Assembly (NCBI RefSeq): GCF_004342425.1
Contig: NZ_SLWQ01000005.1
Coordinates: forward strand, 62,001-126,000
Source of the DNA: Dokdonella fugitiva
GTDB taxonomy: Bacteria > Pseudomonadota > Gammaproteobacteria > Xanthomonadales > Rhodanobacteraceae
Reading direction: 5' to 3'
DNA: 64,000 nt
Made by a program: the position numbers and the translations under genes. How positions within the stretch are numbered: the stretch's first letter is position 1; every line of letters starts with the position of its first letter. Shown here piece by piece: positions 1-64,000 of this stretch. The notes beneath the pieces were generated by a model. That model saw only the letters and a list, made by a program, of their open reading frames with translations. It did not search any database and had not been told where the DNA came from.

Positions 1-261
1 GCTCGTGCGCGAAACCGAATGCACCTTGCGCACGTTCTTCACCACGCCGACCGCTTCCTCGATCGGCTGGCTGATGAGGTTCTCGATCTCGAGCGGCGCC
101 GCGCCTTCGTAGTCGGTGCGCACCGTGAGGGTCGGGTACGACAGGTCCGGCAGCAGGTTGACCTTCAGTCCGGTCAGGCCGATGAGGCCGAACAGGACCA
201 GGGTCACGGTCATCATGCCGATCGTGACCCGCCGGCGGGTCGCCAGCTCGGGCAGATTCAC
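1..261 (-). CDS. RND efflux permease, N-terminal part (cut by window edge)
   Basis: Only the first 87 codons are in the window. The start is a GTG at 259-261 whose reading gives an N-terminal cytoplasmic stretch, a first membrane helix rich in Val, Leu and Gly, then KVNLLPDLSYPTLTVRT, which is typical of the first periplasmic loop of AcrB/MexB-type inner-membrane permeases. The gene overlaps the stop of the adaptor gene upstream by 4 bp (GTGA), so both are translated from one message. In the family the permease is a proton-driven trimer that works with a periplasmic adaptor and an outer-membrane channel. The substrate cannot be inferred from this fragment. Confidence 0.9.
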   Translation of the reverse strand, partial: MNLPELATRRRVTIGMMTVTLVLFGLIGLTGLKVNLLPDLSYPTLTVRTDYEGAAPLEIENLISQPIEEAVGVVKNVRKVHSVSRTS

Positions 262-1490
262 GAATGCGCCTCCGTCTTCGCGAGCGACGCCATCGCGTCG
301 GGGCTCTTGGTCGCGTTGTCGAGCACCTGCACTTCGGTGCCCTCGCGCACCGCGTTGCGGCCGATCGTGATCACGCGCTCGCCGTCGGCGAGGCCGTCGC
401 GGATCTCGATGCGGTCGCCTTCGGCGTAGCCGGTCTTGACCACGCGGCGCTTGGCGACGAATGCGGGCGATGCCGGCTTCGCGGTTTCCGCCGCGACCGC
501 CTCCCCCGCCTTGCCCTTCGGCGCGTCCTTGGCATCCTTCTTCTCGTCCTTCGGCGGCGCCGGTTCGACCACGAAGACCGAACTCACGCCGTCCTCCTCG
601 ACGATCGCGTTGCGCGGCACGACGAGCGCGTCGTGGCGCTGGTCGTAGGTGACCTCGATGCGACCGAACATGCCGGGCTTGAGCGTCGAGGTGGTGTCGC
701 GGAACGCACAGGTCACGCGGAACGTGCCGCTCGCCGCATCCACGACCGGCGCGATGCGCGCGATCGAGCCGTCGAACGACTTGCCGCCGAGCGCATCGAC
801 GCGCATGCGCACGGGCTGGCCGGCCTTGAGCGTGTCGAGGTCGCGCTCGGGCACGTTGAGCACGGCCTCGAGCGGATCGAGGTCGACGATCTGGAACAGT
901 GCCTGGTTGAGCTGCACGAGGTTGCCCACCTTGACCGAGCGCTTGGCGATCACGCCGGAGATCGGCGCGACGATGCGCGTATACGACAGGTCGAGCTGCG
1001 CGCCCTCGACGATCGCCTTCTGCGTCTCGAGGTCGTACTTCATGCTGTCGTAGTCCGCCTTCGGCGTGATCTTCAGCGCGAAGCCCTTGTCGGCCTTGTC
1101 GTAGGCGGCCTGCGCCTTCTTCAGCGCCGCCGTCGCCTGGGCGAGCTTGTTGCGCGCCGCATCGCTGTCGAGCTCGGCAAGCACCTGGCCCTTCTGCACG
1201 TGCGTGCCTTCCTCGACGAAGATCTTGAGCACGATGCCGGACGTCTTGGCGACGACCTGCGCGTCGCCGACGGCCTCGAGCGTGGCCGTGCCCGAGTAAT
1301 TGGCGGTGATCGTCTGGTGCGAAGCGGGTGCGACCTCGACGGGGATCGAAGCCTGGGTGGTGGCGTCCTTGCCCATGCCGTCGCCAACGCCGCCGCAGGC
1401 GGCCAGCAGGGCGATCGCGGCCGCGAGGGTGGAGGTGCGCAGGATGCGGAAACCGCGGGATTTCGGGGAGGCGGCGAAGTTCGGGAGCAT
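258..1490 (-). CDS. RND efflux periplasmic adaptor lipoprotein (membrane fusion protein)
   Basis: The 410-residue protein has a signal peptide ending in a lipobox (LLAAC, Cys 32), so it is probably anchored to the inner membrane as a lipoprotein. It then shows the HlyD/AcrA plan: a lipoyl half-motif (VVAKTSGIVLKIFVEEGTHV), a helical hairpin of about 60 residues, the second lipoyl half (IVAPISGVIAKRSVKVGNLV), a beta-barrel and a membrane-proximal domain. A Lys/Ala/Pro-rich insert lies near residues 315-345. It should link the downstream permease to an outer-membrane channel. The gene is first in the operon. No TetR-type regulator lies next to it in this window. Confidence 0.93.
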   Translation of the reverse strand: MLPNFAASPKSRGFRILRTSTLAAAIALLAACGGVGDGMGKDATTQASIPVEVAPASHQTITANYSGTATLEAVGDAQVVAKTSGIVLKIFVEEGTHVQKGQVLAELDSDAARNKLAQATAALKKAQAAYDKADKGFALKITPKADYDSMKYDLETQKAIVEGAQLDLSYTRIVAPISGVIAKRSVKVGNLVQLNQALFQIVDLDPLEAVLNVPERDLDTLKAGQPVRMRVDALGGKSFDGSIARIAPVVDAASGTFRVTCAFRDTTSTLKPGMFGRIEVTYDQRHDALVVPRNAIVEEDGVSSVFVVEPAPPKDEKKDAKDAPKGKAGEAVAAETAKPASPAFVAKRRVVKTGYAEGDRIEIRDGLADGERVITIGRNAVREGTEVQVLDNATKSPDAMASLAKTEAHS

Positions 1491-1520
1491 CGGAGTCGGC
1501 CTGGGAGGGGTTGACTTGGT

Positions 1521-1553
1521 GTTATAGTAGACTACATCACTATCTTAGTGCAA
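1521..1553 (-). promoter_or_regulatory. Promoter and dyad-rich operator of the RND operon
   Basis: On the minus strand TTGCAC (1553-1548) and TACTAT (1529-1524) are separated by 18 bp, a reasonable sigma-70 promoter about 35 bp before the adaptor start. The same stretch holds overlapping inverted repeats of TAGT/ACTA: GTAG-A-CTAC at 1527-1535, CACTA-TCT-TAGTG at 1538-1550 and ATAGT-N10-ACTAT at 1524-1543. Such dyads over a promoter are typical of TetR-family operators of efflux operons. The regulator is not visible here, so the assignment is inference. Confidence 0.5.
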
Positions 1554-1858
1554 TAGCCCGGACAGCCCGGCAGTCGACCCCTGGTCGTGCTTCCTTGCTG
1601 CCCCGCCGTTGCAGCAGGGGGAGGATCCTTGCGGAATGCTGCGCCGGAACCCGCGCCACGTCGTGAGCCGGTAGTCACGAGCCATGCAACGCGCGTTGGA
1701 TGCACGATCGGGGCGAATCGTTGCGTCGCGACGCGCACACGACGACGCGCGTGAGGCGCGCTTCATGCATGCGGACGGTGGCCGGCGACGAGGGTTGGCC
1801 GCTATACTCCACAGGCTTGACGCCCGAGAAGTTCAACCAACGCCGCACCGGAACGAAA
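1554..1858. other. Intergenic region between RND operon and cytochrome c pair
   Basis: This stretch of about 305 bases holds no convincing gene. The open frames that cross it have no family-like sequence. A TATACT box at 1803-1808 is placed to serve as the -10 element for the cytochrome genes, giving a leader of roughly 45 nucleotides, but I see no good -35 element 16-18 bp before it. Confidence 0.4.
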
Positions 1859-2179
1859 ATGACCCGAGCGCCTCTGCTTGCTGCTGCCCTGCTGATCACG
1901 TCCCTGCCCTGCCTCGCCGCCGAAAAAGGCGATGCGGCCGCGGGCAAAACCAAGGTCTACACCTGTGCCGGTTGCCATGGCATCCCGGGCTGGAAGAACC
2001 CGTACCCGAACTACCACGTGCCGAAGGTCGGCGGACAGAACTACGACTACCTCGTCGCGGCGCTGACCGAATACAAGAAGGGCGAGCGCGCCCACCCCAC
2101 GATGCGCGCGCAGGGCGAGAGCCTGTCCGAGCAGGACATCCGCGACATCGCCACCTACCTTTCCAGCCTCACGCCCTGA
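1859..2179 (+). CDS. Small periplasmic cytochrome c
   Basis: The protein has 106 residues with a Sec signal peptide (cleavage likely after CLAA) and a single heme site CAGCH at residues 36-40. Met 82 in HPTMRAQ is the likely sixth heme ligand. The fold is the class I cytochrome c of the c553/c5 type, an electron carrier in the periplasm. The ATG at 1859 is chosen because it starts directly at the signal peptide; an upstream in-frame start would add an unrelated Arg-rich stretch. The next gene is a paralogue 16 bp downstream, so the two are probably co-transcribed and may pass electrons to a terminal oxidase. Confidence 0.9.
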   Translation: MTRAPLLAAALLITSLPCLAAEKGDAAAGKTKVYTCAGCHGIPGWKNPYPNYHVPKVGGQNYDYLVAALTEYKKGERAHPTMRAQGESLSEQDIRDIATYLSSLTP

Positions 2180-2195
2180 GACAGGACCGCACCAG

Positions 2196-2546
2196 ATGAA
2201 GCGTTTCACCGCATCGCTGTTGATCACGACGCTCGCCGCCTGCGCGACGCCCGCCTTCGCCAAGGGCGACATCGAGGCCGGCAAGGCCAAGTCCGTGCCG
2301 TGCCAGGCCTGCCATGGCGCCGACGGCAACGCCGCCGACCCGCAGTACCCGCGTCTCGCCGGCCAGTACCACGATTACCTCGAGCGCGCGCTGCGCGAGT
2401 ACAAGACCGGCGAGCGCAAGAACCCGATCATGGCCGGCTTCGCGACGACGCTGTCCGAAGAGGACATCGTCAACGTGTCCGCGTATTTCGCCAGCCTGCC
2501 GGGCAGCAAGCTCACCGACCTGCACGACAAGGTGCAGGGCGACTGA
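2196..2546 (+). CDS. Small periplasmic cytochrome c (c553-like)
   Basis: This 116-residue protein is a paralogue of the preceding one. It has a signal peptide (ATPAFA), one heme motif CQACH at 36-40, and Met 79 in NPIMAGF as the probable axial ligand. Shared features are the YDYL/YHDYL helix and the YKTGER/YKKGER loop. It is a periplasmic electron carrier. It ends just before a strong terminator, so the pair forms a two-gene unit. Which oxidase or reductase it serves cannot be told from the window. Confidence 0.92.
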   Translation: MKRFTASLLITTLAACATPAFAKGDIEAGKAKSVPCQACHGADGNAADPQYPRLAGQYHDYLERALREYKTGERKNPIMAGFATTLSEEDIVNVSAYFASLPGSKLTDLHDKVQGD

Positions 2547-2553
2547 TCGATCC

Positions 2554-2580
2554 GGGCGCGGCGCGATGCCGCGCCCTTTT
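2554..2580 (+). terminator. Rho-independent terminator of the cytochrome c pair
   Basis: A perfect 9-bp stem, GGGCGCGGC (2554-2562) with GCCGCGCCC (2568-2576), encloses a GCGAT loop and is followed by TTTT (2577-2580). It lies 8 bp after the second cytochrome stop. There is no U-tract on the other strand, so it serves the plus-strand genes. Confidence 0.85.
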
Positions 2581-2608
2581 CATGCCGCAACCGGCTGCGC
2601 GGGGATCT

Positions 2609-3205
2609 TCAGCCGTTGGCTTGCCGCTTGTAGTACGGCGTGCTGCCGCTCGCATGATCGGTCGCGTCGGCGACCCCCGTCACCTCCGGCACGCGCGCCT
2701 TGAGCGTCTGCTCGACGCCGCCGCGCAAGGTCTTGTCGACCATGCCGCAGCCATGGCAACCGCCGCCGAACTGCAGCACGACGATGCCGTCGGCGGTCAC
2801 TTCGCGCAGGCTCACGCGCCCGCCGTGCGAAGCGAGCTGCGGATTGATCTCGCTCTCGATCACGTAGCGCACGCGCTCGACCACGCTGGCGTCCTCGCCG
2901 GGCACGCTGCCGCGCAGCGCCGGCGCGCGGATCGTCAACTCGCCGCCGGTCGCATTGCGCGTGAAGTCGATCGTCGCGCCGTCCAGGAACGGCACGCTGT
3001 GCGCGTCGACGAACAGCGAAAAGCCGTCGCACTCGACTTCCCATTCGCTGCCGTCGCGATCGCCAGGCTCGCTGAACTCGAGCTGGCAATCACCCTTCGG
3101 CGTACCCGCATCGACCGCGACGACGCGGATGCCGAGCCCCGGCAGCGCCTGCTGCTCGACCAGCTTGCGGAAATGCTCCTGCGCGGAAGCCGACAACGAA
3201 ATCAT
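2609..3205 (-). CDS. nfuA: NfuA-type Fe-S carrier protein
   Basis: The 198-residue protein combines an N-terminal degenerate A-type (HesB/IscA-like) domain, about residues 1-95, with a C-terminal NifU/Nfu domain. The Nfu domain carries the cluster-binding CxxC at Cys 150 and Cys 153 (GGGCHGCGMVDKTLRGG). The A-type domain lacks the usual three Cys, as is normal for NfuA. In this family two CxxC motifs in a dimer hold a [4Fe-4S] cluster, which is passed to apo-proteins, especially under oxidative stress or iron shortage. The ATG at 3205 starts at MISLSASAQE, as in NfuA relatives; the upstream in-frame extension has no such similarity. The gene is convergent with the cytochromes c. Confidence 0.92.
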   Translation of the reverse strand: MISLSASAQEHFRKLVEQQALPGLGIRVVAVDAGTPKGDCQLEFSEPGDRDGSEWEVECDGFSLFVDAHSVPFLDGATIDFTRNATGGELTIRAPALRGSVPGEDASVVERVRYVIESEINPQLASHGGRVSLREVTADGIVVLQFGGGCHGCGMVDKTLRGGVEQTLKARVPEVTGVADATDHASGSTPYYKRQANG

Positions 3206-3301
3206 GATGCTTGCCTTGCCCAATGCTCGTGATGAAAAGTGCGGCCAGGGACGGCCGCCCCGCTTTTCGCGGACTGGACGTCCGCACCAATACAGCACCA
3301 G

Positions 3302-3339
3302 TTTAGTACTGAATTGACCCGCCGTCATCCGCCTATACT
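3302..3339. promoter_or_regulatory. Candidate operator and promoter between nfuA and the pterin dehydratase gene
   Basis: A near-perfect palindrome TTTAGTACTGAA sits at 3302-3313 between two divergent genes. A TATACT -10 box at 3334-3339 is well placed for the plus-strand gene, with TTGACC at 3314-3319 as a possible -35 element, although the 14-bp spacing is short. The palindrome is about 100 bp upstream of nfuA, where an iron or Fe-S regulator could act. That role is a guess; the dyad itself is seen directly. Confidence 0.35.
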
Positions 3340-3369
3340 CGAATGACCTCTTCGGACGGATATCCCGAC

Positions 3370-3717
3370 ATGGCCTTCTCGATCGAATCGCTGCGCGCGC
3401 AGCATTGTGTTCCACGCAAGGGCAAGGACGCCGGCCTCGACGCGGCCGGGATCGCCGACGCGCTCGCCGTGCTGCCCGGGTGGGAACGCACGGCCGACGG
3501 CGGCGGCATCCGCAAGGAATTCCGTTTCCCCGACTACTTCCGCACGATGGCGTTCGTCAACGCGGTCGCTTCGATCGCGCATCGCGAGGACCATCATCCG
3601 GACCTCGAAGTCCATTACGACCGCTGCGTCGTGCACTACTCGACCCACGACGTCGGTGGACTCTCGCTCAACGACGTCATCTGCGCAGCGCGGGTCGAGG
3701 ACATCCGCGCGGCGTGA
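3370..3717 (+). CDS. phhB: Pterin-4a-carbinolamine dehydratase
   Basis: The 115-residue protein matches the PCD/DCoH family in length and in its signature EFRFPDYFRTMAFVNAVA followed by HREDHHPDLEV and a late STHDVGGLSLNDV. The paired His residues in AHREDHHP are the dehydratase active-site residues. It dehydrates 4a-hydroxytetrahydropterin formed by aromatic amino acid hydroxylases, and in bacteria without phenylalanine hydroxylase it may act in other pterin recycling. The start at 3370 is preferred over an ATG at 3343 because it is preceded by GGACGGA and because the TATACT box would place the transcript start near 3346. No hydroxylase gene is in the window. Confidence 0.9.
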   Translation: MAFSIESLRAQHCVPRKGKDAGLDAAGIADALAVLPGWERTADGGGIRKEFRFPDYFRTMAFVNAVASIAHREDHHPDLEVHYDRCVVHYSTHDVGGLSLNDVICAARVEDIRAA

Positions 3718-3766
3718 CGCACGCGCGCCTCCACGGGCGCGCAGGCAAGGCGCCAACGGATCGCGC

Positions 3767-5167
3767 ATGAGCATCGCGCTCGCCTGGTTCCGCCGCGACC
3801 TGCGCCTCGCCGACAATCCGGCGCTCGCCGCCGCGCTCGCCGCGCACGACCACGTCGTGCCCGTCTACGTGCACGCGCCGCACGAGGAAGCGCCGTGGCC
3901 AGCGGGCGCGGCCAGCCGCTGCTGGCTGCACCGTTCGCTCGTGGCGCTCGATCGCGACCTGCGTGCCCGTGGCTCGACCCTGCACGTGTACGCCGGCGAC
4001 AGCCTGGCGACGCTGCGCGAAGTCGCTGCCGCGACGGGTGCGCACGCCGTCTACTGGAACCGCCTGTACGAACCGGCGGCGCGCGCGCGCGACGCATCGG
4101 TGGAGCAGGCGCTGCGCGCCGATGGCCTCGGTGTGCACGGCTTCAATTCCGCGCTGTTGTGCGAGCCGTGGGCCATCGCGACCGCGTCGGGTGGCCCGTA
4201 TCGCGTGTTCACACCGTATTGGCGCAACCTGCGTGCGCGCCTCGAGCCGCGTCCACCGCTGCCGGCACCGCACCGCATGCCTGCGACCGCCCCGGCGACG
4301 GCGCCGATCGATGCGCTCGACCTGCTGCCGCGCAGGCGCTGGGACGCCGGTTTCGATGCGGCCTGGCGGCCCGGCGAAGCCGGCGCGGAAGTCGCCTTGC
4401 AGCGATTCCTCGACGAAGCGCTCGGCGGCTACGCGGTCGCGCGCGACGTGCCCTCCGTGGCCGGCACCTCGCGCCTTTCGCCGCACCTGCATTTCGGCGA
4501 GATATCGCCCATGCGCATCGCATGGGAAATCGAACACGCGCGCGTCGACGGCAAGGAAGCATTCCTGCGCGAGCTCGGCTGGCGCGAGTTCTCGCACCAT
4601 CTGCTGTTCCATTTTCCCGCCAGCTCCGAACGGAACCTCGATCCCGCGTTCGACGCCTATCCGTGGGCGCGCATCGAGCCACGGCAGCTTCGCCGCTGGC
4701 AACAGGGTCGCACCGGCATGCCGATCGTCGACGCGGGCATGCGCGAGTTGTGGGCGACCGGCTGGATGCACAACCGCGTGCGCATGCTGGTCGCCTCGTT
4801 CCTGACCAAGAACCTGCGCCAGCACTGGTTGCACGGCGCACGCTGGTTCTGGGACACGCTCGTCGACGCCGACCTCGCCAACAACACGCAAGGTTGGCAG
4901 TGGACCGCCGGCACGGGCGCGGACGCGGCGCCGTATTTCCGCATCTTCAATCCCGTCACGCAGGGCGAGCGATTCGATCCCGACGGCACCTACATCCGTC
5001 GCTGGGTGCCCGAACTCGCCGCGTTCGACGCGCGCGCGATCCATCGGCCGTGGACCGTCCCCGCGGCACTTCGGCGCAGCGGCTATCCCGCACCGATCAT
5101 CGACCTCGGCGCAAGCCGTGCCGCCGCGCTCGCCGGTTACGAGTCGATGCGACGCGCCGAACGCTGA
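3767..5167 (+). CDS. phrB: Deoxyribodipyrimidine photolyase (class I CPD type)
   Basis: The 466-residue protein has an N-terminal Rossmann antenna domain (MSIALAWFRRDLRLADNPAL) and a C-terminal helical FAD domain. Family signatures include RLSPHLHFGEISP, ELGWREFSHHLLFHFP, GWMHNRVRMLVASFLTKNL and WDTLVDADLANNTQGWQW. The Trp residues of the electron-transfer chain are present in the last two. The enzyme uses blue light and reduced FAD to split cyclobutane pyrimidine dimers. It follows the pterin dehydratase by 49 bp on the same strand, so the two may share a transcript. A cryptochrome role cannot be excluded, but the motifs favour repair. Confidence 0.93.
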   Translation: MSIALAWFRRDLRLADNPALAAALAAHDHVVPVYVHAPHEEAPWPAGAASRCWLHRSLVALDRDLRARGSTLHVYAGDSLATLREVAAATGAHAVYWNRLYEPAARARDASVEQALRADGLGVHGFNSALLCEPWAIATASGGPYRVFTPYWRNLRARLEPRPPLPAPHRMPATAPATAPIDALDLLPRRRWDAGFDAAWRPGEAGAEVALQRFLDEALGGYAVARDVPSVAGTSRLSPHLHFGEISPMRIAWEIEHARVDGKEAFLRELGWREFSHHLLFHFPASSERNLDPAFDAYPWARIEPRQLRRWQQGRTGMPIVDAGMRELWATGWMHNRVRMLVASFLTKNLRQHWLHGARWFWDTLVDADLANNTQGWQWTAGTGADAAPYFRIFNPVTQGERFDPDGTYIRRWVPELAAFDARAIHRPWTVPAALRRSGYPAPIIDLGASRAAALAGYESMRRAER

Positions 5168-5395
5168 GCGGAAGCATCGCGGCCGCTCCCGCGGAGCGCG
5201 GCGCACGACATCCGTGCAGGCGCGCACCCTGTGCGCGAACGTTGCGCCCCGACGGCCGGCGCTTCGACGACGTCCGCTTCCCGGGTCGCGTCCACCGCGA
5301 ACGGGAACCTTCGAATTGTCGACCGGTGAAGACGGTTGCCCCCGCATCGCGCACGACGACGTGCGAGCCTGGCTGCGCGTCGGCGCCGCTTCGGC

Positions 5396-5416
5396 AGGAG
5401 CGGCTTCAGCCGCGAC
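5396..5416. repeat. REP-like palindromic repeat
   Basis: The sequence AGGAGCGGCTTCAGCCGCGAC contains the hairpin GCGGCT-TC-AGCCGC (5400-5413). I recall closely similar GGAGCGGCTT(C/T)AGCCGC elements as frequent intergenic repeats in Xanthomonadales and pseudomonads. It overlaps the end of the minus-strand HAD gene, whose stop codon (5406-5408) lies in the hairpin loop and arm. The rest of 5168-5395 holds nothing I can recognise. Confidence 0.55.
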
Positions 5417-6116
5417 GATCGAACGCGGCCAGCGCGGCCGCGATGCCCGCGGGGCCGTCGACGGTGGCGACGCGCGGGTGGCCGCTCTCCACGCCGTGCT
5501 GCAGTTCGTGTTCCCAGGTCACGTGGTAGGGCATGTGGATGCCGTACCCACCAAGGCCGATCACCGGCTCGATGTCCGAGCGCAGCGAGTTGCCGACCAT
5601 CGCGAACGCCGGCGCGGCGACGGCGCATTCGGCGAGCACGCGCGCGTAGCTGCGTTCGTCCTTCTCCGAAACGATCTCGATGCGATGGAACAGGTCGGCG
5701 AGGCCGCTCTGCTCCACCTTGCGCTCCTGGTGGAACAGGTCGCCCTTGGTGACGAGCACGATGCAATGGCGCGAGGCGACGTCCTCGACCGCGGCGCGGA
5801 TGCCGTCGAGCAGCTCGACCGGATGATCGAGGATCGCACGCCCGAGCTCGACGATGCGGTGGATGTCGCGCGAGGCGATCCTGCCGGCGGTGACCTCGAT
5901 CGCGGCTTCGATCATCGACAGGGTCATGCCTTTCGCGCCGTAGCCGAACAGCACGAGGTTGCGCCGCTCGACCGCGTGCAGGCGTGCGCGCACCGACGCG
6001 TCGGCGACGTCGATGTAAGCCGAGACGATGCGCTCGAACTCCGCACCGGCGTGCTGGTAGTAGCCTTCGCTGTGCCAGAGCGTGTCGTCGCCGTCGAAAC
6101 CGACCAGTTCGATCAT
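5406..6116 (-). CDS. HAD-family phosphatase
   Basis: The 236-residue protein starts with the HAD motif I in the form GFDGDDTLWHSE, where Asp 8 is the nucleophile and Asp 10 the general acid. It continues with a helical cap and a VLVTKGDLFHQERK motif II/III region, then FAMVGNSLRSDIEPV (motif IV). It is most likely a soluble phosphatase of small phosphorylated metabolites. The start codon overlaps the stop of the MocR-type regulator gene by 4 bp, so they are translated together. The C-terminus runs into a REP-like repeat. The substrate is unknown. Confidence 0.82.
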   Translation of the reverse strand: MIELVGFDGDDTLWHSEGYYQHAGAEFERIVSAYIDVADASVRARLHAVERRNLVLFGYGAKGMTLSMIEAAIEVTAGRIASRDIHRIVELGRAILDHPVELLDGIRAAVEDVASRHCIVLVTKGDLFHQERKVEQSGLADLFHRIEIVSEKDERSYARVLAECAVAAPAFAMVGNSLRSDIEPVIGLGGYGIHMPYHVTWEHELQHGVESGHPRVATVDGPAGIAAALAAFDRRG

Positions 6117-7561
6117 GGGCGTGTCCTCTTGTGCGCGCCGCGTCGCGCCAGTGTGTCGGCGAGGCGACCGAGCACGCGCAGGCCATCCTCGATCCGCGAG
6201 GTCCAGGCAAGCCCGAGGCCGAGCCGCACGTGGCCGCGGTAGTCGCCGCGCAACGAGAACAGGTGCCCGGGCAGGCAGCCGATGCCGCGCGCGGCGCCGG
6301 CCTCGAGCAGGGCCTGCCCTTCGACGCCGCCGCCGAGTTCGAGCCAGAGCGTCATGCCACCGGCCGGCTCGGACACGCGCGTGTCGGCGGGCCAATGGCG
6401 GCGGACCGCATCGCGCCAGCGCTGAGAGTTCGCCGCGAGTTCCCGGCGAAGGCGACGCAAGGCACGATCGAAGTCGTGCCGCGCGAGGTACTCGGCGATC
6501 GCGCGCTGCGGCAGGCTCGCCGTCGCGACCGAGGAAAAGCACTTCGCGCGCACGATGGCGTCCGTGTGTGCGCCGGCGAGCGCCCAGCCGATGCGCAGGC
6601 CCGGCGCGAGCGTCTTCGAATACGAGCTGCACGTGATCACGCTCGTGCTTCCCGCGTAGCGGCGCAGCGGCGGCGGGCGCTCGCCCGTGTAGGCGAGTTC
6701 GCCGTAGAGGTCGTCCTCGATCACCGTGACGCCGTGCTCGCCGCAGGCGGCGACGATCGCGCGCTTGTCGTCCTCGCCCGTGAGGCTGCCGCTCGGGTTG
6801 TTGAAATTGGGCACCAGCACGGCCGCGGCCACCCGATGGCGCGCGAGCACGGCGCGCACGGCGGCGGCGTCGATGCCGGCGCCGACGCGGTTGGGCACTT
6901 CGATCGCGCGCAGGCCGAGCGCGGCGATCGCCTGCAGGATGCCATAGTAGGTCGGCGTTTCGATGAGCACGACGTCGCCCGCGCGCGTGACGCTGCGCAG
7001 GGCCAGCGTGATCGCTTCCATCGCTCCCGCGGTGATCACCACCTCGCCGGGATCGACTTCGACACCGCAGTGCAGGTAGCGCCGCGCGATGCACTCGCGC
7101 AGTGCCGGGAGGCCCTGCGGCGCCCCGTACGCGAGGGCGAGTCCGGGGTCGCGTCGCAACACGTGCGAGGCCGCCGCGGCGATCGCCCGGACCGGCAACA
7201 GTTCCGCCGCCGGCGTCGTCACGTGCAAGGGCAACAGGTCCTCGCGCGAGAGCACGTCGAGCACGTCGAGCAGGGCGGGATTGCGCAGTGCCTGCGGCGC
7301 GCGGGCCTGCAGGCGCGGCAAGCGTGCCTGCGGCGGCCGCAGCGCGGCAGCGCGCACGAAATAGCCGGAGCGCTCGCGCGCCTCGACGAGCCCTTCGCGC
7401 TCGAGCCGCAGGTACGCCTCCACCGCAGTCGCAATGCTCACCCGCTCCTGCCGGCCGAGCCGCCGCAAGGACGGCAGGCGCTCGCCCGGACGCAGCAGGC
7501 CGCGGCGGATCTGCGCGCCCAGGCGTCCGGCGAGGTCTTCGTAGAGCAAGGTCGAGGCCAT
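6113..7561 (-). CDS. MocR-type transcriptional regulator (GntR/aminotransferase fusion)
   Basis: The 482-residue protein joins an N-terminal GntR winged helix (about residues 1-75, LRPGERLPSLRRLG) to a fold-type I aminotransferase domain. That domain has the PLP lysine in SSYSKTLAPGLRIGW and the binding motifs FNNPSG and EDDLYGEL. This is the MocR/GabR/PdxR class, in which PLP or an amino-acid aldimine is the signal. Direct repeats in the divergent promoter region look like its operator. Its probable targets are the divergent EamA exporter and itself with the HAD gene. A role in amino acid or vitamin B6-linked export is plausible but not shown. Confidence 0.9.
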   Translation of the reverse strand: MASTLLYEDLAGRLGAQIRRGLLRPGERLPSLRRLGRQERVSIATAVEAYLRLEREGLVEARERSGYFVRAAALRPPQARLPRLQARAPQALRNPALLDVLDVLSREDLLPLHVTTPAAELLPVRAIAAAASHVLRRDPGLALAYGAPQGLPALRECIARRYLHCGVEVDPGEVVITAGAMEAITLALRSVTRAGDVVLIETPTYYGILQAIAALGLRAIEVPNRVGAGIDAAAVRAVLARHRVAAAVLVPNFNNPSGSLTGEDDKRAIVAACGEHGVTVIEDDLYGELAYTGERPPPLRRYAGSTSVITCSSYSKTLAPGLRIGWALAGAHTDAIVRAKCFSSVATASLPQRAIAEYLARHDFDRALRRLRRELAANSQRWRDAVRRHWPADTRVSEPAGGMTLWLELGGGVEGQALLEAGAARGIGCLPGHLFSLRGDYRGHVRLGLGLAWTSRIEDGLRVLGRLADTLARRGAHKRTRP

Positions 7562-7566
7562 GTCAT

Positions 7567-7608
7567 CTGTACTGGTCTAGTTTCATGATATCTGATCCTG
7601 TACCGGTC
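7567..7608. promoter_or_regulatory. Direct-repeat operator for the MocR-type regulator
   Basis: CTGTACTGGTC (7567-7577) and CTGTACCGGTC (7598-7608) match in 10 of 11 positions and are spaced 31 bp start to start, three helical turns. They lie in the 95-bp divergent region between the regulator and the EamA exporter. Two same-orientation half-sites on one DNA face are the usual operator plan of MocR dimers. The first repeat starts 6 bp from the regulator start codon, so binding would block its own transcription or initiation. Confidence 0.65.
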
Positions 7609-7656
7609 GTCGCGCGAGCCCTACGCTGGCCTCGTTCCCCTTGCCGGCTGCGACCG

Positions 7657-8562
7657 ATGACTGCTTCGATCCCGAATCGCGCGAGCAGCGCGATGCTGCA
7701 ACTGTTCATCGCCGAGGTCCTGATCGGCTCGGTCGGCGTGTTCGCCCACGAGGGCGGCCAGGACCCGATCACGACGGTGTTCTTCCGCTGCGTGTTCGGC
7801 AGCGCGTTCCTCCTCGCCTGGGGCATCGCGCGCGGCCAGCTGCGCGGCGTGTTCGGGGACAGCGCGCTGCTGCGCGCCGCGGTGCTGAGCGGCGTGCTGC
7901 TCGTGCTCAACTGGGTCGCGCTGTTCGCCGGCATGGCGCGCTCTTCGATCGGCGTCGCGACGCTCGTCTACCATTTCTTTCCATTCGCGATGATCGTGAT
8001 CGCCGCGGTGTTCTTCGGCGAGCGCGCGCATGCAGCCGACCTCGCCTGGACCGCACTCGCCTTCGTCGGCGTCGCGTGCGCGGCCGATCCGCTCAAGCTG
8101 TTCGCGGGTGCCGGGGCCGATTACGCGCTCGGCATCGCGTTGACCTTCGTCGCGGCGATCCTCTGCGGCGCCTCGCTGCTGCTGTCGCGGCGCATCAGCC
8201 GCGAACGCCCGCTCCTCGTCGTGCTCGTGCAGTGCCTTGCCGGCGTCGCGATGCTCGCGCCATTCGCGGACGTCGGCGCGGTCGCCCACGCGGGCCCGCA
8301 CTGGCTGTGGCTGGCGGGCCTCGGCCTCGTCCACAGTGGCATCTGCTACGTGCTGTTCTACTCGGCCTATCCGCGCCTGCCAGTGACGACGATCGCGGTG
8401 ATGGCCTTCATCTACCCGGTCGTCACCCTGCTGCTCGACTACGTGCTGTACGCCCGCACGCTGCAACCGGTGCAGATCGCCGGCATCGTGCTGATCGTGC
8501 TCGGCACGCTCGGCGTCAACCTCAAATGGCGGCTGCCGCAGCCCGCGTCAGCGCGCACCTGA
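7657..8562 (+). CDS. EamA/DMT-family membrane exporter
   Basis: The 301-residue protein has about ten hydrophobic helices arranged as two EamA repeats of five. It belongs to the drug/metabolite transporter superfamily, whose members often export amino acids or other small metabolites. The ATG at 7657 places the start just before the first helix. It is transcribed divergently from the MocR-type regulator, whose direct-repeat operator lies upstream, so it is probably the regulated target. It overlaps the end of the convergent pseudouridine synthase gene by 15 bp. The substrate is unknown. Confidence 0.88.
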   Translation: MTASIPNRASSAMLQLFIAEVLIGSVGVFAHEGGQDPITTVFFRCVFGSAFLLAWGIARGQLRGVFGDSALLRAAVLSGVLLVLNWVALFAGMARSSIGVATLVYHFFPFAMIVIAAVFFGERAHAADLAWTALAFVGVACAADPLKLFAGAGADYALGIALTFVAAILCGASLLLSRRISRERPLLVVLVQCLAGVAMLAPFADVGAVAHAGPHWLWLAGLGLVHSGICYVLFYSAYPRLPVTTIAVMAFIYPVVTLLLDYVLYARTLQPVQIAGIVLIVLGTLGVNLKWRLPQPASART

Positions 8563-9612
8563 GCGTGGCACGCGCCGCCCCTGCAGCGCGTCGATGACCG
8601 CGGCGAGCTCGGGCGCCAGCGGCGCGCTGAAGCCGTAGCTGCGCTCGCCGATCGCGAACTCGAAGCGCGCCGCATGCAGGAACAGGCGCTTGAGGCCGAA
8701 TTCGCGCATCGCCTTGTTGAACGCGCGGTCGCCATATTTCTCGTCGCCGGCGAGCGGGTGGCCGAGGTGCTGCGCGTGCACGCGGATCTGGTGCGTGCGG
8801 CCGGTCTCGAGCGCGACTTCGACCAGGCTCGCACCGGCATAACGCTCGACCTCGCTGAAGCGCGAGCGCGAGGGCTTGCCTTCCCCGTCGACGCGCACCA
8901 TGCGCTCGCCACCCTGCAGGACCGACTTGCGCAGGGGCGCGTCGACGACGAGGCGCGTCTTCGGCAACGCGCCTTCGACGAGGGCGAGGTAGCGCTTCTC
9001 GACCCGGCCTTCGCGGATCGCCGCCTGCAACGCGGTCAGCGCCGAGCGCTTGCGCGTGAGGACGAGGATGCCGCTGGTATCGCGATCGAGCCGATGGGCG
9101 AGCTCGAGCGTGTCGCGCGGGCGCGCCGCGCGCAGCAGCTCGATCGCGCCGAAACTGACGCCGCTGCCCCCGTGGCTGGCGATCCCGGCCGGCTTGTCGA
9201 TGACGAGGAAATCGCGGTCCTCGTGCACGATCGCCGCCTCGATGCGGTTCAGCTGGCCGCCCGGCGGGGGCCCCGCCTCGCCTTTTTCGGCGAGGCGGAC
9301 CGGCGGGATGCGCACCTGGTCGCCCGCCGCGAGGCGCTGGTCGGGCTTGGCCCGGCCGCCGTTCACGCGCACCTCGCCGGTGCGGCAGATGCGGTAGATC
9401 AGGCTCTTGGGCGCCCCTTTGAGCCGTCCGGCGAGGAAATTGTCGAGCCGCTGGCCGTCGCGGTCGTCGTCGACGACCACGGTCTGCACGCGCGGCGTGG
9501 CCGGCGGAGCGGCGTTCGGCGTCGCGGGGGACGGCCGCGCCGCGCGCTCTGCGGCAGCGCGGCGGCGGCTGGAGTCGGCGTCGCGATTTGTCGCCGAAGT
9601 GCGTGTCTTCAT
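8548..9612 (-). CDS. rluC: RluC-type 23S rRNA pseudouridine synthase
   Basis: The 354-residue protein has a low-complexity Ser/Ala/Arg/Pro N-terminus (about 40 residues), an S4 RNA-binding domain (DGQRLDNFLAGRLKGAPKS) and a RluA-class catalytic domain. The HRLDRDTSG motif supplies the catalytic Asp. GRTHQIRVHAQHLGHPLAGD is the second signature. In this family RluC modifies U955, U2504 and U2580 of 23S rRNA. Divergent placement from rne, as in E. coli and many other gammaproteobacteria, supports RluC over RluD. Confidence 0.92.
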   Translation of the reverse strand: MKTRTSATNRDADSSRRRAAAERAARPSPATPNAAPPATPRVQTVVVDDDRDGQRLDNFLAGRLKGAPKSLIYRICRTGEVRVNGGRAKPDQRLAAGDQVRIPPVRLAEKGEAGPPPGGQLNRIEAAIVHEDRDFLVIDKPAGIASHGGSGVSFGAIELLRAARPRDTLELAHRLDRDTSGILVLTRKRSALTALQAAIREGRVEKRYLALVEGALPKTRLVVDAPLRKSVLQGGERMVRVDGEGKPSRSRFSEVERYAGASLVEVALETGRTHQIRVHAQHLGHPLAGDEKYGDRAFNKAMREFGLKRLFLHAARFEFAIGERSYGFSAPLAPELAAVIDALQGRRVPRSGAR

Positions 9613-9641
9613 TGAAAAAATCTTCCGGAAACTGCTATGCT
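9612..9641 (+). promoter_or_regulatory. Promoter of rne
   Basis: TTGAAA (9612-9617) and TATGCT (9636-9641) are 18 bp apart. TG at 9633-9634 makes an extended -10 element. The -35 box touches the rluC start codon. Transcription should begin near 9649, leaving a leader of about 336 nucleotides before the rne start. Confidence 0.65.
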
Positions 9642-9648
9642 GAACCGG

Positions 9649-9984
9649 CGTGTCGCGCCGTGCCGGGCCCCATCCGCGGGAGTCCGGGACAGCTATGACG
9701 CCCCCGTCCATCGCGTCCCTTTCGCGCCCTGTGCATTCGATCACTCCATCGGAGCGATGCGCAGGGAGGAAGGCCATCGTAATGGCTCGGGTCGCGGATT
9801 GCTCGCCGTCGCAACGAGGGCGAGGGTTCGCGGATGCGCAGCAACCCCATGATGCCGGCGCGCGGAAGCGCCGGTCGGAAATACGAGGCGCACCTGCCGC
9901 CGTCGGCCCGCGAAACGCGGGCATCGCGCAGCGCGACATCGCGCAGCGCCGACGGCAGTCGAGCGCCGACAAGGAAATACGACA
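9649..9984 (+). promoter_or_regulatory. Long structured 5' leader of rne
   Basis: About 336 bases separate the predicted transcript start from the rne ATG and hold no likely gene. The distal part can fold into a large arm closed by CTGCCGCCGTCGG (9894-9906) with CCGACGGCAG (9949-9958), with the perfect hairpin CCCGCG-AAA-CGCGGG (9907-9921) inside it. AAGGAAAT near 9971 is the ribosome binding site. In E. coli the rne leader is about 361 nucleotides and lets RNase E degrade its own mRNA. The length and structure here suggest the same feedback, but no sequence homology was tested. Confidence 0.6.
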
Positions 9985-12900
9985 ATGAAACGCATGTTGA
10001 TCAACGCGACTCAGCGGGAAGAGTTGCGCGTGGCGATCGTGGACGGGCAGAACCTTTACGACCTCGACATCGAGATCCCGTCCAAGGAACAGAAGAAGGC
10101 CAACATCTACAAGGCGCGCATCACCCGCGTCGAACCATCCCTCGAAGCCTGCTTCGTCGACTACGGCGCGGACCGCCACGGTTTCCTGCCGCTCAAGGAA
10201 ATCTCCAGCCAGTACTTCGCGCCGGGGCTCAACCCCAACAAGGCCGGCATCCGCGAACTCCTCAAGGAAGGCCAGGAACTCGTCGTCCAGGTCGAGAAGG
10301 AAGAGCGCGGCAACAAGGGCGCGGCGCTGACCACGTTCATCAGCCTCGCCGGCCGCTACATGGTACTGATGCCGAACAACCCGAAGGCCGGCGGCGTGTC
10401 GCGCCGGATCGAGGGCGAGGACCGCCAGAACATCAAGGAAGCGCTCGACAGCCTGCAGGTCCCCGACGACATGGGCCTGATCGTGCGCACTGCCGGCCTC
10501 GGCCGCGACGCCGAAGAGCTGCAGTGGGACCTCGACTACCTGCTGCAGCTGTGGAAGGCGATCTCGGAGGCGGCGCAGTCGCGCCCCGCGCCGTTCCTGA
10601 TCTACCAGGAATCCAAGCTCATCATCCGCGCCCTGCGCGATTACCTGCGCAACGACATCGGCGAGATCCTCATCGACAACGAGGAACTCTACGCCGACGC
10701 GCGCGAGTTCGTGCAGCAGGTGATGCCGAACAACCTGCGCAAGCTCAAGCTGTACCAGGACACGACGCCGCTGTTCTCGCGCTTCCAGATCGAAACGCAG
10801 ATCGAGAATGCGTTCGAGCGTACCGTGCGCCTGCCCTCCGGCGGTTCGATCGTGATCGACCAGACCGAAGCACTCACCGCGATCGACATCAACTCGGCCA
10901 AGGCGACCAAGGGCGGCGACATCGAGGAAACCGCGTTCAACACCAACTGCGAAGCGGCCGTGGAGATCGCGCGCCAGCTGCGCATCCGCGACGCCGGCGG
11001 CCTCATCGTCATCGACTTCATCGACATGGATTCGCCGCGCCACCAGCGCGACGTCGAGGAGAAGCTCAAGGACGCGCTCAAGCTCGACCGCGCGCGCGTG
11101 CAGGTCGGCCGCATCTCGCGCTTCGGCCTGCTCGAGATGTCGCGCCAGCGCCTGCGCCCGAGCCTCGGCGAGGCGACGCAGATCGTCTGCCCGCGCTGCG
11201 AAGGCCACGGCCGCATCCGCGGCGTCGAATCGCTGTCACTGTCCGCGCTGCGCCTGGTCGAGGAACACGCGATGAAGGAAAGCACGGGCCAGGTGCTCGT
11301 GCAGGCGCCGCCGAGCGTCGCCAACTTCCTGCTCAACGAGAAGCGCAAGCAGCTCAGCGAGATCGAGGCACGCCACGACGTCAATGTGATCGTCGTCGCC
11401 GACGACAAGCTCGAGACGCCACATCTCGAGATCCAGCGCCTGCGCGTCGCCGACATCGGCGAGGACATGAAGCCGAGCTACCAGCGCACCACGCCGGTCG
11501 CGACCACGCCGTTGCCGCAAATGCTGCGCCCGAGCGAAGAGCCCGAGCAGCCGGCCGTCGCCGGCGTCGTGCGCGCGACGCCGGCACCGGAGCGCCCCGA
11601 GCCGGCCGCGCCGGCGCCGGCAGCCGCCGCCGCGACTGCACCGGCGATGCCGAGTGGCGGCCTGCTCGCCCGCTTCATCGGCTGGTTCCGCGGCGGCAGC
11701 AGCGAGCCGAAGGCCGCCGCGGCCGGCAACCCGCGCCCCGCGCAGAACGCTGCGCGACAGCAGCCCGCGCGCGCGCAGCAGCGACCGGCCGGACAGCCGC
11801 AAGGCAACCGGGCGCAGCAGCCACCCGCACAGCGCCAGGGGGGCGCCCAGCCGCAGGGCCAGCAGCGGGATGGCCGCCGCGACGGCGGCCGCCCCGGCAG
11901 CGAACAGCGCGGCCAGAGCCCGAAGCGCGACCAACAGCAACAGCGCGGCAACCGGCGTGACGAGCGCCCGGGCAGCCGCAGTGGCGAACAACCCGTCGTC
12001 GGCGATACGCGCGCCCCGCAGCGCGCCGCGAGCGAAGCGAAGCCCGCGGACGCGCGCCCCGCTCCGCAGCAAGCCGCCGCGCCCAAGCCCGGGGAAGCCG
12101 TGGTCCAGCCGACTCCGGTCGGCGCCGTGGCGCCGGCCGGGAAGGTCGAGCGCGTGGCCACTGGCGCCGCGCCGGGCGAGGCACCGAAAAGCGAAGGCGA
12201 AACGCCGCGCGACGAAATGCGCTCGCGCCGCCGCGGCCGCCGCGGCGGTCGTCGTCGTCGCAAGGAAGGCGCCGGCGATCCGGCGTCGGCCGTGCACGCC
12301 AGCACCGACGTCGACCACGACTTCGACGACGAGGATGGCAGCGACGAGCACGGCAGGCCGACAGGCGCGGCCGCCCCGCCTTCGACGCCTTCCGCGCCGA
12401 AACAGGAGCCGTCTGCGATGACGGCCCCGACGACGCCGGTCGCCAATCCGGTGCCTCCCGCGGTACCGGACCGGACGCCTCGCGTCGAGGCACCCGCGGT
12501 GAGCGTGCCGCCGGCGGAACGCGCGCCCGTGGCGCCTGCAGCAGCTTCGCCGGCACCGTCGACGTCCGCGCCGTCCATCGCCACGCCTGCGACGATAGCA
12601 CCTTCGCCTGCGCCGCCTTCGACGGCGACGCCCGCCCCTGCCGCACCGACGCCCGCGGCACCCTCGACTGCCATGCCGTCGCCTGCCACGCCGTCGGCGC
12701 CTGCGCCGGTCGCAACACCGACGACGTCGGTGCCGGCTGCGCCCGCCGTCGTGCGTGCCGACGTGCCGGTCGCACCGACACCCGCGCCGGCGATGCCGGC
12801 ACACGCTCCGCTGGCACCGAAGCCGGTCGCGCCCGCTGCCGCGCATGGGTTGCACGAACGATCGCTGCAGCGCGAAGTCGCGGCGGCACTTGGAACAGCG

Positions 12901-13278
12901 CACACGCATGGACTCGCGCCGGTCGAAGCCGCGGCGCCGCCGGTGCCGCGTGCGACGCCGAGCGACACGCGCGCGCCCACCGAGCCGCCGAAGCCGTCGT
13001 CGGCGCCCGCGCCTGCGGCGAATGTCCAGGGCCCGTCGACGACCACGCCGCCAGTCACGGCTGCCGCGCGCGCGCCGGCCACGCGCGACGTCGCTGCTGG
13101 CACCGCGCCGGCGGATTCCGCCTCGCCGGCTCCTGCCGCCACGCCGGATCGCGGGCAGACTCTCGACCTGCCGCTGCCGCGCCCGGTGCCGGTCGCCGAG
13201 GAGCGCACGCCGTCGGCCCGGGACGAGTCCGCGCGCAGCGAACCGGCACGCACGAGCGACGACGCGAAGGGCGAATGA
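9985..13278 (+). CDS. rne: Ribonuclease E
   Basis: The 1097-residue endoribonuclease begins [20 protein letters not shown] as in gammaproteobacterial RNase E. It has an S1 domain (about 35-120), a 5' sensor/RNase H-like part, and a DNase I-like catalytic part. The metal-binding Asp residues lie near 301 (TAIDINSAK) and 344 (IVIDFIDMD). The Zn-link CPRCEGHG is near 402-409. From about residue 520 the protein is a disordered, Pro/Ala/Gln/Arg-rich scaffold with a short hydrophobic-basic stretch ([12 protein letters not shown]) that may be the membrane anchor. A basic [12 protein letters not shown] patch probably binds RNA. It processes rRNA and tRNA precursors and initiates mRNA decay. Confidence 0.97.
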
Positions 13279-13283
13279 TCCGG

Positions 13284-13317
13284 AGCGCACCGCGGGGCCG
13301 TCGCCCCGCGGTGCGCT
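13284..13317. terminator. Perfect 15-bp hairpin between convergent rne and regulator gene
   Basis: The arms AGCGCACCGCGGGGC (13284-13298) and its exact complement (13303-13317) flank a CGTC loop. It lies 5 bp after the rne stop. No T-tract follows on either strand, so it may act as a 3' stabilising structure or a factor-assisted terminator rather than a classical one. Confidence 0.5.
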
Positions 13318-13370
13318 AGATCACTCGAAGCCTGTCGCCTGGCGGGCGGCGCGGGCGCCGCGGTGAAACA

Positions 13371-14024
13371 TCAGTCGCTCAACGCGCGCGTGCGATCGTC
13401 GAGCAGGCCATGCGTGTGGGCGAGATGCGCCAGCGCGACCGGATTGTCGACGCCGAGCTTGTCGAACAGGCGGTACTTGTAGGTCGCCACGGTCTTCGCG
13501 CTGAGCTTGAGCTTGTCGGCGATGAGCTGCATGTCCTGGCCGCGCGCGAGCATCATCGCGACGTCGAGTTCGCGCGCCGACAGCACTTCGAACGGCGACT
13601 CGCCGCCATCGAGAGCGCCGAGCGCAAGCACTTCGGCGATGTCGGGCGAGAGATAACGCCGGCCATCGGCGACCTGGCGCACCGCGCGCACGAGTTCGTC
13701 CGCCGCGCAACCCTTGGTCAGGTAGCCGCTCGCGCCGGCCTCGATGAGGCGGCGCGGGAACGGCGCTTCGCTCACGACGGTGAGGATGACCACGCGCGTC
13801 GAAAGCTTGTGCTTGCGCACGCGATCGGTGAGTTCGATGCCGCTCAGGCGCGGCATGTGGACGTCGACGAGCGCGACGTCCGGCAACTCGCTGCGGATCA
13901 GCGCGAGCCCGTGCTCGCCGTCGGCGGCTTCACCCACGACTTCGATGCCCGCCTGCTGCGCGAGGATCATGCGGAAGCCGGTGCGCACCAGCTCGTGATC
14001 ATCGACCAGAACCACTCGGATCAT
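13371..14024 (-). CDS. NarL/FixJ-family response regulator, UvrY/GacA-like
   Basis: The 217-residue protein has a receiver domain with the acidic pair DD (VLVDDHELVRTGF), phospho-acceptor Asp in VALVDVHMPRLSG and Lys in YLTKG. A C-terminal LuxR-type helix-turn-helix follows (LSARELDVAMMLARG, LSAKTVATYKYRLFDKLGV). The spacing and the ARGQDMQLIADKLKLS segment resemble UvrY/GacA, which with BarA/GacS drives small regulatory RNAs that sequester CsrA/RsmA. The ATG at 14024 is preceded by GGGGG. uvrC, the usual neighbour of uvrY, is not here. The partner kinase is not adjacent. Confidence 0.85.
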   Translation of the reverse strand: MIRVVLVDDHELVRTGFRMILAQQAGIEVVGEAADGEHGLALIRSELPDVALVDVHMPRLSGIELTDRVRKHKLSTRVVILTVVSEAPFPRRLIEAGASGYLTKGCAADELVRAVRQVADGRRYLSPDIAEVLALGALDGGESPFEVLSARELDVAMMLARGQDMQLIADKLKLSAKTVATYKYRLFDKLGVDNPVALAHLAHTHGLLDDRTRALSD

Positions 14025-14475
14025 GCAACCCCCATCGCCTGTCCATGGACGTGGCGCGACGATACCCCAGATGGAATCGCCCGTCCGCATATAATGCGCC
14101 GAATTTCACGACGCGCGCTGTAGTAGATTTGCGACGGTTGCAGCACCGCCCGCGGGAAACGATTACATCGCGATGCGGCGCGCGCCGGCAAACAGGATCA
14201 CCGACGCCTGCGGGTGCCGGTGCGTGGTGACGGCAGCCGACCGGATCGCATCGATGCACCGGCGAAGGGATTGGGAAGCCGCCGCGCATGCCTGGCACAG
14301 GTCCCGCACGGGCGGCCGGAGGCGGCGCGTGCGCACCGGCCGCAGGGCCAGCGATCGCACGCCATGCCGCGACACCCTGCCCTTTTCCACCAGGTCGCCG
14401 GGCCGATGATCCCTTCGCCTGGCACGGCCCCGCCGGACGCTTGACGCGGATTCGGCGCGGGCGACGCACGCCTCG
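14025..14475. other. Gene-poor region upstream of the UvrY-like regulator
   Basis: These 451 bases contain only Arg-rich open frames without recognisable features. A consensus TATAAT stands at 14090-14095 on the plus strand, with no good -35 element at 17 bp (the position reads CCAGAT). It could belong to an unrecognised short transcript reading toward 14163, or be chance. The promoter of the regulator should lie between 14025 and about 14130, but I could not define it. Confidence 0.4.
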
Positions 14476-15480
14476 TCACAATGCGATGTCGGCTTCCTGC
14501 TTGCCTGCGGCAACGACCTCGACTTCGCCCAGCATGTCGCGCAGGTCCGCCTCGATCTCGCCGCAGATCCGCGTGATCGGCACGTCGTTGGAGCCGCCCT
14601 CGAACGGGTTCTCCGTGTTCTCGCCGACACGGTCCAGCGACATGTACATCCACGAGATGAGGACGCTCACCGGCACGCCGAGCCAGATCATGCCCACTTG
14701 CGCCGTGCCGTCGGCGATGCCGAGCCGCGCGAACTCGCCGATGATTCCGAACGGCAGTACGAGGCAGAGGATCCGCACGAACAGCGAATTGATGAATGCG
14801 TGCTGGCGCGGATAGGGAAGGTTCTTGATGCGTTCGACGACGCCCTGCTGCCTCTGCAACTCGCCGATCACGTCCTGCAGGTCCGCGTACGCAGCGGGGT
14901 CCAGCACGCCCTCGCGCAGCAGGCGCCTGGTCTCCCGGCCCTGCAGGTTCAGCGCCTCGAGCGCCCTGGTGCGCGAGCTCAGGATGTCGGCCGCGTCTTC
15001 GGCATCGACGTAACGCGCGATCGCGTCCTGCAACGATTCCTCACGCTCCTGGATGTGGTACCGGCGGCGGTATTCGATGTTGTAGGCCTTGTTCGTCGTC
15101 TCCCACGCCCTCGCGCCGCGCAACTGGTGCCTGAGTGCCGCGAGCCATGCGAAATGCCGGTAGACGAGCGCGCGCGCGCGCACCGGATCGTCGACGAGAT
15201 CCCGGCAAAGCCCGCCCCAGACGCGACTGCTGCTCACGATCGATGACCAGGCCTGTTGCGCCTCCTGCAGGCGGTTGTACGTCTGCAAGGTGCGGAATCC
15301 CGCCGACAGCGCGACGGTCGTGCCGAGCATGAACACGACGCCCCAGGGGACCGTCAGCCAGGTGAATCCCGCGAACTGATGGAGCAGTGCGGGAATGAGG
15401 GCGAGCACGAGCAGCCCGTAGATCGAGCGACGCGTCCACAGGACGAATTCCGCCAGCGTGTAGCCTTGTCCGGTGCGCAT
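14476..15480 (-). CDS. Bestrophin-family membrane protein
   Basis: The 334-residue protein has hydrophobic helices near residues 15-65 and 235-290, and the family signature ENTENPFEGGSNDVPIT near residues 291-307. It matches the bacterial bestrophin/UPF0187 (YneE-like) family. Members are pentameric channels, chloride-conducting in animals and cation-selective in at least one bacterial example. It is last in a four-gene minus-strand group, 21 bp after a cytochrome b gene. The physiological ion and the link to the redox genes are unknown. Confidence 0.85.
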   Translation of the reverse strand: MRTGQGYTLAEFVLWTRRSIYGLLVLALIPALLHQFAGFTWLTVPWGVVFMLGTTVALSAGFRTLQTYNRLQEAQQAWSSIVSSSRVWGGLCRDLVDDPVRARALVYRHFAWLAALRHQLRGARAWETTNKAYNIEYRRRYHIQEREESLQDAIARYVDAEDAADILSSRTRALEALNLQGRETRRLLREGVLDPAAYADLQDVIGELQRQQGVVERIKNLPYPRQHAFINSLFVRILCLVLPFGIIGEFARLGIADGTAQVGMIWLGVPVSVLISWMYMSLDRVGENTENPFEGGSNDVPITRICGEIEADLRDMLGEVEVVAAGKQEADIAL

Positions 15481-15501
15481 GTACTTCTCCTCGCGAGTGG
15501 T

Positions 15502-16800
15502 TCAATCGGTACCGAAGGTCACGCGCGCCGGAACCGGACGGGTTCTTTCGAGCCCGAAGCGCGTGTAGATCCAGGTGAACAGGAAGTAGCCGAAATACAC
15601 GGCCGTCCAGAATCGGCCGAACGCGTTCTCGATCCACGTGACGTCGGCGGCCGCGCCGAACAGGCGCGGAATGAGCGTCGCCGACACGCCGGCTCCGACC
15701 GCACCCAGCAGCACGAACGACATCGCGAACAAGGCGAGCGCAATGCGGTAACCGAGCCCGCGATAGCGGACCGATCGCACGGTCCCGCGATCGAGCCACG
15801 GCAACAGGAACACGGCGAGGATCGCCGAGGACATGACGGCGATGCCGGCGAGCTTGCCCGGGATGACACGCAACATCGCGTAGTACGGTGTGAAGTACCA
15901 GACCGGCTTGATGTGCCCGGGCGTCACGAGCGGATTCGCGGGGCGAAAGTTCTCGGGTTCGAGGAAGGCCCCGCCGAAGGTCGGCGCGAAGAACACCACG
16001 AACGCCGCGAACAGGACGAAGACGGCCGTGCTGAAGAGATCGTCGACGGTGTAGTACGGATGGAACGGGACGCCGTCGACGGGGTTGCCGTCCTCGCCCC
16101 TGGTGTCCGCGATCTCCACGCCGTCCGGATTGCTCGAACCGACTTCGTGCAGCGCGAGTATGTGCACGGTGACGAGCAGCAGCAGCACGAGCGGCAACGC
16201 GATCACGTGCAGGGCGAAGAAGCGGTTGATGGTCGCGTCTCCCGGCAGGTAGTCGCCCATGATCCACCGGGTCAGGTCGTCGCCGACGACCGGTATCGCG
16301 CTGAAGAGGGAAACGATGACCTTCGCGCCCCAGAACGACATCTGTCCCCAGGGCAGCACGTAGCCCATGAATGCCTCCGCCATGAGCACGACGAAGATCA
16401 ACGAGCCGAGCAGCCAGACGAGTTCCCGCGGCCGCTTGTACGAGCCGTACATGAGGCTGCGGAACATGTGGATGTAGACCACCACGAAGAACAGCGATGC
16501 GCCGGTCGAATGCAGGTAGCGGATCAGCCAGCCCCACGGCACTTCGCGCATGATGTATTCCACCGACGCGAAGGCATCGGCGGCGGTCGGCCTGAAGTGC
16601 ATTGCGAGGAAGATGCCGGTCAGCAGCTGGTTGACGAGCACGACCAGCGCGAGCACGCCGAAGTAGTACCAGACGTCGAGGTTCTTCGCCACGTAGTATC
16701 CGCTGGTGTGCGCGGACAGGAACGTCAGCCATGGCAGGCGATCCTCGATCCACGCGAGGAGGCGATTCTTCGGATGGACCCGGACATACGTCAGCGGCAT
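15502..16800 (-). CDS. bc1-type cytochrome b without adjacent Rieske or c1 genes
   Basis: The 432-residue protein has eight hydrophobic helices. Heme ligands are His 97/His 111 and His 198/His 213. The Qo motif region reads HIKPVWYFTPYYAMLR, the PVWY form that I recall in beta/gammaproteobacterial cytochromes b. The full length with the C-terminal subunit IV-like part indicates a complete cytochrome b able to bind two b hemes and quinone. Neither petA nor petC is nearby, so this looks like a stand-alone paralogue. It sits between an OsmC/Ohr gene (22 bp upstream) and a bestrophin gene (21 bp downstream). Its electron partners are unknown. Confidence 0.88.
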   Translation of the reverse strand: MPLTYVRVHPKNRLLAWIEDRLPWLTFLSAHTSGYYVAKNLDVWYYFGVLALVVLVNQLLTGIFLAMHFRPTAADAFASVEYIMREVPWGWLIRYLHSTGASLFFVVVYIHMFRSLMYGSYKRPRELVWLLGSLIFVVLMAEAFMGYVLPWGQMSFWGAKVIVSLFSAIPVVGDDLTRWIMGDYLPGDATINRFFALHVIALPLVLLLLVTVHILALHEVGSSNPDGVEIADTRGEDGNPVDGVPFHPYYTVDDLFSTAVFVLFAAFVVFFAPTFGGAFLEPENFRPANPLVTPGHIKPVWYFTPYYAMLRVIPGKLAGIAVMSSAILAVFLLPWLDRGTVRSVRYRGLGYRIALALFAMSFVLLGAVGAGVSATLIPRLFGAAADVTWIENAFGRFWTAVYFGYFLFTWIYTRFGLERTRPVPARVTFGTD

Positions 16801-16822
16801 GGCGCGTCTCCCGTCCCTGCCC

Positions 16823-17350
16823 TCAGGATTGGCCGTGTTGCTGCGGCGGAGCCGCCTCGTCGATGAGCGTGACCGCATGCCGGATGCCCTGGCGGAACAT
16901 CTTCGCGTACGGACAGATGCGCTCGGTGTGCCGCACGAGCTCGGCGGCGAGCCTGCGATCGACGCCAGGCAGGCTCACGCGAATGTCGGCGGACAACAGG
17001 AACCTTCCATCCACCGGGTCGCGCGCGAAGGTGACCGCGGCTTCGACGCTCGCGTCGCCCAGGGCGACGCCCGAGCGCGCCGCGAGCAGGGTCAACGCTC
17101 CGTGGAAGCATGCGGCATAGCTCGCGGCGAGCAGCTGCTCCGGATTGGTCCCGTCGCCGGGCCCGCCCAGCGCCTCCGGCAGCCGCAGGTGCACGTCGAG
17201 CCGGCCGTCGTCCGAGCGTGCGATACCCGACGCGCGCCCGTGCCGTGCCTCGCCGCCCGTGACGCATACGCGCCCCGTGTAGAGCGGCAGGACATCGTCG
17301 CCGTGGTACTTGTCGAGGAGGCTCGGCGGTGGCGGCTGCAACATGGACAT
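16823..17350 (-). CDS. OsmC/Ohr-family peroxide-detoxifying protein
   Basis: The 175-residue protein has the two active Cys of the Ohr/OsmC fold, Cys 81 in SYAACFHGAL and Cys 146 in ERICPYAK. These reduce organic hydroperoxides, usually with lipoyl or thiol reductants. The VCPY-like context of the second Cys and the central GGPGDGTNPEQLLAASYAACF segment favour the Ohr branch. It is longer than typical Ohr (about 140) because of an N-terminal extension of about 20 residues. It lies in an operon with an NmrA-like oxidoreductase upstream and cytochrome b downstream, which suggests a defence role against lipid or quinone peroxides. Confidence 0.88.
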   Translation of the reverse strand: MSMLQPPPPSLLDKYHGDDVLPLYTGRVCVTGGEARHGRASGIARSDDGRLDVHLRLPEALGGPGDGTNPEQLLAASYAACFHGALTLLAARSGVALGDASVEAAVTFARDPVDGRFLLSADIRVSLPGVDRRLAAELVRHTERICPYAKMFRQGIRHAVTLIDEAAPPQQHGQS

Positions 17351-17387
17351 GGCGGTACCGGGGCTTCGCCGCTACGCGGCAGGTTCG

Positions 17388-18170
17388 TCAGTGGAGCTTG
17401 TGCAGCTGGTCGTAACCGGCCGCGAACTCGGAGCATGCAAGCCAGTGCTCGAAGTCGAGCGAGCCCTTCCATGCCGCATTCGCCGGGACCAGCGTGTCGG
17501 TCGCGAGCTCGGCGCCGAAATACGGCGCGTGGACGTCCGCGATCACTTCGCGCGGATCCTCGATCCGCGACATGAAGCGTTGCGCGAGCCCGGACAGCGA
17601 ATCGCGGTCGGGGCCGGCGATCTCGACGATGCCGTTCGTGGGCGGCTGCAGCGCGAAACGCGCAACCGCCTCGGCGACGTCCTCCGACGCGATCGGCTGC
17701 ACGAGCGCCGGCGAGAGCCGGATCGTCGTGCCTTGCGCCGCCGATTGGATGATGCCCGGCAGGAATTCGAAGAACTGCGTCGAATGGATGATCGTGTATG
17801 GAATGCCGGATTCGCGGACCAATGCCTCCTGCGCCTGCTTGGCGCGGAAGTATCCGCTCGCCGAAAGCCGGTCCGTACCCACGACGGAGAGCGCGAGGTG
17901 GTGGCTCACGCCGGCCTTCGCCTCGGCCGCGAGCAGGTTGCGCCCGGCCGTGCGGAAGAAGTCGAGCGCGGCCGCATCCTCGAACGACGGCGAGTTCGCG
18001 AGGTCGACGACGATGCGCGCGCCTGCCAGTGCGGCGTCGAGTCCTTCGCCGGTGAGCACGTCCACGCCCGTCGCCGGGGCGGCGGCGACCACCTCGTGAC
18101 CCTGGGCGCGCAAGCGCGCGGTGACCTTGCTGCCGATGCGGCCGGTGCCTCCGATGATGACGATCTTCAC
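17388..18170 (-). CDS. NmrA-like NAD(P)-binding oxidoreductase
   Basis: The 260-residue protein opens with a Rossmann motif (MKIVIIGGTGRIGSKV) and has the atypical SDR layout of the NmrA/quinone oxidoreductase-like group, including YFRAKQAQEALVRESGIPYTI and STQFFEF. The SDR Tyr-x3-Lys is present as YFRAK. It may reduce quinones or act as a redox sensor. It heads the OsmC/cytochrome b/bestrophin group, 37 bp before the OsmC gene. A LysR regulator lies 143 bp upstream on the same strand and may control the group. Confidence 0.85.
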   Translation of the reverse strand: MKIVIIGGTGRIGSKVTARLRAQGHEVVAAAPATGVDVLTGEGLDAALAGARIVVDLANSPSFEDAAALDFFRTAGRNLLAAEAKAGVSHHLALSVVGTDRLSASGYFRAKQAQEALVRESGIPYTIIHSTQFFEFLPGIIQSAAQGTTIRLSPALVQPIASEDVAEAVARFALQPPTNGIVEIAGPDRDSLSGLAQRFMSRIEDPREVIADVHAPYFGAELATDTLVPANAAWKGSLDFEHWLACSEFAAGYDQLHKLH

Positions 18171-18313
18171 GGGAATCCTCCTCGACGTTGGGACATGCCG
18201 GCGGGCACGCTCTGGCCGCTACCGGCTGTCGCCATGCTAGGTATCGCCTACACGAGCCGGAAGCCGCCTGCAGGAACGCGCCGTGTTTCCGCCGGCGCAT
18301 CAATCCGCGCACC

Positions 18314-19354
18314 TCACGCGTTCGCGACGACGTCGCGCGCGGCGAGGGCGACCGGCCAGCTCGCGGCATCGGGCCGCGGGAGCGGCGAGCAGTCGAGGTC
18401 GAGCGCCCGTACCGATGCGGTCATGAAGTCGACGAAGGCGCGAATGCGCTTGGGCAGCTGCTGCCGGCTCAGGTAGCACAGGTAGTGGCCGCCGTCGTCG
18501 GGAGAGAACTCGTCGAGGCACGTGACGAGCGTGCCGGCCCTCAGCGCGTCGCAGACGAGGCAGGCAGGGAGCTGCGCTAGCCCTTCGCCGGCGAACACCG
18601 ACTCGAGGATCAAGGCGGGGTCGTTCAAGGTGAGCCCGGTCTCCGGCGTCATCGCGGACGCCCGGCCATCGACGCGGAACGTCCACTCGCGCAGGCGGCC
18701 ATTGGCGAGGCGCTGGTTGATGCATGCGTGGCGCGCGATTTCGTCGACCGACTGCGGCAGGCCGTTGCGTCGTGCATAGCCGGGGGCGGCGCAGACGGCC
18801 ATCTGCATCGGAATGAGCTGCTTGGCGATGACCTGGCTGTCGGCGAGCACGCCGTCGCGGAAGGCGACGTCGATGCGGTCCTTCACGAGGTCGCACTCGC
18901 GCTCGTCGAGCACGAGTTCGACGGCGACGTCGCGATGCCGCGCACGAAAGCCGGCGATCAGCGGCGCGACGACCTTGCGCCCGAAACCCAGCGGTGCGGC
19001 GATGCGAAGCAGGCCGCGCGGCGGCCCCTCGCGCAGGTCGCGCATCTCTTCGAGCGCCTGCAGGATGCGCTCGACGCCGGGACGGCAGTTCTCGAAGAAG
19101 AGCTCGCCCTCGCGCGTGAGCGACGTGGCGCGCGTGGTGCGCTGGAACAGCCGCGCGGCAAGCTGCGCTTCGAGCTTCTGCACGCTGCGGCTCACCGCCG
19201 AGCGGCCTACGCCGAGGCGCTCGCCCGCGCGCGCGAAGCTGCCTTCGGTCGCCACCGCGATGAATGCGACCACGCCGGCGTAACTCGCCGAGAAACTCGA
19301 GGTGAGAGGGTCGTGGCCGCCGGCGGCGGCATCGGACAACGAATGCGCAAGCAT
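18314..19354 (-). CDS. LysR-family transcriptional regulator
   Basis: The 346-residue protein has an N-terminal winged helix (AFIAVATEGSFARAGERLGVGRSAVSRSVQKLE) and a periplasmic-binding-like effector domain with PLGFGRKVVAPLI. It resembles the DsdA/AaeR-type LysR regulators often paired with oxidoreductase genes. The ATG at 19354 is chosen because AGGGGAAGGA lies 5-8 bp upstream; an in-frame start at 19501 would add a 49-residue basic tail. It is divergent from the cupin gene and upstream of the NmrA-like group. Both are possible targets. The effector is unknown. Confidence 0.88.
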   Translation of the reverse strand: MLAHSLSDAAAGGHDPLTSSFSASYAGVVAFIAVATEGSFARAGERLGVGRSAVSRSVQKLEAQLAARLFQRTTRATSLTREGELFFENCRPGVERILQALEEMRDLREGPPRGLLRIAAPLGFGRKVVAPLIAGFRARHRDVAVELVLDERECDLVKDRIDVAFRDGVLADSQVIAKQLIPMQMAVCAAPGYARRNGLPQSVDEIARHACINQRLANGRLREWTFRVDGRASAMTPETGLTLNDPALILESVFAGEGLAQLPACLVCDALRAGTLVTCLDEFSPDDGGHYLCYLSRQQLPKRIRAFVDFMTASVRALDLDCSPLPRPDAASWPVALAARDVVANA

Positions 19355-19641
19355 GTTCCTTCCCCTGTTCGAGGCCTTGGTACCCGCGAGGGAGCGAAGT
19401 CGATCGACGATCGACATCCGGTAGACGGATGGGCGAGGCGCCTTGTGACGAGGGCGACGCATTGATGCCGAACCTGCAACACGTTGCGTCCTTGCGGGCA
19501 CCTACCGGGGAGCGTGCGCGGCCACCACATTTCGGGTCGGGCGCTTCGCCGCGCCAGGCCATCGACGGGGAATCGTCCAATGAGCGAGCGTCCCGGCTGG
19601 TCGACAGCAGCCGCCCCGATCTACCGTTCCAGGAGACTGAC

Positions 19642-20052
19642 ATGCGCATCATCGGTTTCGTTGCATCGCTCGCGCTCGTGTGCACCGGAGTCGTCCTCGC
19701 AGGCGAGGAGGCGGTGGAAGCACCCGCGCCGATCGTCACGACGCTTTCGCAACGCACGCTGCCGGACTATCCCGGCAAGGAGGTCCTCATGCTCGCGGTC
19801 GAGTATCCGCCGGGTGCCGTCGAGCACACGCATCGTCACGATGCGAACGCCTTCGTCTATGTCCTGCAAGGCTCGATCGTGATGGGCGTGGCCGGCGCGA
19901 ACCCGGTCACGCTGAAGCCCGGGGACACGTTCCACGAGGGGCCTGACGACGTGCACACCATCGGCCGCAACGCGAGTCGGCGGGATCCTGCGAAGTTCGT
20001 CGTCGTCCTATTGAAGGACATCGGCAAGCCGGCGGTGCTACCGGCCGACTGA
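19642..20052 (+). CDS. Exported cupin-domain protein
   Basis: The 136-residue protein has a signal peptide (about 20 residues, LVCTGVVLA) and one cupin domain. The metal-binding set is visible as EHTHRHD (His 62, 64, 66) and a later His 105 in DDVHTIGRN. AGGAGA is the ribosome binding site. Exported small cupins of this type are thought to bind a metal and small ligands; no reaction can be assigned. The LysR gene starts 287 bp away on the other strand, so the shared region 19355-19641 probably holds both promoters. The ECF41 sigma gene follows 79 bp downstream. Confidence 0.85.
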   Translation: MRIIGFVASLALVCTGVVLAGEEAVEAPAPIVTTLSQRTLPDYPGKEVLMLAVEYPPGAVEHTHRHDANAFVYVLQGSIVMGVAGANPVTLKPGDTFHEGPDDVHTIGRNASRRDPAKFVVVLLKDIGKPAVLPAD

Positions 20053-20131
20053 TGACCGGGCGACGCGGCCTTCGGCACGCGGGCGACCATCCCGTGCCAC
20101 AATGCGCGCACCGGCCTCGGCGGGTGCCCGC

Positions 20132-21022
20132 ATGGAAGACGCGATCCAGATCTTCAGTCGGCTGCAGCCGCGCATGCTGGGTGCGGCGTACCGCATGCTC
20201 GGCTCGCTCGCGGAAGCGGAAGACGTGGTGCAGGACGTGTGGGCGCGCTGGCACGGCACGGATATCGACCAGATCGACAACGCCGAGGCCTGGTTGGTTG
20301 CGACGACCACGCGGCGGGCGATCGACCGCCTGCGGCAGGCGCGCGCCGAACGCGAGAAGTACATCGGCCTCTGGCTCCCCGAGCCGGTCCTCACCCCGGA
20401 CGCCACGACGCCGGAGCAGCTGCTGGAAACGTCGAGCGATCTTTCGTTCGCGTTCCTGATGGTGCTCGAGCGGCTCGCCCCTGAAGCGCGTGCCGCGTTC
20501 CTGCTGCACGAAGTGCTCGATGTCGACTACGACGAAATCGCACGTGTGCTGGAAAAATCCGAGGCGACGTGCCGCCAGATCGTGCACCGTGCCCGGAACC
20601 AGCTGCGCGGCGAACGCGTCCGCTATTCCGTCACGCCGCAGGCGCACGAACGACTCATGCGCCGTTTCGTCGATGCGATCGCGGCCGGCGACCTGCGCGC
20701 GATGAAGGACATGCTTGCCGAATCGGTGGAACTCAGGAGCGACGGCGGCGGCCTCGTCCAGACGGTGAAGACGCAGCCGCTCGTCGGCGACCGCCGCATC
20801 GCCGGACTCCTGTTCGCGCCGACGCTGCGCCCGTCGATGCGGATGCGCGTCGAGCTCGCCACGATCAATGGCCATGCCGGCGTGTTGCGCTACCTGCACG
20901 GAGAGCTCGAATCGGCGCAGTTCTACGAAAGCGACGGCGAACGCATCATCCGCCTGTACGTACAGCGCAACCCGCGCAAGTTGCGTCGCCTCGCCGCGCG
21001 CGAAGTGATCGCGCTGCGCTAG
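20132..21022 (+). CDS. ECF41-group RNA polymerase sigma factor with SnoaL-like C-terminal domain
   Basis: The 296-residue protein has sigma region 2 (residues about 5-75, EAEDVVQDVWARW) and region 4 (about 108-160). It then carries an NTF2/SnoaL-like domain of about 120 residues. The ECF41 hallmarks are present: WLPEP at 81-85 between the sigma regions, DGGG at 204-207 and NPRKL at 280-284 (NPDKL in the consensus). In this group the fused C-terminal domain replaces a separate anti-sigma factor and both represses and enables activity. ECF41 genes usually neighbour a carboxymuconolactone decarboxylase or oxidoreductase target. Here the neighbours are a cupin and an alpha/beta hydrolase. Confidence 0.92.
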   Translation: MEDAIQIFSRLQPRMLGAAYRMLGSLAEAEDVVQDVWARWHGTDIDQIDNAEAWLVATTTRRAIDRLRQARAEREKYIGLWLPEPVLTPDATTPEQLLETSSDLSFAFLMVLERLAPEARAAFLLHEVLDVDYDEIARVLEKSEATCRQIVHRARNQLRGERVRYSVTPQAHERLMRRFVDAIAAGDLRAMKDMLAESVELRSDGGGLVQTVKTQPLVGDRRIAGLLFAPTLRPSMRMRVELATINGHAGVLRYLHGELESAQFYESDGERIIRLYVQRNPRKLRRLAAREVIALR

Positions 21023-21210
21023 GCCGCCGGATATCCGACGGTTCCCCCACGAGCGCGCACGCGGCGCCGCGATGCGCGCCCGCACTGATGCGCAGCGCTC
21101 AACAGCATGAGCCCTTCGCGATGCCTTCCGGCTGCGTCCGCAGCTTCCTAGAGTCGGTTCGCGACGGATGACTTCCCGTCGCCGGAACATCACCGCGAGG
21201 AAAATCCCAT

Positions 21211-22188
21211 ATGGATGCACCCACGAAGGCACCAACCACGAATGCGGTCGACACACACCGTCGCCGCATCCTGATCGCGAGCGCCGCCGGCGCGGTCCTC
21301 GCGGCCTTGCCACCGCCCGCGGCCGATGCGGCCGCTCGACGCCGATCCCCCACGAGGAACCACGACATGAAATCGATCACCACCAAAGACGGCACCGAGA
21401 TCTTCTACAAGGACTGGGGTGCCGGACAGCCCGTCGTGTTCCACCACGGCTGGCCGTTGTCGAGCGACGACTGGGATGCGCAGATGCTGTTCTTCGCGCA
21501 GAACGGCTACCGTGTCGTCGCGCACGACCGTCGCGGCCACGGCCGCTCGACGCAGACGACGTCGGGCAACGACATGGATACCTACGCCGCCGACGTCGCG
21601 GCGCTCGTCGATCACCTGGATCTTCGCGACGCGATCCACGTCGGCCACTCGACCGGCGGCGGAGAAGCGGCGCGGTACGTCGCGCGGCATGGCGCGGGCC
21701 GGGTCGCGAAACTCGTATTGATCGGCGCCGTGCCTCCGCTGCTGCTGAAGACGCCGGCCAACCCGGGCGGCACGCCACGCGAGGTGTTCGATGGCCTGCG
21801 CACCCAGCTCGCGGCGAACCGTGCCGCGTTCTACTGGGACTTCCCGGTTCCCTTCTACGGCTTCAATCGCACCGGCACGCCGCTGTCCGAAGCGGTGCGC
21901 CAGAATTGGTGGCGCCAGGCCATGAACGGAGGCGCGAAGGCGCAGTACGACTGCATCGAAGCGTTCTCGGCGACGGACTTCAGCGGCGACCTCGAGCGCA
22001 TCGACGTGCCGACGCTGGTCATGCACGGCGACGACGACCAGATCGTGCCGATCGCCGATTCGGCCATGCTCTCCTCGAAGTTGCTGAAGAACGCGACGCT
22101 CAAGGTCTACAAGGGCTTCCCGCACGGGATGTGCACGACGCACGCGGACGTGGTCAACCCCGACCTCCTGAAGTTCTTCCGCGCCTGA
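21211..22188 (+). CDS. Chloroperoxidase-like alpha/beta hydrolase with two possible starts
   Basis: The 325-residue form has a nucleophile elbow GHSTGGG (Ser 147), an acid in [10 protein letters not shown] and a late His in KGFPHGMC, matching cofactor-free haloperoxidase/esterase enzymes. The first 52 residues carry a Tat-like leader: [20 protein letters not shown] followed by ADA. A second ATG at 21367 ([14 protein letters not shown]) gives a 273-residue protein of normal family length. Both starts have strong ribosome binding sites: GAGGAAAA at 21197-21204 and GAGGAA at 21354-21359. So the enzyme may be made in exported and cytoplasmic forms. It follows the ECF41 sigma factor and may be its target. 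Confidence 0.88.
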
Positions 22189-22550
22189 TCGCGGCGAATG
22201 CTTTCGCCCGTCACGACGAAGACGACGGGTGCCAGGTTGTCGAGGCGGCTGTAACGGGTCGTGCACTTTCCACCCGTTCGTGCACGGGACAGCCCACGTC
22301 GGCGCGGTGTCCCCGCGAAAACCGATCAGCTACACGACAACGTGGCGGGCGAAAGCCATTCGGATGAGCCCTCGGCGCGATGCCGTGTGCAGTGGCCTGC
22401 CGTCGGATGCCGATCCCCCGCTCCGAGCGGACGGTCGCCGCCGCAGCCTTCCGTTCCACCACGCCAGCCGCTTGAGGAGAGCTACGCGCTCGATGCTTGC
22501 CGGAGCGCGTGCCCGCGCATCTCCTGCGTGCGACCCGTGGACGCGACCGC
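22189..22550. other. Intergenic region before the tRNA-Ser locus
   Basis: About 360 bases between the hydrolase stop and the tRNA promoter region. I see no protein-like frame, terminator or RNA gene in it. The open frame that crosses it on the minus strand is continuous with the repeat array and has no family features. Confidence 0.35.
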
Positions 22551-22592
22551 TCACAAAACGCGCAAAGTCTGCGATCATGCGCCCCCGCGAAC
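22551..22592 (+). promoter_or_regulatory. Candidate tRNA-Ser promoter with GC discriminator
   Basis: TCACAA (22551-22556) and GATCAT (22573-22578) are spaced 16 bp apart, a weak but possible sigma-70 promoter. The GCGCCCCCG discriminator that follows is of the stringently controlled, stable-RNA type. It stands directly before the first tRNA-like sequence (22593) and is the only promoter-like element I see before the array. The functional tRNA would then be transcribed through the whole array, with a leader of roughly 600 nucleotides. Confidence 0.4.
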
Positions 22593-22703
22593 GGAGAGAT
22601 GGCGAGCGGCGGCGCAAGCTGCTGGCCCGCAGGGTGAGGGACAGGATGTCCCGAGTAAAACCGGCGCGCCGGCCAACATGGCGCGGCGACGTCACGAGAC
22701 AAC
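22593..22703 (+). repeat. Shortened first unit of the tRNA-Ser array
   Basis: This 111-bp unit begins with GGAGAGATGG, the tRNA-Ser acceptor 5' strand, but joins after about 17 bases directly to the GCGGCGCAAGC hairpin segment. It lacks about 49 bp present in the full 160-bp units. It differs from them at several further positions (GCAAGCTGCTGG, AGGGTGAGGG), so it is the oldest or most eroded copy. From about 22610 onward it is otherwise the same as the others. Confidence 0.85.
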
Positions 22704-22740
22704 GGAGAGATGGCCGAGCGGTTTAAGGCACCGGTCCTGA
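22704..22740 (+). pseudogene. tRNA-Ser 5' half, copy 1
   Basis: Bases 1-37 of tRNA-Ser with one change (C for T at 22737, anticodon-loop position 33). It has the acceptor 5' strand, D arm and anticodon 5' arm but no 3' half, so it cannot form a tRNA on its own. Confidence 0.85.
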
Positions 22741-22863
22741 GCGCGGAGGCAGGATGCCGGAGCCAACAGCGGCGCAAGCCGCTGGCCCGCAGGGCGAGGG
22801 ACAGGATGTCCCGAGTAAAACCGGCGCGCCGGCCAACATGGCGCGGCGACGTCACGAGACAAC

Positions 22864-22900
22864 GGAGAGATGGCCGAGCGGTTTAAGGCACCGGTCTTGA
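22864..22900 (+). pseudogene. tRNA-Ser 5' half, copy 2
   Basis: Identical to bases 1-37 of the intact tRNA-Ser at 23184, ending at the last anticodon base, then diverging into the repeat-specific segment. Confidence 0.85.
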
Positions 22901-23023
22901 GCGCGGAGGCAGGATGCCGGAGCCAACAGCGGCGCAAGCCGCTGGCCCGCAGGGCGAGGGACAGGATGTCCCGAGTAAAACCGGCGCGCCGGCCAACATG
23001 GCGCGGCGACGTCACGAGACAAC

Positions 23024-23060
23024 GGAGAGATGGCCGAGCGGTTTAAGGCACCGGTCTTGA
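23024..23060 (+). pseudogene. tRNA-Ser 5' half, copy 3
   Basis: Identical to copy 2 and to bases 1-37 of the intact tRNA. The next occurrence, 160 bp on, is the functional gene. Confidence 0.85.
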
Positions 23061-23183
23061 GCGCGGAGGCAGGATGCCGGAGCCAACAGCGGCGCAAGCC
23101 GCTGGCCCGCAGGGCGAGGGACAGGATGTCCCGAGTAAAACCGGCGCGCCGGCCAACATGGCGCGGCGACGTCACGAGACAAC

Positions 23184-23273
23184 GGAGAGATGGCCGAGCG
23201 GTTTAAGGCACCGGTCTTGAAAACCGGCGTGGTAGCGATACCACCGTGGGTTCGAATCCCACTCTCTCCGCCA
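23184..23273 (+). tRNA. tRNA-Ser (anticodon UGA)
   Basis: The 90-base gene folds as a class II tRNA. The acceptor stem is GGAGAGA/TCTCTCC, the anticodon stem CCGGT/ACCGG has the loop CTTGAAA (anticodon TGA, reads UCA), and the variable arm is GTGGTAGCGATACCAC. The T arm is GTGGG-TTCGAAT-CCCAC. The discriminator is G and CCA is encoded at 23271-23273. It is the only complete copy in the array and sits at its downstream end. Confidence 0.97.
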
Positions 23274-23358
23274 ACCATCGCCTCCCGCTCGGACGAGCGC
23301 ATGCGATACCACGACGCAGGCGTGCCGGGATTCCTCCGCAGCGCTCCCCCGTCGACGC

Positions 23359-25644
23359 TCAGTCCATGCCGTCGAGCACCGCGCGAACCTTCTCGGCGAG
23401 CTGCTTGAGCGTGAACGGCTTGGTGATCAGCTGGACGCCCTTGTCGATGCGTCCGTGGTGGAAGATGGCGTTGCGCGCGTAGCCGGTGGTGAAGAGCACC
23501 TTGATGTCCGGCCGCAATTCGCGCGCCTTCGCCGCGACGTCGGCTCCGGTCATTCCCCCGGGCAATACCACGTCGGTGAACAGCAGGTCGATATGGCCGG
23601 CATGTTCGAGGACGCGCAGCGCCATCGCGCCGTCCGCGGCCTCGAGCACGCGGTAACCGAGGTCCATCAGTGTTTCGACGGAGACCGAGCGCACGCCGTC
23701 GTCGTCCTCGACGACGAGGATGCTCTCCTGCTCGCCTTCCGGCGGCAGCAGCGCCTCCGTTTCCTCGATCACGTCGACGGCTCCGACCAGCCGCGGCAGG
23801 TAGATCTTCACCGTGGTGCCCTGCCCCGGCTCCGAGTAGATCTTGAGATGGCCGCCGGACTGCTTCACGAAGCCGTAGACCTGGCTCAGGCCGAGGCCGG
23901 TACCGAGCCCGACGGGCTTGGTCGTGAAGAACGGCTCGACCGCGCGCGCGATCGTCGCCTCGTCCATGCCCGTTCCCGAATCGGAAACGGAGATGAGGAC
24001 GTATTGTCCCGGTCGCACTTCGACGGCCTTGGCCGCGTAGTGCTCGTCGATGTACGCATTCGACGTCTCGATCGTCAGTCGCCCGCCGCCCGGCATCGCA
24101 TCACGTGCATTGAGCACGAGGTTGAGGATCGCGGACTCCAGGCCGTTCGGATCGATTTCTGCCTGCCACAGGCCGACGCCGAGCACGATCTCGACCGCGA
24201 CGAGTTCGCCGAGCGAACGGTGCAACAGGTCGGACATGCCGGTGACGAGCGCATTGATGTGGGTCGGCTTGGGATCCAGCGGTTGCCGGCGTGCGAACGC
24301 GAGCAGGCGCTGCGTCAACGCCGCGGCGCGCTCGGCTCCGGCGATCGCCTGCGCCGCCGCACGCTGGGCGCGACCGGACTCCTCCGGCAGGTGGCGCTGC
24401 AGGATTTCGAGGTTGCCGGTGATCGCCTGCAGGAGATTGTTGAAGTCGTGCGCGACGCCACCGGTGAGCTGGCCGATCGCTTCCATCTTCTGCGCCTGCC
24501 GCAGCGCTTCTTCGCTGCGCTTGAGCTGCTCGGTCCGCTCGCTGACCTTGTGCTCGAGCGTCGCGTTGAGCTCCTGCAAGGAGGCCTCCGTGCGCTGGCG
24601 CTCGGCGATTTCGCGCTGCGCCGCGGCGTACAGGCGCGCATTGTCGATCGCGATGGCCGCCTGGGCCGCGAGCCCTTCGAGGCCACGCTCGGAGCGTTCG
24701 CTGAACACGCCCTCGCGCGCATGGCCGAAGAAGAGGCCGCCGAGGACTTCGCCCGCGCGCGAAACCACGGGCACGGCGAGATAGCTGCGCACCGGGAGGT
24801 GGCCTTCGGGCATGCCCGCGTACGGCGCGTTGCGTCCGTATCGCGGGTCCTTCGTGATGTCGCGCGAACGGATGATGCCTTCGCCGCGGAACGTCGGCGC
24901 GAACACCGCGGTGTTGCGCGGCATCGGGAACTTCGAAAACGCCTCCACCGGCGCGCCCGACAGCGTGTACAGCATGTACGTCTTGCCGGCGTCGTCGACC
25001 ACGTTGTAGAAGAAGGCGCCGAACTCGGCGCCGGTGAGCTCGACGCCGGCATCGGTCGCAAGCTGCACGAGCTGGTGCAGGTCCTGGCCCATCGCAAGTT
25101 GCGAGCCGACACGGTTCAGGATCTGGAGTGCACGGCGTTCCTCGCGCACGACCATCTCGTTCGCGCGCTGTTCGGTGCGATCGCGCAGGATCTTCACGAA
25201 GCCGATGATGGTGCCGTCGGGCCCCATGATCGGGGCGACTTCACCCGCTCCCCATACGCGCGAACCATCCTTGCGCAGGCGCCAGCCTTCGGCGCCGAGC
25301 CCGCGGCCGTGGTTGCGCGCATCCTCGAGTTCCTGGGCGAAGACGTTCCGCCGGCGGTCCTCTTCGGTGAACAGACATTCGATCGTCCTGCCGAGCATCT
25401 CCGCCTCGGACCAGCCGAGCATGCTTTGCGCGCCACGGCTCCATGTCGTGACGCGACCTTCGGGGTCGAGGCTGATCACGGCCGTCTCCACGGCGCTGTT
25501 CACGATCTGCCGCCATTCCGCGGCAGTCAGCGAAGACTCGTAGTTGGGCATGCCGGATTTCGTCGAGAGGATCGGCACGAGTATATCGCCCGGGATTTCG
25601 CGCGCGACCTGCAGCGGCGCGCCGTTCACATTCGCACCCGCCAT
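23359..25644 (-). CDS. Hybrid sensor histidine kinase (PAS-GAF-HisKA-HATPase-REC)
   Basis: The 761-residue protein lacks membrane helices. It has a PAS domain (about 40-160, SLDPEGRVTTWSRGAQSMLGW), a GAF domain (about 175-340), a coiled coil, and a HisKA region with the phospho-His in GGVAHDFNNLL near residue 398. A HATPase follows with the N box LNLVLNARDAMPGGG and G boxes, and a C-terminal receiver with its Asp near 690 (LLFTDVVLPGG). The architecture is that of soluble kinases that sense cytoplasmic small molecules, light or redox. No output partner is adjacent. A later start at 25551 (MPNYESS) is possible. It is divergent from the SDR gene. Confidence 0.93.
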   Translation of the reverse strand: MAGANVNGAPLQVAREIPGDILVPILSTKSGMPNYESSLTAAEWRQIVNSAVETAVISLDPEGRVTTWSRGAQSMLGWSEAEMLGRTIECLFTEEDRRRNVFAQELEDARNHGRGLGAEGWRLRKDGSRVWGAGEVAPIMGPDGTIIGFVKILRDRTEQRANEMVVREERRALQILNRVGSQLAMGQDLHQLVQLATDAGVELTGAEFGAFFYNVVDDAGKTYMLYTLSGAPVEAFSKFPMPRNTAVFAPTFRGEGIIRSRDITKDPRYGRNAPYAGMPEGHLPVRSYLAVPVVSRAGEVLGGLFFGHAREGVFSERSERGLEGLAAQAAIAIDNARLYAAAQREIAERQRTEASLQELNATLEHKVSERTEQLKRSEEALRQAQKMEAIGQLTGGVAHDFNNLLQAITGNLEILQRHLPEESGRAQRAAAQAIAGAERAAALTQRLLAFARRQPLDPKPTHINALVTGMSDLLHRSLGELVAVEIVLGVGLWQAEIDPNGLESAILNLVLNARDAMPGGGRLTIETSNAYIDEHYAAKAVEVRPGQYVLISVSDSGTGMDEATIARAVEPFFTTKPVGLGTGLGLSQVYGFVKQSGGHLKIYSEPGQGTTVKIYLPRLVGAVDVIEETEALLPPEGEQESILVVEDDDGVRSVSVETLMDLGYRVLEAADGAMALRVLEHAGHIDLLFTDVVLPGGMTGADVAAKARELRPDIKVLFTTGYARNAIFHHGRIDKGVQLITKPFTLKQLAEKVRAVLDGMD

Positions 25645-25767
25645 CCGTCAGCACGCGCGCGGCGTGTCGGCCGCATGAATTGCTCCTAAGCCACGCGCCG
25701 CACCGTTCATGCTGGAGCACGCCGTGCATGCCTAGGGTCGTCTCATCCGTACGACGAGGGGCACAGC

Positions 25768-26688
25768 GTGGACACGCAGCAGCATCTTCCCGGCAGCGAT
25801 CCGTCGACATCGATGAAGAACGCGGCGTCGCTGCACACGCGACCGCCGTTCCCGGTGCAGGCGCAGCCATGGCCGGGGCTCGCATCGAAAATGGAGCCGC
25901 GGCCCGACCACGGCGAGACCAGCTACGTCGGGCGCGGACGACTGACCGGCCGCAAGGCGCTCATCACGGGCGGCGACTCGGGCATCGGTCGCGCGGTCGC
26001 GATCGCCTTCGCACGCGAAGGCGCCGATGTCGCCCTCTCCTACCTCGAGGCCGAGGAAGCCGACGCGAACGAAGTCGCCGAACTGATCCGCGACGCCGGG
26101 CGACAGGTCGTGTGCCTCCCCGGCGACATCCGCGACGAAGGCTTCTGCCAGCGACTCGTCGGCCGCGCGGCGCAGGGACTCGGCGGCCTCGACCTGCTCG
26201 TCAACAACGCCGGGCGCCAGCAGAGCGCCGAATCGATCCTCGACATTACCACCGATGCATTCGATTGGACGTTCAAGACGAACGTCTACGCGATGTTCTG
26301 GATCACCAAGGCCGCGGTCGCCTGCATGCCGCCCGGCGCCGGGATCATCAACACGGCGTCCGTCAATTCCTACGATCCTTCCGCGCACCTGCTCGACTAC
26401 GCGATGACCAAGGCAGCCATCGTGAATTTCACCAAGGGGCTCGCCAAGCAGCTCGCCCGCCAGGGCATCCGCGTCAATGCCGTCGCGCCCGGGCCGTTCT
26501 GGACCGCCCTGCAGGTGACCGGCGGACAGACGCGCGAGCGCCTCAAGGAGTTCGGTGCCGATACGCCGCTCGGCCGCCCCGGCCAGCCCGCGGAAATCGC
26601 CGCGGTCTACGTCGCCCTCGCCGCCAACGACGCGTCCTACGTGACCGGCCAGGTCTACGGCGCCTCCGGCGGCGACGGCAATCCCTGA
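25768..26688 (+). CDS. SDR-family oxidoreductase (YghA-like)
   Basis: The 306-residue protein starts at a GTG (25768) preceded by GAGGGG. It has a roughly 55-residue N-terminal extension (QAQPWPGLASKMEPRPDHGE) characteristic of the YghA/GsP39-type stress dehydrogenases. The classical SDR core follows: GGDSGIGRAVAIAFA for NAD(P), NNAG, catalytic Ser in NTASVNSY, and YAMTK for Tyr and Lys. The true substrate of these enzymes is not established; many are induced by general stress. It is the first of a plus-strand series with the metallothionein-like gene 18 bp downstream. Confidence 0.93.
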   Translation: MDTQQHLPGSDPSTSMKNAASLHTRPPFPVQAQPWPGLASKMEPRPDHGETSYVGRGRLTGRKALITGGDSGIGRAVAIAFAREGADVALSYLEAEEADANEVAELIRDAGRQVVCLPGDIRDEGFCQRLVGRAAQGLGGLDLLVNNAGRQQSAESILDITTDAFDWTFKTNVYAMFWITKAAVACMPPGAGIINTASVNSYDPSAHLLDYAMTKAAIVNFTKGLAKQLARQGIRVNAVAPGPFWTALQVTGGQTRERLKEFGADTPLGRPGQPAEIAAVYVALAANDASYVTGQVYGASGGDGNP

Positions 26689-26706
26689 TCGCACGGAGTA
26701 CATGCC

Positions 26707-27081
26707 ATGACCAGTCGTGACCGCAAGGATCTTCCGCACGCGCACGAGCACGCCGTGCCTCCGGCCGCCGAGACCGAACGCGAGCGCGAGGCGCGCAAGG
26801 CACACGAAAGCCACGCGCTCGACGAAGCGCTGCAGGAAACCTTCCCGACCAGCGATCCGGTGTCGCCGTTCGTTCCGGCCGTGCGTTCGAGCAGCGAACC
26901 CGCGCCGGACCACAGCCATCGCTGCGCGCATCCCGCATGCACGTGCAGCGTGTCGGCGCCCGACCTCTGGTGCTCCGACGCCTGCCGCGACCAGCAGCAG
27001 GGCTACGGCACCGCGCACGCGACCTGTGGCTGCGGCCATGCCACGTGCAGGCATTCGGGGCATGCGGTTTCCAGCGAATGA
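26707..27081 (+). CDS. Small protein with metallothionein-like Cys/His C-terminal domain
   Basis: The 124-residue protein has two parts. Residues 30-55 hold DEALQETFPTSDPVS, a motif seen in many small stress-linked proteins of unknown function. Residues 73-119 hold eight Cys (73, 78, 80, 89, 93, 107, 109, 114) and several His in the order CAHPACTC, WCSDAC, TCGCGHATCRH. This lines up with SmtA/BmtA-type bacterial metallothioneins (CACEPCLC, YCSEAC, GCGHTGCNC), with His in place of two Cys. So it probably binds Zn(II), Cd(II) or similar metals in the cytoplasm. The joining of these two parts is unusual. The match is from memory, not from a search. Confidence 0.75.
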   Translation: MTSRDRKDLPHAHEHAVPPAAETEREREARKAHESHALDEALQETFPTSDPVSPFVPAVRSSSEPAPDHSHRCAHPACTCSVSAPDLWCSDACRDQQQGYGTAHATCGCGHATCRHSGHAVSSE

Positions 27082-27094
27082 GCGGGGACCGCAC

Positions 27095-28249
27095 GTGCCT
27101 GCAGCGACGCCCGGAACGACGATCGATACCTCGATGCCGCGGAAGGCGCTGCAACGCGGGCGCGTCGTCGTGCTTGCCAGCCCCGACCGCGACAGCGCCC
27201 ACCACGAATCGGTGACGCAACGGCACCTCGCGCGCGAAGCCGCCGCCTTGCTCGGTTATGCCTACGGCGGCGTGCACGAGGGCGGTCCACTCGACTGGCC
27301 CAGCTACGCGGTGCCGCAGCGCACGCTGCTCGTCGATGAAGCGCTCGCGCTCGGCATCCATTCCGACGCCGACCTGCTCGGCGGCGTCGTGCCCCATGCC
27401 TTCGTCGCCGGCAAGGCGATCACGCACGGGCTCGTCGCACGCGAAGCAGCCGCGCCCGCGGGATGGGCATACGAGCTCGCGCGCGGCCTCGACGGCGCGG
27501 TGCTCGACGGTTACTCGGCCTTCTCGCGCGAGGACGCGCGCATCGCGGCGCGCCGCCTGCTCGCACGGGGGCCGGTGCGCCTGAAGGCGGCGTCGGCATG
27601 CGGCGGGCGCGGCCAGGCCGTGTGCGCGACGTTCGACGCCTTCGAGGCCGCGCTCGCGACGATCACCGCCGGCGACCTCGACGTGCTCGGCATCGTCGTC
27701 GAACGCGACCTCGTCGACGCGCGTACCTACAGCATCGGCACGATCCGCGTGGGTGCATCGCGGATCAGCTACTTCGGCCACCAGCGCGGCGCGGTCGACC
27801 ACCTCGGCCGCACGGTGTACGGCGGCAGCGACCTCGTCGCGGTGCGCGGCGACTTCGACGCGCTGTCCACGGTCGGCATGCCGGTGGTCGCCGCGGCCGC
27901 GCTCGCCAAGGCGATCCACTACGACGCGGCGGTCGCCGCCGCCTACCCGGCGTTCTACGCTTCGCGGCGCAACTACGACGTCGTGCACGGACGTGACGCC
28001 GACGGATTGCCGCACATCGGCGTGCTCGAGCAGTCCTGGCGCATCGGCGGCGCGAGCGCGGCGGAGCTGCTCGCGCTGCGCGCTTTCGCCGCGGACCCGC
28101 ATCTCGCCTGCGTGCGCGTGTCGACGCACGAGGAGTACGCGGGCGGCGCGCCACCGGAGGGCGCGACCGTCTACTTCACCGACCGCAGCGGCCGCTTCGG
28201 CGGCCTGGTCAAGTACGCGAGGACGCACGGTGATGGATATCCGGCTTGA
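27095..28249 (+). CDS. DUF3182-family ATP-grasp-like protein
   Basis: The 384-residue protein matches my memory of the DUF3182 family. It looks like an ATP-grasp enzyme: [16 protein letters not shown] is a Lys/Gly-rich nucleotide loop, and [18 protein letters not shown] and SYFGHQRG resemble the downstream strand and metal-binding segments. Such a fold would join a carboxylate to an amine or thiol, but no substrate is known. The GTG at 27095 is preferred because GCGGGGA precedes it; an ATG at 27134 is the alternative. It follows the metallothionein-like gene by 13 bp and overlaps the next hydrolase gene by 17 bp. Confidence 0.8.
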
Positions 28250-29042
28250 CCGCGTGCGCATCCCGGTCGCGCACGAATCGATGCCAGGTGCGATGCTCAT
28301 GCCCGCGCGCGAGCTGCCCGGCGTGCTGTTCGTGCACGGCTGGGGTGGCAGCCAGATCCAGGACCTCACGCGCGCGCGCGAGGCTGCGGGACTCGGCTGC
28401 GTCTGCGTCACGTTCGACCTGCGCGGCCACGGCACGCGCGAGGTGTCCACCACGGTCAGCCGCGCGCAGAACTTCGCCGACCTCGTCGCCGCCTACGACT
28501 GGATGGCCGCGCAGCCGTCCGTCGATGCCGACGCCATCGCCGTCATCGGCGTCAGTTACGGCGGCTACCTCGCCGCCTTGCTTACCGCGGAACGCCCCGT
28601 GCGCTGGCTCGCGTTGCGCTCGCCCGCGCTGTACAAGGATGCCGACTGGGACCAGCCCAAGCTTTCGCTGCATGCCGATCCCGACCTGCCCGCATGGCGC
28701 CGCCGGCGCGTCGACGCCGCCGACAACCGCGCGCTGCACGCCTGCGAGGCGTATCGCGGCGATGTCCTCCTGGTCGAGGCCGAACGCGACGACATCATCC
28801 CGCACGCGGTCATCGAGAACTACGTCGCCGCGTTCACCCATGCGCGCTCGCTCACCGCGCGCCTGGTCGCCGACGCGAACCACGCGTTCTCGAGCAAGAC
28901 GATGCAGGCCGAGTACACCGGCCTGCTGATCAAATGGCTCACCGAGATGATCGCGGGCGCGCGCGCGAGCGCGGCCGCGCGCAAGGTCGAACGGCACAAG
29001 CGCGACATCGCGCGGGCCGGCCCGCAGCGGCACGGCTCGTGA
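28233..29042 (+). CDS. Alpha/beta hydrolase
   Basis: The 269-residue protein has the oxyanion segment FVHGWGGSQ, a nucleophile elbow GVSYGG (Ser), an acid in EAERDDIIP and a late His in DANHAFSS, so the catalytic triad is complete. It resembles dienelactone hydrolase/acyl-peptidase-like esterases. The start overlaps the DUF3182 gene by 17 bp in another frame, so the two proteins are translationally coupled and may act on one compound. The C-terminus is basic and Ala-rich. Confidence 0.85.
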
Positions 29043-29144
29043 AGCGCCCGCCATGAGCCGCGCAGCCGCGGGTGTCAGCGCGCATTCAGCGCCATCTTGC
29101 ACACTCTGCGCACCGGCGCACGCCGGCGACCCCGGCGCAGCGGA

Positions 29145-32100
29145 ATGATCTTGCCCTTCTCTCGCAGATCGGTGATCCCGCCCGTATTCGGCGAGGCGCC
29201 CCTTTCTGCCGAACTGCTCAACGCCGAGCAACTCGAGGAGCGCGGCCGCGAGCTCAGCGCGGAACACGCCGGCTTCGGTGTCGCGCAGCTGCGCACGAGC
29301 CACCTGCTCGATCGGCTCGCCGCCAACGAAGGCGTGATCCGCGAGGCCTGCCTCGTGCTCGCGAGCGCGGTCAAAGCCGGTCATCGCGCCACGCCCGCGG
29401 GCGAATGGCTGCTCGACAACCTCTATCTCATCGACGAGCAGGTCCGCCTCGCCCGCACGCACCTGCCGCGCCGCTACAGCGAGCAGCTGCCGGCCCTGGC
29501 CGAAGGCCCGAGCGCGGGACTGCCGCGCATCTACGACCTCATGCTCAAGGCGATTTCGCACGGCGACGGCCGCTTCGACGAAGCCTCGCTGCGGCGTTAC
29601 CTCGCGGCCTACCAGGAGCGCCTGCCGCTCACGCTCGGCGAACTCTGGGCGGTACCGATCATGCTGCGGCTCGCACTGGTCGAGAACCTGCGCCGCGTCG
29701 CCGTGCGCGTGCGCCAGGGGCGCATCGACCGCAACCTCGCCGTACGCTGGGCCGACGCGATGGTCGATGCGACGCGGGCCGACCCGACCCGCCTCATCCT
29801 CGTCGCCGCCGACATGGCACGCGACGAGCCGCCGATGTCGCAGGCGTTCGTGTCCGAGCTCACGCAGCGCCTCAAGCCGCTCGGCGACGCGATGTCGCTG
29901 CCGATGACCTGGATCGAGCAGCGGCTCGCCGAGTCGGGCCTCACGAGCGCCCAACTCGTGCAGGGCGCGCAGCACGAGCAGGTCATCGACCAGGTGTCGG
30001 CGAGCAATTGCATCGGCAGCCTGCGCCTGCTCGACGCGCTCGACTGGAAAGCGTTCGTCGAAGCCGTGAGCCACGTCGAGCGTGTGCTGCGCGAGGACCC
30101 GGCGGGCGTCTACGCGCGCATGGACTTCGCCACGCGCAATCACTACCGTCGCGTGGTGGAGCATCTCGCGCGGCGCAGCGGCCGCGACGAACGCGAGCTC
30201 GCGGCGGATGCCGTCGCGCTCGCGGCCGGGCATCGCCACGACCCCGACGAACGCCTCTCGCACGTCGGCTACTACCTCGTCGATCGCGGGCGCGAGCAGC
30301 TGGAAGCACGCGTCGGCCTGCACGCACGCTTGCGCCTGCCGAGGTCGCCGCGCGCACGCGTCGCCCTCCATCTCGGCACCCTCGTCCTCCTCACCGTTGC
30401 CTTCGTCGCGACGCTCGAGCCGGCGCTCGTCGAACCCGCGCCGGCATGGTGGCTGCTCGCGGTCGTGACCGGCGCAGCCGTGATCGCCGCGAGCGAACTC
30501 GCGCTCACGGTCGCCAATCACGCGGCAGCGCGCCTGGCCCGGCCGTCGCAGTTGCCGCGGCTCGACTTTCCGGACGGCATACCGGCGAGCGCGCGCACGC
30601 TCGTCGCGGTTCCCGCCCTGCTGACCTCGATCGAGACGGCCGAAGAACTCGTTGCCGACCTCGAGGTGCGCTACATGGGCAATCGCGACGCGGAGCTGCA
30701 TTTCGCCCTGCTCACGGATTTCCCCGACGCGCACGCCGCGCACGAGGCGCGCGACCCGGCGATCCTCGAAGCGGCGCGCGAGGCGATCCGCGAACTCAAC
30801 CGGCGCCATCCGTCGGCGCCGTTCCTGCTCCTGCACCGGGCGCGACGCTGGAATGCGACGCAACGTGCGTGGATCGGCCACGAGCGCAAGCGCGGCAAGC
30901 TCGTCGCGCTCAACCGCCTCGTGCTCGACGGCGATGCGTCGGCGTTCGCGACGGTGGAAGGCGACATCGCGTGGCTCGCCGGCGTGCGCTACGTCATCAC
31001 CCTCGATGCCGACACGCGGCTGCCGCGGGACGCCGCGCGCGCGCTCGTCGCGACGATGGCGCATCCGCTCAACGGCCCGCGCGACGACGCCGGCGGCGCG
31101 CGCGCGGGCTACGCCATCCTGCAGCCGCGCGTCGGCCACACGATGCCGGCGAACGGCCCGTCGCCCTACGCGCACCTGTTCGGCGGCGAGACCGGGATCG
31201 ATCCCTACACCCGGCTCGTTTCCGACACCTACCAGGACCTGTTCGGCGCGGGCTCGTTCATCGGCAAGGGCATCTACGACGTCGCCGCGTTCGAACGGGC
31301 CCTCGCCGGCCGTCTGCCCGACAACCGCATCCTCAGCCATGATCTGCTCGAAGGCTGCCATGCGCGCGCGGGGCTCGCCAGTGACATCGAGCTGTTCGAG
31401 CACCACCCGCAGAGCTATCTCGTCGATGCGCGCCGGCGCCATCGCTGGATCCGCGGCGACTGGCAGCTCGCCGCGTGGCTGCTGCCGCGCGTGCGCGATG
31501 CGCAGGGCGTGCTGCAGCGCAATCCGCTCGATGCGTTGTCGCGCTGGAAGATCCTCGACAACCTGCGCCGCAGCCTGTTGCCGCTCGCCTTGCTCGTCCT
31601 GCTGTTCGCCGCGTGGCAGGTGCCGGAGTGGCGCGCCGCGCTCGTCGCGCTCGTGCTCGCGGTCTTCGTGCTGCCGGTCGCGCTGGACGTGCTGCAGGAA
31701 TTGCTCGCCCCGCCCGGTGGCGATTCCGGCCCACGCCACCTGCGCCGCATCGGCGCGCAGGCGATGCGCAGGGCCGCACGCGCCGCATTCGTCGCCGCCT
31801 GCCTGCCGTTCGAGGCGTGGCTCTCCGCCGATGCGATCGCGCGCACGCTCTGGCGCCTGCACGTGTCGCACCGCAACCTGCTCGAGTGGCAGACCTCGAG
31901 CATGGTCGAACGCGCCCATCGCGACACGCTCGCGGCCTTCGCGACGACGCTGTGGCCCTGCTACGCCGCCGCCGCGCTGTCGATCGCGAGCGTGGTCGAC
32001 GCGGGAAGCCTGCCGTGGCAGCTCGCGTGGTTGGTCGCGCCATTCCTCGCCTGGCGCCTGAGCCGTTCGCCGCGCCGCGACGAACGCCGCCTCGATGCGC

Positions 32101-35100
32101 GCCAGCGGACCTACCTGCGCGGACTCGCCCGGCGTACCTGGCACTTCTTCGAGCGCCACGTCACCGAGGCCGACCATTGGCTGCCGCCCGACAACCACCA
32201 GGAACAGCCGATCGAGCGCACCGCGCACCGCACCTCGCCGACCAACATCGGCCTCTATCTCCTGTCCTGTCTCGCGGCACGCGACTTCGGCTACGTCGCG
32301 CTCGGCGACTGGATCGAACGCACCGAACACACGATGCGCACACTCGAGCGCCTCGAGCGCCATCGCGGCCATTTCTACAACTGGTACGACACGATCACCC
32401 TGCAGCCGCTCGCACCGGCCTACGTTTCCACCGTCGACAGCGGCAACTTCGCGGCGCACCTGATGACCCTGCGCATCGGCCTGCTCGAGGCACCCGACGA
32501 ACCGGTGATCGGCGCCGCGGCGGTCGAAGGCCTGCGCGACGTACTCGCCCTCGCCGCCGCCGGGGCGCGCGCGGGAAGCCGCGCCGCGCTCGAGGCGCTG
32601 GCCACGCGCCTCCTGCCGGAACGCGCGGGCGAATGCCTCGCCCTGCGCACGATGCTCGCCGATGCGGCGACGACGCTCGCCGCAGCGGCCGAGGACGAAC
32701 CGGGCAATGCGTGGATCGCCGCCGCGCGACGGCAGGTCGACGCGCACGTCGTCGACCTGGCCGCCTTCGTCGACGGTGCCACCGGCGACGTGCCGACCTT
32801 GCGCGACGTCGCCGACGGCGGCGGGCGATGCGCGGACGCGGCGCGGCGGGCGATCGCACGGATCGAGGCGCTCGCCGCGCGCTGCAACGAGTTCGCGCGC
32901 CCCGATTTCGGGTTCCTCTACGACGCGACGCGCTCGCTGTTCGCGATCGGCTACAACGTGAGCGAACGTCGGATGGACGCGGGCTACTACGACCTGCTCG
33001 CGTCGGAGGCGCGCCTCGCCGTGTTCGTCGCGATCGCCCAGGGCGTCGTGCCCCAGGACGCCTGGTTCGCGCTCGGCCGGCTGCTCACGTCAGCGTCGGG
33101 GCGCCGCGTGCTGCTGTCGTGGAGCGGCTCGATGTTCGAGTACCTCATGCCGCAGCTCGTCATGCCCGCCTATCGCGGCACGCTGCTCGAGGAATCCAAC
33201 CACGCCGCGGTACGCCAGCAGATCGACTACGGCCGCTCGCGCGGCGTTCCCTGGGGCGTTTCGGAGTCCGGTTACAACCTCACCGACGCGGCGCAGAATT
33301 ACCAGTACCGCGCGTTCGGGGTGCCCGGCCTCGGGCTCGAGCGCGGCCTGTCGCAGGAACTGGTGGTGGCGCCGTACGCGACCATGCTCGCGATGCTCGC
33401 GGCGCCGCGCGAGGCGTTCGACAACCTGGCCGCGATGGACGCGCTCGGCTGGCTCACCGACCACGGCTTCTACGAGGCGGTCGACTACACGCCCGCGCGC
33501 ATGCCGCATGGCGCGACCAGCGTGATCGTGCGCTCGTACATGGCGCACCACCAGGGCATGAGCCTGCTCGCCCTGCTGTCGGTGCTCGCCGCGCAGCCGA
33601 TGCAGCGCCGCTTCGCCGCTGACGTCGAACTGCAGGCCACCCTGCTCCTGCTGCAGGAACGCGTGCCGCGCGGCGCGATCGACTGGGCACGTGACCCGGC
33701 GATGGTCGACGTGCGCATCTCCAGCGATGCGCCGCAATCGGCGATGCGCGTGTTCGGCGAAGCGATCCCGCCAAGGCCTGCCGTGCAGCTGCTCGGCAAT
33801 GGTCGCTACCACGTCATGGTCACGACCGGCGGTGGCGGCTACAGTCGCTGGCAGGAGCTCGCGCTGACGCGCTGGCACGAGGACGCGACGCGCGACGACA
33901 AGGGCGTGTACGTGTACCTGCGCGATGCCGACAGCGGCAAGGTCTGGTCGGCGACGCCGCAACCCTGCCCCACCCCCGCGGACGCATCGGAGATCGTGTT
34001 CACCGAAGCGACCGCGGAGTTCAAGCGCTCGCTCGATGGCATCGAGACGCACCTGCAGGTGGTCGTCTCGCCGGAGGACGACATCGAACTGCGCCGGCTG
34101 CGCATCGCCAACCGCTCGCGCACGATGCGCACGATCGACGTGACGAGCTACGCCGAAATCGTCCTCGCGCCAGCGATCGCCGATGCGCTGCACCCCGCTT
34201 TCAGCAACCTGTTCGTGCAGACCGAATTCGTGCCCGAACACGAGGCGATCCTCGCCACGCGCCGTCGCTCGACCGGCGAGCAGGCGCAACACTGGTTGCT
34301 GCATGCGCTGGCCGTGCACGACGGCGAACGCCTCGCGCATTCGTTCGAGACCGACCGCATGGCCTTCATCGGCCGCGAGCGGTCGCTGCGTGCACCGCTC
34401 GCCGTCACGCGCGATGCACCGCTCGAAGGCCATGCCGGCCCGGTGCTCGACCCGATCGCCGCGAGCCGGCAGCGGGTTCGCCTCGCGCCCGAACAGGGCG
34501 TGACGATCGACCTCATCATCGGCGTCGCCGAAAGCCGCGAGAACGCCCTGCTGCTCGCCGACAAGTACCGCGACCGCCATCTCGCCGACCGCGCGATCGA
34601 GATCGCCTGGACGCACAGCCGCCTCGCGCTCGGCCAGCTCGCGATCAGCGAGGTCGACGGCCAGACGTGCAACCGGCTCGCCGGAGCGATCGTGTTCGCC
34701 GATCCCGCGCGCCGCGCGGCGCCGTCGACGATCGCCGCCAACCGCCTCGCGCAGCGCGGCCTGTGGCCGTTCGCGATCTCCGGCGACCATCCGATCGTGC
34801 TGCTGCAGATTGCCAGCGCCCGCCACATCGAACTCGTGCGCCAGCTCGTCAGCGCGCACGCGTACTGCCGCATGAAGGGGCTCGTGTTCGACCTCGTGAT
34901 CTGGAACGAGGAACGCATCGGCTACCGCACCGCGCTCGGCGACGAGATCCTCGCGGTCGTGTCGACGAGCGCCGATGCGGCCATGCTCGAGCGGCCCGGC
35001 GGCGTCTACGTGCGCAACCTCGACCAGCTCGACCACGAGGACCGCGTGCTCATGCTCGCGGTCGCGCGCGCGGTGTTCGTCGACGCCGACGGCACGCTCG

Positions 35101-37637
35101 CCGAACAGCTCGCGCGCGACCGCAACGTGGGCGGCGACAGCGTCGTGCCGCGTTTCACGCCGCTCGCCGTCGAGGACGTGGCGCCACCGCGCGTGAGCGC
35201 GACGCCGTCGTCGCCGCTGCCTGCGCTCACGTTCGACAACGGCATCGGCGGTTTCGCCGCCGACGGGCGCGAGTACGTGGCCCGTGTCGGCACCGGGCGG
35301 GCGCCGCCGTTGCCGTGGATCAACGTGATCGCCAATCCGCGCTTCGGTTGCATCGTGTCGACCGCGGGAACGGGTTACAGCTGGGCCGAGAACGCTCACG
35401 AGTACCGTCTGTCGACCTGGAGCAACGACCCGGTCACCGACGCGGGCGGCGAGGCGATCTACCTGCGCGACGAGGACACCGGCATGTTCTGGTCGCCGAC
35501 GCCGCTGCCCGCTCCGGACGAGGGCGAGTACGTCGTGCGGCACGGCTTCGGCTACACGATCGTCGAACACACCGCGCACGACATCACCAGCGCGCTGCGC
35601 ATCCACGTCGACACCGAGGCGCCGGTCAAGTTCTACATGCTGCGCCTGCGCAACGACGGCGACCGCCCGCGGCGCATCTCGGTGACCGGCTACGTCGAAT
35701 GGGTACTCGGCGACCTGCGCGAGAAGACCGCCATGCACGTCGTCACCGAACTCGACGACAGCGGCGCGCTGCTCGCGCGCAACGCGTACAGCCTCGAATT
35801 CCCTTCGCTCGTCGCCTTCTTCGACCTCGAACACCTGCAGCGCACGCTGAGCGGCGACCGTGCCGAGTTCATCGGCCGCAACGGATCGCTGCGCGACCCC
35901 GCGGCGATGCGGCGACAGACCCTGAGCGGCCGGCTCGGCGCCGGCATGGACCCCTGCGGCGCGATCCAGGCGCCGGTCGAGCTCGCGCCCGGCGAATCGC
36001 GCGACCTCATCTTCCGCCTCGGCGTCGGTCGCGACCGCGCCGAAGCGGTCGCGCTCGTGCAGCGTTTCCGCCGCAACGGCAGCGCGCGCGCGTCGATCGA
36101 CGCGGTGCACGCGCAATGGCGCTCCCTGCTCGGCGCGGTCAGGGTGGAGACGCCCGACGCCGCGCTGGACCTGCTGGCCAACGGCTGGTTGATGTACCAG
36201 GTCATCGCCTGCCGGCTGTGGGCGCGCAGCGGCTTCTACCAGTCCGGTGGCGCGTTCGGCTTCCGCGACCAGTTGCAGGACGCGATGGCCGCCGTGCACG
36301 CCGATCCCGCCTTCCTGCGCGAGCAGGTCGTGCAATGCGCACAGCACCAGTTCGTCGAAGGCGACGTGCAGCACTGGTGGCACCCGCCCGCGGGGCGTGG
36401 CGTGCGCACGCGCTGCTCCGACGATTACCTGTGGCTGCCGCTCGCGCTCGCGCGCTACGTCGAGGTGACCGGCGACAGGACGATCCTCGCGCAGCAGGCA
36501 AGCTTCCTCGAAGGCCGCCCGCTCGGCGAAGGCGAGGAGTCGTACTACGACATGCCGATGCGTTCGCCGCACTCGGCCGACATCTACGAGCACTGCCGCC
36601 GGGCCCTGTTGCGCGGCATGCGCTACGGCGCGCATGGCCTGCCGCTGATCGGCAGCGGCGACTGGAACGACGGCATGAACAACGTCGGGCGCGACGGGCG
36701 CGGCGAGAGCGTCTGGCTCGCCTTCTTCCTGCACGACGTGCTGCGGCGCTTCGAACCGATCGCGCGGTCGCGCGGGGACGACGCGTTCGCGCAGCGCTGC
36801 GCGGAGGAGCGTTCACGTCTTGCCGACGCTGTCGAGAGGCATGCCTGGGACGGCGGCTGGTACCTGCGCGCCTACTTCGACGACGGCACGCCGCTCGGCT
36901 CCGCCGCCAGCCGCGAATGCCGCATCGATGCGCTGTCGCAGAGCTGGGCCGTGCTGTCGGGCATCGGCGCGCGCGAGCGGATCGAACGGGCGCTCGATGC
37001 GGTCGACGAGCAGCTCGTCGACGAATCGGCCGGCCTGATCCGCCTGCTCGATCCGCCATTCGATGTCAGCGAACCGGATCCCGGCTACATCCGCGGCTAT
37101 CTCCCCGGCGTGCGCGAGAACGGCGGGCAGTACACCCACGCGGCGGTGTGGACGATCATGGCCTTCCTCGAAGCCGGGCGGATCGAGCGCGCATGGGCGT
37201 TGTTCGAGCTGATCGACCCGCTGCGCCATGGCGCCGACGCCGATGCGATCGCGCGCTGGAAGACCGAGCCCTACGTCGTCGCCGCCGACGTGCTGTCGAT
37301 CGAACCCCATACCGGGCGTGGCGGCTGGAGCTGGTACACCGGTTCGGCCGGCTGGATGTACCGCCTCGTCGTCGAGTCGATGCTCGGCCTGCAGCGCGCG
37401 GGAGCGCGGCTGTTCGTGCGCCCGCGCGTGCCGGCCGCATGGCCGGGATTCCGCGCATGGTATGCGTTCGAGGATCGCCGCTATGCGATCGCCGTGACCC
37501 GGCGTGCAGGCAATGCGATTTCCACGGGCGAGGCCGCGTCTGCATCGCTCGCCGCCGACGCGCCCCGGGTGCAGGTGCTCGAATGGGGTGCGTGGACCAT
37601 CGAGGTCACGCGCGAACCGGCGCCGGCCCGGGCCTAG
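29145..37637 (+). CDS. ndvB: Cyclic beta-1,2-glucan synthase-like protein (NdvB/Cgs; GT84-GH144/189-like-GH94)
   Basis: The 2830-residue multidomain membrane protein is close in size to Brucella Cgs (about 2870). In order it has an N-terminal helical part, membrane helices near 405-465, and a glycosyltransferase core with LDADTRLPR near 620 and RRHRWIRGDWQ near 762. More membrane helices lie near 805-970. A glucoamylase-like domain follows (about 1260-1500, SESGYNLTDAAQNYQYRAFG), then two beta-sandwich repeats near 1545 and 2060. The C-terminal GH94 phosphorylase domain has GSGDWNDGMN near 2505. It should make and cyclise periplasmic beta-1,2-glucan for osmotic adaptation. The ATG at 29145 is chosen; an upstream TTG is less likely. 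Confidence 0.93.
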   Translation: MILPFSRRSVIPPVFGEAPLSAELLNAEQLEERGRELSAEHAGFGVAQLRTSHLLDRLAANEGVIREACLVLASAVKAGHRATPAGEWLLDNLYLIDEQVRLARTHLPRRYSEQLPALAEGPSAGLPRIYDLMLKAISHGDGRFDEASLRRYLAAYQERLPLTLGELWAVPIMLRLALVENLRRVAVRVRQGRIDRNLAVRWADAMVDATRADPTRLILVAADMARDEPPMSQAFVSELTQRLKPLGDAMSLPMTWIEQRLAESGLTSAQLVQGAQHEQVIDQVSASNCIGSLRLLDALDWKAFVEAVSHVERVLREDPAGVYARMDFATRNHYRRVVEHLARRSGRDERELAADAVALAAGHRHDPDERLSHVGYYLVDRGREQLEARVGLHARLRLPRSPRARVALHLGTLVLLTVAFVATLEPALVEPAPAWWLLAVVTGAAVIAASELALTVANHAAARLARPSQLPRLDFPDGIPASARTLVAVPALLTSIETAEELVADLEVRYMGNRDAELHFALLTDFPDAHAAHEARDPAILEAAREAIRELNRRHPSAPFLLLHRARRWNATQRAWIGHERKRGKLVALNRLVLDGDASAFATVEGDIAWLAGVRYVITLDADTRLPRDAARALVATMAHPLNGPRDDAGGARAGYAILQPRVGHTMPANGPSPYAHLFGGETGIDPYTRLVSDTYQDLFGAGSFIGKGIYDVAAFERALAGRLPDNRILSHDLLEGCHARAGLASDIELFEHHPQSYLVDARRRHRWIRGDWQLAAWLLPRVRDAQGVLQRNPLDALSRWKILDNLRRSLLPLALLVLLFAAWQVPEWRAALVALVLAVFVLPVALDVLQELLAPPGGDSGPRHLRRIGAQAMRRAARAAFVAACLPFEAWLSADAIARTLWRLHVSHRNLLEWQTSSMVERAHRDTLAAFATTLWPCYAAAALSIASVVDAGSLPWQLAWLVAPFLAWRLSRSPRRDERRLDARQRTYLRGLARRTWHFFERHVTEADHWLPPDNHQEQPIERTAHRTSPTNIGLYLLSCLAARDFGYVALGDWIERTEHTMRTLERLERHRGHFYNWYDTITLQPLAPAYVSTVDSGNFAAHLMTLRIGLLEAPDEPVIGAAAVEGLRDVLALAAAGARAGSRAALEALATRLLPERAGECLALRTMLADAATTLAAAAEDEPGNAWIAAARRQVDAHVVDLAAFVDGATGDVPTLRDVADGGGRCADAARRAIARIEALAARCNEFARPDFGFLYDATRSLFAIGYNVSERRMDAGYYDLLASEARLAVFVAIAQGVVPQDAWFALGRLLTSASGRRVLLSWSGSMFEYLMPQLVMPAYRGTLLEESNHAAVRQQIDYGRSRGVPWGVSESGYNLTDAAQNYQYRAFGVPGLGLERGLSQELVVAPYATMLAMLAAPREAFDNLAAMDALGWLTDHGFYEAVDYTPARMPHGATSVIVRSYMAHHQGMSLLALLSVLAAQPMQRRFAADVELQATLLLLQERVPRGAIDWARDPAMVDVRISSDAPQSAMRVFGEAIPPRPAVQLLGNGRYHVMVTTGGGGYSRWQELALTRWHEDATRDDKGVYVYLRDADSGKVWSATPQPCPTPADASEIVFTEATAEFKRSLDGIETHLQVVVSPEDDIELRRLRIANRSRTMRTIDVTSYAEIVLAPAIADALHPAFSNLFVQTEFVPEHEAILATRRRSTGEQAQHWLLHALAVHDGERLAHSFETDRMAFIGRERSLRAPLAVTRDAPLEGHAGPVLDPIAASRQRVRLAPEQGVTIDLIIGVAESRENALLLADKYRDRHLADRAIEIAWTHSRLALGQLAISEVDGQTCNRLAGAIVFADPARRAAPSTIAANRLAQRGLWPFAISGDHPIVLLQIASARHIELVRQLVSAHAYCRMKGLVFDLVIWNEERIGYRTALGDEILAVVSTSADAAMLERPGGVYVRNLDQLDHEDRVLMLAVARAVFVDADGTLAEQLARDRNVGGDSVVPRFTPLAVEDVAPPRVSATPSSPLPALTFDNGIGGFAADGREYVARVGTGRAPPLPWINVIANPRFGCIVSTAGTGYSWAENAHEYRLSTWSNDPVTDAGGEAIYLRDEDTGMFWSPTPLPAPDEGEYVVRHGFGYTIVEHTAHDITSALRIHVDTEAPVKFYMLRLRNDGDRPRRISVTGYVEWVLGDLREKTAMHVVTELDDSGALLARNAYSLEFPSLVAFFDLEHLQRTLSGDRAEFIGRNGSLRDPAAMRRQTLSGRLGAGMDPCGAIQAPVELAPGESRDLIFRLGVGRDRAEAVALVQRFRRNGSARASIDAVHAQWRSLLGAVRVETPDAALDLLANGWLMYQVIACRLWARSGFYQSGGAFGFRDQLQDAMAAVHADPAFLREQVVQCAQHQFVEGDVQHWWHPPAGRGVRTRCSDDYLWLPLALARYVEVTGDRTILAQQASFLEGRPLGEGEESYYDMPMRSPHSADIYEHCRRALLRGMRYGAHGLPLIGSGDWNDGMNNVGRDGRGESVWLAFFLHDVLRRFEPIARSRGDDAFAQRCAEERSRLADAVERHAWDGGWYLRAYFDDGTPLGSAASRECRIDALSQSWAVLSGIGARERIERALDAVDEQLVDESAGLIRLLDPPFDVSEPDPGYIRGYLPGVRENGGQYTHAAVWTIMAFLEAGRIERAWALFELIDPLRHGADADAIARWKTEPYVVAADVLSIEPHTGRGGWSWYTGSAGWMYRLVVESMLGLQRAGARLFVRPRVPAAWPGFRAWYAFEDRRYAIAVTRRAGNAISTGEAASASLAADAPRVQVLEWGAWTIEVTREPAPARA

Positions 37638-38692
37638 GCGCGCGCACCCTTCGTACTCGCGCGCCGGTCACCGCGCAGGTAGCGCAGCAGCGCGCGCTCG
37701 GCTCGGCCCAGGCCCCGATCGGCACGCTGCACGTGGCGGAAGGCGGCGCGCGCACGCTCGGCACGCGCGGCATCCTCGGCCGCGGCTAGCACGGCGGGAT
37801 GGACGTAGGTGCTGCGGCACACCGCCGGCGTATTGCCGAGGTCCGCGGCCGCGGCAGTGATCGCCGCCTGCAGCGACGATTCCGCCGGTGCGTCCGGCGT
37901 GCCGAACAGTCGCTCCGCGACGATCACGCTCGCGGCCCACGTGCGGAAGTCCTTCGCGGTGTAGTCGTCGCCCATGATCGAGCGCAGGTAGTCGTTCACG
38001 TCCCCCGAGGTGACGCGCCGGCGTCGGCCACCCTCGATGTACTGGAACAGGCACTGGCCCGGCAGGTCCTGGCAACGCCGCACCACGCGCGCGAGCCGCG
38101 GGTCTTCGAGCAGGCGCTCGTGGCGTTGCCCCGACTTGCCGCGGAACGCGATGTGCACGCGGTCGCCGCGCACGCGCACGTGGCGGTTGCGCAGCGTGCT
38201 CACGCCGTAGGATCCGTTCGCCTTCGCGTATTCCTCGTTGCCGATGCGCATGCGCGTGCGGTCGAGCAGGCGCACGATCGCCGCGAGCACGCGCTCGCGC
38301 GCGAGGCCGTCGGCGCGCAGGTCGCGCGCGACGCGACGCCGCAGCGCCGGCAGGCGTGCCGCGAATTCGATCGTGCGGCGGAACTTCACCTCGTCGCGGC
38401 GTTCGCGCCAGGCCGGGTGGTAGCGGTACTGCTTCCTGCCGCGTGCGTCGCGCGCGGTCGCCTGCAGGTGACCCTGCGCATCACGGCAGATCCAGACGTC
38501 GCGGTACGCGGGTGGTATCGCCAGCGCGTGAATGCGCGCGAGCACCCGCGCGTCGGTGACGCGGCGACCGCGCACGTCGACGTAGACGAACCCGCCACCG
38601 CTGCGCCTGCGCCGCAGGCCGGGTTGCGCGTCGGCGACGTAGACGAGGCGGCCGCGGGGCCAGTTGAACGGCGTGCTGCGCGTCGGTTTCAT
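37634..38692 (-). CDS. DNA topoisomerase IB
   Basis: The 352-residue protein matches bacterial poxvirus-type topoisomerase IB. It has an N-terminal beta domain (GFVYVDVRGRRVTDARVL), RIGNEEYAKANGSYGVSTLRNRH in the catalytic core, KDFRTWAAS with the catalytic Arg, and the nucleophilic Tyr in CRSTYVHP near the C-terminus. It relaxes supercoils through a 3'-phosphotyrosine intermediate. Such enzymes are accessory to the essential type IA and II enzymes. The ATG at 38692 starts at MKPTRSTPFNW; the upstream extension is not family-like. Its stop overlaps that of the convergent glucan synthase gene. Confidence 0.93.
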   Translation of the reverse strand: MKPTRSTPFNWPRGRLVYVADAQPGLRRRRSGGGFVYVDVRGRRVTDARVLARIHALAIPPAYRDVWICRDAQGHLQATARDARGRKQYRYHPAWRERRDEVKFRRTIEFAARLPALRRRVARDLRADGLARERVLAAIVRLLDRTRMRIGNEEYAKANGSYGVSTLRNRHVRVRGDRVHIAFRGKSGQRHERLLEDPRLARVVRRCQDLPGQCLFQYIEGGRRRRVTSGDVNDYLRSIMGDDYTAKDFRTWAASVIVAERLFGTPDAPAESSLQAAITAAAADLGNTPAVCRSTYVHPAVLAAAEDAARAERARAAFRHVQRADRGLGRAERALLRYLRGDRRASTKGARA

Positions 38693-38850
38693 GGCTGGCG
38701 CATTGCCGCACGCCGTCGATGAACGCATGCGGACCCGCGTCCGATCCGCAGCTGAATCGCGTCGCCGCCGGTTCACCTGCGGCTTCGCCGCGACGATGCA
38801 GTCTGGGCGCGAACGCCGCATCCCGCGACGCGAACGAGGAGATGAACGCG

Positions 38851-39162
38851 ATGAAGACCTTCAGCACGAGTACGTTGGCCCTTTCGCTGGTACTTGCGGC
38901 AGGCGCGTGTGCCGCGCAGGTGTCGCCGAGCAATCCGCCCGCGACGGATCCGCAGGCCCAGCCGACGCAGGGCCCCGCGATGACCTCGGATGCGTCGTGG
39001 GACGACAAGGATTCGAACAAGGACGGCTACATCACCAAGGAAGAGCTCAAGGGCGACCCGGCCCTGATCACCCATTTCGACAAGATCGACACCGACCGCG
39101 ACATGAAGATCTCCATGGCGGAATGGCAGGCTTGGGGCCATGGCAGTCCGGACCGCAAGTAA
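38851..39162 (+). CDS. Exported EF-hand calcium-binding protein
   Basis: The 103-residue protein has a signal peptide (ends near AGACAA) and two EF-hand loops: residues 54-65 (DSNKDGYITKEE) and 80-91 (DTDRDMKISMAE). The second has Met at the usual Gly position. A Pro/Gln-rich linker (QVSPSNPPATDPQAQPTQ) precedes them. GAGGAG lies 9 bp before the ATG at 38851, which decides this start over an ATG at 38842 that touches it. It probably binds Ca(II) in the periplasm. A weak lipobox (AAGAC) leaves lipidation open. It has no obvious operon partner. Confidence 0.85.
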   Translation: MKTFSTSTLALSLVLAAGACAAQVSPSNPPATDPQAQPTQGPAMTSDASWDDKDSNKDGYITKEELKGDPALITHFDKIDTDRDMKISMAEWQAWGHGSPDRK

Positions 39163-39403
39163 GCCGGCCTGGCGGGAGCTGCGTTGCGCAGTTCCCGCCA
39201 GCGACCCACACAGGCGCGCGCACGCTGCCGCCCGGTGCCGCGCGCGTCGGAGCCGGGCCGATGCGTGACGGTCATCCGCCACGCGAGCCGGCGTTGCCGC
39301 GCAGCCACGAGCGTCCCGACACCCATGGCCCGTACGCGATCACGCCCGCTCCCGATGGAGCGCGCGCGGGCGAAGCCGCAGCCGAGCTGCGCGAGCGCGC
39401 TCC

Positions 39404-39736
39404 TCAGACTTCGAGCGAACGCTGCGAAGCGGCGAGATCGAGCCACTCCTTGCCCGCGACGAGGCGATAGCTCGGCAGCTCCGCGCGTTCCAGCGCATCG
39501 ACGAGGGTCGAGGCGAGATGGATCGCGCGGCGTTCGCCGATGCCGAAATCGACGTACGCCTCGTACCATTGGTAACCGTGAGGCGATTTCAATGATGGCT
39601 GGATGCGGCAGGCGCCATGGTCGTCGCCGGGCCGGAAGCCCGCGACGAAGGCATCCACGCGAGCTGTGGCATCCGAGTCCGCTTCGAACACGAGTACCTG
39701 CTGCCAGCCGTTGGCCGGATTCATGACGACGCTCAT
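39404..39736 (-). CDS. Hypothetical protein
   Basis: The 110-residue soluble protein starts at an ATG with GGAGG upstream. It is of normal composition with aromatic-rich segments (SPHGYQWYEAYVDFGIGERR) and no signal peptide, membrane helix or recognised motif. The ribosome binding site and balanced composition argue that it is real. I do not recognise the family. It is transcribed alone; the flanks 39163-39403 and 39737-39955 hold nothing I can identify. Confidence 0.65.
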   Translation of the reverse strand: MSVVMNPANGWQQVLVFEADSDATARVDAFVAGFRPGDDHGACRIQPSLKSPHGYQWYEAYVDFGIGERRAIHLASTLVDALERAELPSYRLVAGKEWLDLAASQRSLEV

Positions 39737-39955
39737 GGGCGAGCCTCCAGAGCTTCGGAGCCACGACCATAGCCTCGCATCCGTTAAGGCCCTGTGATGC
39801 GGGCACGTCGGTTGCGCGAACGCCGTCACGCTTCGCGTCGGCGAGGGAAACTCCCCATCGTGCGTCGCGCCGCACGCACCCGCAAGCCACGCCACACCGG
39901 ATGCCGCCAGCGCGGGCGCTACAAGGCGGCCATTGCCTCGCTGCAGGAGAACGGG

Positions 39956-40048
39956 ATGCCGGACGTTCGCACCGCCTCGCGGATCGCCTTCGCGGCGAGC
40001 ATGATCGGCCTCGGTGTACTCGGCGTCGTGCACGGCGATTTCGCGTTG
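39956..40048 (+). pseudogene. Remnant of a DoxX-like membrane protein gene
   Basis: An ATG with a good AGGAG site (39945-39949) starts a 31-residue stretch containing TASRIAFAASMIGLGVLG and VHGDFAL, which looks like the N-terminus and first membrane helix of DoxX-like proteins. After GDFAL the frame turns into a basic Arg/Pro-rich sequence running antisense into the HEAT-repeat gene. So only the 5' end of the gene remains. The family identification rests on a short stretch and memory. Confidence 0.5.
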
Positions 40049-40118
40049 GCTCGTCGCCGAAGGCTGCCGCGACCGCGGCTCGCTCGAACACCGGGCCGCG
40101 GTCGATCGGCCGGGGGTC

Positions 40119-41126
40119 TCAACGTGAGGCAGAACCTGCCTTGGCGAGCACCTCGTCGAGCGCCTGCAGCGCGCGCGGCGAACCCGACTGGCCGAGCCAG
40201 AACAGCGCCTGCTTCTTCGCTTCGCGTGGATACGCACCACGCAGGATCGCGATGAGCGCGTCCTCGCCCTTGCCGTCGTCGAGTTGCGACAGAGCGAACA
40301 CGGCCTGCTCGCGAACGTCCGCCGATGCATCGGCGGCGACGGCCGCGCTGATGTCGGCCGCGGCGCGTGGATCGTCCAGCTGCGCCATCCAGAACAGCGC
40401 CTGGCCGCGCACGTGGTCACTGCGGTCGCTGCGTGAGATGGCGAGGATGCGCGCATAGGCATCGACGCCCGATGCCTGGGACAACGCGAAGATTGCCTTC
40501 TCGCGCAGGTCGGGATCGGCGTCGGTCGTCGCATGGTGCTCGATGATCCGCGCGCCTTCGGCGCCACGCGCATGGCCGAGCCAGAACAGCGCGTGCTCGC
40601 GCATTTCCTGCGCGTGCCCGGGTTCGGCGAGCGTCGCCAGCACGCGCGTCGCGCGCGAGTCCGCATGATGGGCAATCGCGGAAAGCGCGGCGTCCACGTC
40701 CGCCTTCGCCGAGCGCGGTCCGGTCGCCCAGTCCGTGAGCAGGTCGATGCTGCGTCCCGGTCCCACCGGATCGATGTCGCGGATCGGTTTCGCGGCACGG
40801 ACCGGGCAGGAGGCACCGACCGCGCGCACGCCCTCGATCCGGCCATGCACGACGCGGGCGTACACCGCGAGTTCGGTGTCGCGGCGCAGGTCGCCGTCGC
40901 TGGTGCCGAACACGCCGATGCGCTGGTCCAGATCGCAGCCGGCTTCGAGCGGCGCAGCGCGTTTCACGCCGTAGCAGCACGGGGCGCGCACGCCATCCAC
41001 GAGTGGCACGTGCCAGCCGACCCAACCGTCTTCGCGCATGACGTCCGCTGCGAAATCGGCGGCGGACGCGGGGGCCGCCAGCGCCCCGAGCGCGACCAGC
41101 ATGCACGGCAGCGATGACTTGTTCAC
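40119..41126 (-). CDS. Exported HEAT-repeat protein
   Basis: The 335-residue protein has a signal peptide (LGALAAPASA) and an N-terminal domain with several Cys (APCCYGVKR, GCDLDQ, SCPVR). It is followed by about five HEAT-like repeats with the recurring helix REHALFWLGHA, REKAIFALSQA, RGQALFWMAQL, REQAVFALSQL and KKQALFWLGQS. The start is a GTG whose GTGA overlaps the stop of the preceding HEAT gene by 4 bp. It is the last of a four-gene operon headed by an ECF sigma factor. Such repeats form scaffolds for protein binding; the partner is unknown. Confidence 0.88.
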   Translation of the reverse strand: MNKSSLPCMLVALGALAAPASAADFAADVMREDGWVGWHVPLVDGVRAPCCYGVKRAAPLEAGCDLDQRIGVFGTSDGDLRRDTELAVYARVVHGRIEGVRAVGASCPVRAAKPIRDIDPVGPGRSIDLLTDWATGPRSAKADVDAALSAIAHHADSRATRVLATLAEPGHAQEMREHALFWLGHARGAEGARIIEHHATTDADPDLREKAIFALSQASGVDAYARILAISRSDRSDHVRGQALFWMAQLDDPRAAADISAAVAADASADVREQAVFALSQLDDGKGEDALIAILRGAYPREAKKQALFWLGQSGSPRALQALDEVLAKAGSASR

Positions 41127-42361
41127 GGCTTGCCCGCCTTGTCGAGTTCGAATTCGATCGCATCGATCGCCGCGTCGTTGCCCATCGCGGTCAGCGTGCG
41201 CAGCAACGCCTTCTTCTCGTCGACGGTCTTCGCGCTGCGGTACAGCTCGAGCACGCCGTCGCTGTCGTCGGCGACGAGCAGCCCCTCGAGTACCGCGTCG
41301 CGCAGCGCGGGCGTGTTCGCGCTCGCATACAACCTGCGCAGCACCGTGTCGCCACCGCGGTCGCCGGCGACGCCGAGTGCATGCAACGCGGCGATGCGGA
41401 TGTCCTCGGGCTGCTTCGCGTCGCCGGCGATCGCGGCGAGCACACCGCTGTTGCCGGCGACGCCGAGCGCCTGGATGATCGCGCGCCGGTTCGCGGGGTC
41501 CTGCGTGACGTGGTAGAGCTGTTCGAGCTCGTCCGAGGCATCCAGCGCCCCGAGGGTCTGGATCGCATGCGCGCGCACGGCCGGGTCCGCCTCACCGCGC
41601 GCGGCGGCGAGCACGAGGTCCTTGCGGTCGGCGACGAGGTAGGCGTCGAGGATCTGCCGCTTCTCGCGCGCATCCTTGCTGCCCGCATAGAGTTCGCGCA
41701 GGCGTTCGACCGCGCGATCGGCGCCGCTCACGCCGAGGATGCGCACGGCTTCCTCGCGCAGTTCCGGGTCGTTCGCGTCCTTCGCCGCCGCGACCACGTC
41801 GTCGAGGCCGTGGCTGTCGTCGAGCTGGCTCATCACGAACAGCGCACGCTTCTTCAGCTTGAGCGAATAAGGACCCTTCAGCACTTTCCTGAGCAGCGGC
41901 ATCGCCTTCGCGGCCGGCGCGCTCATGAGGCCTTCGAGCGCGACCTCGGCGAGTTCCTCGCTGCCGATGTCGGCCGGCGCGGCCTTCGCGGCCGCCGGCG
42001 TCGCCTGCTGCACGAGCGCGTCGGCGTCCTTGCTCCAGCGGCTCTGCGGGAATTCGCGGCGCAGCTTCTCGAGCACGTTCTTCGCCTCGCTCGTGCGCCG
42101 CGCCTGCACGAGCGCGTAGGCTTCCCAGTACAACGCGGCGTCTGCGCTCTGCGGCTCCCTCTCGCGCAGCTTCCGCTCGAGTTCGCCGAAGCGCTTCAGC
42201 GCGGTGTTCCAGTCCGACTTCTTCAGTGCCGCCTGGCCTTGCCAGTAGAGCTCGTTCGAGGCCTTGTCGGCCGGCGCCATGTCGCCCTCGCTCGCGGCGA
42301 ACGCGGCGTTCGCGGCGAGCGCGACGGCGGCGGCGAGGAGGCGGACGGTGATCGTCTTCAT
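41123..42361 (-). CDS. Exported TPR/HEAT-repeat protein
   Basis: The 412-residue protein has a signal peptide (ANAAFA). A TPR-like N-terminal part (about 35-115, ASNELYWQGQAALKKSDWNT) is followed by HEAT repeats up to the C-terminus (RAHAIQTLGAL, NRRAIIQALGVAGN, RIAALHALGVAGD, LRDAVLEGLLVADD). The repeats resemble those of the gene downstream, so the two arose by duplication or work as a pair. It lies 21 bp after the putative anti-sigma gene. A role in sensing or holding periplasmic proteins under envelope stress is possible but not shown. Confidence 0.88.
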   Translation of the reverse strand: MKTITVRLLAAAVALAANAAFAASEGDMAPADKASNELYWQGQAALKKSDWNTALKRFGELERKLREREPQSADAALYWEAYALVQARRTSEAKNVLEKLRREFPQSRWSKDADALVQQATPAAAKAAPADIGSEELAEVALEGLMSAPAAKAMPLLRKVLKGPYSLKLKKRALFVMSQLDDSHGLDDVVAAAKDANDPELREEAVRILGVSGADRAVERLRELYAGSKDAREKRQILDAYLVADRKDLVLAAARGEADPAVRAHAIQTLGALDASDELEQLYHVTQDPANRRAIIQALGVAGNSGVLAAIAGDAKQPEDIRIAALHALGVAGDRGGDTVLRRLYASANTPALRDAVLEGLLVADDSDGVLELYRSAKTVDEKKALLRTLTAMGNDAAIDAIEFELDKAGKP

Positions 42362-42382
42362 GCGGATGTTGCTCCGTGGTCG

Positions 42383-43141
42383 TTACGTGCGGCGTTCGCC
42401 GCTGCGGTCGAGTCGGGCCTGCGTCGCGCGGACCTGGAACAGGAGGTCGGTCGAGCGAAGGTAGTCGCGCAGGCCTTCATTGCTTTCGACGGGCGCCGCG
42501 GCCGGCTGGTTAGCGAGCGAGATCAACACGGGTTCGAGCTGGCGCAGGAAATCGGCGAGCTGGCCGTTGCCGGCGCGCGCGGCGGCGCGCGCGTACAGGC
42601 GGTTCGCCTCGACCAGCGAGGCGGCGAGTTCGCGGTTGCCGTCGAGGAGTTCGCGGCTGTCGCTGTTGCTCGCGGTCAGCAGCACGCCTTCGGTCGCGCG
42701 CAGGTGCGCGGCGACGTAGGCGTCGAGCACGCGCATCGCGCTCGCATCCGCGCGCGCCTGCGCGACCTCGTCGGGGCCGGGAACGCTCTGTCGTCCGGCG
42801 TGGAACGCGGCGACGGCGACGAGCACGAGCGCGAATGATGCGCCGGCCCAGGCCAGGCGCGGTGGATTGAGCCATTCGTGCAGCCGGTCGCGCCACGGCG
42901 GACGCGGCGCGCGCGCGACGAGGCGCGGTTCGAGCGCGTGCCACAGGCGGCGCTCGAAACCCGCGTCGGCGACCGGCGCGGGCAGCGCATCGACTTCGCC
43001 CAGCACGCGCAGCAGTGCGTCGCGTCGAGCGCGCAGCTGCGCCGATGCCGCGAGCGCGGCGTCGATGCGCGCGAGTTCGCCGGCATCGAGGCCGTCGCGA
43101 TAGTGGTGCAGGATCAGGTCTTCATCGCTGATCGTGTTCAT
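42383..43141 (-). CDS. Putative membrane-bound anti-sigma factor
   Basis: The 252-residue protein has a cytoplasmic N-terminal part with an EDLILHHYRDGLDAGELARIDAAL segment that resembles a zinc-less anti-sigma domain. One membrane helix (AGASFALVLVAVAAFHAG) follows near residue 105, then a periplasmic helical domain. The start overlaps the sigma factor stop by 4 bp. Position and topology are those of an anti-sigma factor of the upstream ECF sigma. No HxxxCxxC zinc motif is seen. Confidence 0.75.
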   Translation of the reverse strand: MNTISDEDLILHHYRDGLDAGELARIDAALAASAQLRARRDALLRVLGEVDALPAPVADAGFERRLWHALEPRLVARAPRPPWRDRLHEWLNPPRLAWAGASFALVLVAVAAFHAGRQSVPGPDEVAQARADASAMRVLDAYVAAHLRATEGVLLTASNSDSRELLDGNRELAASLVEANRLYARAAARAGNGQLADFLRQLEPVLISLANQPAAAPVESNEGLRDYLRSTDLLFQVRATQARLDRSGERRT

Positions 43142-43701
43142 GGCAGCTCCGGTTCTAGCACGGCGCGCAGCTTGCGCACCGCGCGGAAGATGGCCTGCTT
43201 GCAGGCGCCGACGTTGAGCGACAGCGCCGCCGCGATGTCCTCGAGCGACCGGCCCTCGTGATGGCGCAGGACGAATGCGCTGCGCTCGAGCACGCTCATG
43301 CGTGCGAGCTCGCCCTCGATGCCGCGGCGCAGCTCGGCGCTGCGCGCGACGCGCTCCGGCCCCGGTTGCGCCTCGAGCGTGCGCGCGAGCAGGCCCTCGG
43401 CCTCCTCGCCGTCCGGCAACGCCGTCTCGACACGGCCGCGCCGGCGCAGCTGCTCGAGCGCCGCGTTGACCGCGATGCGGTGCAGCCAGGTCGCGAATGC
43501 CGCGCGCCCGTCGAAGTCGCGCAGGTGCCGCCAGGCATTGAAGAACGCCTCCTGCACCGCATCTTCGGCGACGGCCTTGTCGCCGGTGATGCGCGCGCAG
43601 ACGCGGTACAACGCGCCGGCGTGCGCATCGACGAGGCGTCGAAACGCGACGGCGTCCCCTGCGCCCGCGCGGGCGATCCAGCGCGCTTCATCGTCGGTCA
43701 T
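43138..43701 (-). CDS. ECF-type RNA polymerase sigma factor
   Basis: The 187-residue protein has sigma region 2 (KAVAEDAVQEAFFNAWRHL, then FATWLHRIAVNAALEQLRRR) and region 4 (LEDIAAALSLNVGACKQAIFRAVRKLR). The ATG at 43701 is chosen since the upstream extension is not sigma-like. It heads an operon with the putative anti-sigma factor (4-bp overlap) and two exported HEAT-repeat proteins. The regulon probably includes its own operon and reacts to an envelope signal. A second ECF gene starts 152 bp away on the other strand. Confidence 0.92.
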   Translation of the reverse strand: MTDDEARWIARAGAGDAVAFRRLVDAHAGALYRVCARITGDKAVAEDAVQEAFFNAWRHLRDFDGRAAFATWLHRIAVNAALEQLRRRGRVETALPDGEEAEGLLARTLEAQPGPERVARSAELRRGIEGELARMSVLERSAFVLRHHEGRSLEDIAAALSLNVGACKQAIFRAVRKLRAVLEPELP

Positions 43702-43853
43702 GGCCCCTAGGATGCGCGATCGGCGCCCCCGGTTAGCAAGGCGCACGGATGTGGTCGCCCGCGGGCGAACCCCGCGGGCCGGTCCGCGGCGTTGCACATG
43801 GCGGTCCGACCCGGATCGTGACGTTTCCGGTCCCTATGCCGTACCCTCGGCGA

Positions 43854-44405
43854 ATGGGGGACGAAAGAACCGACGAGGCATTGATGCTCGCATACGCCGG
43901 AGGCGACCTGCTCGCCTTCGAGACGCTCTATCGGCGCCACCGCGGCACGCTGTACCGCTTCCTGCTGCGCAGCCTGCGCCATCGCGCCGATGCCGACGAG
44001 CTGTTCCAGGAGAGCTGGAGCCGGCTCGTCGCCGCGCGCGAGCGTTACCGGCCGGAGGCGAAATTCACGACCTGGCTGCTGCAGATCGCGCACAACCTCG
44101 TCGTCGACCGCTTCCGCCGCCAGCGCCCCCAAGCCTCGCCGGAAGAAACCGAGACCGTGCTGCGCAGCCTCGACGCGCCGGAGAGCGAACAGCCCGAGCG
44201 CGCGCTCAGCGAATTCGAGCAGCGCCGGCGCCTCCAGCTCGCACTGGAGGAACTGCCCGAGGAGCAACGCATCGCCTTCCTGCTGCGCGTCGAAGGCGGC
44301 CTCGGCCTCGAGGAGATCGGCGAGATCACCGGCGCCGGCCGAGAAACGGTGAAATCGCGCCTGCGCTATGCGCTCGCGCGCATCCGCGCGAGGTTCCAGG
44401 CATGA
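43854..44405 (+). CDS. ECF-type RNA polymerase sigma factor
   Basis: The 183-residue protein has region 2 (HRADADELFQESWSRLVAARERY, then FTTWLLQIAHNLVVDRFRR) and region 4 (LEEIGEITGAGRETVKSRLRYALARIR). The ATG at 43854 starts at MGDERTDEAL; a longer frame upstream is Pro/Arg-rich and unlikely. Its stop overlaps the start of the next gene by 4 bp. That gene encodes a single-helix membrane protein that may be its anti-sigma factor. It is transcribed away from another ECF operon. Confidence 0.92.
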   Translation: MGDERTDEALMLAYAGGDLLAFETLYRRHRGTLYRFLLRSLRHRADADELFQESWSRLVAARERYRPEAKFTTWLLQIAHNLVVDRFRRQRPQASPEETETVLRSLDAPESEQPERALSEFEQRRRLQLALEELPEEQRIAFLLRVEGGLGLEEIGEITGAGRETVKSRLRYALARIRARFQA

Positions 44406-45355
44406 GCCTGCCGCGCGATCCCGACCACGACCTCGAGCGCCTGCTCGCCGACGACGGCGGCGACCTGGCCGCGCTGTACCGGCGCCTGCCGAAGGCCGAA
44501 CCGCCGCGCCGCCTCGATCGCAGCGTGCTCGGCGAAGCCGCGCGCGCGGTCCGTGGCCATACGCCGCGGCGCCAGCGCTGGCTGCTCGGCGTCGGCTCCG
44601 CCGCGGGCATCGTGCTCGCCGCGGGCATCGCCTGGCATGTCGGCCAGGACGCACTGCGGCGCGAGGCGCAGGGCGAATGGCCGGTGCAGGGCGCGCCTGC
44701 AACCCCGTCGCGCAACCAGAATTACGTACCCGTGCACCCGCTCGACGAGCCGGCGCCGAAGCGCGCACCGCCGCCGGCGCAGGACACGGTCGACGCCGCC
44801 GCACCACCGCCGGCGCAGGACACGGTCGACGCCGCCGCACCACCGCCGGCGCAGGACACGGTCGACGCCGCCGCACCCGCCGCGGCGGCCCCGCCGCCAC
44901 CGGCCGCCGCCAGGCCTGCACCGCGCAAGGCGGAAGCACGCGCGAAAGAGCACGCGCCGCCGCTTGCACAGCCGCTTGCGCCGGCGCCGCCGCCCCCTGC
45001 CCCGGCCGCGATGGCGGCGCCCGCGCCGCAGGCTGCGCCGGCCGAAGCGGAACGCGCAGAGGGCAAATCCGGCGAGGGCTTCGCCGCGGGCATCACGGCC
45101 GGAGCCGCGGATGCGACGAAGGCGAAGGTCGCGCCTGCCGGCCATGGCACGCGCTCGCGCGCGGTTTCGGCGCCGCCCAGCAGTTCGGTCGAACTGCGCC
45201 GCGACATGCAGCTCGCGCCGGACGACTGGCTCGCGCACATCCGCCAGTTGTTGCACCAGGGGCGGCGCCAGCAGGCGATCGAGAGCCTGCGCCTGTTCCA
45301 GGCCACCCATCCGGACCATCCGCTGCCGGCCGAATTGCGCGCGCTGCTCGACTGA
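44402..45355 (+). CDS. Pro/Ala-rich single-pass membrane protein, possible anti-sigma factor
   Basis: The 317-residue protein has a cytoplasmic N-terminal segment (PRDPDHDLERLLADDGGDLA, RLPKAEPPRRLDRSVL), a membrane helix near residues 60-78, and a long Pro/Ala-rich periplasmic linker. The linker includes PPPAQDTVDAAA three times. A C-terminal helical domain (DDWLAHIRQLLHQGRRQQAI) resembles one TPR unit. The 4-bp overlap with the sigma gene and the topology suggest an anti-sigma role. The linker would let the C-terminal domain reach the cell wall or outer membrane. Confidence 0.75.
   Translation: MSLPRDPDHDLERLLADDGGDLAALYRRLPKAEPPRRLDRSVLGEAARAVRGHTPRRQRWLLGVGSAAGIVLAAGIAWHVGQDALRREAQGEWPVQGAPATPSRNQNYVPVHPLDEPAPKRAPPPAQDTVDAAAPPPAQDTVDAAAPPPAQDTVDAAAPAAAAPPPPAAARPAPRKAEARAKEHAPPLAQPLAPAPPPPAPAAMAAPAPQAAPAEAERAEGKSGEGFAAGITAGAADATKAKVAPAGHGTRSRAVSAPPSSSVELRRDMQLAPDDWLAHIRQLLHQGRRQQAIESLRLFQATHPDHPLPAELRALLD
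44768..44875 (+). repeat. 36-bp coding tandem repeat, three copies
   Basis: Units 44768-44803, 44804-44839 and 44840-44875 encode PPPAQDTVDAAA in frame. They are nearly identical at the DNA level, with only the third base of the first codon changed in the first unit. The repeat lies in the periplasmic linker of the putative anti-sigma protein and could vary in copy number between strains. Confidence 0.9.
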
Positions 45356-45393
45356 TCCGGGCCGCGCGCGTGCCGCGCGCTACACTCGCGCCG

Positions 45394-45984
45394 ATGAGCG
45401 CCAAGTCGACCCTGCGCGCCGAAGCCGAGCTGCTGCAGGAAACCAGGAAGAGCCGCTTTCTCGCCCGCGCCGCGCCGGTCGACACGCCGGAGGCGGCGGC
45501 GGCATTCTTCGCGCGCGCGGGCGACGCTGCGGCCACGCACAATTGCTGGGCCTGGCGCATCGGCGCGAACTACCGATTCAACGACGACGGTGAGCCGGGC
45601 GGCAGCGCCGGCAAGCCGATCCTCATGGCGATCGACGGCCAGGGGCTCGACCGCGTCGCGGTGGTCGTCACGCGCTGGTTCGGCGGCATCAAGCTCGGCG
45701 TCGGCGGCCTCGTGCGCGCCTACGGCGGCTGCGCCGCCGAATGCCTGCGGCGCGCGGAACGCCGACCGATCGTCGACCTGCGTCGCGCGCGCATCCGCTG
45801 CGACTACGCGGCCCTGCCATTGCTGCACGCGCGCCTGCGTGATTTCGATGCGGCCAAACGCGCCGAAAACGCCGATGCCGATGGCATCGAACTCGAGGTC
45901 GAGCTGCCGGCCGAACGCGTCGACGCACTCGCTGCCTACGTACGCGACCTCACGCGCGGCCGCGGCGTGTTCGAACGTGCTTGA
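45394..45984 (+). CDS. IMPACT/YigZ-family protein
   Basis: The 196-residue protein matches the YigZ/IMPACT family: KSRFLARAAPV near the N-terminus, then ATHNCWAWRIG, FNDDGEPGGSAGKPIL and VVVTRWFGGIKLGVGGLVRAYG. The C-terminal domain is ferredoxin-like (DUF1949). Family members bind nucleic acid or ribosomes; the exact role in bacteria is unsettled. A TACACT box at 45381-45386 ends only 7 bases before the ATG, so the mRNA may be leaderless. It precedes an ABC exporter gene by 52 bp. Confidence 0.9.
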   Translation: MSAKSTLRAEAELLQETRKSRFLARAAPVDTPEAAAAFFARAGDAAATHNCWAWRIGANYRFNDDGEPGGSAGKPILMAIDGQGLDRVAVVVTRWFGGIKLGVGGLVRAYGGCAAECLRRAERRPIVDLRRARIRCDYAALPLLHARLRDFDAAKRAENADADGIELEVELPAERVDALAAYVRDLTRGRGVFERA

Positions 45985-46036
45985 ACGCGCGCCCGCTGCC
46001 CGCACCTCGACACGATCCCCGGCAACCTCCAGTGCG

Positions 46037-47803
46037 ATGACCGACCAGCCCGCCACCGCATCGCCGCGCAAGCTCCATTCGCTCACGCGCCTGTTGCCCT
46101 TCCTCCGGCCCTATCGCGGCCTGCTCGCCGGCTGGCTCGGTTTCCTCGCGCTGTCGTCGACGGCGACGCTGGCCTTGCCGCAGGCCGTGCGCGTGATGAT
46201 CGACCATGGTTTCACGCAGGTCGACGCAGCGGCGATCAATGCAAGCTTCCTCGGCCTGTTCGCGGTCGCCGCGGTGCTCGCGATCGCGACCGCGGCGCGC
46301 TTCTTCTTCGTCACCCTGCTCGGCGAACGCGTCGCCGCAGACCTGCGCCGGCGCCTGTACGACCACCTGCTCACGCTCGACCAGGCGTTCTACGAGAGCA
46401 CCCGCACGGGCGAACTCGTCTCGCGCCTCGCCGCCGACACCGAACTCGTGCAGACGGTCGTCGGCTCGACCCTGTCGGTCACGCTGCGCAGCATCGTGAC
46501 CCTGGTCGGCGGCGCCGCCGCGATGGTCTGGACCAGCCCGCGCCTCGCCGGTTTCACCGTGCTGGTGATTCCCGCGGTGGTGTTGCCGATCGTCGTGTTC
46601 GGCCGGCGCGTGTCGAAGCTCTCGCGCGAGAGCCAGGACCGCATCGCGGACGCGTCGGCGATCGCGAGCGAGGCGCTGAACACCGTGCACACGGTGCAGG
46701 CGTACACCCGCGAGCCGGAGGAATCGCGGCGCTACGCCGAAGCGATCCGCCGCGCACTCGAGGTCGCGCGCAGGCGCATCGCGATGACCGGAAGCCTCAC
46801 CGCGATGGTGATCCTGCTCGTGTTCGGCGCGATCACGCTCGTGCTGTGGGCTGGCGCGAAGGCGGTCATGGCCGGCACGATGGCACCCGGCGTGCTCAGC
46901 CAGTTCGTGCTCTACGCGGTGTTCGCCGCGGGCTCGGTCGGTGCACTCAGCGAAGTCTGGGGCCAGGTGCTGCGCGCGGCCGGTGCGCTCGGTCGCATCG
47001 GCGACCTGCTCGACACGCGCGCGGCCATCGTCTCGCCGGAACCGGCCCTGCCGCTCGCGCGGCCCGTGCGTGGCGCGATCCGCTTCGAGCACGTCGAATT
47101 CCACTACCCGTCGCGCCGCGATCGCCCCGCCCTGCACGACTTCACGCTCGACGTACCGCCGGGCCAAACGATCGCCCTGGTCGGCCCGTCCGGCGCAGGC
47201 AAGACCACGGTGTTCCAGTTGCTGCTGCGCTTCCACGACCCGGGCAGCGGGCGCATCACGCTCGACGGCACCGACCTGCGCGCGCTCGCACTGCCCGAGC
47301 TGCGCGGCAGCATCGCGCTGGTGCCGCAGGACCCCGTCCTGTTCGGCGCCAGCGCGGCGGACAACATCGCCTTCGGCCGCGCCGGCGCGGGGCAGGCCGA
47401 CGTCGTCGCGGCGGCGCGCTCGGCCGAGGCACACGACTTCATCGAGGCCTTGCCCGAAGCCTACGCGACCTATCTCGGCGAACGCGGCGTGCGCCTGTCC
47501 GGCGGCCAGCAGCAACGCATCGCGATCGCGCGCGCCCTGCTGCGCGATGCGCCGGTGCTGCTGCTCGACGAAGCGACCTCGAGCCTGGATGCGCATTCCG
47601 AACACCTCGTCCAGCAGGCGATCGAGCGCCTCGAGGCCGGACGCACGACGCTGGTGATCGCACACCGCCTCGCCACCGTGCAGCGTGCCGACCGCATCGT
47701 CGTCATGGACGGCGGGCGCATCGTCGCGCAGGGCACCCACGCCGAACTCGTGCGCGCCGGCGGCCTGTACGCCGAACTCGCACGCCTGCAATTCGCCGCC
47801 TGA
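46037..47803 (+). CDS. ABC exporter, fused membrane and ATPase domains
   Basis: The 588-residue half-transporter has six membrane helices (about 20-310) and a nucleotide-binding domain. It shows Walker A GPSGAGKTT, signature LSGGQQQRIAIARAL, Walker B VLLLDEATSSLD and the H-loop AHRLATV. It groups with lipid A/multidrug exporters of the MsbA/LmrA type and should act as a homodimer. The stop overlaps the next start (TGATG), so it is coupled to a TPR glycosyltransferase-like gene. Cargo is unknown; a lipid, glycolipid or peptide is possible. Confidence 0.93.
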   Translation: MTDQPATASPRKLHSLTRLLPFLRPYRGLLAGWLGFLALSSTATLALPQAVRVMIDHGFTQVDAAAINASFLGLFAVAAVLAIATAARFFFVTLLGERVAADLRRRLYDHLLTLDQAFYESTRTGELVSRLAADTELVQTVVGSTLSVTLRSIVTLVGGAAAMVWTSPRLAGFTVLVIPAVVLPIVVFGRRVSKLSRESQDRIADASAIASEALNTVHTVQAYTREPEESRRYAEAIRRALEVARRRIAMTGSLTAMVILLVFGAITLVLWAGAKAVMAGTMAPGVLSQFVLYAVFAAGSVGALSEVWGQVLRAAGALGRIGDLLDTRAAIVSPEPALPLARPVRGAIRFEHVEFHYPSRRDRPALHDFTLDVPPGQTIALVGPSGAGKTTVFQLLLRFHDPGSGRITLDGTDLRALALPELRGSIALVPQDPVLFGASAADNIAFGRAGAGQADVVAAARSAEAHDFIEALPEAYATYLGERGVRLSGGQQQRIAIARALLRDAPVLLLDEATSSLDAHSEHLVQQAIERLEAGRTTLVIAHRLATVQRADRIVVMDGGRIVAQGTHAELVRAGGLYAELARLQFAA

Positions 47804-49560
47804 TGGTCGCGCGCGACGCGTTCGGCCTGCGCCTGCGCGAGGCCACCGCCCTCGCCGATCGCGGCGAGCTGCATGCGGCGATCGCACGCCTCGATGCTTT
47901 GCTGCACGAACGCCCGCATGCCGCGGTGCTGCGCCAGCTGCTCGCGCGCTGCCACCTGCGCGCGGGCGAGCGCGACGCGGCCGTCGCCGTCGCCGCGCAT
48001 CCGGCGCTGTTCGCGGACCGCGAGGTCCTGTCCGCCGTGGTCGCCGATTTCGCCGCCGCCGGCGCGTGGCAGGAACGCGCGCGCCTGCTCGAGACCGTGG
48101 CGCGCCACGACCCCGGCGATTACGAAGCGGCGCTCGCGCTCGCCGCGTCCCTGCACGCGCTCGGCTGCCCGAGCGCCGCGTTGCACTGGGCCACGCAGGC
48201 GGCCGCTCTGCGCCCGGCCGAGCCGATGCCACGGGCGATCGCTGCGACCGCACTGATCGATCGTGGCGACGTCGAAGCGGGGCTCGCCGCCTACCGCGCC
48301 CTGCCCGCCGCGCAGGACGATGCGGAGCATGCCGCTCGCCATCTCGTGCTCATGCACTACGACCCCGCGCTCGAGGCGGACGCGATGTCCGCGTGCATCC
48401 GCGATTTCGCCCGGCGCTTCCTGCCGCAGCCCGATCCGGGGGCGCCGCGCGCAAGGACAGCGGGGCAACGCCTGCGCATCGGTTGGGCCTCGCCGCGTCC
48501 CGGCGACGGCCCGGTGGCCACCTTCCTGTCCGGCCTGCTGCGCGCATTCGACCGCGAGCACCACGAACACCTGCTCGTCGATCTCGCTGGCACGGATACG
48601 CGCGCGGCGCGAGCGATGCTGCGCGAGGGCGATACCTGGGTCGACGCGAGCGGCCTGGACGACGCTGCGCTGCTCGCACGCCTGCGTGCGTTGCAGCTCG
48701 ACGTGCTCGTCGACCTCGCCGGCCACTCGACCGCGAACCGGCTGCGCGTGCTCGCGCGCCGCGTCGCGCCGCTGCAGCTCGCTTGGCTGGACTGGTTCGA
48801 CACGACCGGAGCCGCCGCGATCGACGTGTTCGTCGGCGATCCCTGGCTCACGCCTCCGGATGTGGCGGCCGGGTTCAGCGAAACGGTCGCGCAGCTTCCT
48901 TCAGGCCGCTTCTGCTACACGCCGCCGGGGTATGCTATCGACGTGGACCGCGTGGGCGGCGGCGCGGTGGTGTTCGCCTCGTTCAACCGCCTCGCCAAGC
49001 TCAATGACCACGTGCTCGACGCCTGGGCGCGCATCCTGCACGGCTGCGCCGGGTCGCGGCTCGTCCTGCGCGCACGGCACCTCGGCGAAGCGGCGACGCG
49101 CGCGCATGTGGCGTCGCGTTTCGCCGCGCGCGGCATCGGCGCCGCGCGTCTCGAGCTCGGCGGCTCGCTGGCCTATCGCGAGCTGCTCGAAGCGTATCGC
49201 GGCGTCGACGTCGCGCTCGACCCGTTTCCGTTTTCCGGCTGCACGACGAGTTGCGATGCGCTCTGGATGGGGTGTCCCGTCGTCACGCTCGCGGGACGCA
49301 GCTATGTCGGCCGGCAGGGCGCGAGCTTGATGCATCGACTGGATGCGGCCGACTGGATCGCGGCGGACGTGGACGGCTACGTCGCGCGCGCGGTGCGCGC
49401 GGCGGCCGAGGTCGAGGCCTTGCGTGCCGCCCGCGGCACGCTGCGGCGGTGCGTGCTCGCGAAACTGTGCGACGCGCGCACGCAAGCCGACGAGTTCGCG
49501 CGCCTGGTGCAGGAGCAGTGGCAGCGCGTTGCAGCGCGCAACCGGTTCGGCCACCCGTGA
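47803..49560 (+). CDS. TPR-containing OGT/SPINDLY-like glycosyltransferase (GT41)
   Basis: The 585-residue protein has an N-terminal TPR-like helical part (about 1-215) and a GT41-type C-terminal part. Signatures are VLVDLAGHSTANRLRVLARR, APLQLAWLDWFDTTGAAAID and MGCPVVTLAGRSYVGRQ with GASLMHRL. In OGT the first catalytic-domain strand carries a His in DFGNHP; here the place reads PRPGDGP, so that His is missing. The GYPGTTG segment is also altered to WFDTTG. It may therefore be a diverged transferase or a binding protein. It is translationally coupled to the ABC exporter. Confidence 0.85.
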   Translation: MVARDAFGLRLREATALADRGELHAAIARLDALLHERPHAAVLRQLLARCHLRAGERDAAVAVAAHPALFADREVLSAVVADFAAAGAWQERARLLETVARHDPGDYEAALALAASLHALGCPSAALHWATQAAALRPAEPMPRAIAATALIDRGDVEAGLAAYRALPAAQDDAEHAARHLVLMHYDPALEADAMSACIRDFARRFLPQPDPGAPRARTAGQRLRIGWASPRPGDGPVATFLSGLLRAFDREHHEHLLVDLAGTDTRAARAMLREGDTWVDASGLDDAALLARLRALQLDVLVDLAGHSTANRLRVLARRVAPLQLAWLDWFDTTGAAAIDVFVGDPWLTPPDVAAGFSETVAQLPSGRFCYTPPGYAIDVDRVGGGAVVFASFNRLAKLNDHVLDAWARILHGCAGSRLVLRARHLGEAATRAHVASRFAARGIGAARLELGGSLAYRELLEAYRGVDVALDPFPFSGCTTSCDALWMGCPVVTLAGRSYVGRQGASLMHRLDAADWIAADVDGYVARAVRAAAEVEALRAARGTLRRCVLAKLCDARTQADEFARLVQEQWQRVAARNRFGHP

Positions 49561-49635
49561 ACGCGTGCGGTGGCGATGGGCGAGTGCGTGGGCGCGCGGG
49601 TTCGCGACGACGATCGGCAGGATCGGGAAGGGGCC

Positions 49636-49667
49636 AAAAAACGAAGCCCCGCGCCGCGGGGCTTCGT
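49636..49667 (-). terminator. Rho-independent terminator of the cold-shock gene
   Basis: A perfect 12-bp stem, ACGAAGCCCCGC (49641-49652) with GCGGGGCTTCGT (49656-49667), has a GCC loop. On the minus strand it is followed by TTTTTT. It lies 18 bp after the csp stop and also 76 bp after the convergent glycosyltransferase gene. Confidence 0.9.
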
Positions 49668-49684
49668 AAGCGTGCGAGCCGCGG

Positions 49685-49891
49685 TCACTTGACCGGCTGC
49701 ACGCCCGATGCCTGGGAGCCTTTCGGTCCCTGCACGATCTCGAAGTTCACGCGCTGCCCCTGTTGCAACGTGCGAAAACCCTGCGAATTGATGGCCGAGT
49801 AGTGAACGAACACGTCCTCCCCGCCGTCCTCGGGCGCGATGAAGCCGAAGCCCTTCGCGTCGTTGAACCACTTCACTGTACCGGTAAGCAT
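49685..49891 (-). CDS. Cold-shock domain protein
   Basis: The 68-residue protein is a complete CspA-type single OB domain with RNP1 KGFGFI and RNP2 VFVHY, and starts [10 protein letters not shown]. It binds single-stranded RNA and DNA and works as an RNA chaperone. The ATG at 49891 is chosen by family start; an upstream in-frame extension is not family-like. A promoter about 72 bases upstream leaves a moderate leader, shorter than that of cold-induced cspA in E. coli. It is a monocistronic gene with its own terminator. Confidence 0.95.
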
Positions 49892-49969
49892 CGATGCCTC
49901 TCGCTGTCTGGAACGCACCCCCAATGCCGCGCTGCGCTCCCCATGGGCCCAGCACACAGGTGCGTTTCG

Positions 49970-50000
49970 AGTATAACAATTGCTTAACGGATCGAATCAA
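49970..50000 (-). promoter_or_regulatory. Promoter of the cold-shock gene
   Basis: On the minus strand TTGATT (50000-49995) and TATACT (49975-49970) are 19 bp apart, in a locally AT-rich stretch (CAATTGTTATACT). Transcription would begin near 49963. Confidence 0.6.
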
Positions 50001-50054
50001 GCTGCAGTGCGCAAGGCCCGAACGGCCCGGGTGGAACAGCCTGCTCGCTTCGCT

Positions 50055-50804
50055 TCAGGCGCCGAGCAACGCGATGACGATGCGCGGCACCATTGCCGTG
50101 GCGGCTTCGAGGTTGGCGAAGATTTCGGGCAGGCTGATCTCGGCCTCGTCGCCGCAGCCGGCGGCCCAGTTCGCGACGAGGGCGATGCACGCGTAGTCGA
50201 GTTCGAGTTCGCGTGCGAGCGCGGCTTCGGGCATGCCGGTCATGCCGACGAGGTCGCAGCCGTCGCGGCGCATGCGCGCGATTTCCGCGCGCGTCTCCAG
50301 GCGCGGGCCCTGCGTCGCGCCGTAGCAACCGCCGTCGACGACCGCGACGCCCGCGCGCGCGGCCGCGGCGAGCAGGTCGCGCCGCAGGGCGGCCGTGTAC
50401 GGTTCGCTGAAATCGATGTGCCTGACCTCGGCGCCGGCGACGTCGCAGAAGCTCGTCAGGCGCTCGCTCGTGTAGTCGATGATCTGGTCGGGCAGCGCGA
50501 CCACGCGCGGTCCCATGTCGGCGCGGATGCCACCGACCGCGTTGACGCCGATCACGCGGCGGGCGCCGAGATGGTGCAGCGCCCAGACATTGGCGCGGTA
50601 GTTCACCCGATGCGGCGGGATCGTGTGCGACTCGCCGTGGCGCGCGAGGAAGGCGACGCGCCTGTCGCCGAGGCGGCCGACGACGATGCTGTCGGACGGA
50701 TGCCCGTAGGGCGTGTCGATCGCGTGGCGTTCGGCCGCTTCGAGGCCGGGGAAGCGGTACAGGCCCGTGCCGCCGATGAGGGCGAGGTCGATGTGCCTGT
50801 TCAT
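50055..50804 (-). CDS. S-methyl-5'-thioinosine phosphorylase (MTAP family)
   Basis: The 249-residue protein has the MTAP/PNP fold: IGGTGLYRFPGL, phosphate-binding RHGESHTIPPHRVNYRANVWAL, NAVGGI and TGMPEAALARELELDYACI. The base-binding strand reads VANWAAG, with Asn where methylthioadenosine phosphorylases have Asp. This favours 6-oxopurines such as methylthioinosine, as in the Pseudomonas aeruginosa enzyme. It releases hypoxanthine, which the upstream Hpt can salvage; the genes overlap by 4 bp. It is the last gene of the CYTH-nagZ-hpt operon. Confidence 0.9.
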   Translation of the reverse strand: MNRHIDLALIGGTGLYRFPGLEAAERHAIDTPYGHPSDSIVVGRLGDRRVAFLARHGESHTIPPHRVNYRANVWALHHLGARRVIGVNAVGGIRADMGPRVVALPDQIIDYTSERLTSFCDVAGAEVRHIDFSEPYTAALRRDLLAAAARAGVAVVDGGCYGATQGPRLETRAEIARMRRDGCDLVGMTGMPEAALARELELDYACIALVANWAAGCGDEAEISLPEIFANLEAATAMVPRIVIALLGA

Positions 50805-51343
50805 GCGTCCACCGCGTAGATCGCCGCGAGGTTGCGGCCCTGTTCGTGATAGTCCATGCCGTAGCCGAACACGTAGCGGTCGGGCACCTCGACGCCGACG
50901 AAATCGGCGCGCAGGCCCGCACCGCGGCCGTGGCGCTTCTCGCAGAGCACGGCGAGCAGCACGCGCGCGGCGCCCTGTTCGACGCAGAAATCACGGATCG
51001 CCTTCAGCGTATGGCCCTCGTCGAGGATGTCGTCGACGAGCAGCACGGTCCTGTCCGCGAGCGAAATCGCCGGCTGCTTGATCCACATCAGCGCGCCGCC
51101 GCTGGTGGCGCCGCGATAGCGCGTCGCGTGCACGTAGTCGAAGGTGAGCGGCGCACGGATCGCGGTCGCGAGCTGGCCCGCGAAGGGCAGCGCGCCCTGC
51201 ATGACGGTGAGGAACACCGCGGGGGCGCCGGCGAGTTCCGCGTCGATTCCGGCGCCGACGCGCGCAATCGCCGCGGCCAGCGTGGCACCGTCGTGGATGA
51301 GATCGGCGCGCGCGAGCGCGTCGGCGAGCTTGGCCGTGCTCAT
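50801..51343 (-). CDS. hpt: Hypoxanthine phosphoribosyltransferase
   Basis: The 180-residue protein is a type I phosphoribosyltransferase with the PRPP motif VLLVDDILDEGHTLKAI and an early MQGALPFAGQL loop. VPDRYVFGYGMDYHEQGRNL is typical of the hypoxanthine/guanine enzymes. It converts hypoxanthine to IMP. It overlaps nagZ upstream and the thioinosine phosphorylase downstream by 4 bp each, so the product of the latter is its substrate in one operon. Confidence 0.92.
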   Translation of the reverse strand: MSTAKLADALARADLIHDGATLAAAIARVGAGIDAELAGAPAVFLTVMQGALPFAGQLATAIRAPLTFDYVHATRYRGATSGGALMWIKQPAISLADRTVLLVDDILDEGHTLKAIRDFCVEQGAARVLLAVLCEKRHGRGAGLRADFVGVEVPDRYVFGYGMDYHEQGRNLAAIYAVDA

Positions 51344-52359
51344 GTCGTGGTCCCTGCGCCGCCGTCGAGCTGGCCGAGGCGTGCGATGAAGGCGTCGCGC
51401 TGCGGATTGGCCACCAGCGCGTCCCAGGTCTGCGCCACCGCGCCCTGCAATGCGGCGACGCACTCGGGGTCGCACGGCGGCGCGTGCGCGCTCGCGGCGA
51501 TCGACTCGTCGACGATCGCCGGGCTGCAGGCGAGCAGGAGGTCGCAACCGGCGAGCAGGTGCGCCTCGATGCGTGCGGCGATGCTGCCGACCTGCTCCGC
51601 CGCGGCCATGCCGATGTCGTCGCCGATCACGCAACCGCGAAAGCCCAGTTCGCCGCGCAGCACGTCCTCGATCCACACGCGCGAATAGCCCGCCGCGCGC
51701 GCATCGACCGCAGGATACGTCACGTGCGCCATCATCACCGCCTCGGCGCCGCTCGCGATCGCATCGGCGAACGGGACGAGGTCGGTCGCGAGCAGTTCCT
51801 CGAGCGGGCGCGGATCGACTGCTGCGTCGAAATGCGTGTCCTCGGCGACCGTGCCGTGGCCGGGGAAATGCTTGATCGTCGCGGCCATGCCCGCGAGCCG
51901 CATGCCGCGCAGGTAGGCCTGCGCGAGTTCGGAGGTGATCTGCGGATCGGCGTGGAACGCGCGCTCGCCGACCGCGCGGTTGCCGCGCGCGAGGTCGACC
52001 ACGGGCGCGAAGCTGAGGTCGATGCCGATCGCACGCATCTCGCTCGCCATGACCCAGGCGTGTTCTTCGGCCGCGCGGATCGCCGATTGCGCGTCGCGCT
52101 CGTACACCTGGCCGATGCGCGCGAGCGCCGGCAGGCGCGTGAAACCGTCGCGGAAGCGCTGCACGGGGCCGCCTTCCTGGTCGACACAGACGAGGAACGG
52201 CTCGGGGCGCTCGGCGCGGATGTCGTCGATGAGGTCGACGACCTGGTCGCGGCTCTCGAAATTGCGCGAAAACAGGATCACGCCGCTGACCTGCGGAGCA
52301 GCGAGCTGGCGCCGGTCCGCGTCGGTGAGGGTCTTGCCGGGAAGTCCGATGATGAGCAT
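51340..52359 (-). CDS. nagZ: Beta-N-acetylhexosaminidase NagZ
   Basis: The 339-residue protein is a GH3 hexosaminidase with CVDQEGGPVQRF near the N-terminus and KHFPGHGTVAEDTH, which holds the mobile His/Asp catalytic loop. IGDDIGMAAA holds the nucleophile Asp. NagZ removes GlcNAc from anhydromuropeptides in the cytoplasm during cell-wall recycling and thus can influence AmpR-type beta-lactamase induction. The ATG at 52359 starts at MLIIGLPG as in the family. Its operon partners are a CYTH protein and purine salvage enzymes. Confidence 0.95.
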   Translation of the reverse strand: MLIIGLPGKTLTDADRRQLAAPQVSGVILFSRNFESRDQVVDLIDDIRAERPEPFLVCVDQEGGPVQRFRDGFTRLPALARIGQVYERDAQSAIRAAEEHAWVMASEMRAIGIDLSFAPVVDLARGNRAVGERAFHADPQITSELAQAYLRGMRLAGMAATIKHFPGHGTVAEDTHFDAAVDPRPLEELLATDLVPFADAIASGAEAVMMAHVTYPAVDARAAGYSRVWIEDVLRGELGFRGCVIGDDIGMAAAEQVGSIAARIEAHLLAGCDLLLACSPAIVDESIAASAHAPPCDPECVAALQGAVAQTWDALVANPQRDAFIARLGQLDGGAGTTT

Positions 52360-52372
52360 GGCGTGGATCGTA

Positions 52373-52876
52373 TCAGGCCGCGTCGCCGGCGTTGCGTTCG
52401 GCCTCGCTCCAGCGCGCATACGGGTGCGTCGCGAGGCGGAGGTTGTAGTAGCGCTCCAGGTGGCTCACCTCGCGTCCGAGCCAGGATGGCCGCGGGAACG
52501 GCGCGTCGACCGCGTCGAGCTCGATCTCGGCGACGACGAGCCCTGCGTTCGCGCCGCCGAATTCGTCGATTTCGAACAGGTGGCCCTCGACGTCGACGTG
52601 GTGGCGCACCTTCGTGACCACGTCGCCCGCCAGCGTCGCGAGCATGCGCCGCGCGTCTTCGACGGGGATCGCGTATTCGTATTCGTCGCGCTGCACGCCC
52701 GCCGTCGCCGACTTGATGTTGAGGAAAGCCTGCCCGCCCGCGACACGCACGCGCACCGAACAGCGCGCCGCCGGCGGCCCCGTGAGATAACCCTGCTCCA
52801 TCGATTCGCTGTGCGCCACGCGCCCGCGCCAGGCGTCGCCGACGACGAGGAATTTCCGTTCGATTTCGGTAGCCAT
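52373..52876 (-). CDS. CYTH-domain phosphohydrolase (inorganic triphosphatase-like)
   Basis: The 167-residue protein starts with the CYTH signature EIERKF and alternates basic and acidic strands (SVRVRV, YEYAIPV, VRHHVDVEG, FEIDEFGGANAGLVVAEIEL), forming the triphosphate tunnel. Bacterial members of this length are inorganic triphosphatases or, more rarely, class IV adenylate cyclases. It is first in the nagZ-hpt operon, 13 bp before nagZ. The flank 52877-52998 contains no gene. Confidence 0.9.
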   Translation of the reverse strand: MATEIERKFLVVGDAWRGRVAHSESMEQGYLTGPPAARCSVRVRVAGGQAFLNIKSATAGVQRDEYEYAIPVEDARRMLATLAGDVVTKVRHHVDVEGHLFEIDEFGGANAGLVVAEIELDAVDAPFPRPSWLGREVSHLERYYNLRLATHPYARWSEAERNAGDAA

Positions 52877-52998
52877 GTGTTCGAAGGTCGAGATTGAAAC
52901 ACGGAGCTCACGGAGAAGAGCACGACGAGAAGAACTCCTCCCGGGAAGGGGCCTCTTCCGCGTGCTCCATCTTCAAGCCTTGACGTCCGCCCGATCCG

Positions 52999-54300
52999 TC
53001 AACGCTCGAACAGGGCGATCGATTCGACGTGGGCGGTGTGCGGGAACATGTCCATGACGCCCGCCGCCACGAGGCGGAAGCCATGTCGGGTGACGAGCGT
53101 GCCGGCGTCGCGCGCGAGCGAGCCCGGGTGGCAGGATACGTAGACGACGCGGTCGGTGCCCTTGCGCGGCAGGTATTCGAGCACCGCGGCGGCGCCCGAG
53201 CGCGGCGGGTCGAGCAGCAGCTTGTCGTAGCGCGCCTGCGCCCACGCGGTGCCGCGCTGGTCGGCGGCGAGATCGGCCGCGTGGAACTCCGCACCGGCGA
53301 TGCCGTTGCGCGTCGCATTCTCGCGCGAGCGCGCGACGAGCGCCGCCTCGCCCTCGACGCCGACGACCTCCCCGGCGAGGCGCGCGATCGGCAGGGTGAA
53401 GTTGCCGAGGCCGCAGAACAGGTCGAGCACGCGGTCGCTTGCGCGCAGGTCGAGCAGTTCGAGCGCGCGCGCGATCATGCGCTGGTTCATCCCTGCATTG
53501 ACCTGGATGAAGTCGAGCGGGCGGAATGCGATGTCGATGCCGGATGCGGGGATGCGGAACGAAAGCGGCACCTGCTCCGGCCACAGCGGCACCACGCTGT
53601 CCGGCCCGCCCGGCTGCAGCAGGATGGCGAGGCCGTGGCGCTGCCCGAACGCGACCAGCGCGGCGCGGTCGCCGTCCGAGAGCGGACGCAGGTTGCGGAA
53701 TGTCAGCGCGACCGTTTCGTCGCCGGCGGCGATTTCTATCTGCGCGATCTCCGCGCGCGCCTCGAGCGACCCGACGAGCGCGCCGAGATCGGCGAGCCGC
53801 TCGCCGACTTCGGGCAACAAGGTGTGGCAGCGCGCGAGGTCGGCGACGAAGCGCGGGTTGTCCTCGCGGAAGCCGACCAGCGCCTTGTCCTTCTTCGCGA
53901 CCCACTTGACCGACAGGCGCCCCTTGCGGCGGTAGCCCCATGGCTCGCCGGTGAGCGGTTCGAGCCAGCGATCGGGCGCCACCTTGCCGATGCGCTCGAA
54001 GTTCTCCGCCAGGACGTGCTGCTTCGCGGCGATCTGCGCCTCCGGCGGCAGGTGCTGCAGGCTGCAGCCGCTGCAGTGGCCGAAATGCGCACAGCGCGGC
54101 TCGATGCGCTGCGGCGAGCGCACGAGGATTTCCTCCGCCTTCGACTCGTCGAAGTTGCGATGGCGCTGCACGCGGCCGAGGCGCACGCGCTCGCCCGGCA
54201 ACGCGCCGGCGACGAACACGGTCTTGCCGTCGATGCGCGCGACACCGCGGCCGTCGTGCGAGAGATCGGTGATATCGACTTCGTGGTTGTGGTTCTGCAT
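52999..54300 (-). CDS. rlmD: 23S rRNA (uracil-1939-C5)-methyltransferase RlmD
   Basis: The 433-residue protein has an N-terminal TRAM domain (ITDLSHDGRGVARIDGKTVFV) and four Cys for a [4Fe-4S] cluster (RCAHFGHCSGCSLQ and DLARCHTLL). A SAM-dependent methyltransferase domain has LDLFCGLGNFTLP and LLLDPPRSGA. The catalytic Cys is in VSCHPGSLARDAG. It methylates U1939 of 23S rRNA. It starts just after a hairpin that ends the YdbL-like gene transcript. Confidence 0.95.
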   Translation of the reverse strand: MQNHNHEVDITDLSHDGRGVARIDGKTVFVAGALPGERVRLGRVQRHRNFDESKAEEILVRSPQRIEPRCAHFGHCSGCSLQHLPPEAQIAAKQHVLAENFERIGKVAPDRWLEPLTGEPWGYRRKGRLSVKWVAKKDKALVGFREDNPRFVADLARCHTLLPEVGERLADLGALVGSLEARAEIAQIEIAAGDETVALTFRNLRPLSDGDRAALVAFGQRHGLAILLQPGGPDSVVPLWPEQVPLSFRIPASGIDIAFRPLDFIQVNAGMNQRMIARALELLDLRASDRVLDLFCGLGNFTLPIARLAGEVVGVEGEAALVARSRENATRNGIAGAEFHAADLAADQRGTAWAQARYDKLLLDPPRSGAAAVLEYLPRKGTDRVVYVSCHPGSLARDAGTLVTRHGFRLVAAGVMDMFPHTAHVESIALFER

Positions 54301-54305
54301 GGGAT

Positions 54306-54337
54306 CCAAACGAAGCGCCCGCCGTCGAGGCGGGCGC
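54306..54337 (-). terminator. Hairpin terminator after the YdbH-YdbL genes
   Basis: On the minus strand GCGCCCGCC and GGCGGGCGC (54337-54315) form a 9-bp stem with a 5-base loop. It is followed by TTCGTTTGG, a weak T-rich tail. It separates the YdbL-like gene from rlmD, whose start is only about 6 bp downstream. Confidence 0.55.
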
Positions 54338-54361
54338 GGGCAAATCGGCGGGCGGCGCCGG

Positions 54362-54964
54362 CTACTTCTGCTTCCAGGCGCCGGAAGAGTCCTGATAATA
54401 CCAGCCGGGGCGCGCCTGCTGGATCCATTGCCGGGCGAACGTGTCGCGGATCTGCGCCTCCCACTCGGCGTGGCCGTTGGCGAGCGCGATCTCCCGGTAG
54501 ACCGCCTGGCGATCGCGGTTCTCGTCCGCGATGGCCGCATTGAGCGCGGCACGTTCCGCGAGCGGCACGCTGGCGGCGTCACGCATCGCGACGAGGCCGT
54601 CGCGCGTGAAGCCGACCGCGCCGCTCGCGCAGTATTTCGCCAGCGCCGAGGCGAAACGCTGGCGCATGCGCGCCTGGATCGCCTGGATCTGCGGCGACTG
54701 GATCGTGATGTCCGCGCCCTGCGCATGGGCGCTCGGCACGACGAGGTCGAGCAGCATCGCGGCGGGCGACCGCCCCGGCGGCGGCTGGGTCGACGGTTCG
54801 GGCGCCGGCTGCGACTGTTCCGCCGCCGCGCCGATCACCTTGTCGACGAACTGCTCGGCGGCCTTCTGCGCGGCGGCCTCCGGGAAATAGACATTGATCG
54901 TGACGCAGGCGGCCGGCAGCGCGAGCGCGGCGGCGAGGACGGACCAGCGGAGGACATGGCGCAT
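54362..54964 (-). CDS. Lipoprotein with YdbL (DUF1318) domain and YnbE-like N-terminus
   Basis: The 200-residue protein has a signal peptide with lipobox LPAAC (Cys 20). The mature N-terminus reads VTINVYFPEA, a short beta-strand like the ITINMNV segment of E. coli YnbE. A Pro-rich linker containing a second signal-like stretch (SPAAMLLDLVVPSAHAQ) follows. The C-terminal DUF1318/YdbL domain has FTRDGLVAMRDAASVPLAERA and NGHAEWEAQIRDTFARQW. In E. coli ydbH, ynbE and ydbL are separate and act together at the envelope. Here one protein follows ydbH by 31 bp, and no separate ynbE is present. The fusion reading is inference. Confidence 0.82.
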   Translation of the reverse strand: MRHVLRWSVLAAALALPAACVTINVYFPEAAAQKAAEQFVDKVIGAAAEQSQPAPEPSTQPPPGRSPAAMLLDLVVPSAHAQGADITIQSPQIQAIQARMRQRFASALAKYCASGAVGFTRDGLVAMRDAASVPLAERAALNAAIADENRDRQAVYREIALANGHAEWEAQIRDTFARQWIQQARPGWYYQDSSGAWKQK

Positions 54965-54995
54965 CGATGGATCTCCCGTGTGCGGACAACCGCGA

Positions 54996-57809
54996 TCATT
55001 CGATGACCGGGCCGCTGCCGCGCGTCGCCTCGACGAGCCGCCGCACCAGCGTAGGCCAGTCGACGCGGCGGCGATGGCCGACGATCGTGATGCGTGGCAG
55101 GCCCGATCCTTCGACGATAGTGTAGCCGTCCGTCGATTCGCCGGCGCCGCCGGCGACGACCGCGACCGGGATCGGTTCGATGCCGCCCATCGCGCAGACG
55201 TCGTCGCGCAGGATGCAGCGGATGCCGAGCCGGCGATAGCCGAAGGTGTCGAACAGCTTCAGGGCCATCGTCTGCAGGTTCGCCGACAGCCCGCCACCGC
55301 CGCCGATCGCGGTGAGGTCGTTGACCGCCTTGTAGCTCATGCGCCCACCGCCGTCCGTGCGCAGCCATGCGTCGAACGCGACCGGGCTCCAGTCGACCAG
55401 GCGTACGCCGCCGATCGTGCCGGACAGGCGCCCGCTCATGCCGCCGAACGAGAACGCGCGCGTGACCTGCTCGAGGTCGAGGTTCTCGAAATGCGCATCG
55501 GCCGAAAGCGACGGCGCGACGCCGAACGGCCGCTCCAGGGCGAGGCCGCTCAAGCCGAGGTGGCCGTCGAATGCGTACAGGTCGAGACCGCCGCGGAATT
55601 CGATGCGCTCCCCGGCGAATTCGATCTCGGGGATGCCGCCGGAGAGCTTGCCGGGGAAGCGCGGCCATCCGAAGACGTCCGACAGCCGCGCCATGTCGAT
55701 GCCGCCGAGCGCGAACGAGGCGGTGTAGCGGTTGCCGCGCGGCGAACGCGGCTGCGCGGTGAAGCGTTCGAGGCGCAACTGGCCGCCGAGCACGTCCACG
55801 GCGAGCGGCTGCGCGAGCGTGATCGTGCCGCCGCGTGACGCGAGTCCTGCGCGCGCAGGTCCGAACGGCAGCTCGAAGAGCTCGAGCGCGCGCCAGCCGA
55901 ACGAGGTCGCCGGCCGGTCCCGCGCGACGTCCCAGTCGATCGTCCCGTCGAGGCCATCGAGCGTGAAGCGACCGGCGCCGTCGCGCACCGTGACGTCCTC
56001 GGCGGACGCAGCGAAGCGGCGAAGCCCGGCGCGGTCGAGTTCGACCTGGCCGCGCAGGCGCCCGGCGGCCGCGAGTTCGCCGTAGCCGTGCGTGGCGAGC
56101 CAGCTCCGTGCGTAACGTTGCAGCGCAGGACCGAGGCGTGCGTCGTCGAGTTCGAGCCTCAATGCCTGCAAGGGCGGCGTCGCGAGCGGTGCGAACTCGC
56201 CGCTCGCGACGAAGGCGAGCACGTCCGGGTCGTTCCATGTGAAGCGCTCGACCTGCCAGCGATCGGCGCGCATGACGAGGTCGGCGGCGACGGCGACGGG
56301 CTTGTCCGGCAGGCTCACGTAGAACGCGCCGGCGAGCGCTTCGCCGCCCTGCAGGCGCGCGTCGAGGCGGAAGCGCGGCTCGCCTGCATCGACGTCGACG
56401 CGCAATTCGCCGTCGGCACCGACGTGCGCGGCGGCGAGCGTGCCGTCGGCGTTCTCGTAACCGAGTCGTTCGGCGCGGAAGTGCGTGGCCGCGCGCATGC
56501 CGGCGTCGGCGAACGGCCGCAGCACGGTCCGTTCGAACACGAGCGTGCCGCCGGCGAGCGCGGTACGCAGCGCGCCCTGCAGCTCGAGCGAGCCGTCGCG
56601 CGCGCGCCAGCTCGAGTGCGCCGGCCCGAGCACGACGTCGCCGGCCTTCACCTTGCGCCAGGCGAGCGACGTCGGCGCGCCCTCGCCGCTCGCGCGCCAA
56701 TCGAGGCTGCCGGCGATCGCATCGATCGCGAGTGCGCGCGCGGGATCGCGAACGTCGAGCGCGTCCGTCGACAAGGCGAGTCCGCGCAGGCGGCCAGCGT
56801 CGATGTCGACGCTGCCGCGCAGGCGGCCATCGAGGGCCAGCCCGCCGAGGCCGTGCGCAGCGAACAGCGTCGCGGCGTAGCGCTGCTTCACCGCCGGGAA
56901 CACGAGCTCCGCCGACGACACGGACAGCGCGCGCAACGGTGCCGCCGCGGCCGGCTCGAATTCGCCGCGCGCTTCGAACGCGAGCACGTCCGGATCGCGC
57001 CAGGCGAAGCGTTCGACCGCCCAGGTTCCATCCTCGCCGACGCGCGCGTCGAGCGCGATGTCCACCGGCGTGGCGGGCAGCGCGACGCGCAGCGCGCCGA
57101 CCTGCAGCGTGCCACCCCCAGCCTGCAACCCGGTCGTGATCCGCCGCGACTGCGCGGACGCGGACGTCGCGAACGAACCGTGCAACGCGAGGCCCTCGGC
57201 GGCGAAACTGCCGTCGAAGGTGCCGGCACGCACGCCGTCGGCCGCGAACGTGGCATCGATGTCGCCGTCGCCGTGCCAGCGGACCTGCGCGTCGATCGTG
57301 CCGGAACGGATGTCGCCGCCCCTCCAGGCCAGCGCGAGCGGCGCGCGCAGCCAGTCCGCCGGCACGCGTTGCAGGCGCGCGGTCGGCGCGAGGCCGTCGG
57401 CGAACGGCAGCTCGAGCGTGATGCTGCGCTCTCCCTGGTCGAGGCTCAGTGCCAGCTGCGCGCGCTCGCTGCGAACGCGCAGCGCCGCGCGTGCTACCCC
57501 GTGTTCCGAATGCAAGGCCACCGGGCCTTCGCAGGCCGACGCCCGTTCGTCGACGCGCCGCAGCGTGCACGACCACTCCAGGCGGCCGTCGAGCCCGAGC
57601 GTGGCGCTGTGCAGCTGCTCGATCGCGAGCGTGAGGGCGGCGCCGGCAGGTGCAGGAACCAGACGGAAGTGGATGCCACGCGCATCGACGTGCGCGTTCG
57701 ACGCACGCGCAAGCTCGATCGACAGCTCGCGCCCGGTCGCCGTCGACGCGAACGCCACGGTGAGCAGTGGGACGACCAGCGACTGCGTTGACGGGCGGCG
57801 CATCGCCAT
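54996..57809 (-). CDS. ydbH: YdbH-like AsmA/TamB-type intermembrane protein
   Basis: The 937-residue protein has an N-terminal membrane/signal segment (SLVVPLLTVAFASTATG). It is otherwise beta-rich with repeating units such as VERFAWRDPDVLAFEARGEF and VERFTWNDPDVLAFVASGEF, and a conserved C-terminal region (VNDLTAIGGGG, DTFGYRRLGIRC). This is the YdbH/AsmA-like plan of a long groove thought to carry phospholipids between the membranes, redundant with TamB and YhdP in E. coli. The ATG at 57809 has GAGG 8 bp upstream. The YdbL-like lipoprotein follows in the operon and probably binds its C-terminal end. Confidence 0.9.
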   Translation of the reverse strand: MAMRRPSTQSLVVPLLTVAFASTATGRELSIELARASNAHVDARGIHFRLVPAPAGAALTLAIEQLHSATLGLDGRLEWSCTLRRVDERASACEGPVALHSEHGVARAALRVRSERAQLALSLDQGERSITLELPFADGLAPTARLQRVPADWLRAPLALAWRGGDIRSGTIDAQVRWHGDGDIDATFAADGVRAGTFDGSFAAEGLALHGSFATSASAQSRRITTGLQAGGGTLQVGALRVALPATPVDIALDARVGEDGTWAVERFAWRDPDVLAFEARGEFEPAAAAPLRALSVSSAELVFPAVKQRYAATLFAAHGLGGLALDGRLRGSVDIDAGRLRGLALSTDALDVRDPARALAIDAIAGSLDWRASGEGAPTSLAWRKVKAGDVVLGPAHSSWRARDGSLELQGALRTALAGGTLVFERTVLRPFADAGMRAATHFRAERLGYENADGTLAAAHVGADGELRVDVDAGEPRFRLDARLQGGEALAGAFYVSLPDKPVAVAADLVMRADRWQVERFTWNDPDVLAFVASGEFAPLATPPLQALRLELDDARLGPALQRYARSWLATHGYGELAAAGRLRGQVELDRAGLRRFAASAEDVTVRDGAGRFTLDGLDGTIDWDVARDRPATSFGWRALELFELPFGPARAGLASRGGTITLAQPLAVDVLGGQLRLERFTAQPRSPRGNRYTASFALGGIDMARLSDVFGWPRFPGKLSGGIPEIEFAGERIEFRGGLDLYAFDGHLGLSGLALERPFGVAPSLSADAHFENLDLEQVTRAFSFGGMSGRLSGTIGGVRLVDWSPVAFDAWLRTDGGGRMSYKAVNDLTAIGGGGGLSANLQTMALKLFDTFGYRRLGIRCILRDDVCAMGGIEPIPVAVVAGGAGESTDGYTIVEGSGLPRITIVGHRRRVDWPTLVRRLVEATRGSGPVIE

Positions 57810-57846
57810 CCATTCTGCCTCATCGCCACCAGCCTGCCAGTGTCCC

Positions 57847-58599
57847 GTGCCGCGCATCCTCGTCGCCGACGACAACCCGCTCAGCCTGCGTTTCCTCTCC
57901 GATGTACTCGCCGAAGCGGGTGCCGAGGTCCACGAAGCCGTCGACGGAATCGCCGCGGTGCGACTGGCGAGCGCGTCGGCCTTCGACCTGCTGCTGCTGG
58001 ATGCGCGCATGCCGGGCCTCGACGGTGCGGCGGCGCTCGCGCACATCCGCGCCGGTGCAGGCCCGTCGCGCGATGCGGTCGCCCTCGCGACGACCGCGGA
58101 CGATGCGCCGGCGACGGCTGCTGCGTTGCGTGAACACGGGTTTGCCGCGGTGCTGCCCAAGCCGCTGGCCGTCGATGCGCTGCGCGTTGCGGTGGCAAGC
58201 CATTTGCCGCCCGGCGCGCGCGCGATGCCGCCGGCGACGTCCGCGCGCGCCACGCGCGTCGAGGACTCGGCCGACGCCGACGCCCTCGACGACGAGCAGG
58301 CTCGGCGCGCCGCCGGCGGCGATGCGGCGATCGTCGCCGCGCTGCGCAGCCTGTTCGCGGCCGAACTCGACGCGCTGCCCGCCGAGATCGCCGCGATCGC
58401 CGCCCGCGCCGATCACGACGCGCTGCGCGAGCGCCTGCACCGGCTCGACGCGTCCGCCGGCTTCTGCGGCGTGCCGGCCCTGGTCGCCGCCTCGGCGCGC
58501 CTGCGCGATCGACTCGCCGCCGGTGCCGGCTGGCCTGCGTCGGCGGTCGCGGAATTCCTCGCCGTCGGCGAACGCGCGCGCCAGCGCCTGTCAGGCTGA
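57847..58599 (+). CDS. Response regulator receiver fused to an Hpt domain
   Basis: The 250-residue protein starts at a GTG (57847). It has a receiver domain (RILVADDNPLSLRFL, phospho-acceptor Asp in LLLLDARMPG, Lys in VLPKPL) and, after a Ala/Thr-rich linker, an Hpt-like helix with LHRLDASAGFCG. That helix holds the candidate phospho-His. It has no DNA-binding output. Such proteins relay phosphate from a hybrid kinase to another regulator. No kinase is adjacent; the soluble hybrid kinase at 23359 is a remote candidate. The 3' end overlaps recO by 9 bp. Confidence 0.85.
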   Translation: MPRILVADDNPLSLRFLSDVLAEAGAEVHEAVDGIAAVRLASASAFDLLLLDARMPGLDGAAALAHIRAGAGPSRDAVALATTADDAPATAAALREHGFAAVLPKPLAVDALRVAVASHLPPGARAMPPATSARATRVEDSADADALDDEQARRAAGGDAAIVAALRSLFAAELDALPAEIAAIAARADHDALRERLHRLDASAGFCGVPALVAASARLRDRLAAGAGWPASAVAEFLAVGERARQRLSG

Positions 58600-59313
58600 G
58601 TCCGGCGCGCCCTGCGCTGCAGCGCGTGCCCAGGTCCATGCGTTGAGTTCGCCGCCGCCGAGATGGTGGCGGATCACGCCACGCATGAGGCGCCGCAGCT
58701 GCGCCTGCTGGGTTGCATCCGGCATCCGATCGGCGTCGTAGGCGAGCAGCGCCGCGCCCGCCACGTGCAAGCCGCGACCACCCTCGCCTGCCGCGTGCGC
58801 GCCCGCCTCCGGTTCGTACACGTAGTCGCAGTGCGGCAGTAGCGGCCGGCCTTCGGCATCGCGGTCAAGCACGAGGGCGTAACCGAGGTCGGCGAGCAGA
58901 TCGCGCTCGAAGCGACGCAGCGTCCAGCCGGGAGGTTCGGGGCCGGCGAGCCGATCGAGGCATTGCGCGTACGCGGCGAACGCGAGCGGATGCGCGTCGT
59001 TGCGCGCGCACAGGCGCATCACGAGCTCGTTGACGTACATTGCCGAGAACAGCCTGTCCCCGGCCAGCGCGAACGGCGCGCTCGCGGCTTCGGCCGCGAC
59101 GAGCGCGCCGAGTTCGCCGCGTGCGACCCAGTCGAGCAGCAGCGGCTGCAACGGCTGCAGCACGCCGCGCGGCAGGCGGCTGCGTTCGCGCCGCACGCCG
59201 CGCGCGACGAGGCCGACGCGGCCATGGTCGCGACTGAACACATCGAGCAGGAGCGATGTCTCGCGGTACGCCCGCGCGTGCAGGATGTATCCGGGTTGCT
59301 GGTCGACGCGCAT
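58591..59313 (-). CDS. recO: DNA repair protein RecO
   Basis: The 240-residue protein has an N-terminal OB fold (ILHARAYRETSLLLDVFSRDHGRVGLVARGVRR) and a helical C-terminal part with LRRFERDLLADLGYALVLDRDA. It lacks a Cys4 zinc site, as usual for gammaproteobacterial RecO. With RecR it loads RecA on SSB-coated single strands and anneals DNA. It follows era by 17 bp and is the last gene of the lepA operon in this window. Confidence 0.92.
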   Translation of the reverse strand: MRVDQQPGYILHARAYRETSLLLDVFSRDHGRVGLVARGVRRERSRLPRGVLQPLQPLLLDWVARGELGALVAAEAASAPFALAGDRLFSAMYVNELVMRLCARNDAHPLAFAAYAQCLDRLAGPEPPGWTLRRFERDLLADLGYALVLDRDAEGRPLLPHCDYVYEPEAGAHAAGEGGRGLHVAGAALLAYDADRMPDATQQAQLRRLMRGVIRHHLGGGELNAWTWARAAAQGAPDSA

Positions 59314-59330
59314 CCGCGGGAGGGCGGCGG

Positions 59331-60233
59331 CTACTCGCTGTAGCCGAACTGCTTGAGCGCGGCGGCGTCGTCGCTCCACGATTCGCGCACGCGCACCCGG
59401 ACCTCGAGGAACACCTTGCGGTCGAACACGCGTTCCATCGTACGCCGCGCAGCGCTGCCGATCTTCTTGAGCTGCGCGCCGCCGGCACCGATGACGATGC
59501 CCTTCTGGCCCTCGCGTTCCACCCAGATCACCGCGCCGATGCGCGTCAGCCCTGGCGTGTCCTCGAAATGCTCGATCTCGACCGCGGCGGCGTACGGCAG
59601 CTCGGCCGCCAGTTGCAGCATGAGCTGTTCGCGCACGAGTTCGGCGGCGAGGAACCGCTCGCTGCGGTCGGTGAATTCGTCGGGCGGGAACTCGGCCGGC
59701 CCCTCGGGCAGCAGCGCGACGATCTCGTCGAGCAAGGCCGGCACGCCGTCGCCGCGTCGCGCGGCGAGGAAATGCACGGCGGCATAGCCGCGCTCGCGCG
59801 TGACCTCGGCCGCGAACGGCAGCAGCGCCTTCTTGTCGGCGAGCTTGTCGACCTTGTTGACGACGAGCAGGCACGGCGCCGGTTGTTTCGACACGAGCTG
59901 CCAGACCGCCTCGTCCTCCTCGCGCCAGCGCACGCCGTCGATCACGTGCACGAGCAGGTCGGCCTCCTCGGGCACCTGCCGCGCGACGCGATTGAGCTGG
60001 CGGTTCAGCGCACGCTTTCCACCCTGATGCAGGCCGGGCGTGTCGATGAACACGATCTGCGCGTCGTCGCGCGTCTCCACGCCGAGGATGCGATGGCGCG
60101 TCGTCTGCGGCTTCGGCGTGACGATGCTCAGCTTGGTGCCGAGGATCGCGTTGAGCAGCGTCGACTTGCCGACGTTCGGGCGACCGACGAGGGCGACCCG
60201 GCCGAAGCGATGATGCCTGGTATCCGTATTCAT
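59331..60233 (-). CDS. era: GTPase Era
   Basis: The 300-residue protein has all GTPase motifs: G1 GRPNVGKST, G2 region PQTTRHRILG, G3 DTPG and G4 NKVD. The C-terminal KH domain has the RNA-binding loop GIVIGAGGAQLKKIG. It binds the 3' end of 16S rRNA and acts in 30S assembly. Its start overlaps the rnc stop by 4 bp, the usual gammaproteobacterial order rnc-era-recO. Confidence 0.97.
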   Translation of the reverse strand: MNTDTRHHRFGRVALVGRPNVGKSTLLNAILGTKLSIVTPKPQTTRHRILGVETRDDAQIVFIDTPGLHQGGKRALNRQLNRVARQVPEEADLLVHVIDGVRWREEDEAVWQLVSKQPAPCLLVVNKVDKLADKKALLPFAAEVTRERGYAAVHFLAARRGDGVPALLDEIVALLPEGPAEFPPDEFTDRSERFLAAELVREQLMLQLAAELPYAAAVEIEHFEDTPGLTRIGAVIWVEREGQKGIVIGAGGAQLKKIGSAARRTMERVFDRKVFLEVRVRVRESWSDDAAALKQFGYSE

Positions 60234-60898
60234 CTTCCTTCCCTGGCCATGGCCGATTCGAGGGCTTGCTCCGCGGCGACCTGTTCGGCCGCGCGCCGGC
60301 TCGAGCCGCTGCCTGCGGTGCTGATCGACAATGCGTCGATCACGCAGCGCACTTCGAACACGCGCGCGTGGTCTTCGCCATGGGCCGCCACGAGTTCGTA
60401 GGTCGGCAGCGGCAGGCTGCGCCCCTGGAGAAATTCCTGCAGGCGGGTCTTCGCGTCCTTGGGCGTGTAGGCGCCCTCCGCCACGCGCGTCGCGAACAGG
60501 CGCCGCACGACGTCGCGGCAACGGCCCCATCCCGCGTCGACGTAAATGGCCGCGATCACCGCCTCGAGCGCGTCGGCAAGGATCGAATCGCGGCGGAAGC
60601 CCCCGCTCTTGAGTTCGCCGGCGCCGAGCCGGAGCCGGTCACCGAGCTCCTCGCCGCGCGCCATTTCGGCCAGCGCGGTGCCGTTGACGAGCGCCGCGCG
60701 CAGGCGCGTCATTTCGCCCTCGGTCGCGCGCGGGTGCAGTTCGAAAACCAGCTCGGCGACGAGCATGTTGAGCAGCGCGTCGCCGAGGAACTCGAGGCGC
60801 TCGTTGTTCTCGTGGCCGGCGCTGCGGTGCGTGAGTGCGCGCTCGAGCAGCGTCGCGTCGGCGAACGCGTGCCCCAGCAGGGAATGCCTGCTATTCAC
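60230..60898 (-). CDS. rnc: Ribonuclease III
   Basis: The 222-residue protein has the RNase III signature NNERLEFLGDALLNMLV with the metal-binding Glu and Asp. The second catalytic segment is DSILADALEAVIAAIYVDAGW. A C-terminal double-stranded RNA-binding domain follows (DAKTRLQEFLQGRSLPLPTY, SSRRAAEQVAAEQAL). It cleaves double-stranded rRNA precursors and some mRNAs. It overlaps the DUF4845 gene by 8 bp and era by 4 bp. Confidence 0.97.
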   Translation of the reverse strand: MNSRHSLLGHAFADATLLERALTHRSAGHENNERLEFLGDALLNMLVAELVFELHPRATEGEMTRLRAALVNGTALAEMARGEELGDRLRLGAGELKSGGFRRDSILADALEAVIAAIYVDAGWGRCRDVVRRLFATRVAEGAYTPKDAKTRLQEFLQGRSLPLPTYELVAAHGEDHARVFEVRCVIDALSISTAGSGSSRRAAEQVAAEQALESAMAREGR

Positions 60899-61280
60899 CG
60901 GCCCCGGTCATGCTCATCGACTTGTCGAACGTCACCAGCAGGTCGATGTTGTACATGAACGGAACGCGCCGTTCGTAATTGACCCGCAGCGTGGAAGCAC
61001 CGCCCTCGCGCTTGAGCGTGATCGACTGCGGCGGCACGTTCCTTTCGTCGACGTACTGGGTGCTGAACTTGAAGGAGAGCTCGCGCCGGATCTCGTCCAG
61101 CGACTTGTTCGCCGCTCCCGCCTCCTTCCGCTCGAGTTCCATCGACTTCACCACGCCGTAGTACTCTGTGTAGGCGGGGATCAGGCGCATCGCGAGATAA
61201 GCGAAGAAGCCCGCGACGCAAAGCATGATCACGAACCCGATCAACGTGATGCCCCTGGCCTTTCGATGCTGCATGCTCAT
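60891..61280 (-). CDS. DUF4845 small membrane protein
   Basis: The 129-residue protein has one N-terminal membrane helix (GITLIGFVIMLCVAGFFAYLAM) and a periplasmic or extracytoplasmic domain (LIPAYTEYYGVVKSMELE, LKREGGASTLRVNYERRVPF). This is the DUF4845 family that stands between lepB and rnc in many beta- and gammaproteobacteria. The N-terminal shape resembles type II pseudopilins without a clear prepilin peptidase site. Function unknown; a link with signal peptidase or membrane quality control is only positional. Confidence 0.9.
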   Translation of the reverse strand: MSMQHRKARGITLIGFVIMLCVAGFFAYLAMRLIPAYTEYYGVVKSMELERKEAGAANKSLDEIRRELSFKFSTQYVDERNVPPQSITLKREGGASTLRVNYERRVPFMYNIDLLVTFDKSMSMTGAGE

Positions 61281-61330
61281 TTGCCATTCCCCTTGCGCGA
61301 ACCGCGCCCAATCGTTTCCGGAAACCGACT

Positions 61331-62164
61331 CTACTTGATCAACGTGCCGATGCGGCTGAAATCGATGCCGCCGTCCCAGTTCATCCAGATCACGAACGCC
61401 TTGCCGACGAGGTTCGCCTCCGGGACGAAACCCCAGAAGCGGCTGTCGGCGCTGTTGTCGCGATTGTCACCCATCGCGAAATAGTGTCCAGCGGGCACGA
61501 CCCAGGTTCCTTCCTTCGCGCCCCACGCCGTCGGCAGCTCGAGGATGCGGTGCTCGACGCCGTCCAGGTTCTCGCGCTTGACCTGCGCCCCGTCCATGCG
61601 GTGGCCCGGTTCGGCCGGACCGGTGTAGGCGCCGAGGTCGACTTCCTCGACCGGCTTGCCGTTCACCGACAACACCTTGTTGCGGTAGGTGATTTCATCC
61701 CCCGGCAGGCCGATGACGCGCTTGATGTAATCCTCCCTGGGGTTCTGCGGATAGCGGAACACGAACACATCGCCACGCTTGGGCTCGCCGACGTCCAGGA
61801 TCTTCGTATTCAACACCGGCAGGCGCAAGCCGTATGCGAACTTGTTCACGAGGATGAAGTCGCCGACCAGCAGGGTCGGCATCATCGATCCGGACGGGAT
61901 CTTGAACGGCTCGGCGACGAACGAGCGGAACAGCAGGATCGCCAGCAGGACCGGGAAGAACGAACGCGCATATTCGACCGGCACCGATTCCTGCATCGCG
62001 GTGCGCGCACGCGCCTCGCGCTCCTCCTCGGTGAGCGCGGTCATCGCCTTGATCGTGTCGGCACGCCGCGCGCGGCGCCGCGCGAGCAGCAGCCAGTCGA
62101 ACAGCCAGACCACGCCGGTGACGCCGGTCAACACGACGAGCAGCAATGCGAAATCGAAATCCAT
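61331..62164 (-). CDS. lepB: Signal peptidase I
   Basis: The 277-residue protein has two N-terminal membrane helices (about 5-28 and 68-84). The catalytic Ser 93 is in IPSGSMMPTL and Lys 148 in EDYIKRVIGLPGDE. The later conserved box is FAMGDNRDNSADSRFWG. It removes signal peptides of exported proteins at the periplasmic face. The ATG at 62164 starts at MDFDFALLL; an in-frame extension upstream runs through the heptamer repeat and is not part of the protein. The lepA gene precedes it by 97 bp. Confidence 0.95.
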   Translation of the reverse strand: MDFDFALLLVVLTGVTGVVWLFDWLLLARRRARRADTIKAMTALTEEEREARARTAMQESVPVEYARSFFPVLLAILLFRSFVAEPFKIPSGSMMPTLLVGDFILVNKFAYGLRLPVLNTKILDVGEPKRGDVFVFRYPQNPREDYIKRVIGLPGDEITYRNKVLSVNGKPVEEVDLGAYTGPAEPGHRMDGAQVKRENLDGVEHRILELPTAWGAKEGTWVVPAGHYFAMGDNRDNSADSRFWGFVPEANLVGKAFVIWMNWDGGIDFSRIGTLIK

Positions 62165-62185
62165 CTTGGCTCCTTCGGAGCCGGA

Positions 62186-62257
62186 ATTCGGGATTCGGGA
62201 TTCGGGATTCGACAAGGCGCGCCTGCCGGATCTCGAATCCCGAATCTCCAATCCCGG
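62186..62257. repeat. ATTCGGG heptamer repeat with inverted partner
   Basis: ATTCGGG is repeated 3.7 times at 62186-62211. The inverted form CGAATCCCGAATC stands at 62234-62246, followed by a decayed copy to 62257. GATTCGGGATTCG (62199-62211) and its exact complement form a 13-bp stem with a 22-base loop. It fills the lepA-lepB gap. I recall similar GGGATTC arrays in other Xanthomonadales intergenic regions. Confidence 0.85.
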
Positions 62258-62261
62258 CTTT

Positions 62262-64000
<1,739 letters not shown>

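Follow-up and report, generated by a model that had tools for sequence, protein, structure and literature searches.

How is the YdbH-YnbE-YdbL system built where a ydbH-type gene is followed by a single lipoprotein gene? The question bears on the route by which phospholipids reach the outer membrane, which is long open, and on YdbL, in our judgement the component of the YdbH system about which least is known. The original prediction, that one lipoprotein follows ydbH across a 31-bp gap that holds no ynbE, agrees with the coordinates of the open reading frames in the 64,000-nucleotide stretch of Dokdonella fugitiva DNA analysed here (the window; Table 1). Taken in sum, the analysis identifies a real and common variant of YdbH-YnbE-YdbL. 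The lipoprotein probably serves, at the outer membrane, as partner to a divergent lipid-transport protein of the YdbH type, and combines the YnbE-position lipoprotein and the chaperone-like YdbL in one polypeptide.

The locus resembles the E. coli ydbH-ynbE-ydbL operon in three respects: the gene order of AsmA-type protein, lipoprotein module and DUF1318 module; the YdbL fold; and the profile relation of the YdbH parts. It departs from E. coli in that the lipoprotein and YdbL are one protein. Across the literature searched (YnbE/YdbL, their crystal structures, and AsmA-like proteins with YdbH), the text that was available describes no YnbE-YdbL fusion, and the term DUF1318 appears only in a hemp rhizosphere study, judged by its title.

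Table 1. Features of the locus, with positions in the window.
Feature	Position	Strand	Basis or remark
Fused lipoprotein CDS, 200 aa	54362..54964	(-)	Signal peptide (type II), then N-terminal module, then linker containing the signal-like stretch, then DUF1318/YdbL domain
Type II signal peptide and acceptor Cys20 (LPAAC)	54905..54964	(-)	Cys20 invariant in 45/45 aligned proteins
N-terminal module CVTINVYFP and helix, residues 20-44, in YnbE's place	54833..54907	(-)	Of one type with the small lipoprotein that L110-L113 encode separately
Internal signal-peptide-like stretch AMLLDLVVPSAHA, residues 69-81; AxA at residues 79-81 (54722-54730)	54722..54760	(-)	Alignment and hydropathy
DUF1318/YdbL domain, residues 103-200	54365..54658	(-)	PF07027 79.7 bits; fold match 28oj
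Intergenic gap, 31 bp, without ynbE	54965..54995	(-)	
Partner protein (YdbH-like, AsmA-type, 937 aa), its gene immediately upstream of the lipoprotein gene	54996..57809	(-)	
First 26 residues of the YdbH-like protein, resembling a signal peptide	57732..57809	(-)	Hydropathy and inspection by eye
Internal duplication in the YdbH-like protein	55713..57068	(-)	Copies at ~56478-57068 and ~55713-56300
Cysteines C865 and C872, a pair close to the C-terminus of the YdbH-like protein	55194..55217	(-)	Invariant in the alignments made

The lipoprotein was expected to end in the DUF1318 domain of YdbL, and profile and fold agree on this. PF07027/DUF1318 matches residues 103-200 with 79.7 bits against a cut-off of 27, the one match over cut-off in the genome. 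The AlphaFold model of the lipoprotein contains a block with pLDDT 96-99 over residues 91-200, and a fold search with this model returns one significant match, E. coli YdbL (28oj; E 5.7e-4). The comparison of the model with 28oj (Z 9.7, rmsd 2.0, 86/87 residues) places the domain in the YdbL fold.

At the other end of the protein, the signal peptide closes with LPAAC and VTINVYF follows directly. Residues C20, V21, T22, N24, Y26, F27 and P28 are invariant in 45 aligned proteins (the window lipoprotein and 44 relatives). The proline at position -3 of the window lipobox departs from the usual consensus; relatives have, for example, ALVGC or LLSAC there. Valine directly after Cys20 would predict outer-membrane sorting. 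The N-terminal module occurs once in the genome.

For E. coli, strand augmentation on the YdbH C-terminus by YnbE is proposed (PMC12045153). The window module had been thought to resemble this YnbE strand and to pair with YdbH, and neither expectation is borne out. In contrast to the other likenesses with E. coli, the module cannot be related to YnbE by sequence: PF13617 (YnbE) does not match the window lipoprotein; hhalign gives a probability of 1.0%; and HMM scores in both directions fall within the range of shuffled decoys. In a tethered one-chain model, which is weak, built on a 29-row alignment and without a classical positive control, the N-terminal strand is coil at pLDDT ~36-57 and does not pair with YdbH, a result that falls short of refuting the pairing. 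A fold search with the tethered model is uninformative, its hits, all of low TM-score, being long beta-sheet proteins (LptD, ApoB100, teneurin).

In four split relatives (L110-L113, from G425, G473, G463 and G219), the two modules are two adjacent genes. The first encodes a lipoprotein with CVTINIYFP and a mature length of 36-46 residues; 0-61 nt further on comes ydbL, whose product carries a signal peptide of its own. The CVTINIYFP module and the DUF1318 subtype are common to split and fused forms, and all four genomes hold the YdbH-like family. In L112 and L113 the short lipoprotein has its own gene between ydbH and ydbL; in the window it follows the ydbH-like gene fused to ydbL. This placement, together with the shared plan of a short lipoprotein with a [VI]TIN-type strand and then a helix, makes it conceivable that CVTINVYFP is a truncated and diverged but true YnbE, homologous beyond positional equivalence. 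The hhalign and two-way HMM results count against such homology, which we consider possible but on balance doubtful. A separate ynbE elsewhere in the genome had been set beforehand as the finding that would overturn a merged lipoprotein; the profile search with PF13617 returns nothing over cut-off in the genome (one chance-level match, E 3.8), and the idea stands.

The fused, split and L098 rows fall on one side of a branch in the tree (98/88). Whether fusion or splitting came first is left undecided by trees of 104 and 118 columns, and the split rows as one clade are not rejected (AU p 0.235).

The partner encoded upstream is related to YdbH at a distance. Pfam returns nothing for the window protein, and NCBIfam nothing notable. 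In contrast to E. coli YdbH, which scores 969.8 bits as a control, neither the window protein nor any of 8 relatives (8/8) reaches the PF11739 (YdbH) cut-off; weak matches below cut-off occur at the YdbH-like genes of G071 (E 8.8e-4) and G074 (E 0.0039). By hhalign the YdbH-like family aligns with classical YdbH at 96.6% (E 6.5e-10, 198 columns), and more weakly with an AsmA-like control (80.5%, E 1.3e-5). In comparisons with individual sequences, AsmA and TamB reach scores similar to those of several YdbH proteins and higher than that of E. coli YdbH itself. The family has a median length of ~673 aa, and the window copy reaches 937 aa through an internal duplication (39% identity over 197 columns). 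The C865/C872 pair is kept in 9/9 proteins of the A3 alignment and 29/29 of the A2 alignment.

Judging from the N-terminal residues, the YdbH-like protein seems to carry a cleavable signal peptide where E. coli YdbH has an inner-membrane anchor. Its N-terminal hydropathy (KD19) is 1.22, against 2.95 for E. coli YdbH, and AxA lies at residues 16-34 in 91/106 YdbH-like as against 13/38 classical proteins, counts that depend on script-chosen start codons, some visibly wrong. With a signal peptide in place of the anchor, the protein may lack attachment to the inner membrane, and this would challenge a simple picture of a continuous bridge.

Between the two modules of the lipoprotein lies a linker for which a second signal-like stretch had been predicted. 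The stretch is present and is not a chance feature. It comprises LLDLVVPSAHA at residues 71-81, and AxA is aligned in 127/130 fused proteins by an alignment-based count; of the exceptions, L178 has a gap in the alignment at this point and L045 is shifted by one residue, but the sequences of both show AxA, and L099 has VQA. The best 8-residue hydropathy before AxA averages 2.15 (n=129), against -0.12 in the first 20 linker residues (n=130). The own signal peptide of the separate ydbL in the four split relatives offers an explanation for the stretch, which would be the counterpart of that signal peptide. An internal translation start within the fused ORF was rejected as a general mechanism: only 38/130 proteins have Met70, and a start there would leave a signal peptide of very few residues.

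The aligned AxA makes two-product cleavage a live hypothesis. The fused protein would then be a precursor cut by signal peptidase II at Cys20 and by signal peptidase I after A81, yielding a soluble YdbL and, in YnbE's position, a short peptide that stays lipidated; the products would thereby match those of E. coli and of the split relatives. Consistent with cleavage, the linker ahead of AxA is mostly poorly conserved and the stretch falls in the low-confidence linker of the model; AxA lies, by eye, where the YdbL signal peptide of the split relatives would be cut; and the 8-residue hydropathy is closer to the values for true signal peptides (2.67, 2.80) than to the value for the early linker. 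However, the stretch has only a short hydrophobic core (hydropathy over 10 residues, 1.71 against 2.60), often with Asp, Ser or Asn in it, the 130 proteins are related and do not represent 130 independent events of AxA conservation, and a structural role of the stretch is an alternative. Signal peptidase I would also face an unusual topology, with an internal signal peptide behind an already exported segment, and a precedent within a lipoprotein was not found in the literature searched. Cleavage into two products is on this evidence unlikely, though the nearly invariant Ala-x-Ala makes the question of one precursor processed into two envelope proteins testable. Less likely again is an envelope "polyprotein", in which the two signal peptidases would release a lipid-anchored YnbE-position peptide and free YdbL in equal amounts, both serving a YdbH-like carrier that lacks an inner-membrane anchor and is held from the outer-membrane side only.

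The fused arrangement is not rare; within the order sampled here it is the common one. Among 121 genomes of the order, 84 contain DUF1318: 10 with PF13617 over cut-off, which have a short YdbL and a classical YdbH (PF11739) over cut-off, and 74 without PF13617 over cut-off. The YdbH-like family A3, called at E 1e-10, is found in 75/121 genomes, including 73/74 of those with DUF1318 and without YnbE and 0/10 of those with YnbE (Fisher p 1.3e-29, with genomes counted without correction for relatedness). G060 and G080 keep the YdbH-like gene without DUF1318, and in G113 the lipoprotein is present and the YdbH-like gene was not detected. The YdbH-like gene is directly upstream of the lipoprotein at 40/57 loci in one genome set and 74/80 in a second; where the two are apart, as in G037, G084, G009 and G104, it is still in the same genome. 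That the DUF1318 lipoprotein has a function unrelated to YdbH, its neighbourhood and co-occurrence reflecting shared ancestry only, is improbable: several f10 genomes do have the lipoprotein gene apart from ydbH-like and two genomes dispense with DUF1318, but co-occurrence in the sample is near one-to-one even when the genes are unlinked, and the gene order is common to classical operons and L112 and L113.

The compact bridge of the original prediction holds in one part: a single lipoprotein fills the places of YnbE and YdbL, as the split relatives, the co-occurrence and the search for a separate ynbE indicate. The bridge itself is less secure, given a YdbH-like protein that may be free of the inner membrane. 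In the arrangement that we favour, of one polypeptide serving a YdbH-like partner, Cys20 would be lipidated after export and the lipoprotein would reach the outer membrane, presenting the short CVTINVYFP strand and helix to the YdbH-like protein. The YdbL domain would be brought to the same place in a 1:1 ratio and would control contact with the YdbH-like protein in cis, presumably in phospholipid traffic; the literature searched, in its available text, contains no experiment tying the YdbH-like family to lipid transport. This natural fusion ties YdbL to the anchor and ratio of the YnbE-position module, making the idea of a cis chaperone directly testable.

A comparable arrangement is seen in another lineage (L100-L105 and L150-L153), where a DUF1318 protein with a lipobox is likewise encoded directly after a long AsmA-like ORF. 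In contrast to the window lipoprotein, the N-terminus of these proteins is of the CGGPLLEVTLVDERTALENQ type, and they form a separate group in the tree (100/99; 8 of these 10 included).

Taken together, the gene and protein comparisons establish that a module in the YnbE position and a YdbL domain joined in one lipoprotein form a genuine variant that is widespread in the sampled order. The essential anatomy of the original prediction is borne out: 31 bp separate the 937-aa open reading frame of the YdbH-like protein from that of the 200-aa lipoprotein downstream, whose C-terminal domain is DUF1318 (Pfam, 79.7 bits). In order, the lipoprotein contains: a signal peptide to Cys20; VTINVYFP; a helix (residues 29-44); a Pro/Ala-rich linker; and the DUF1318 domain, which corresponds to YdbL, a protein with a probable chaperone-like role. 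In an AlphaFold model built on 45 aligned sequences, block pLDDT is 96-99 for residues 91-200, 97 for block 31-40 within the helix and 64-66 for linker blocks 51-80. The sole solved structure with E < 0.001 in Foldseek is E. coli YdbL (28oj, E 5.7e-4), named 'Probable chaperone-like protein YdbL' in the PDB; VIA-align superposes the model on it with Z 9.7 and rmsd 2.0 over 86/87 residues. The Pfam score and this fold match identify the domain as a YdbL.

Features of the YdbH-like and lipoprotein genes (A2 and A3, alignments of YdbH-like proteins)
Feature	Positions	Strand	Basis
YdbH-like ORF, 937 aa	54996-57809	minus	ORF reading
Lipoprotein ORF, 200 aa	54362-54964	minus	ORF reading
Internal duplication in YdbH-like protein	55713-57068	minus	39% identity, 197 columns
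Cys pair C865, C872, near C-terminal end of YdbH-like protein	55194-55217	minus	invariant, A2 29/29, A3 9/9

Published work describes an interaction of YdbH with YnbE, an outer-membrane lipoprotein (PMC12977461), and mentions a proposal that YnbE augments a strand at the C-terminus of YdbH (PMC12045153); figure legends treat YnbE (PMC11784454) and the ydbH-ynbE-ydbL locus (PMC8593681), and YnbE goes unmentioned in a paper on Pseudomonas AsmA proteins (PMC10900882). The N-terminal module of the fused lipoprotein matches YnbE in place and size, not in sequence. The sequence resemblance to YnbE proposed for VTINVYF is not supported, with hhalign at 1.0% and HMM scores within the shuffled range. 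Residues 19-28 are coil in the lipoprotein model and again in a tethered model of L163, a locus where the YdbH-like frame reads through into the lipoprotein (29 rows; block pLDDT 36-57). This model, a weak test, lends no support to strand pairing with YdbH. YnbE homology, YdbH pairing and cleavage of the lipoprotein are unproven readings of the original prediction. That prediction noted no separate ynbE in the 31-bp gap, and none was found in the genome (35 contigs, completeness figure 100): a profile search found no match over cut-off to the YnbE family, PF13617, and the N-terminal module is single-copy. The same genome has one DUF1318 match over cut-off, one TamB and one YhdP, and no match to the YdbH family, PF11739, at E 0.01.

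The best evidence that the lipoprotein and the YdbH-like protein work together is their co-occurrence, which holds even when the genes are separated. The A3 family profile (E 1e-10) matches 75 of 121 genomes. These comprise 73 of the 74 lipoprotein-bearing genomes and two that lack DUF1318; all 10 classical genomes go unmatched (raw genome counts, uncorrected for relatedness). In G113 the lipoprotein is present and the YdbH-like gene was not detected. The two genomes without DUF1318 (G060, locus L239; G080, locus L238) belong to one family; there the YdbH-like gene is followed by a presumed rlmD-like gene, and no DUF1318 lipoprotein appears in that stretch. The YdbH-like gene directly precedes the lipoprotein gene in 40/57 loci of sampled genomes and 74/80 loci from a motif-based scan, with a median gap of 42 bp (n=114); some of the misses, the window's copy L002 among them, are loci truncated by a contig end or a short flank. 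In other cases, such as G037, G084, G009 and G104, both genes are present, apart in the genome. In family f10, the fused gene of L042, L046 and L048 comes after a presumably radA-like gene, and the YdbH-like gene is elsewhere in the genome. On balance, the fused lipoprotein probably serves a divergent YdbH-like protein; our confidence in this best explanation goes no higher because single-sequence scores rank YdbH no better than AsmA or TamB.

PF11739 misses the window's YdbH-like protein and 8/8 relatives (control E. coli YdbH, 969.8 bits), and is weak and below cut-off at the YdbH-like gene of two sampled genomes, G071 and G074. Iterated HMM searches, which carry a risk of drift, reach five classical-type proteins from the window protein and members of the YdbH-like family from E. 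coli YdbH. Profile-profile comparison gives 96.6% with classical YdbH (E 6.5e-10, 198 columns) and 80.5% (E 1.3e-5) with AsmA-like proteins adjoining the second DUF1318 lipoprotein type; against single sequences, AsmA and TamB outscore E. coli YdbH. These comparisons point to the same superfamily, with YdbH the best fit, and we infer orthology. At its N-terminus the protein seems to carry a cleavable signal peptide, not an anchor: Ala-x-Ala (AxA) occurs in residues 16-34 of 91/106 YdbH-like versus 13/38 classical proteins, and median 19-residue hydropathy is 1.87 versus 2.23, both from script-chosen starts, some visibly wrong. Outside the class, all four readable fused-type loci have an anchor-like YdbH-like N-terminus. 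The window protein exceeds the median length of 673 aa because of its internal duplication; in G110 and G031, too, the family profile aligns as two overlapping segments. The conserved cysteines may form a disulfide at the presumed contact end.

The second signal-like stretch predicted in the linker is real. Its AxA (residues 79/81) is aligned in 127/130 distinct fused proteins; of the three exceptions, L099 reads VQA, and the other two still spell AxA in their sequence: L178, where the alignment has a gap, and L045, where the motif is shifted by one residue. Upstream of the motif, the most hydrophobic 8-residue segment has a mean hydropathy of 2.15, compared with -0.12 for the first 20 linker residues, 2.67 for these proteins' lipoprotein signal peptides and 2.80 for those of separate YdbL; over 10 residues it is 1.71 versus 2.60, and the stretch is often broken by a polar residue. 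The stretch resembles a truncated signal peptide that has retained its cleavage motif. Either the motif may have another fixed role, or signal peptidase I would still cut there; conservation of AxA favours cleavage but topology argues against its being easy, making it rather unlikely.

DUF1318 is present in 84 of the 121 sampled genomes of the order. Ten, all of family f8, have PF13617 and PF11739 over cut-off and a short YdbL that starts with a separate signal peptide; the other 74 have no PF13617 match over cut-off, and in one genome, G106, PF11739 is barely over (28.2 vs 26.3 bits), away from its lipoprotein. Among the 74, all 52 N-termini read (the window's own, 50 fetched loci and G113) are of the CVT[IV]N type; for the other 22 the type is deduced from missing PF13617 and, mostly, long open frames. 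The scan gave 80/80 fused loci, a selected count because its patterns contained the motif; these are Lysobacterales (Dokdonella, Dyella, Rhodanobacter, Luteibacter, Lysobacter, Luteimonas, others) or MAGs labelled Proteobacteria, Gammaproteobacteria or Pseudomonadota, and 578 of 596 candidates encode relatives, with further ones beyond these. Within the sampled order, classical ydbH-ynbE-ydbL (L074-L083) was seen in f8, while the fused type is found in other f8 genera; the classical YdbL proteins cluster with two from another class, f49 (L115, L117; support 96/86), which suggests that the operon was transferred or replaced.

Across a phylum sample, 122/398 genomes have DUF1318. Sixty loci from outside the order were hand-chosen, so their tallies are not frequencies; L148 had no match in the script, leaving 59 that we read as 6 fused loci, 4 split loci, 10 lipoproteins of CGGPLLEV type, another lipoprotein (L098) and 38 short proteins without lipobox. 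The split loci (L110-L113) encode a small CVTINIYFPAA-type lipoprotein (36-46 mature residues), whose gene stops 0-61 nt short of a ydbL; this ydbL belongs to the same subtype and begins with a signal peptide. All four genomes carry the YdbH-like gene, which adjoins at L112 and L113. One branch (98/88) sets the fused, split and L098 proteins apart, another (99/95) classical YdbL, and the trees support neither order of fusing and splitting over the other. L098 (genome G142), beside a dehydrogenase-like gene, has a different lipoprotein N-terminus (CATTQPQF), and G142 has no YdbH-like match at E 1e-5. Lipidated YdbL seems to have arisen more than once: a second DUF1318 lipoprotein lineage (CGGPLLEVTLVDERTALENQ type; L100-L105, L150-L153) follows a long AsmA-like ORF at each locus, overlapping it by 4-29 nt in 10/10 (script-chosen starts).
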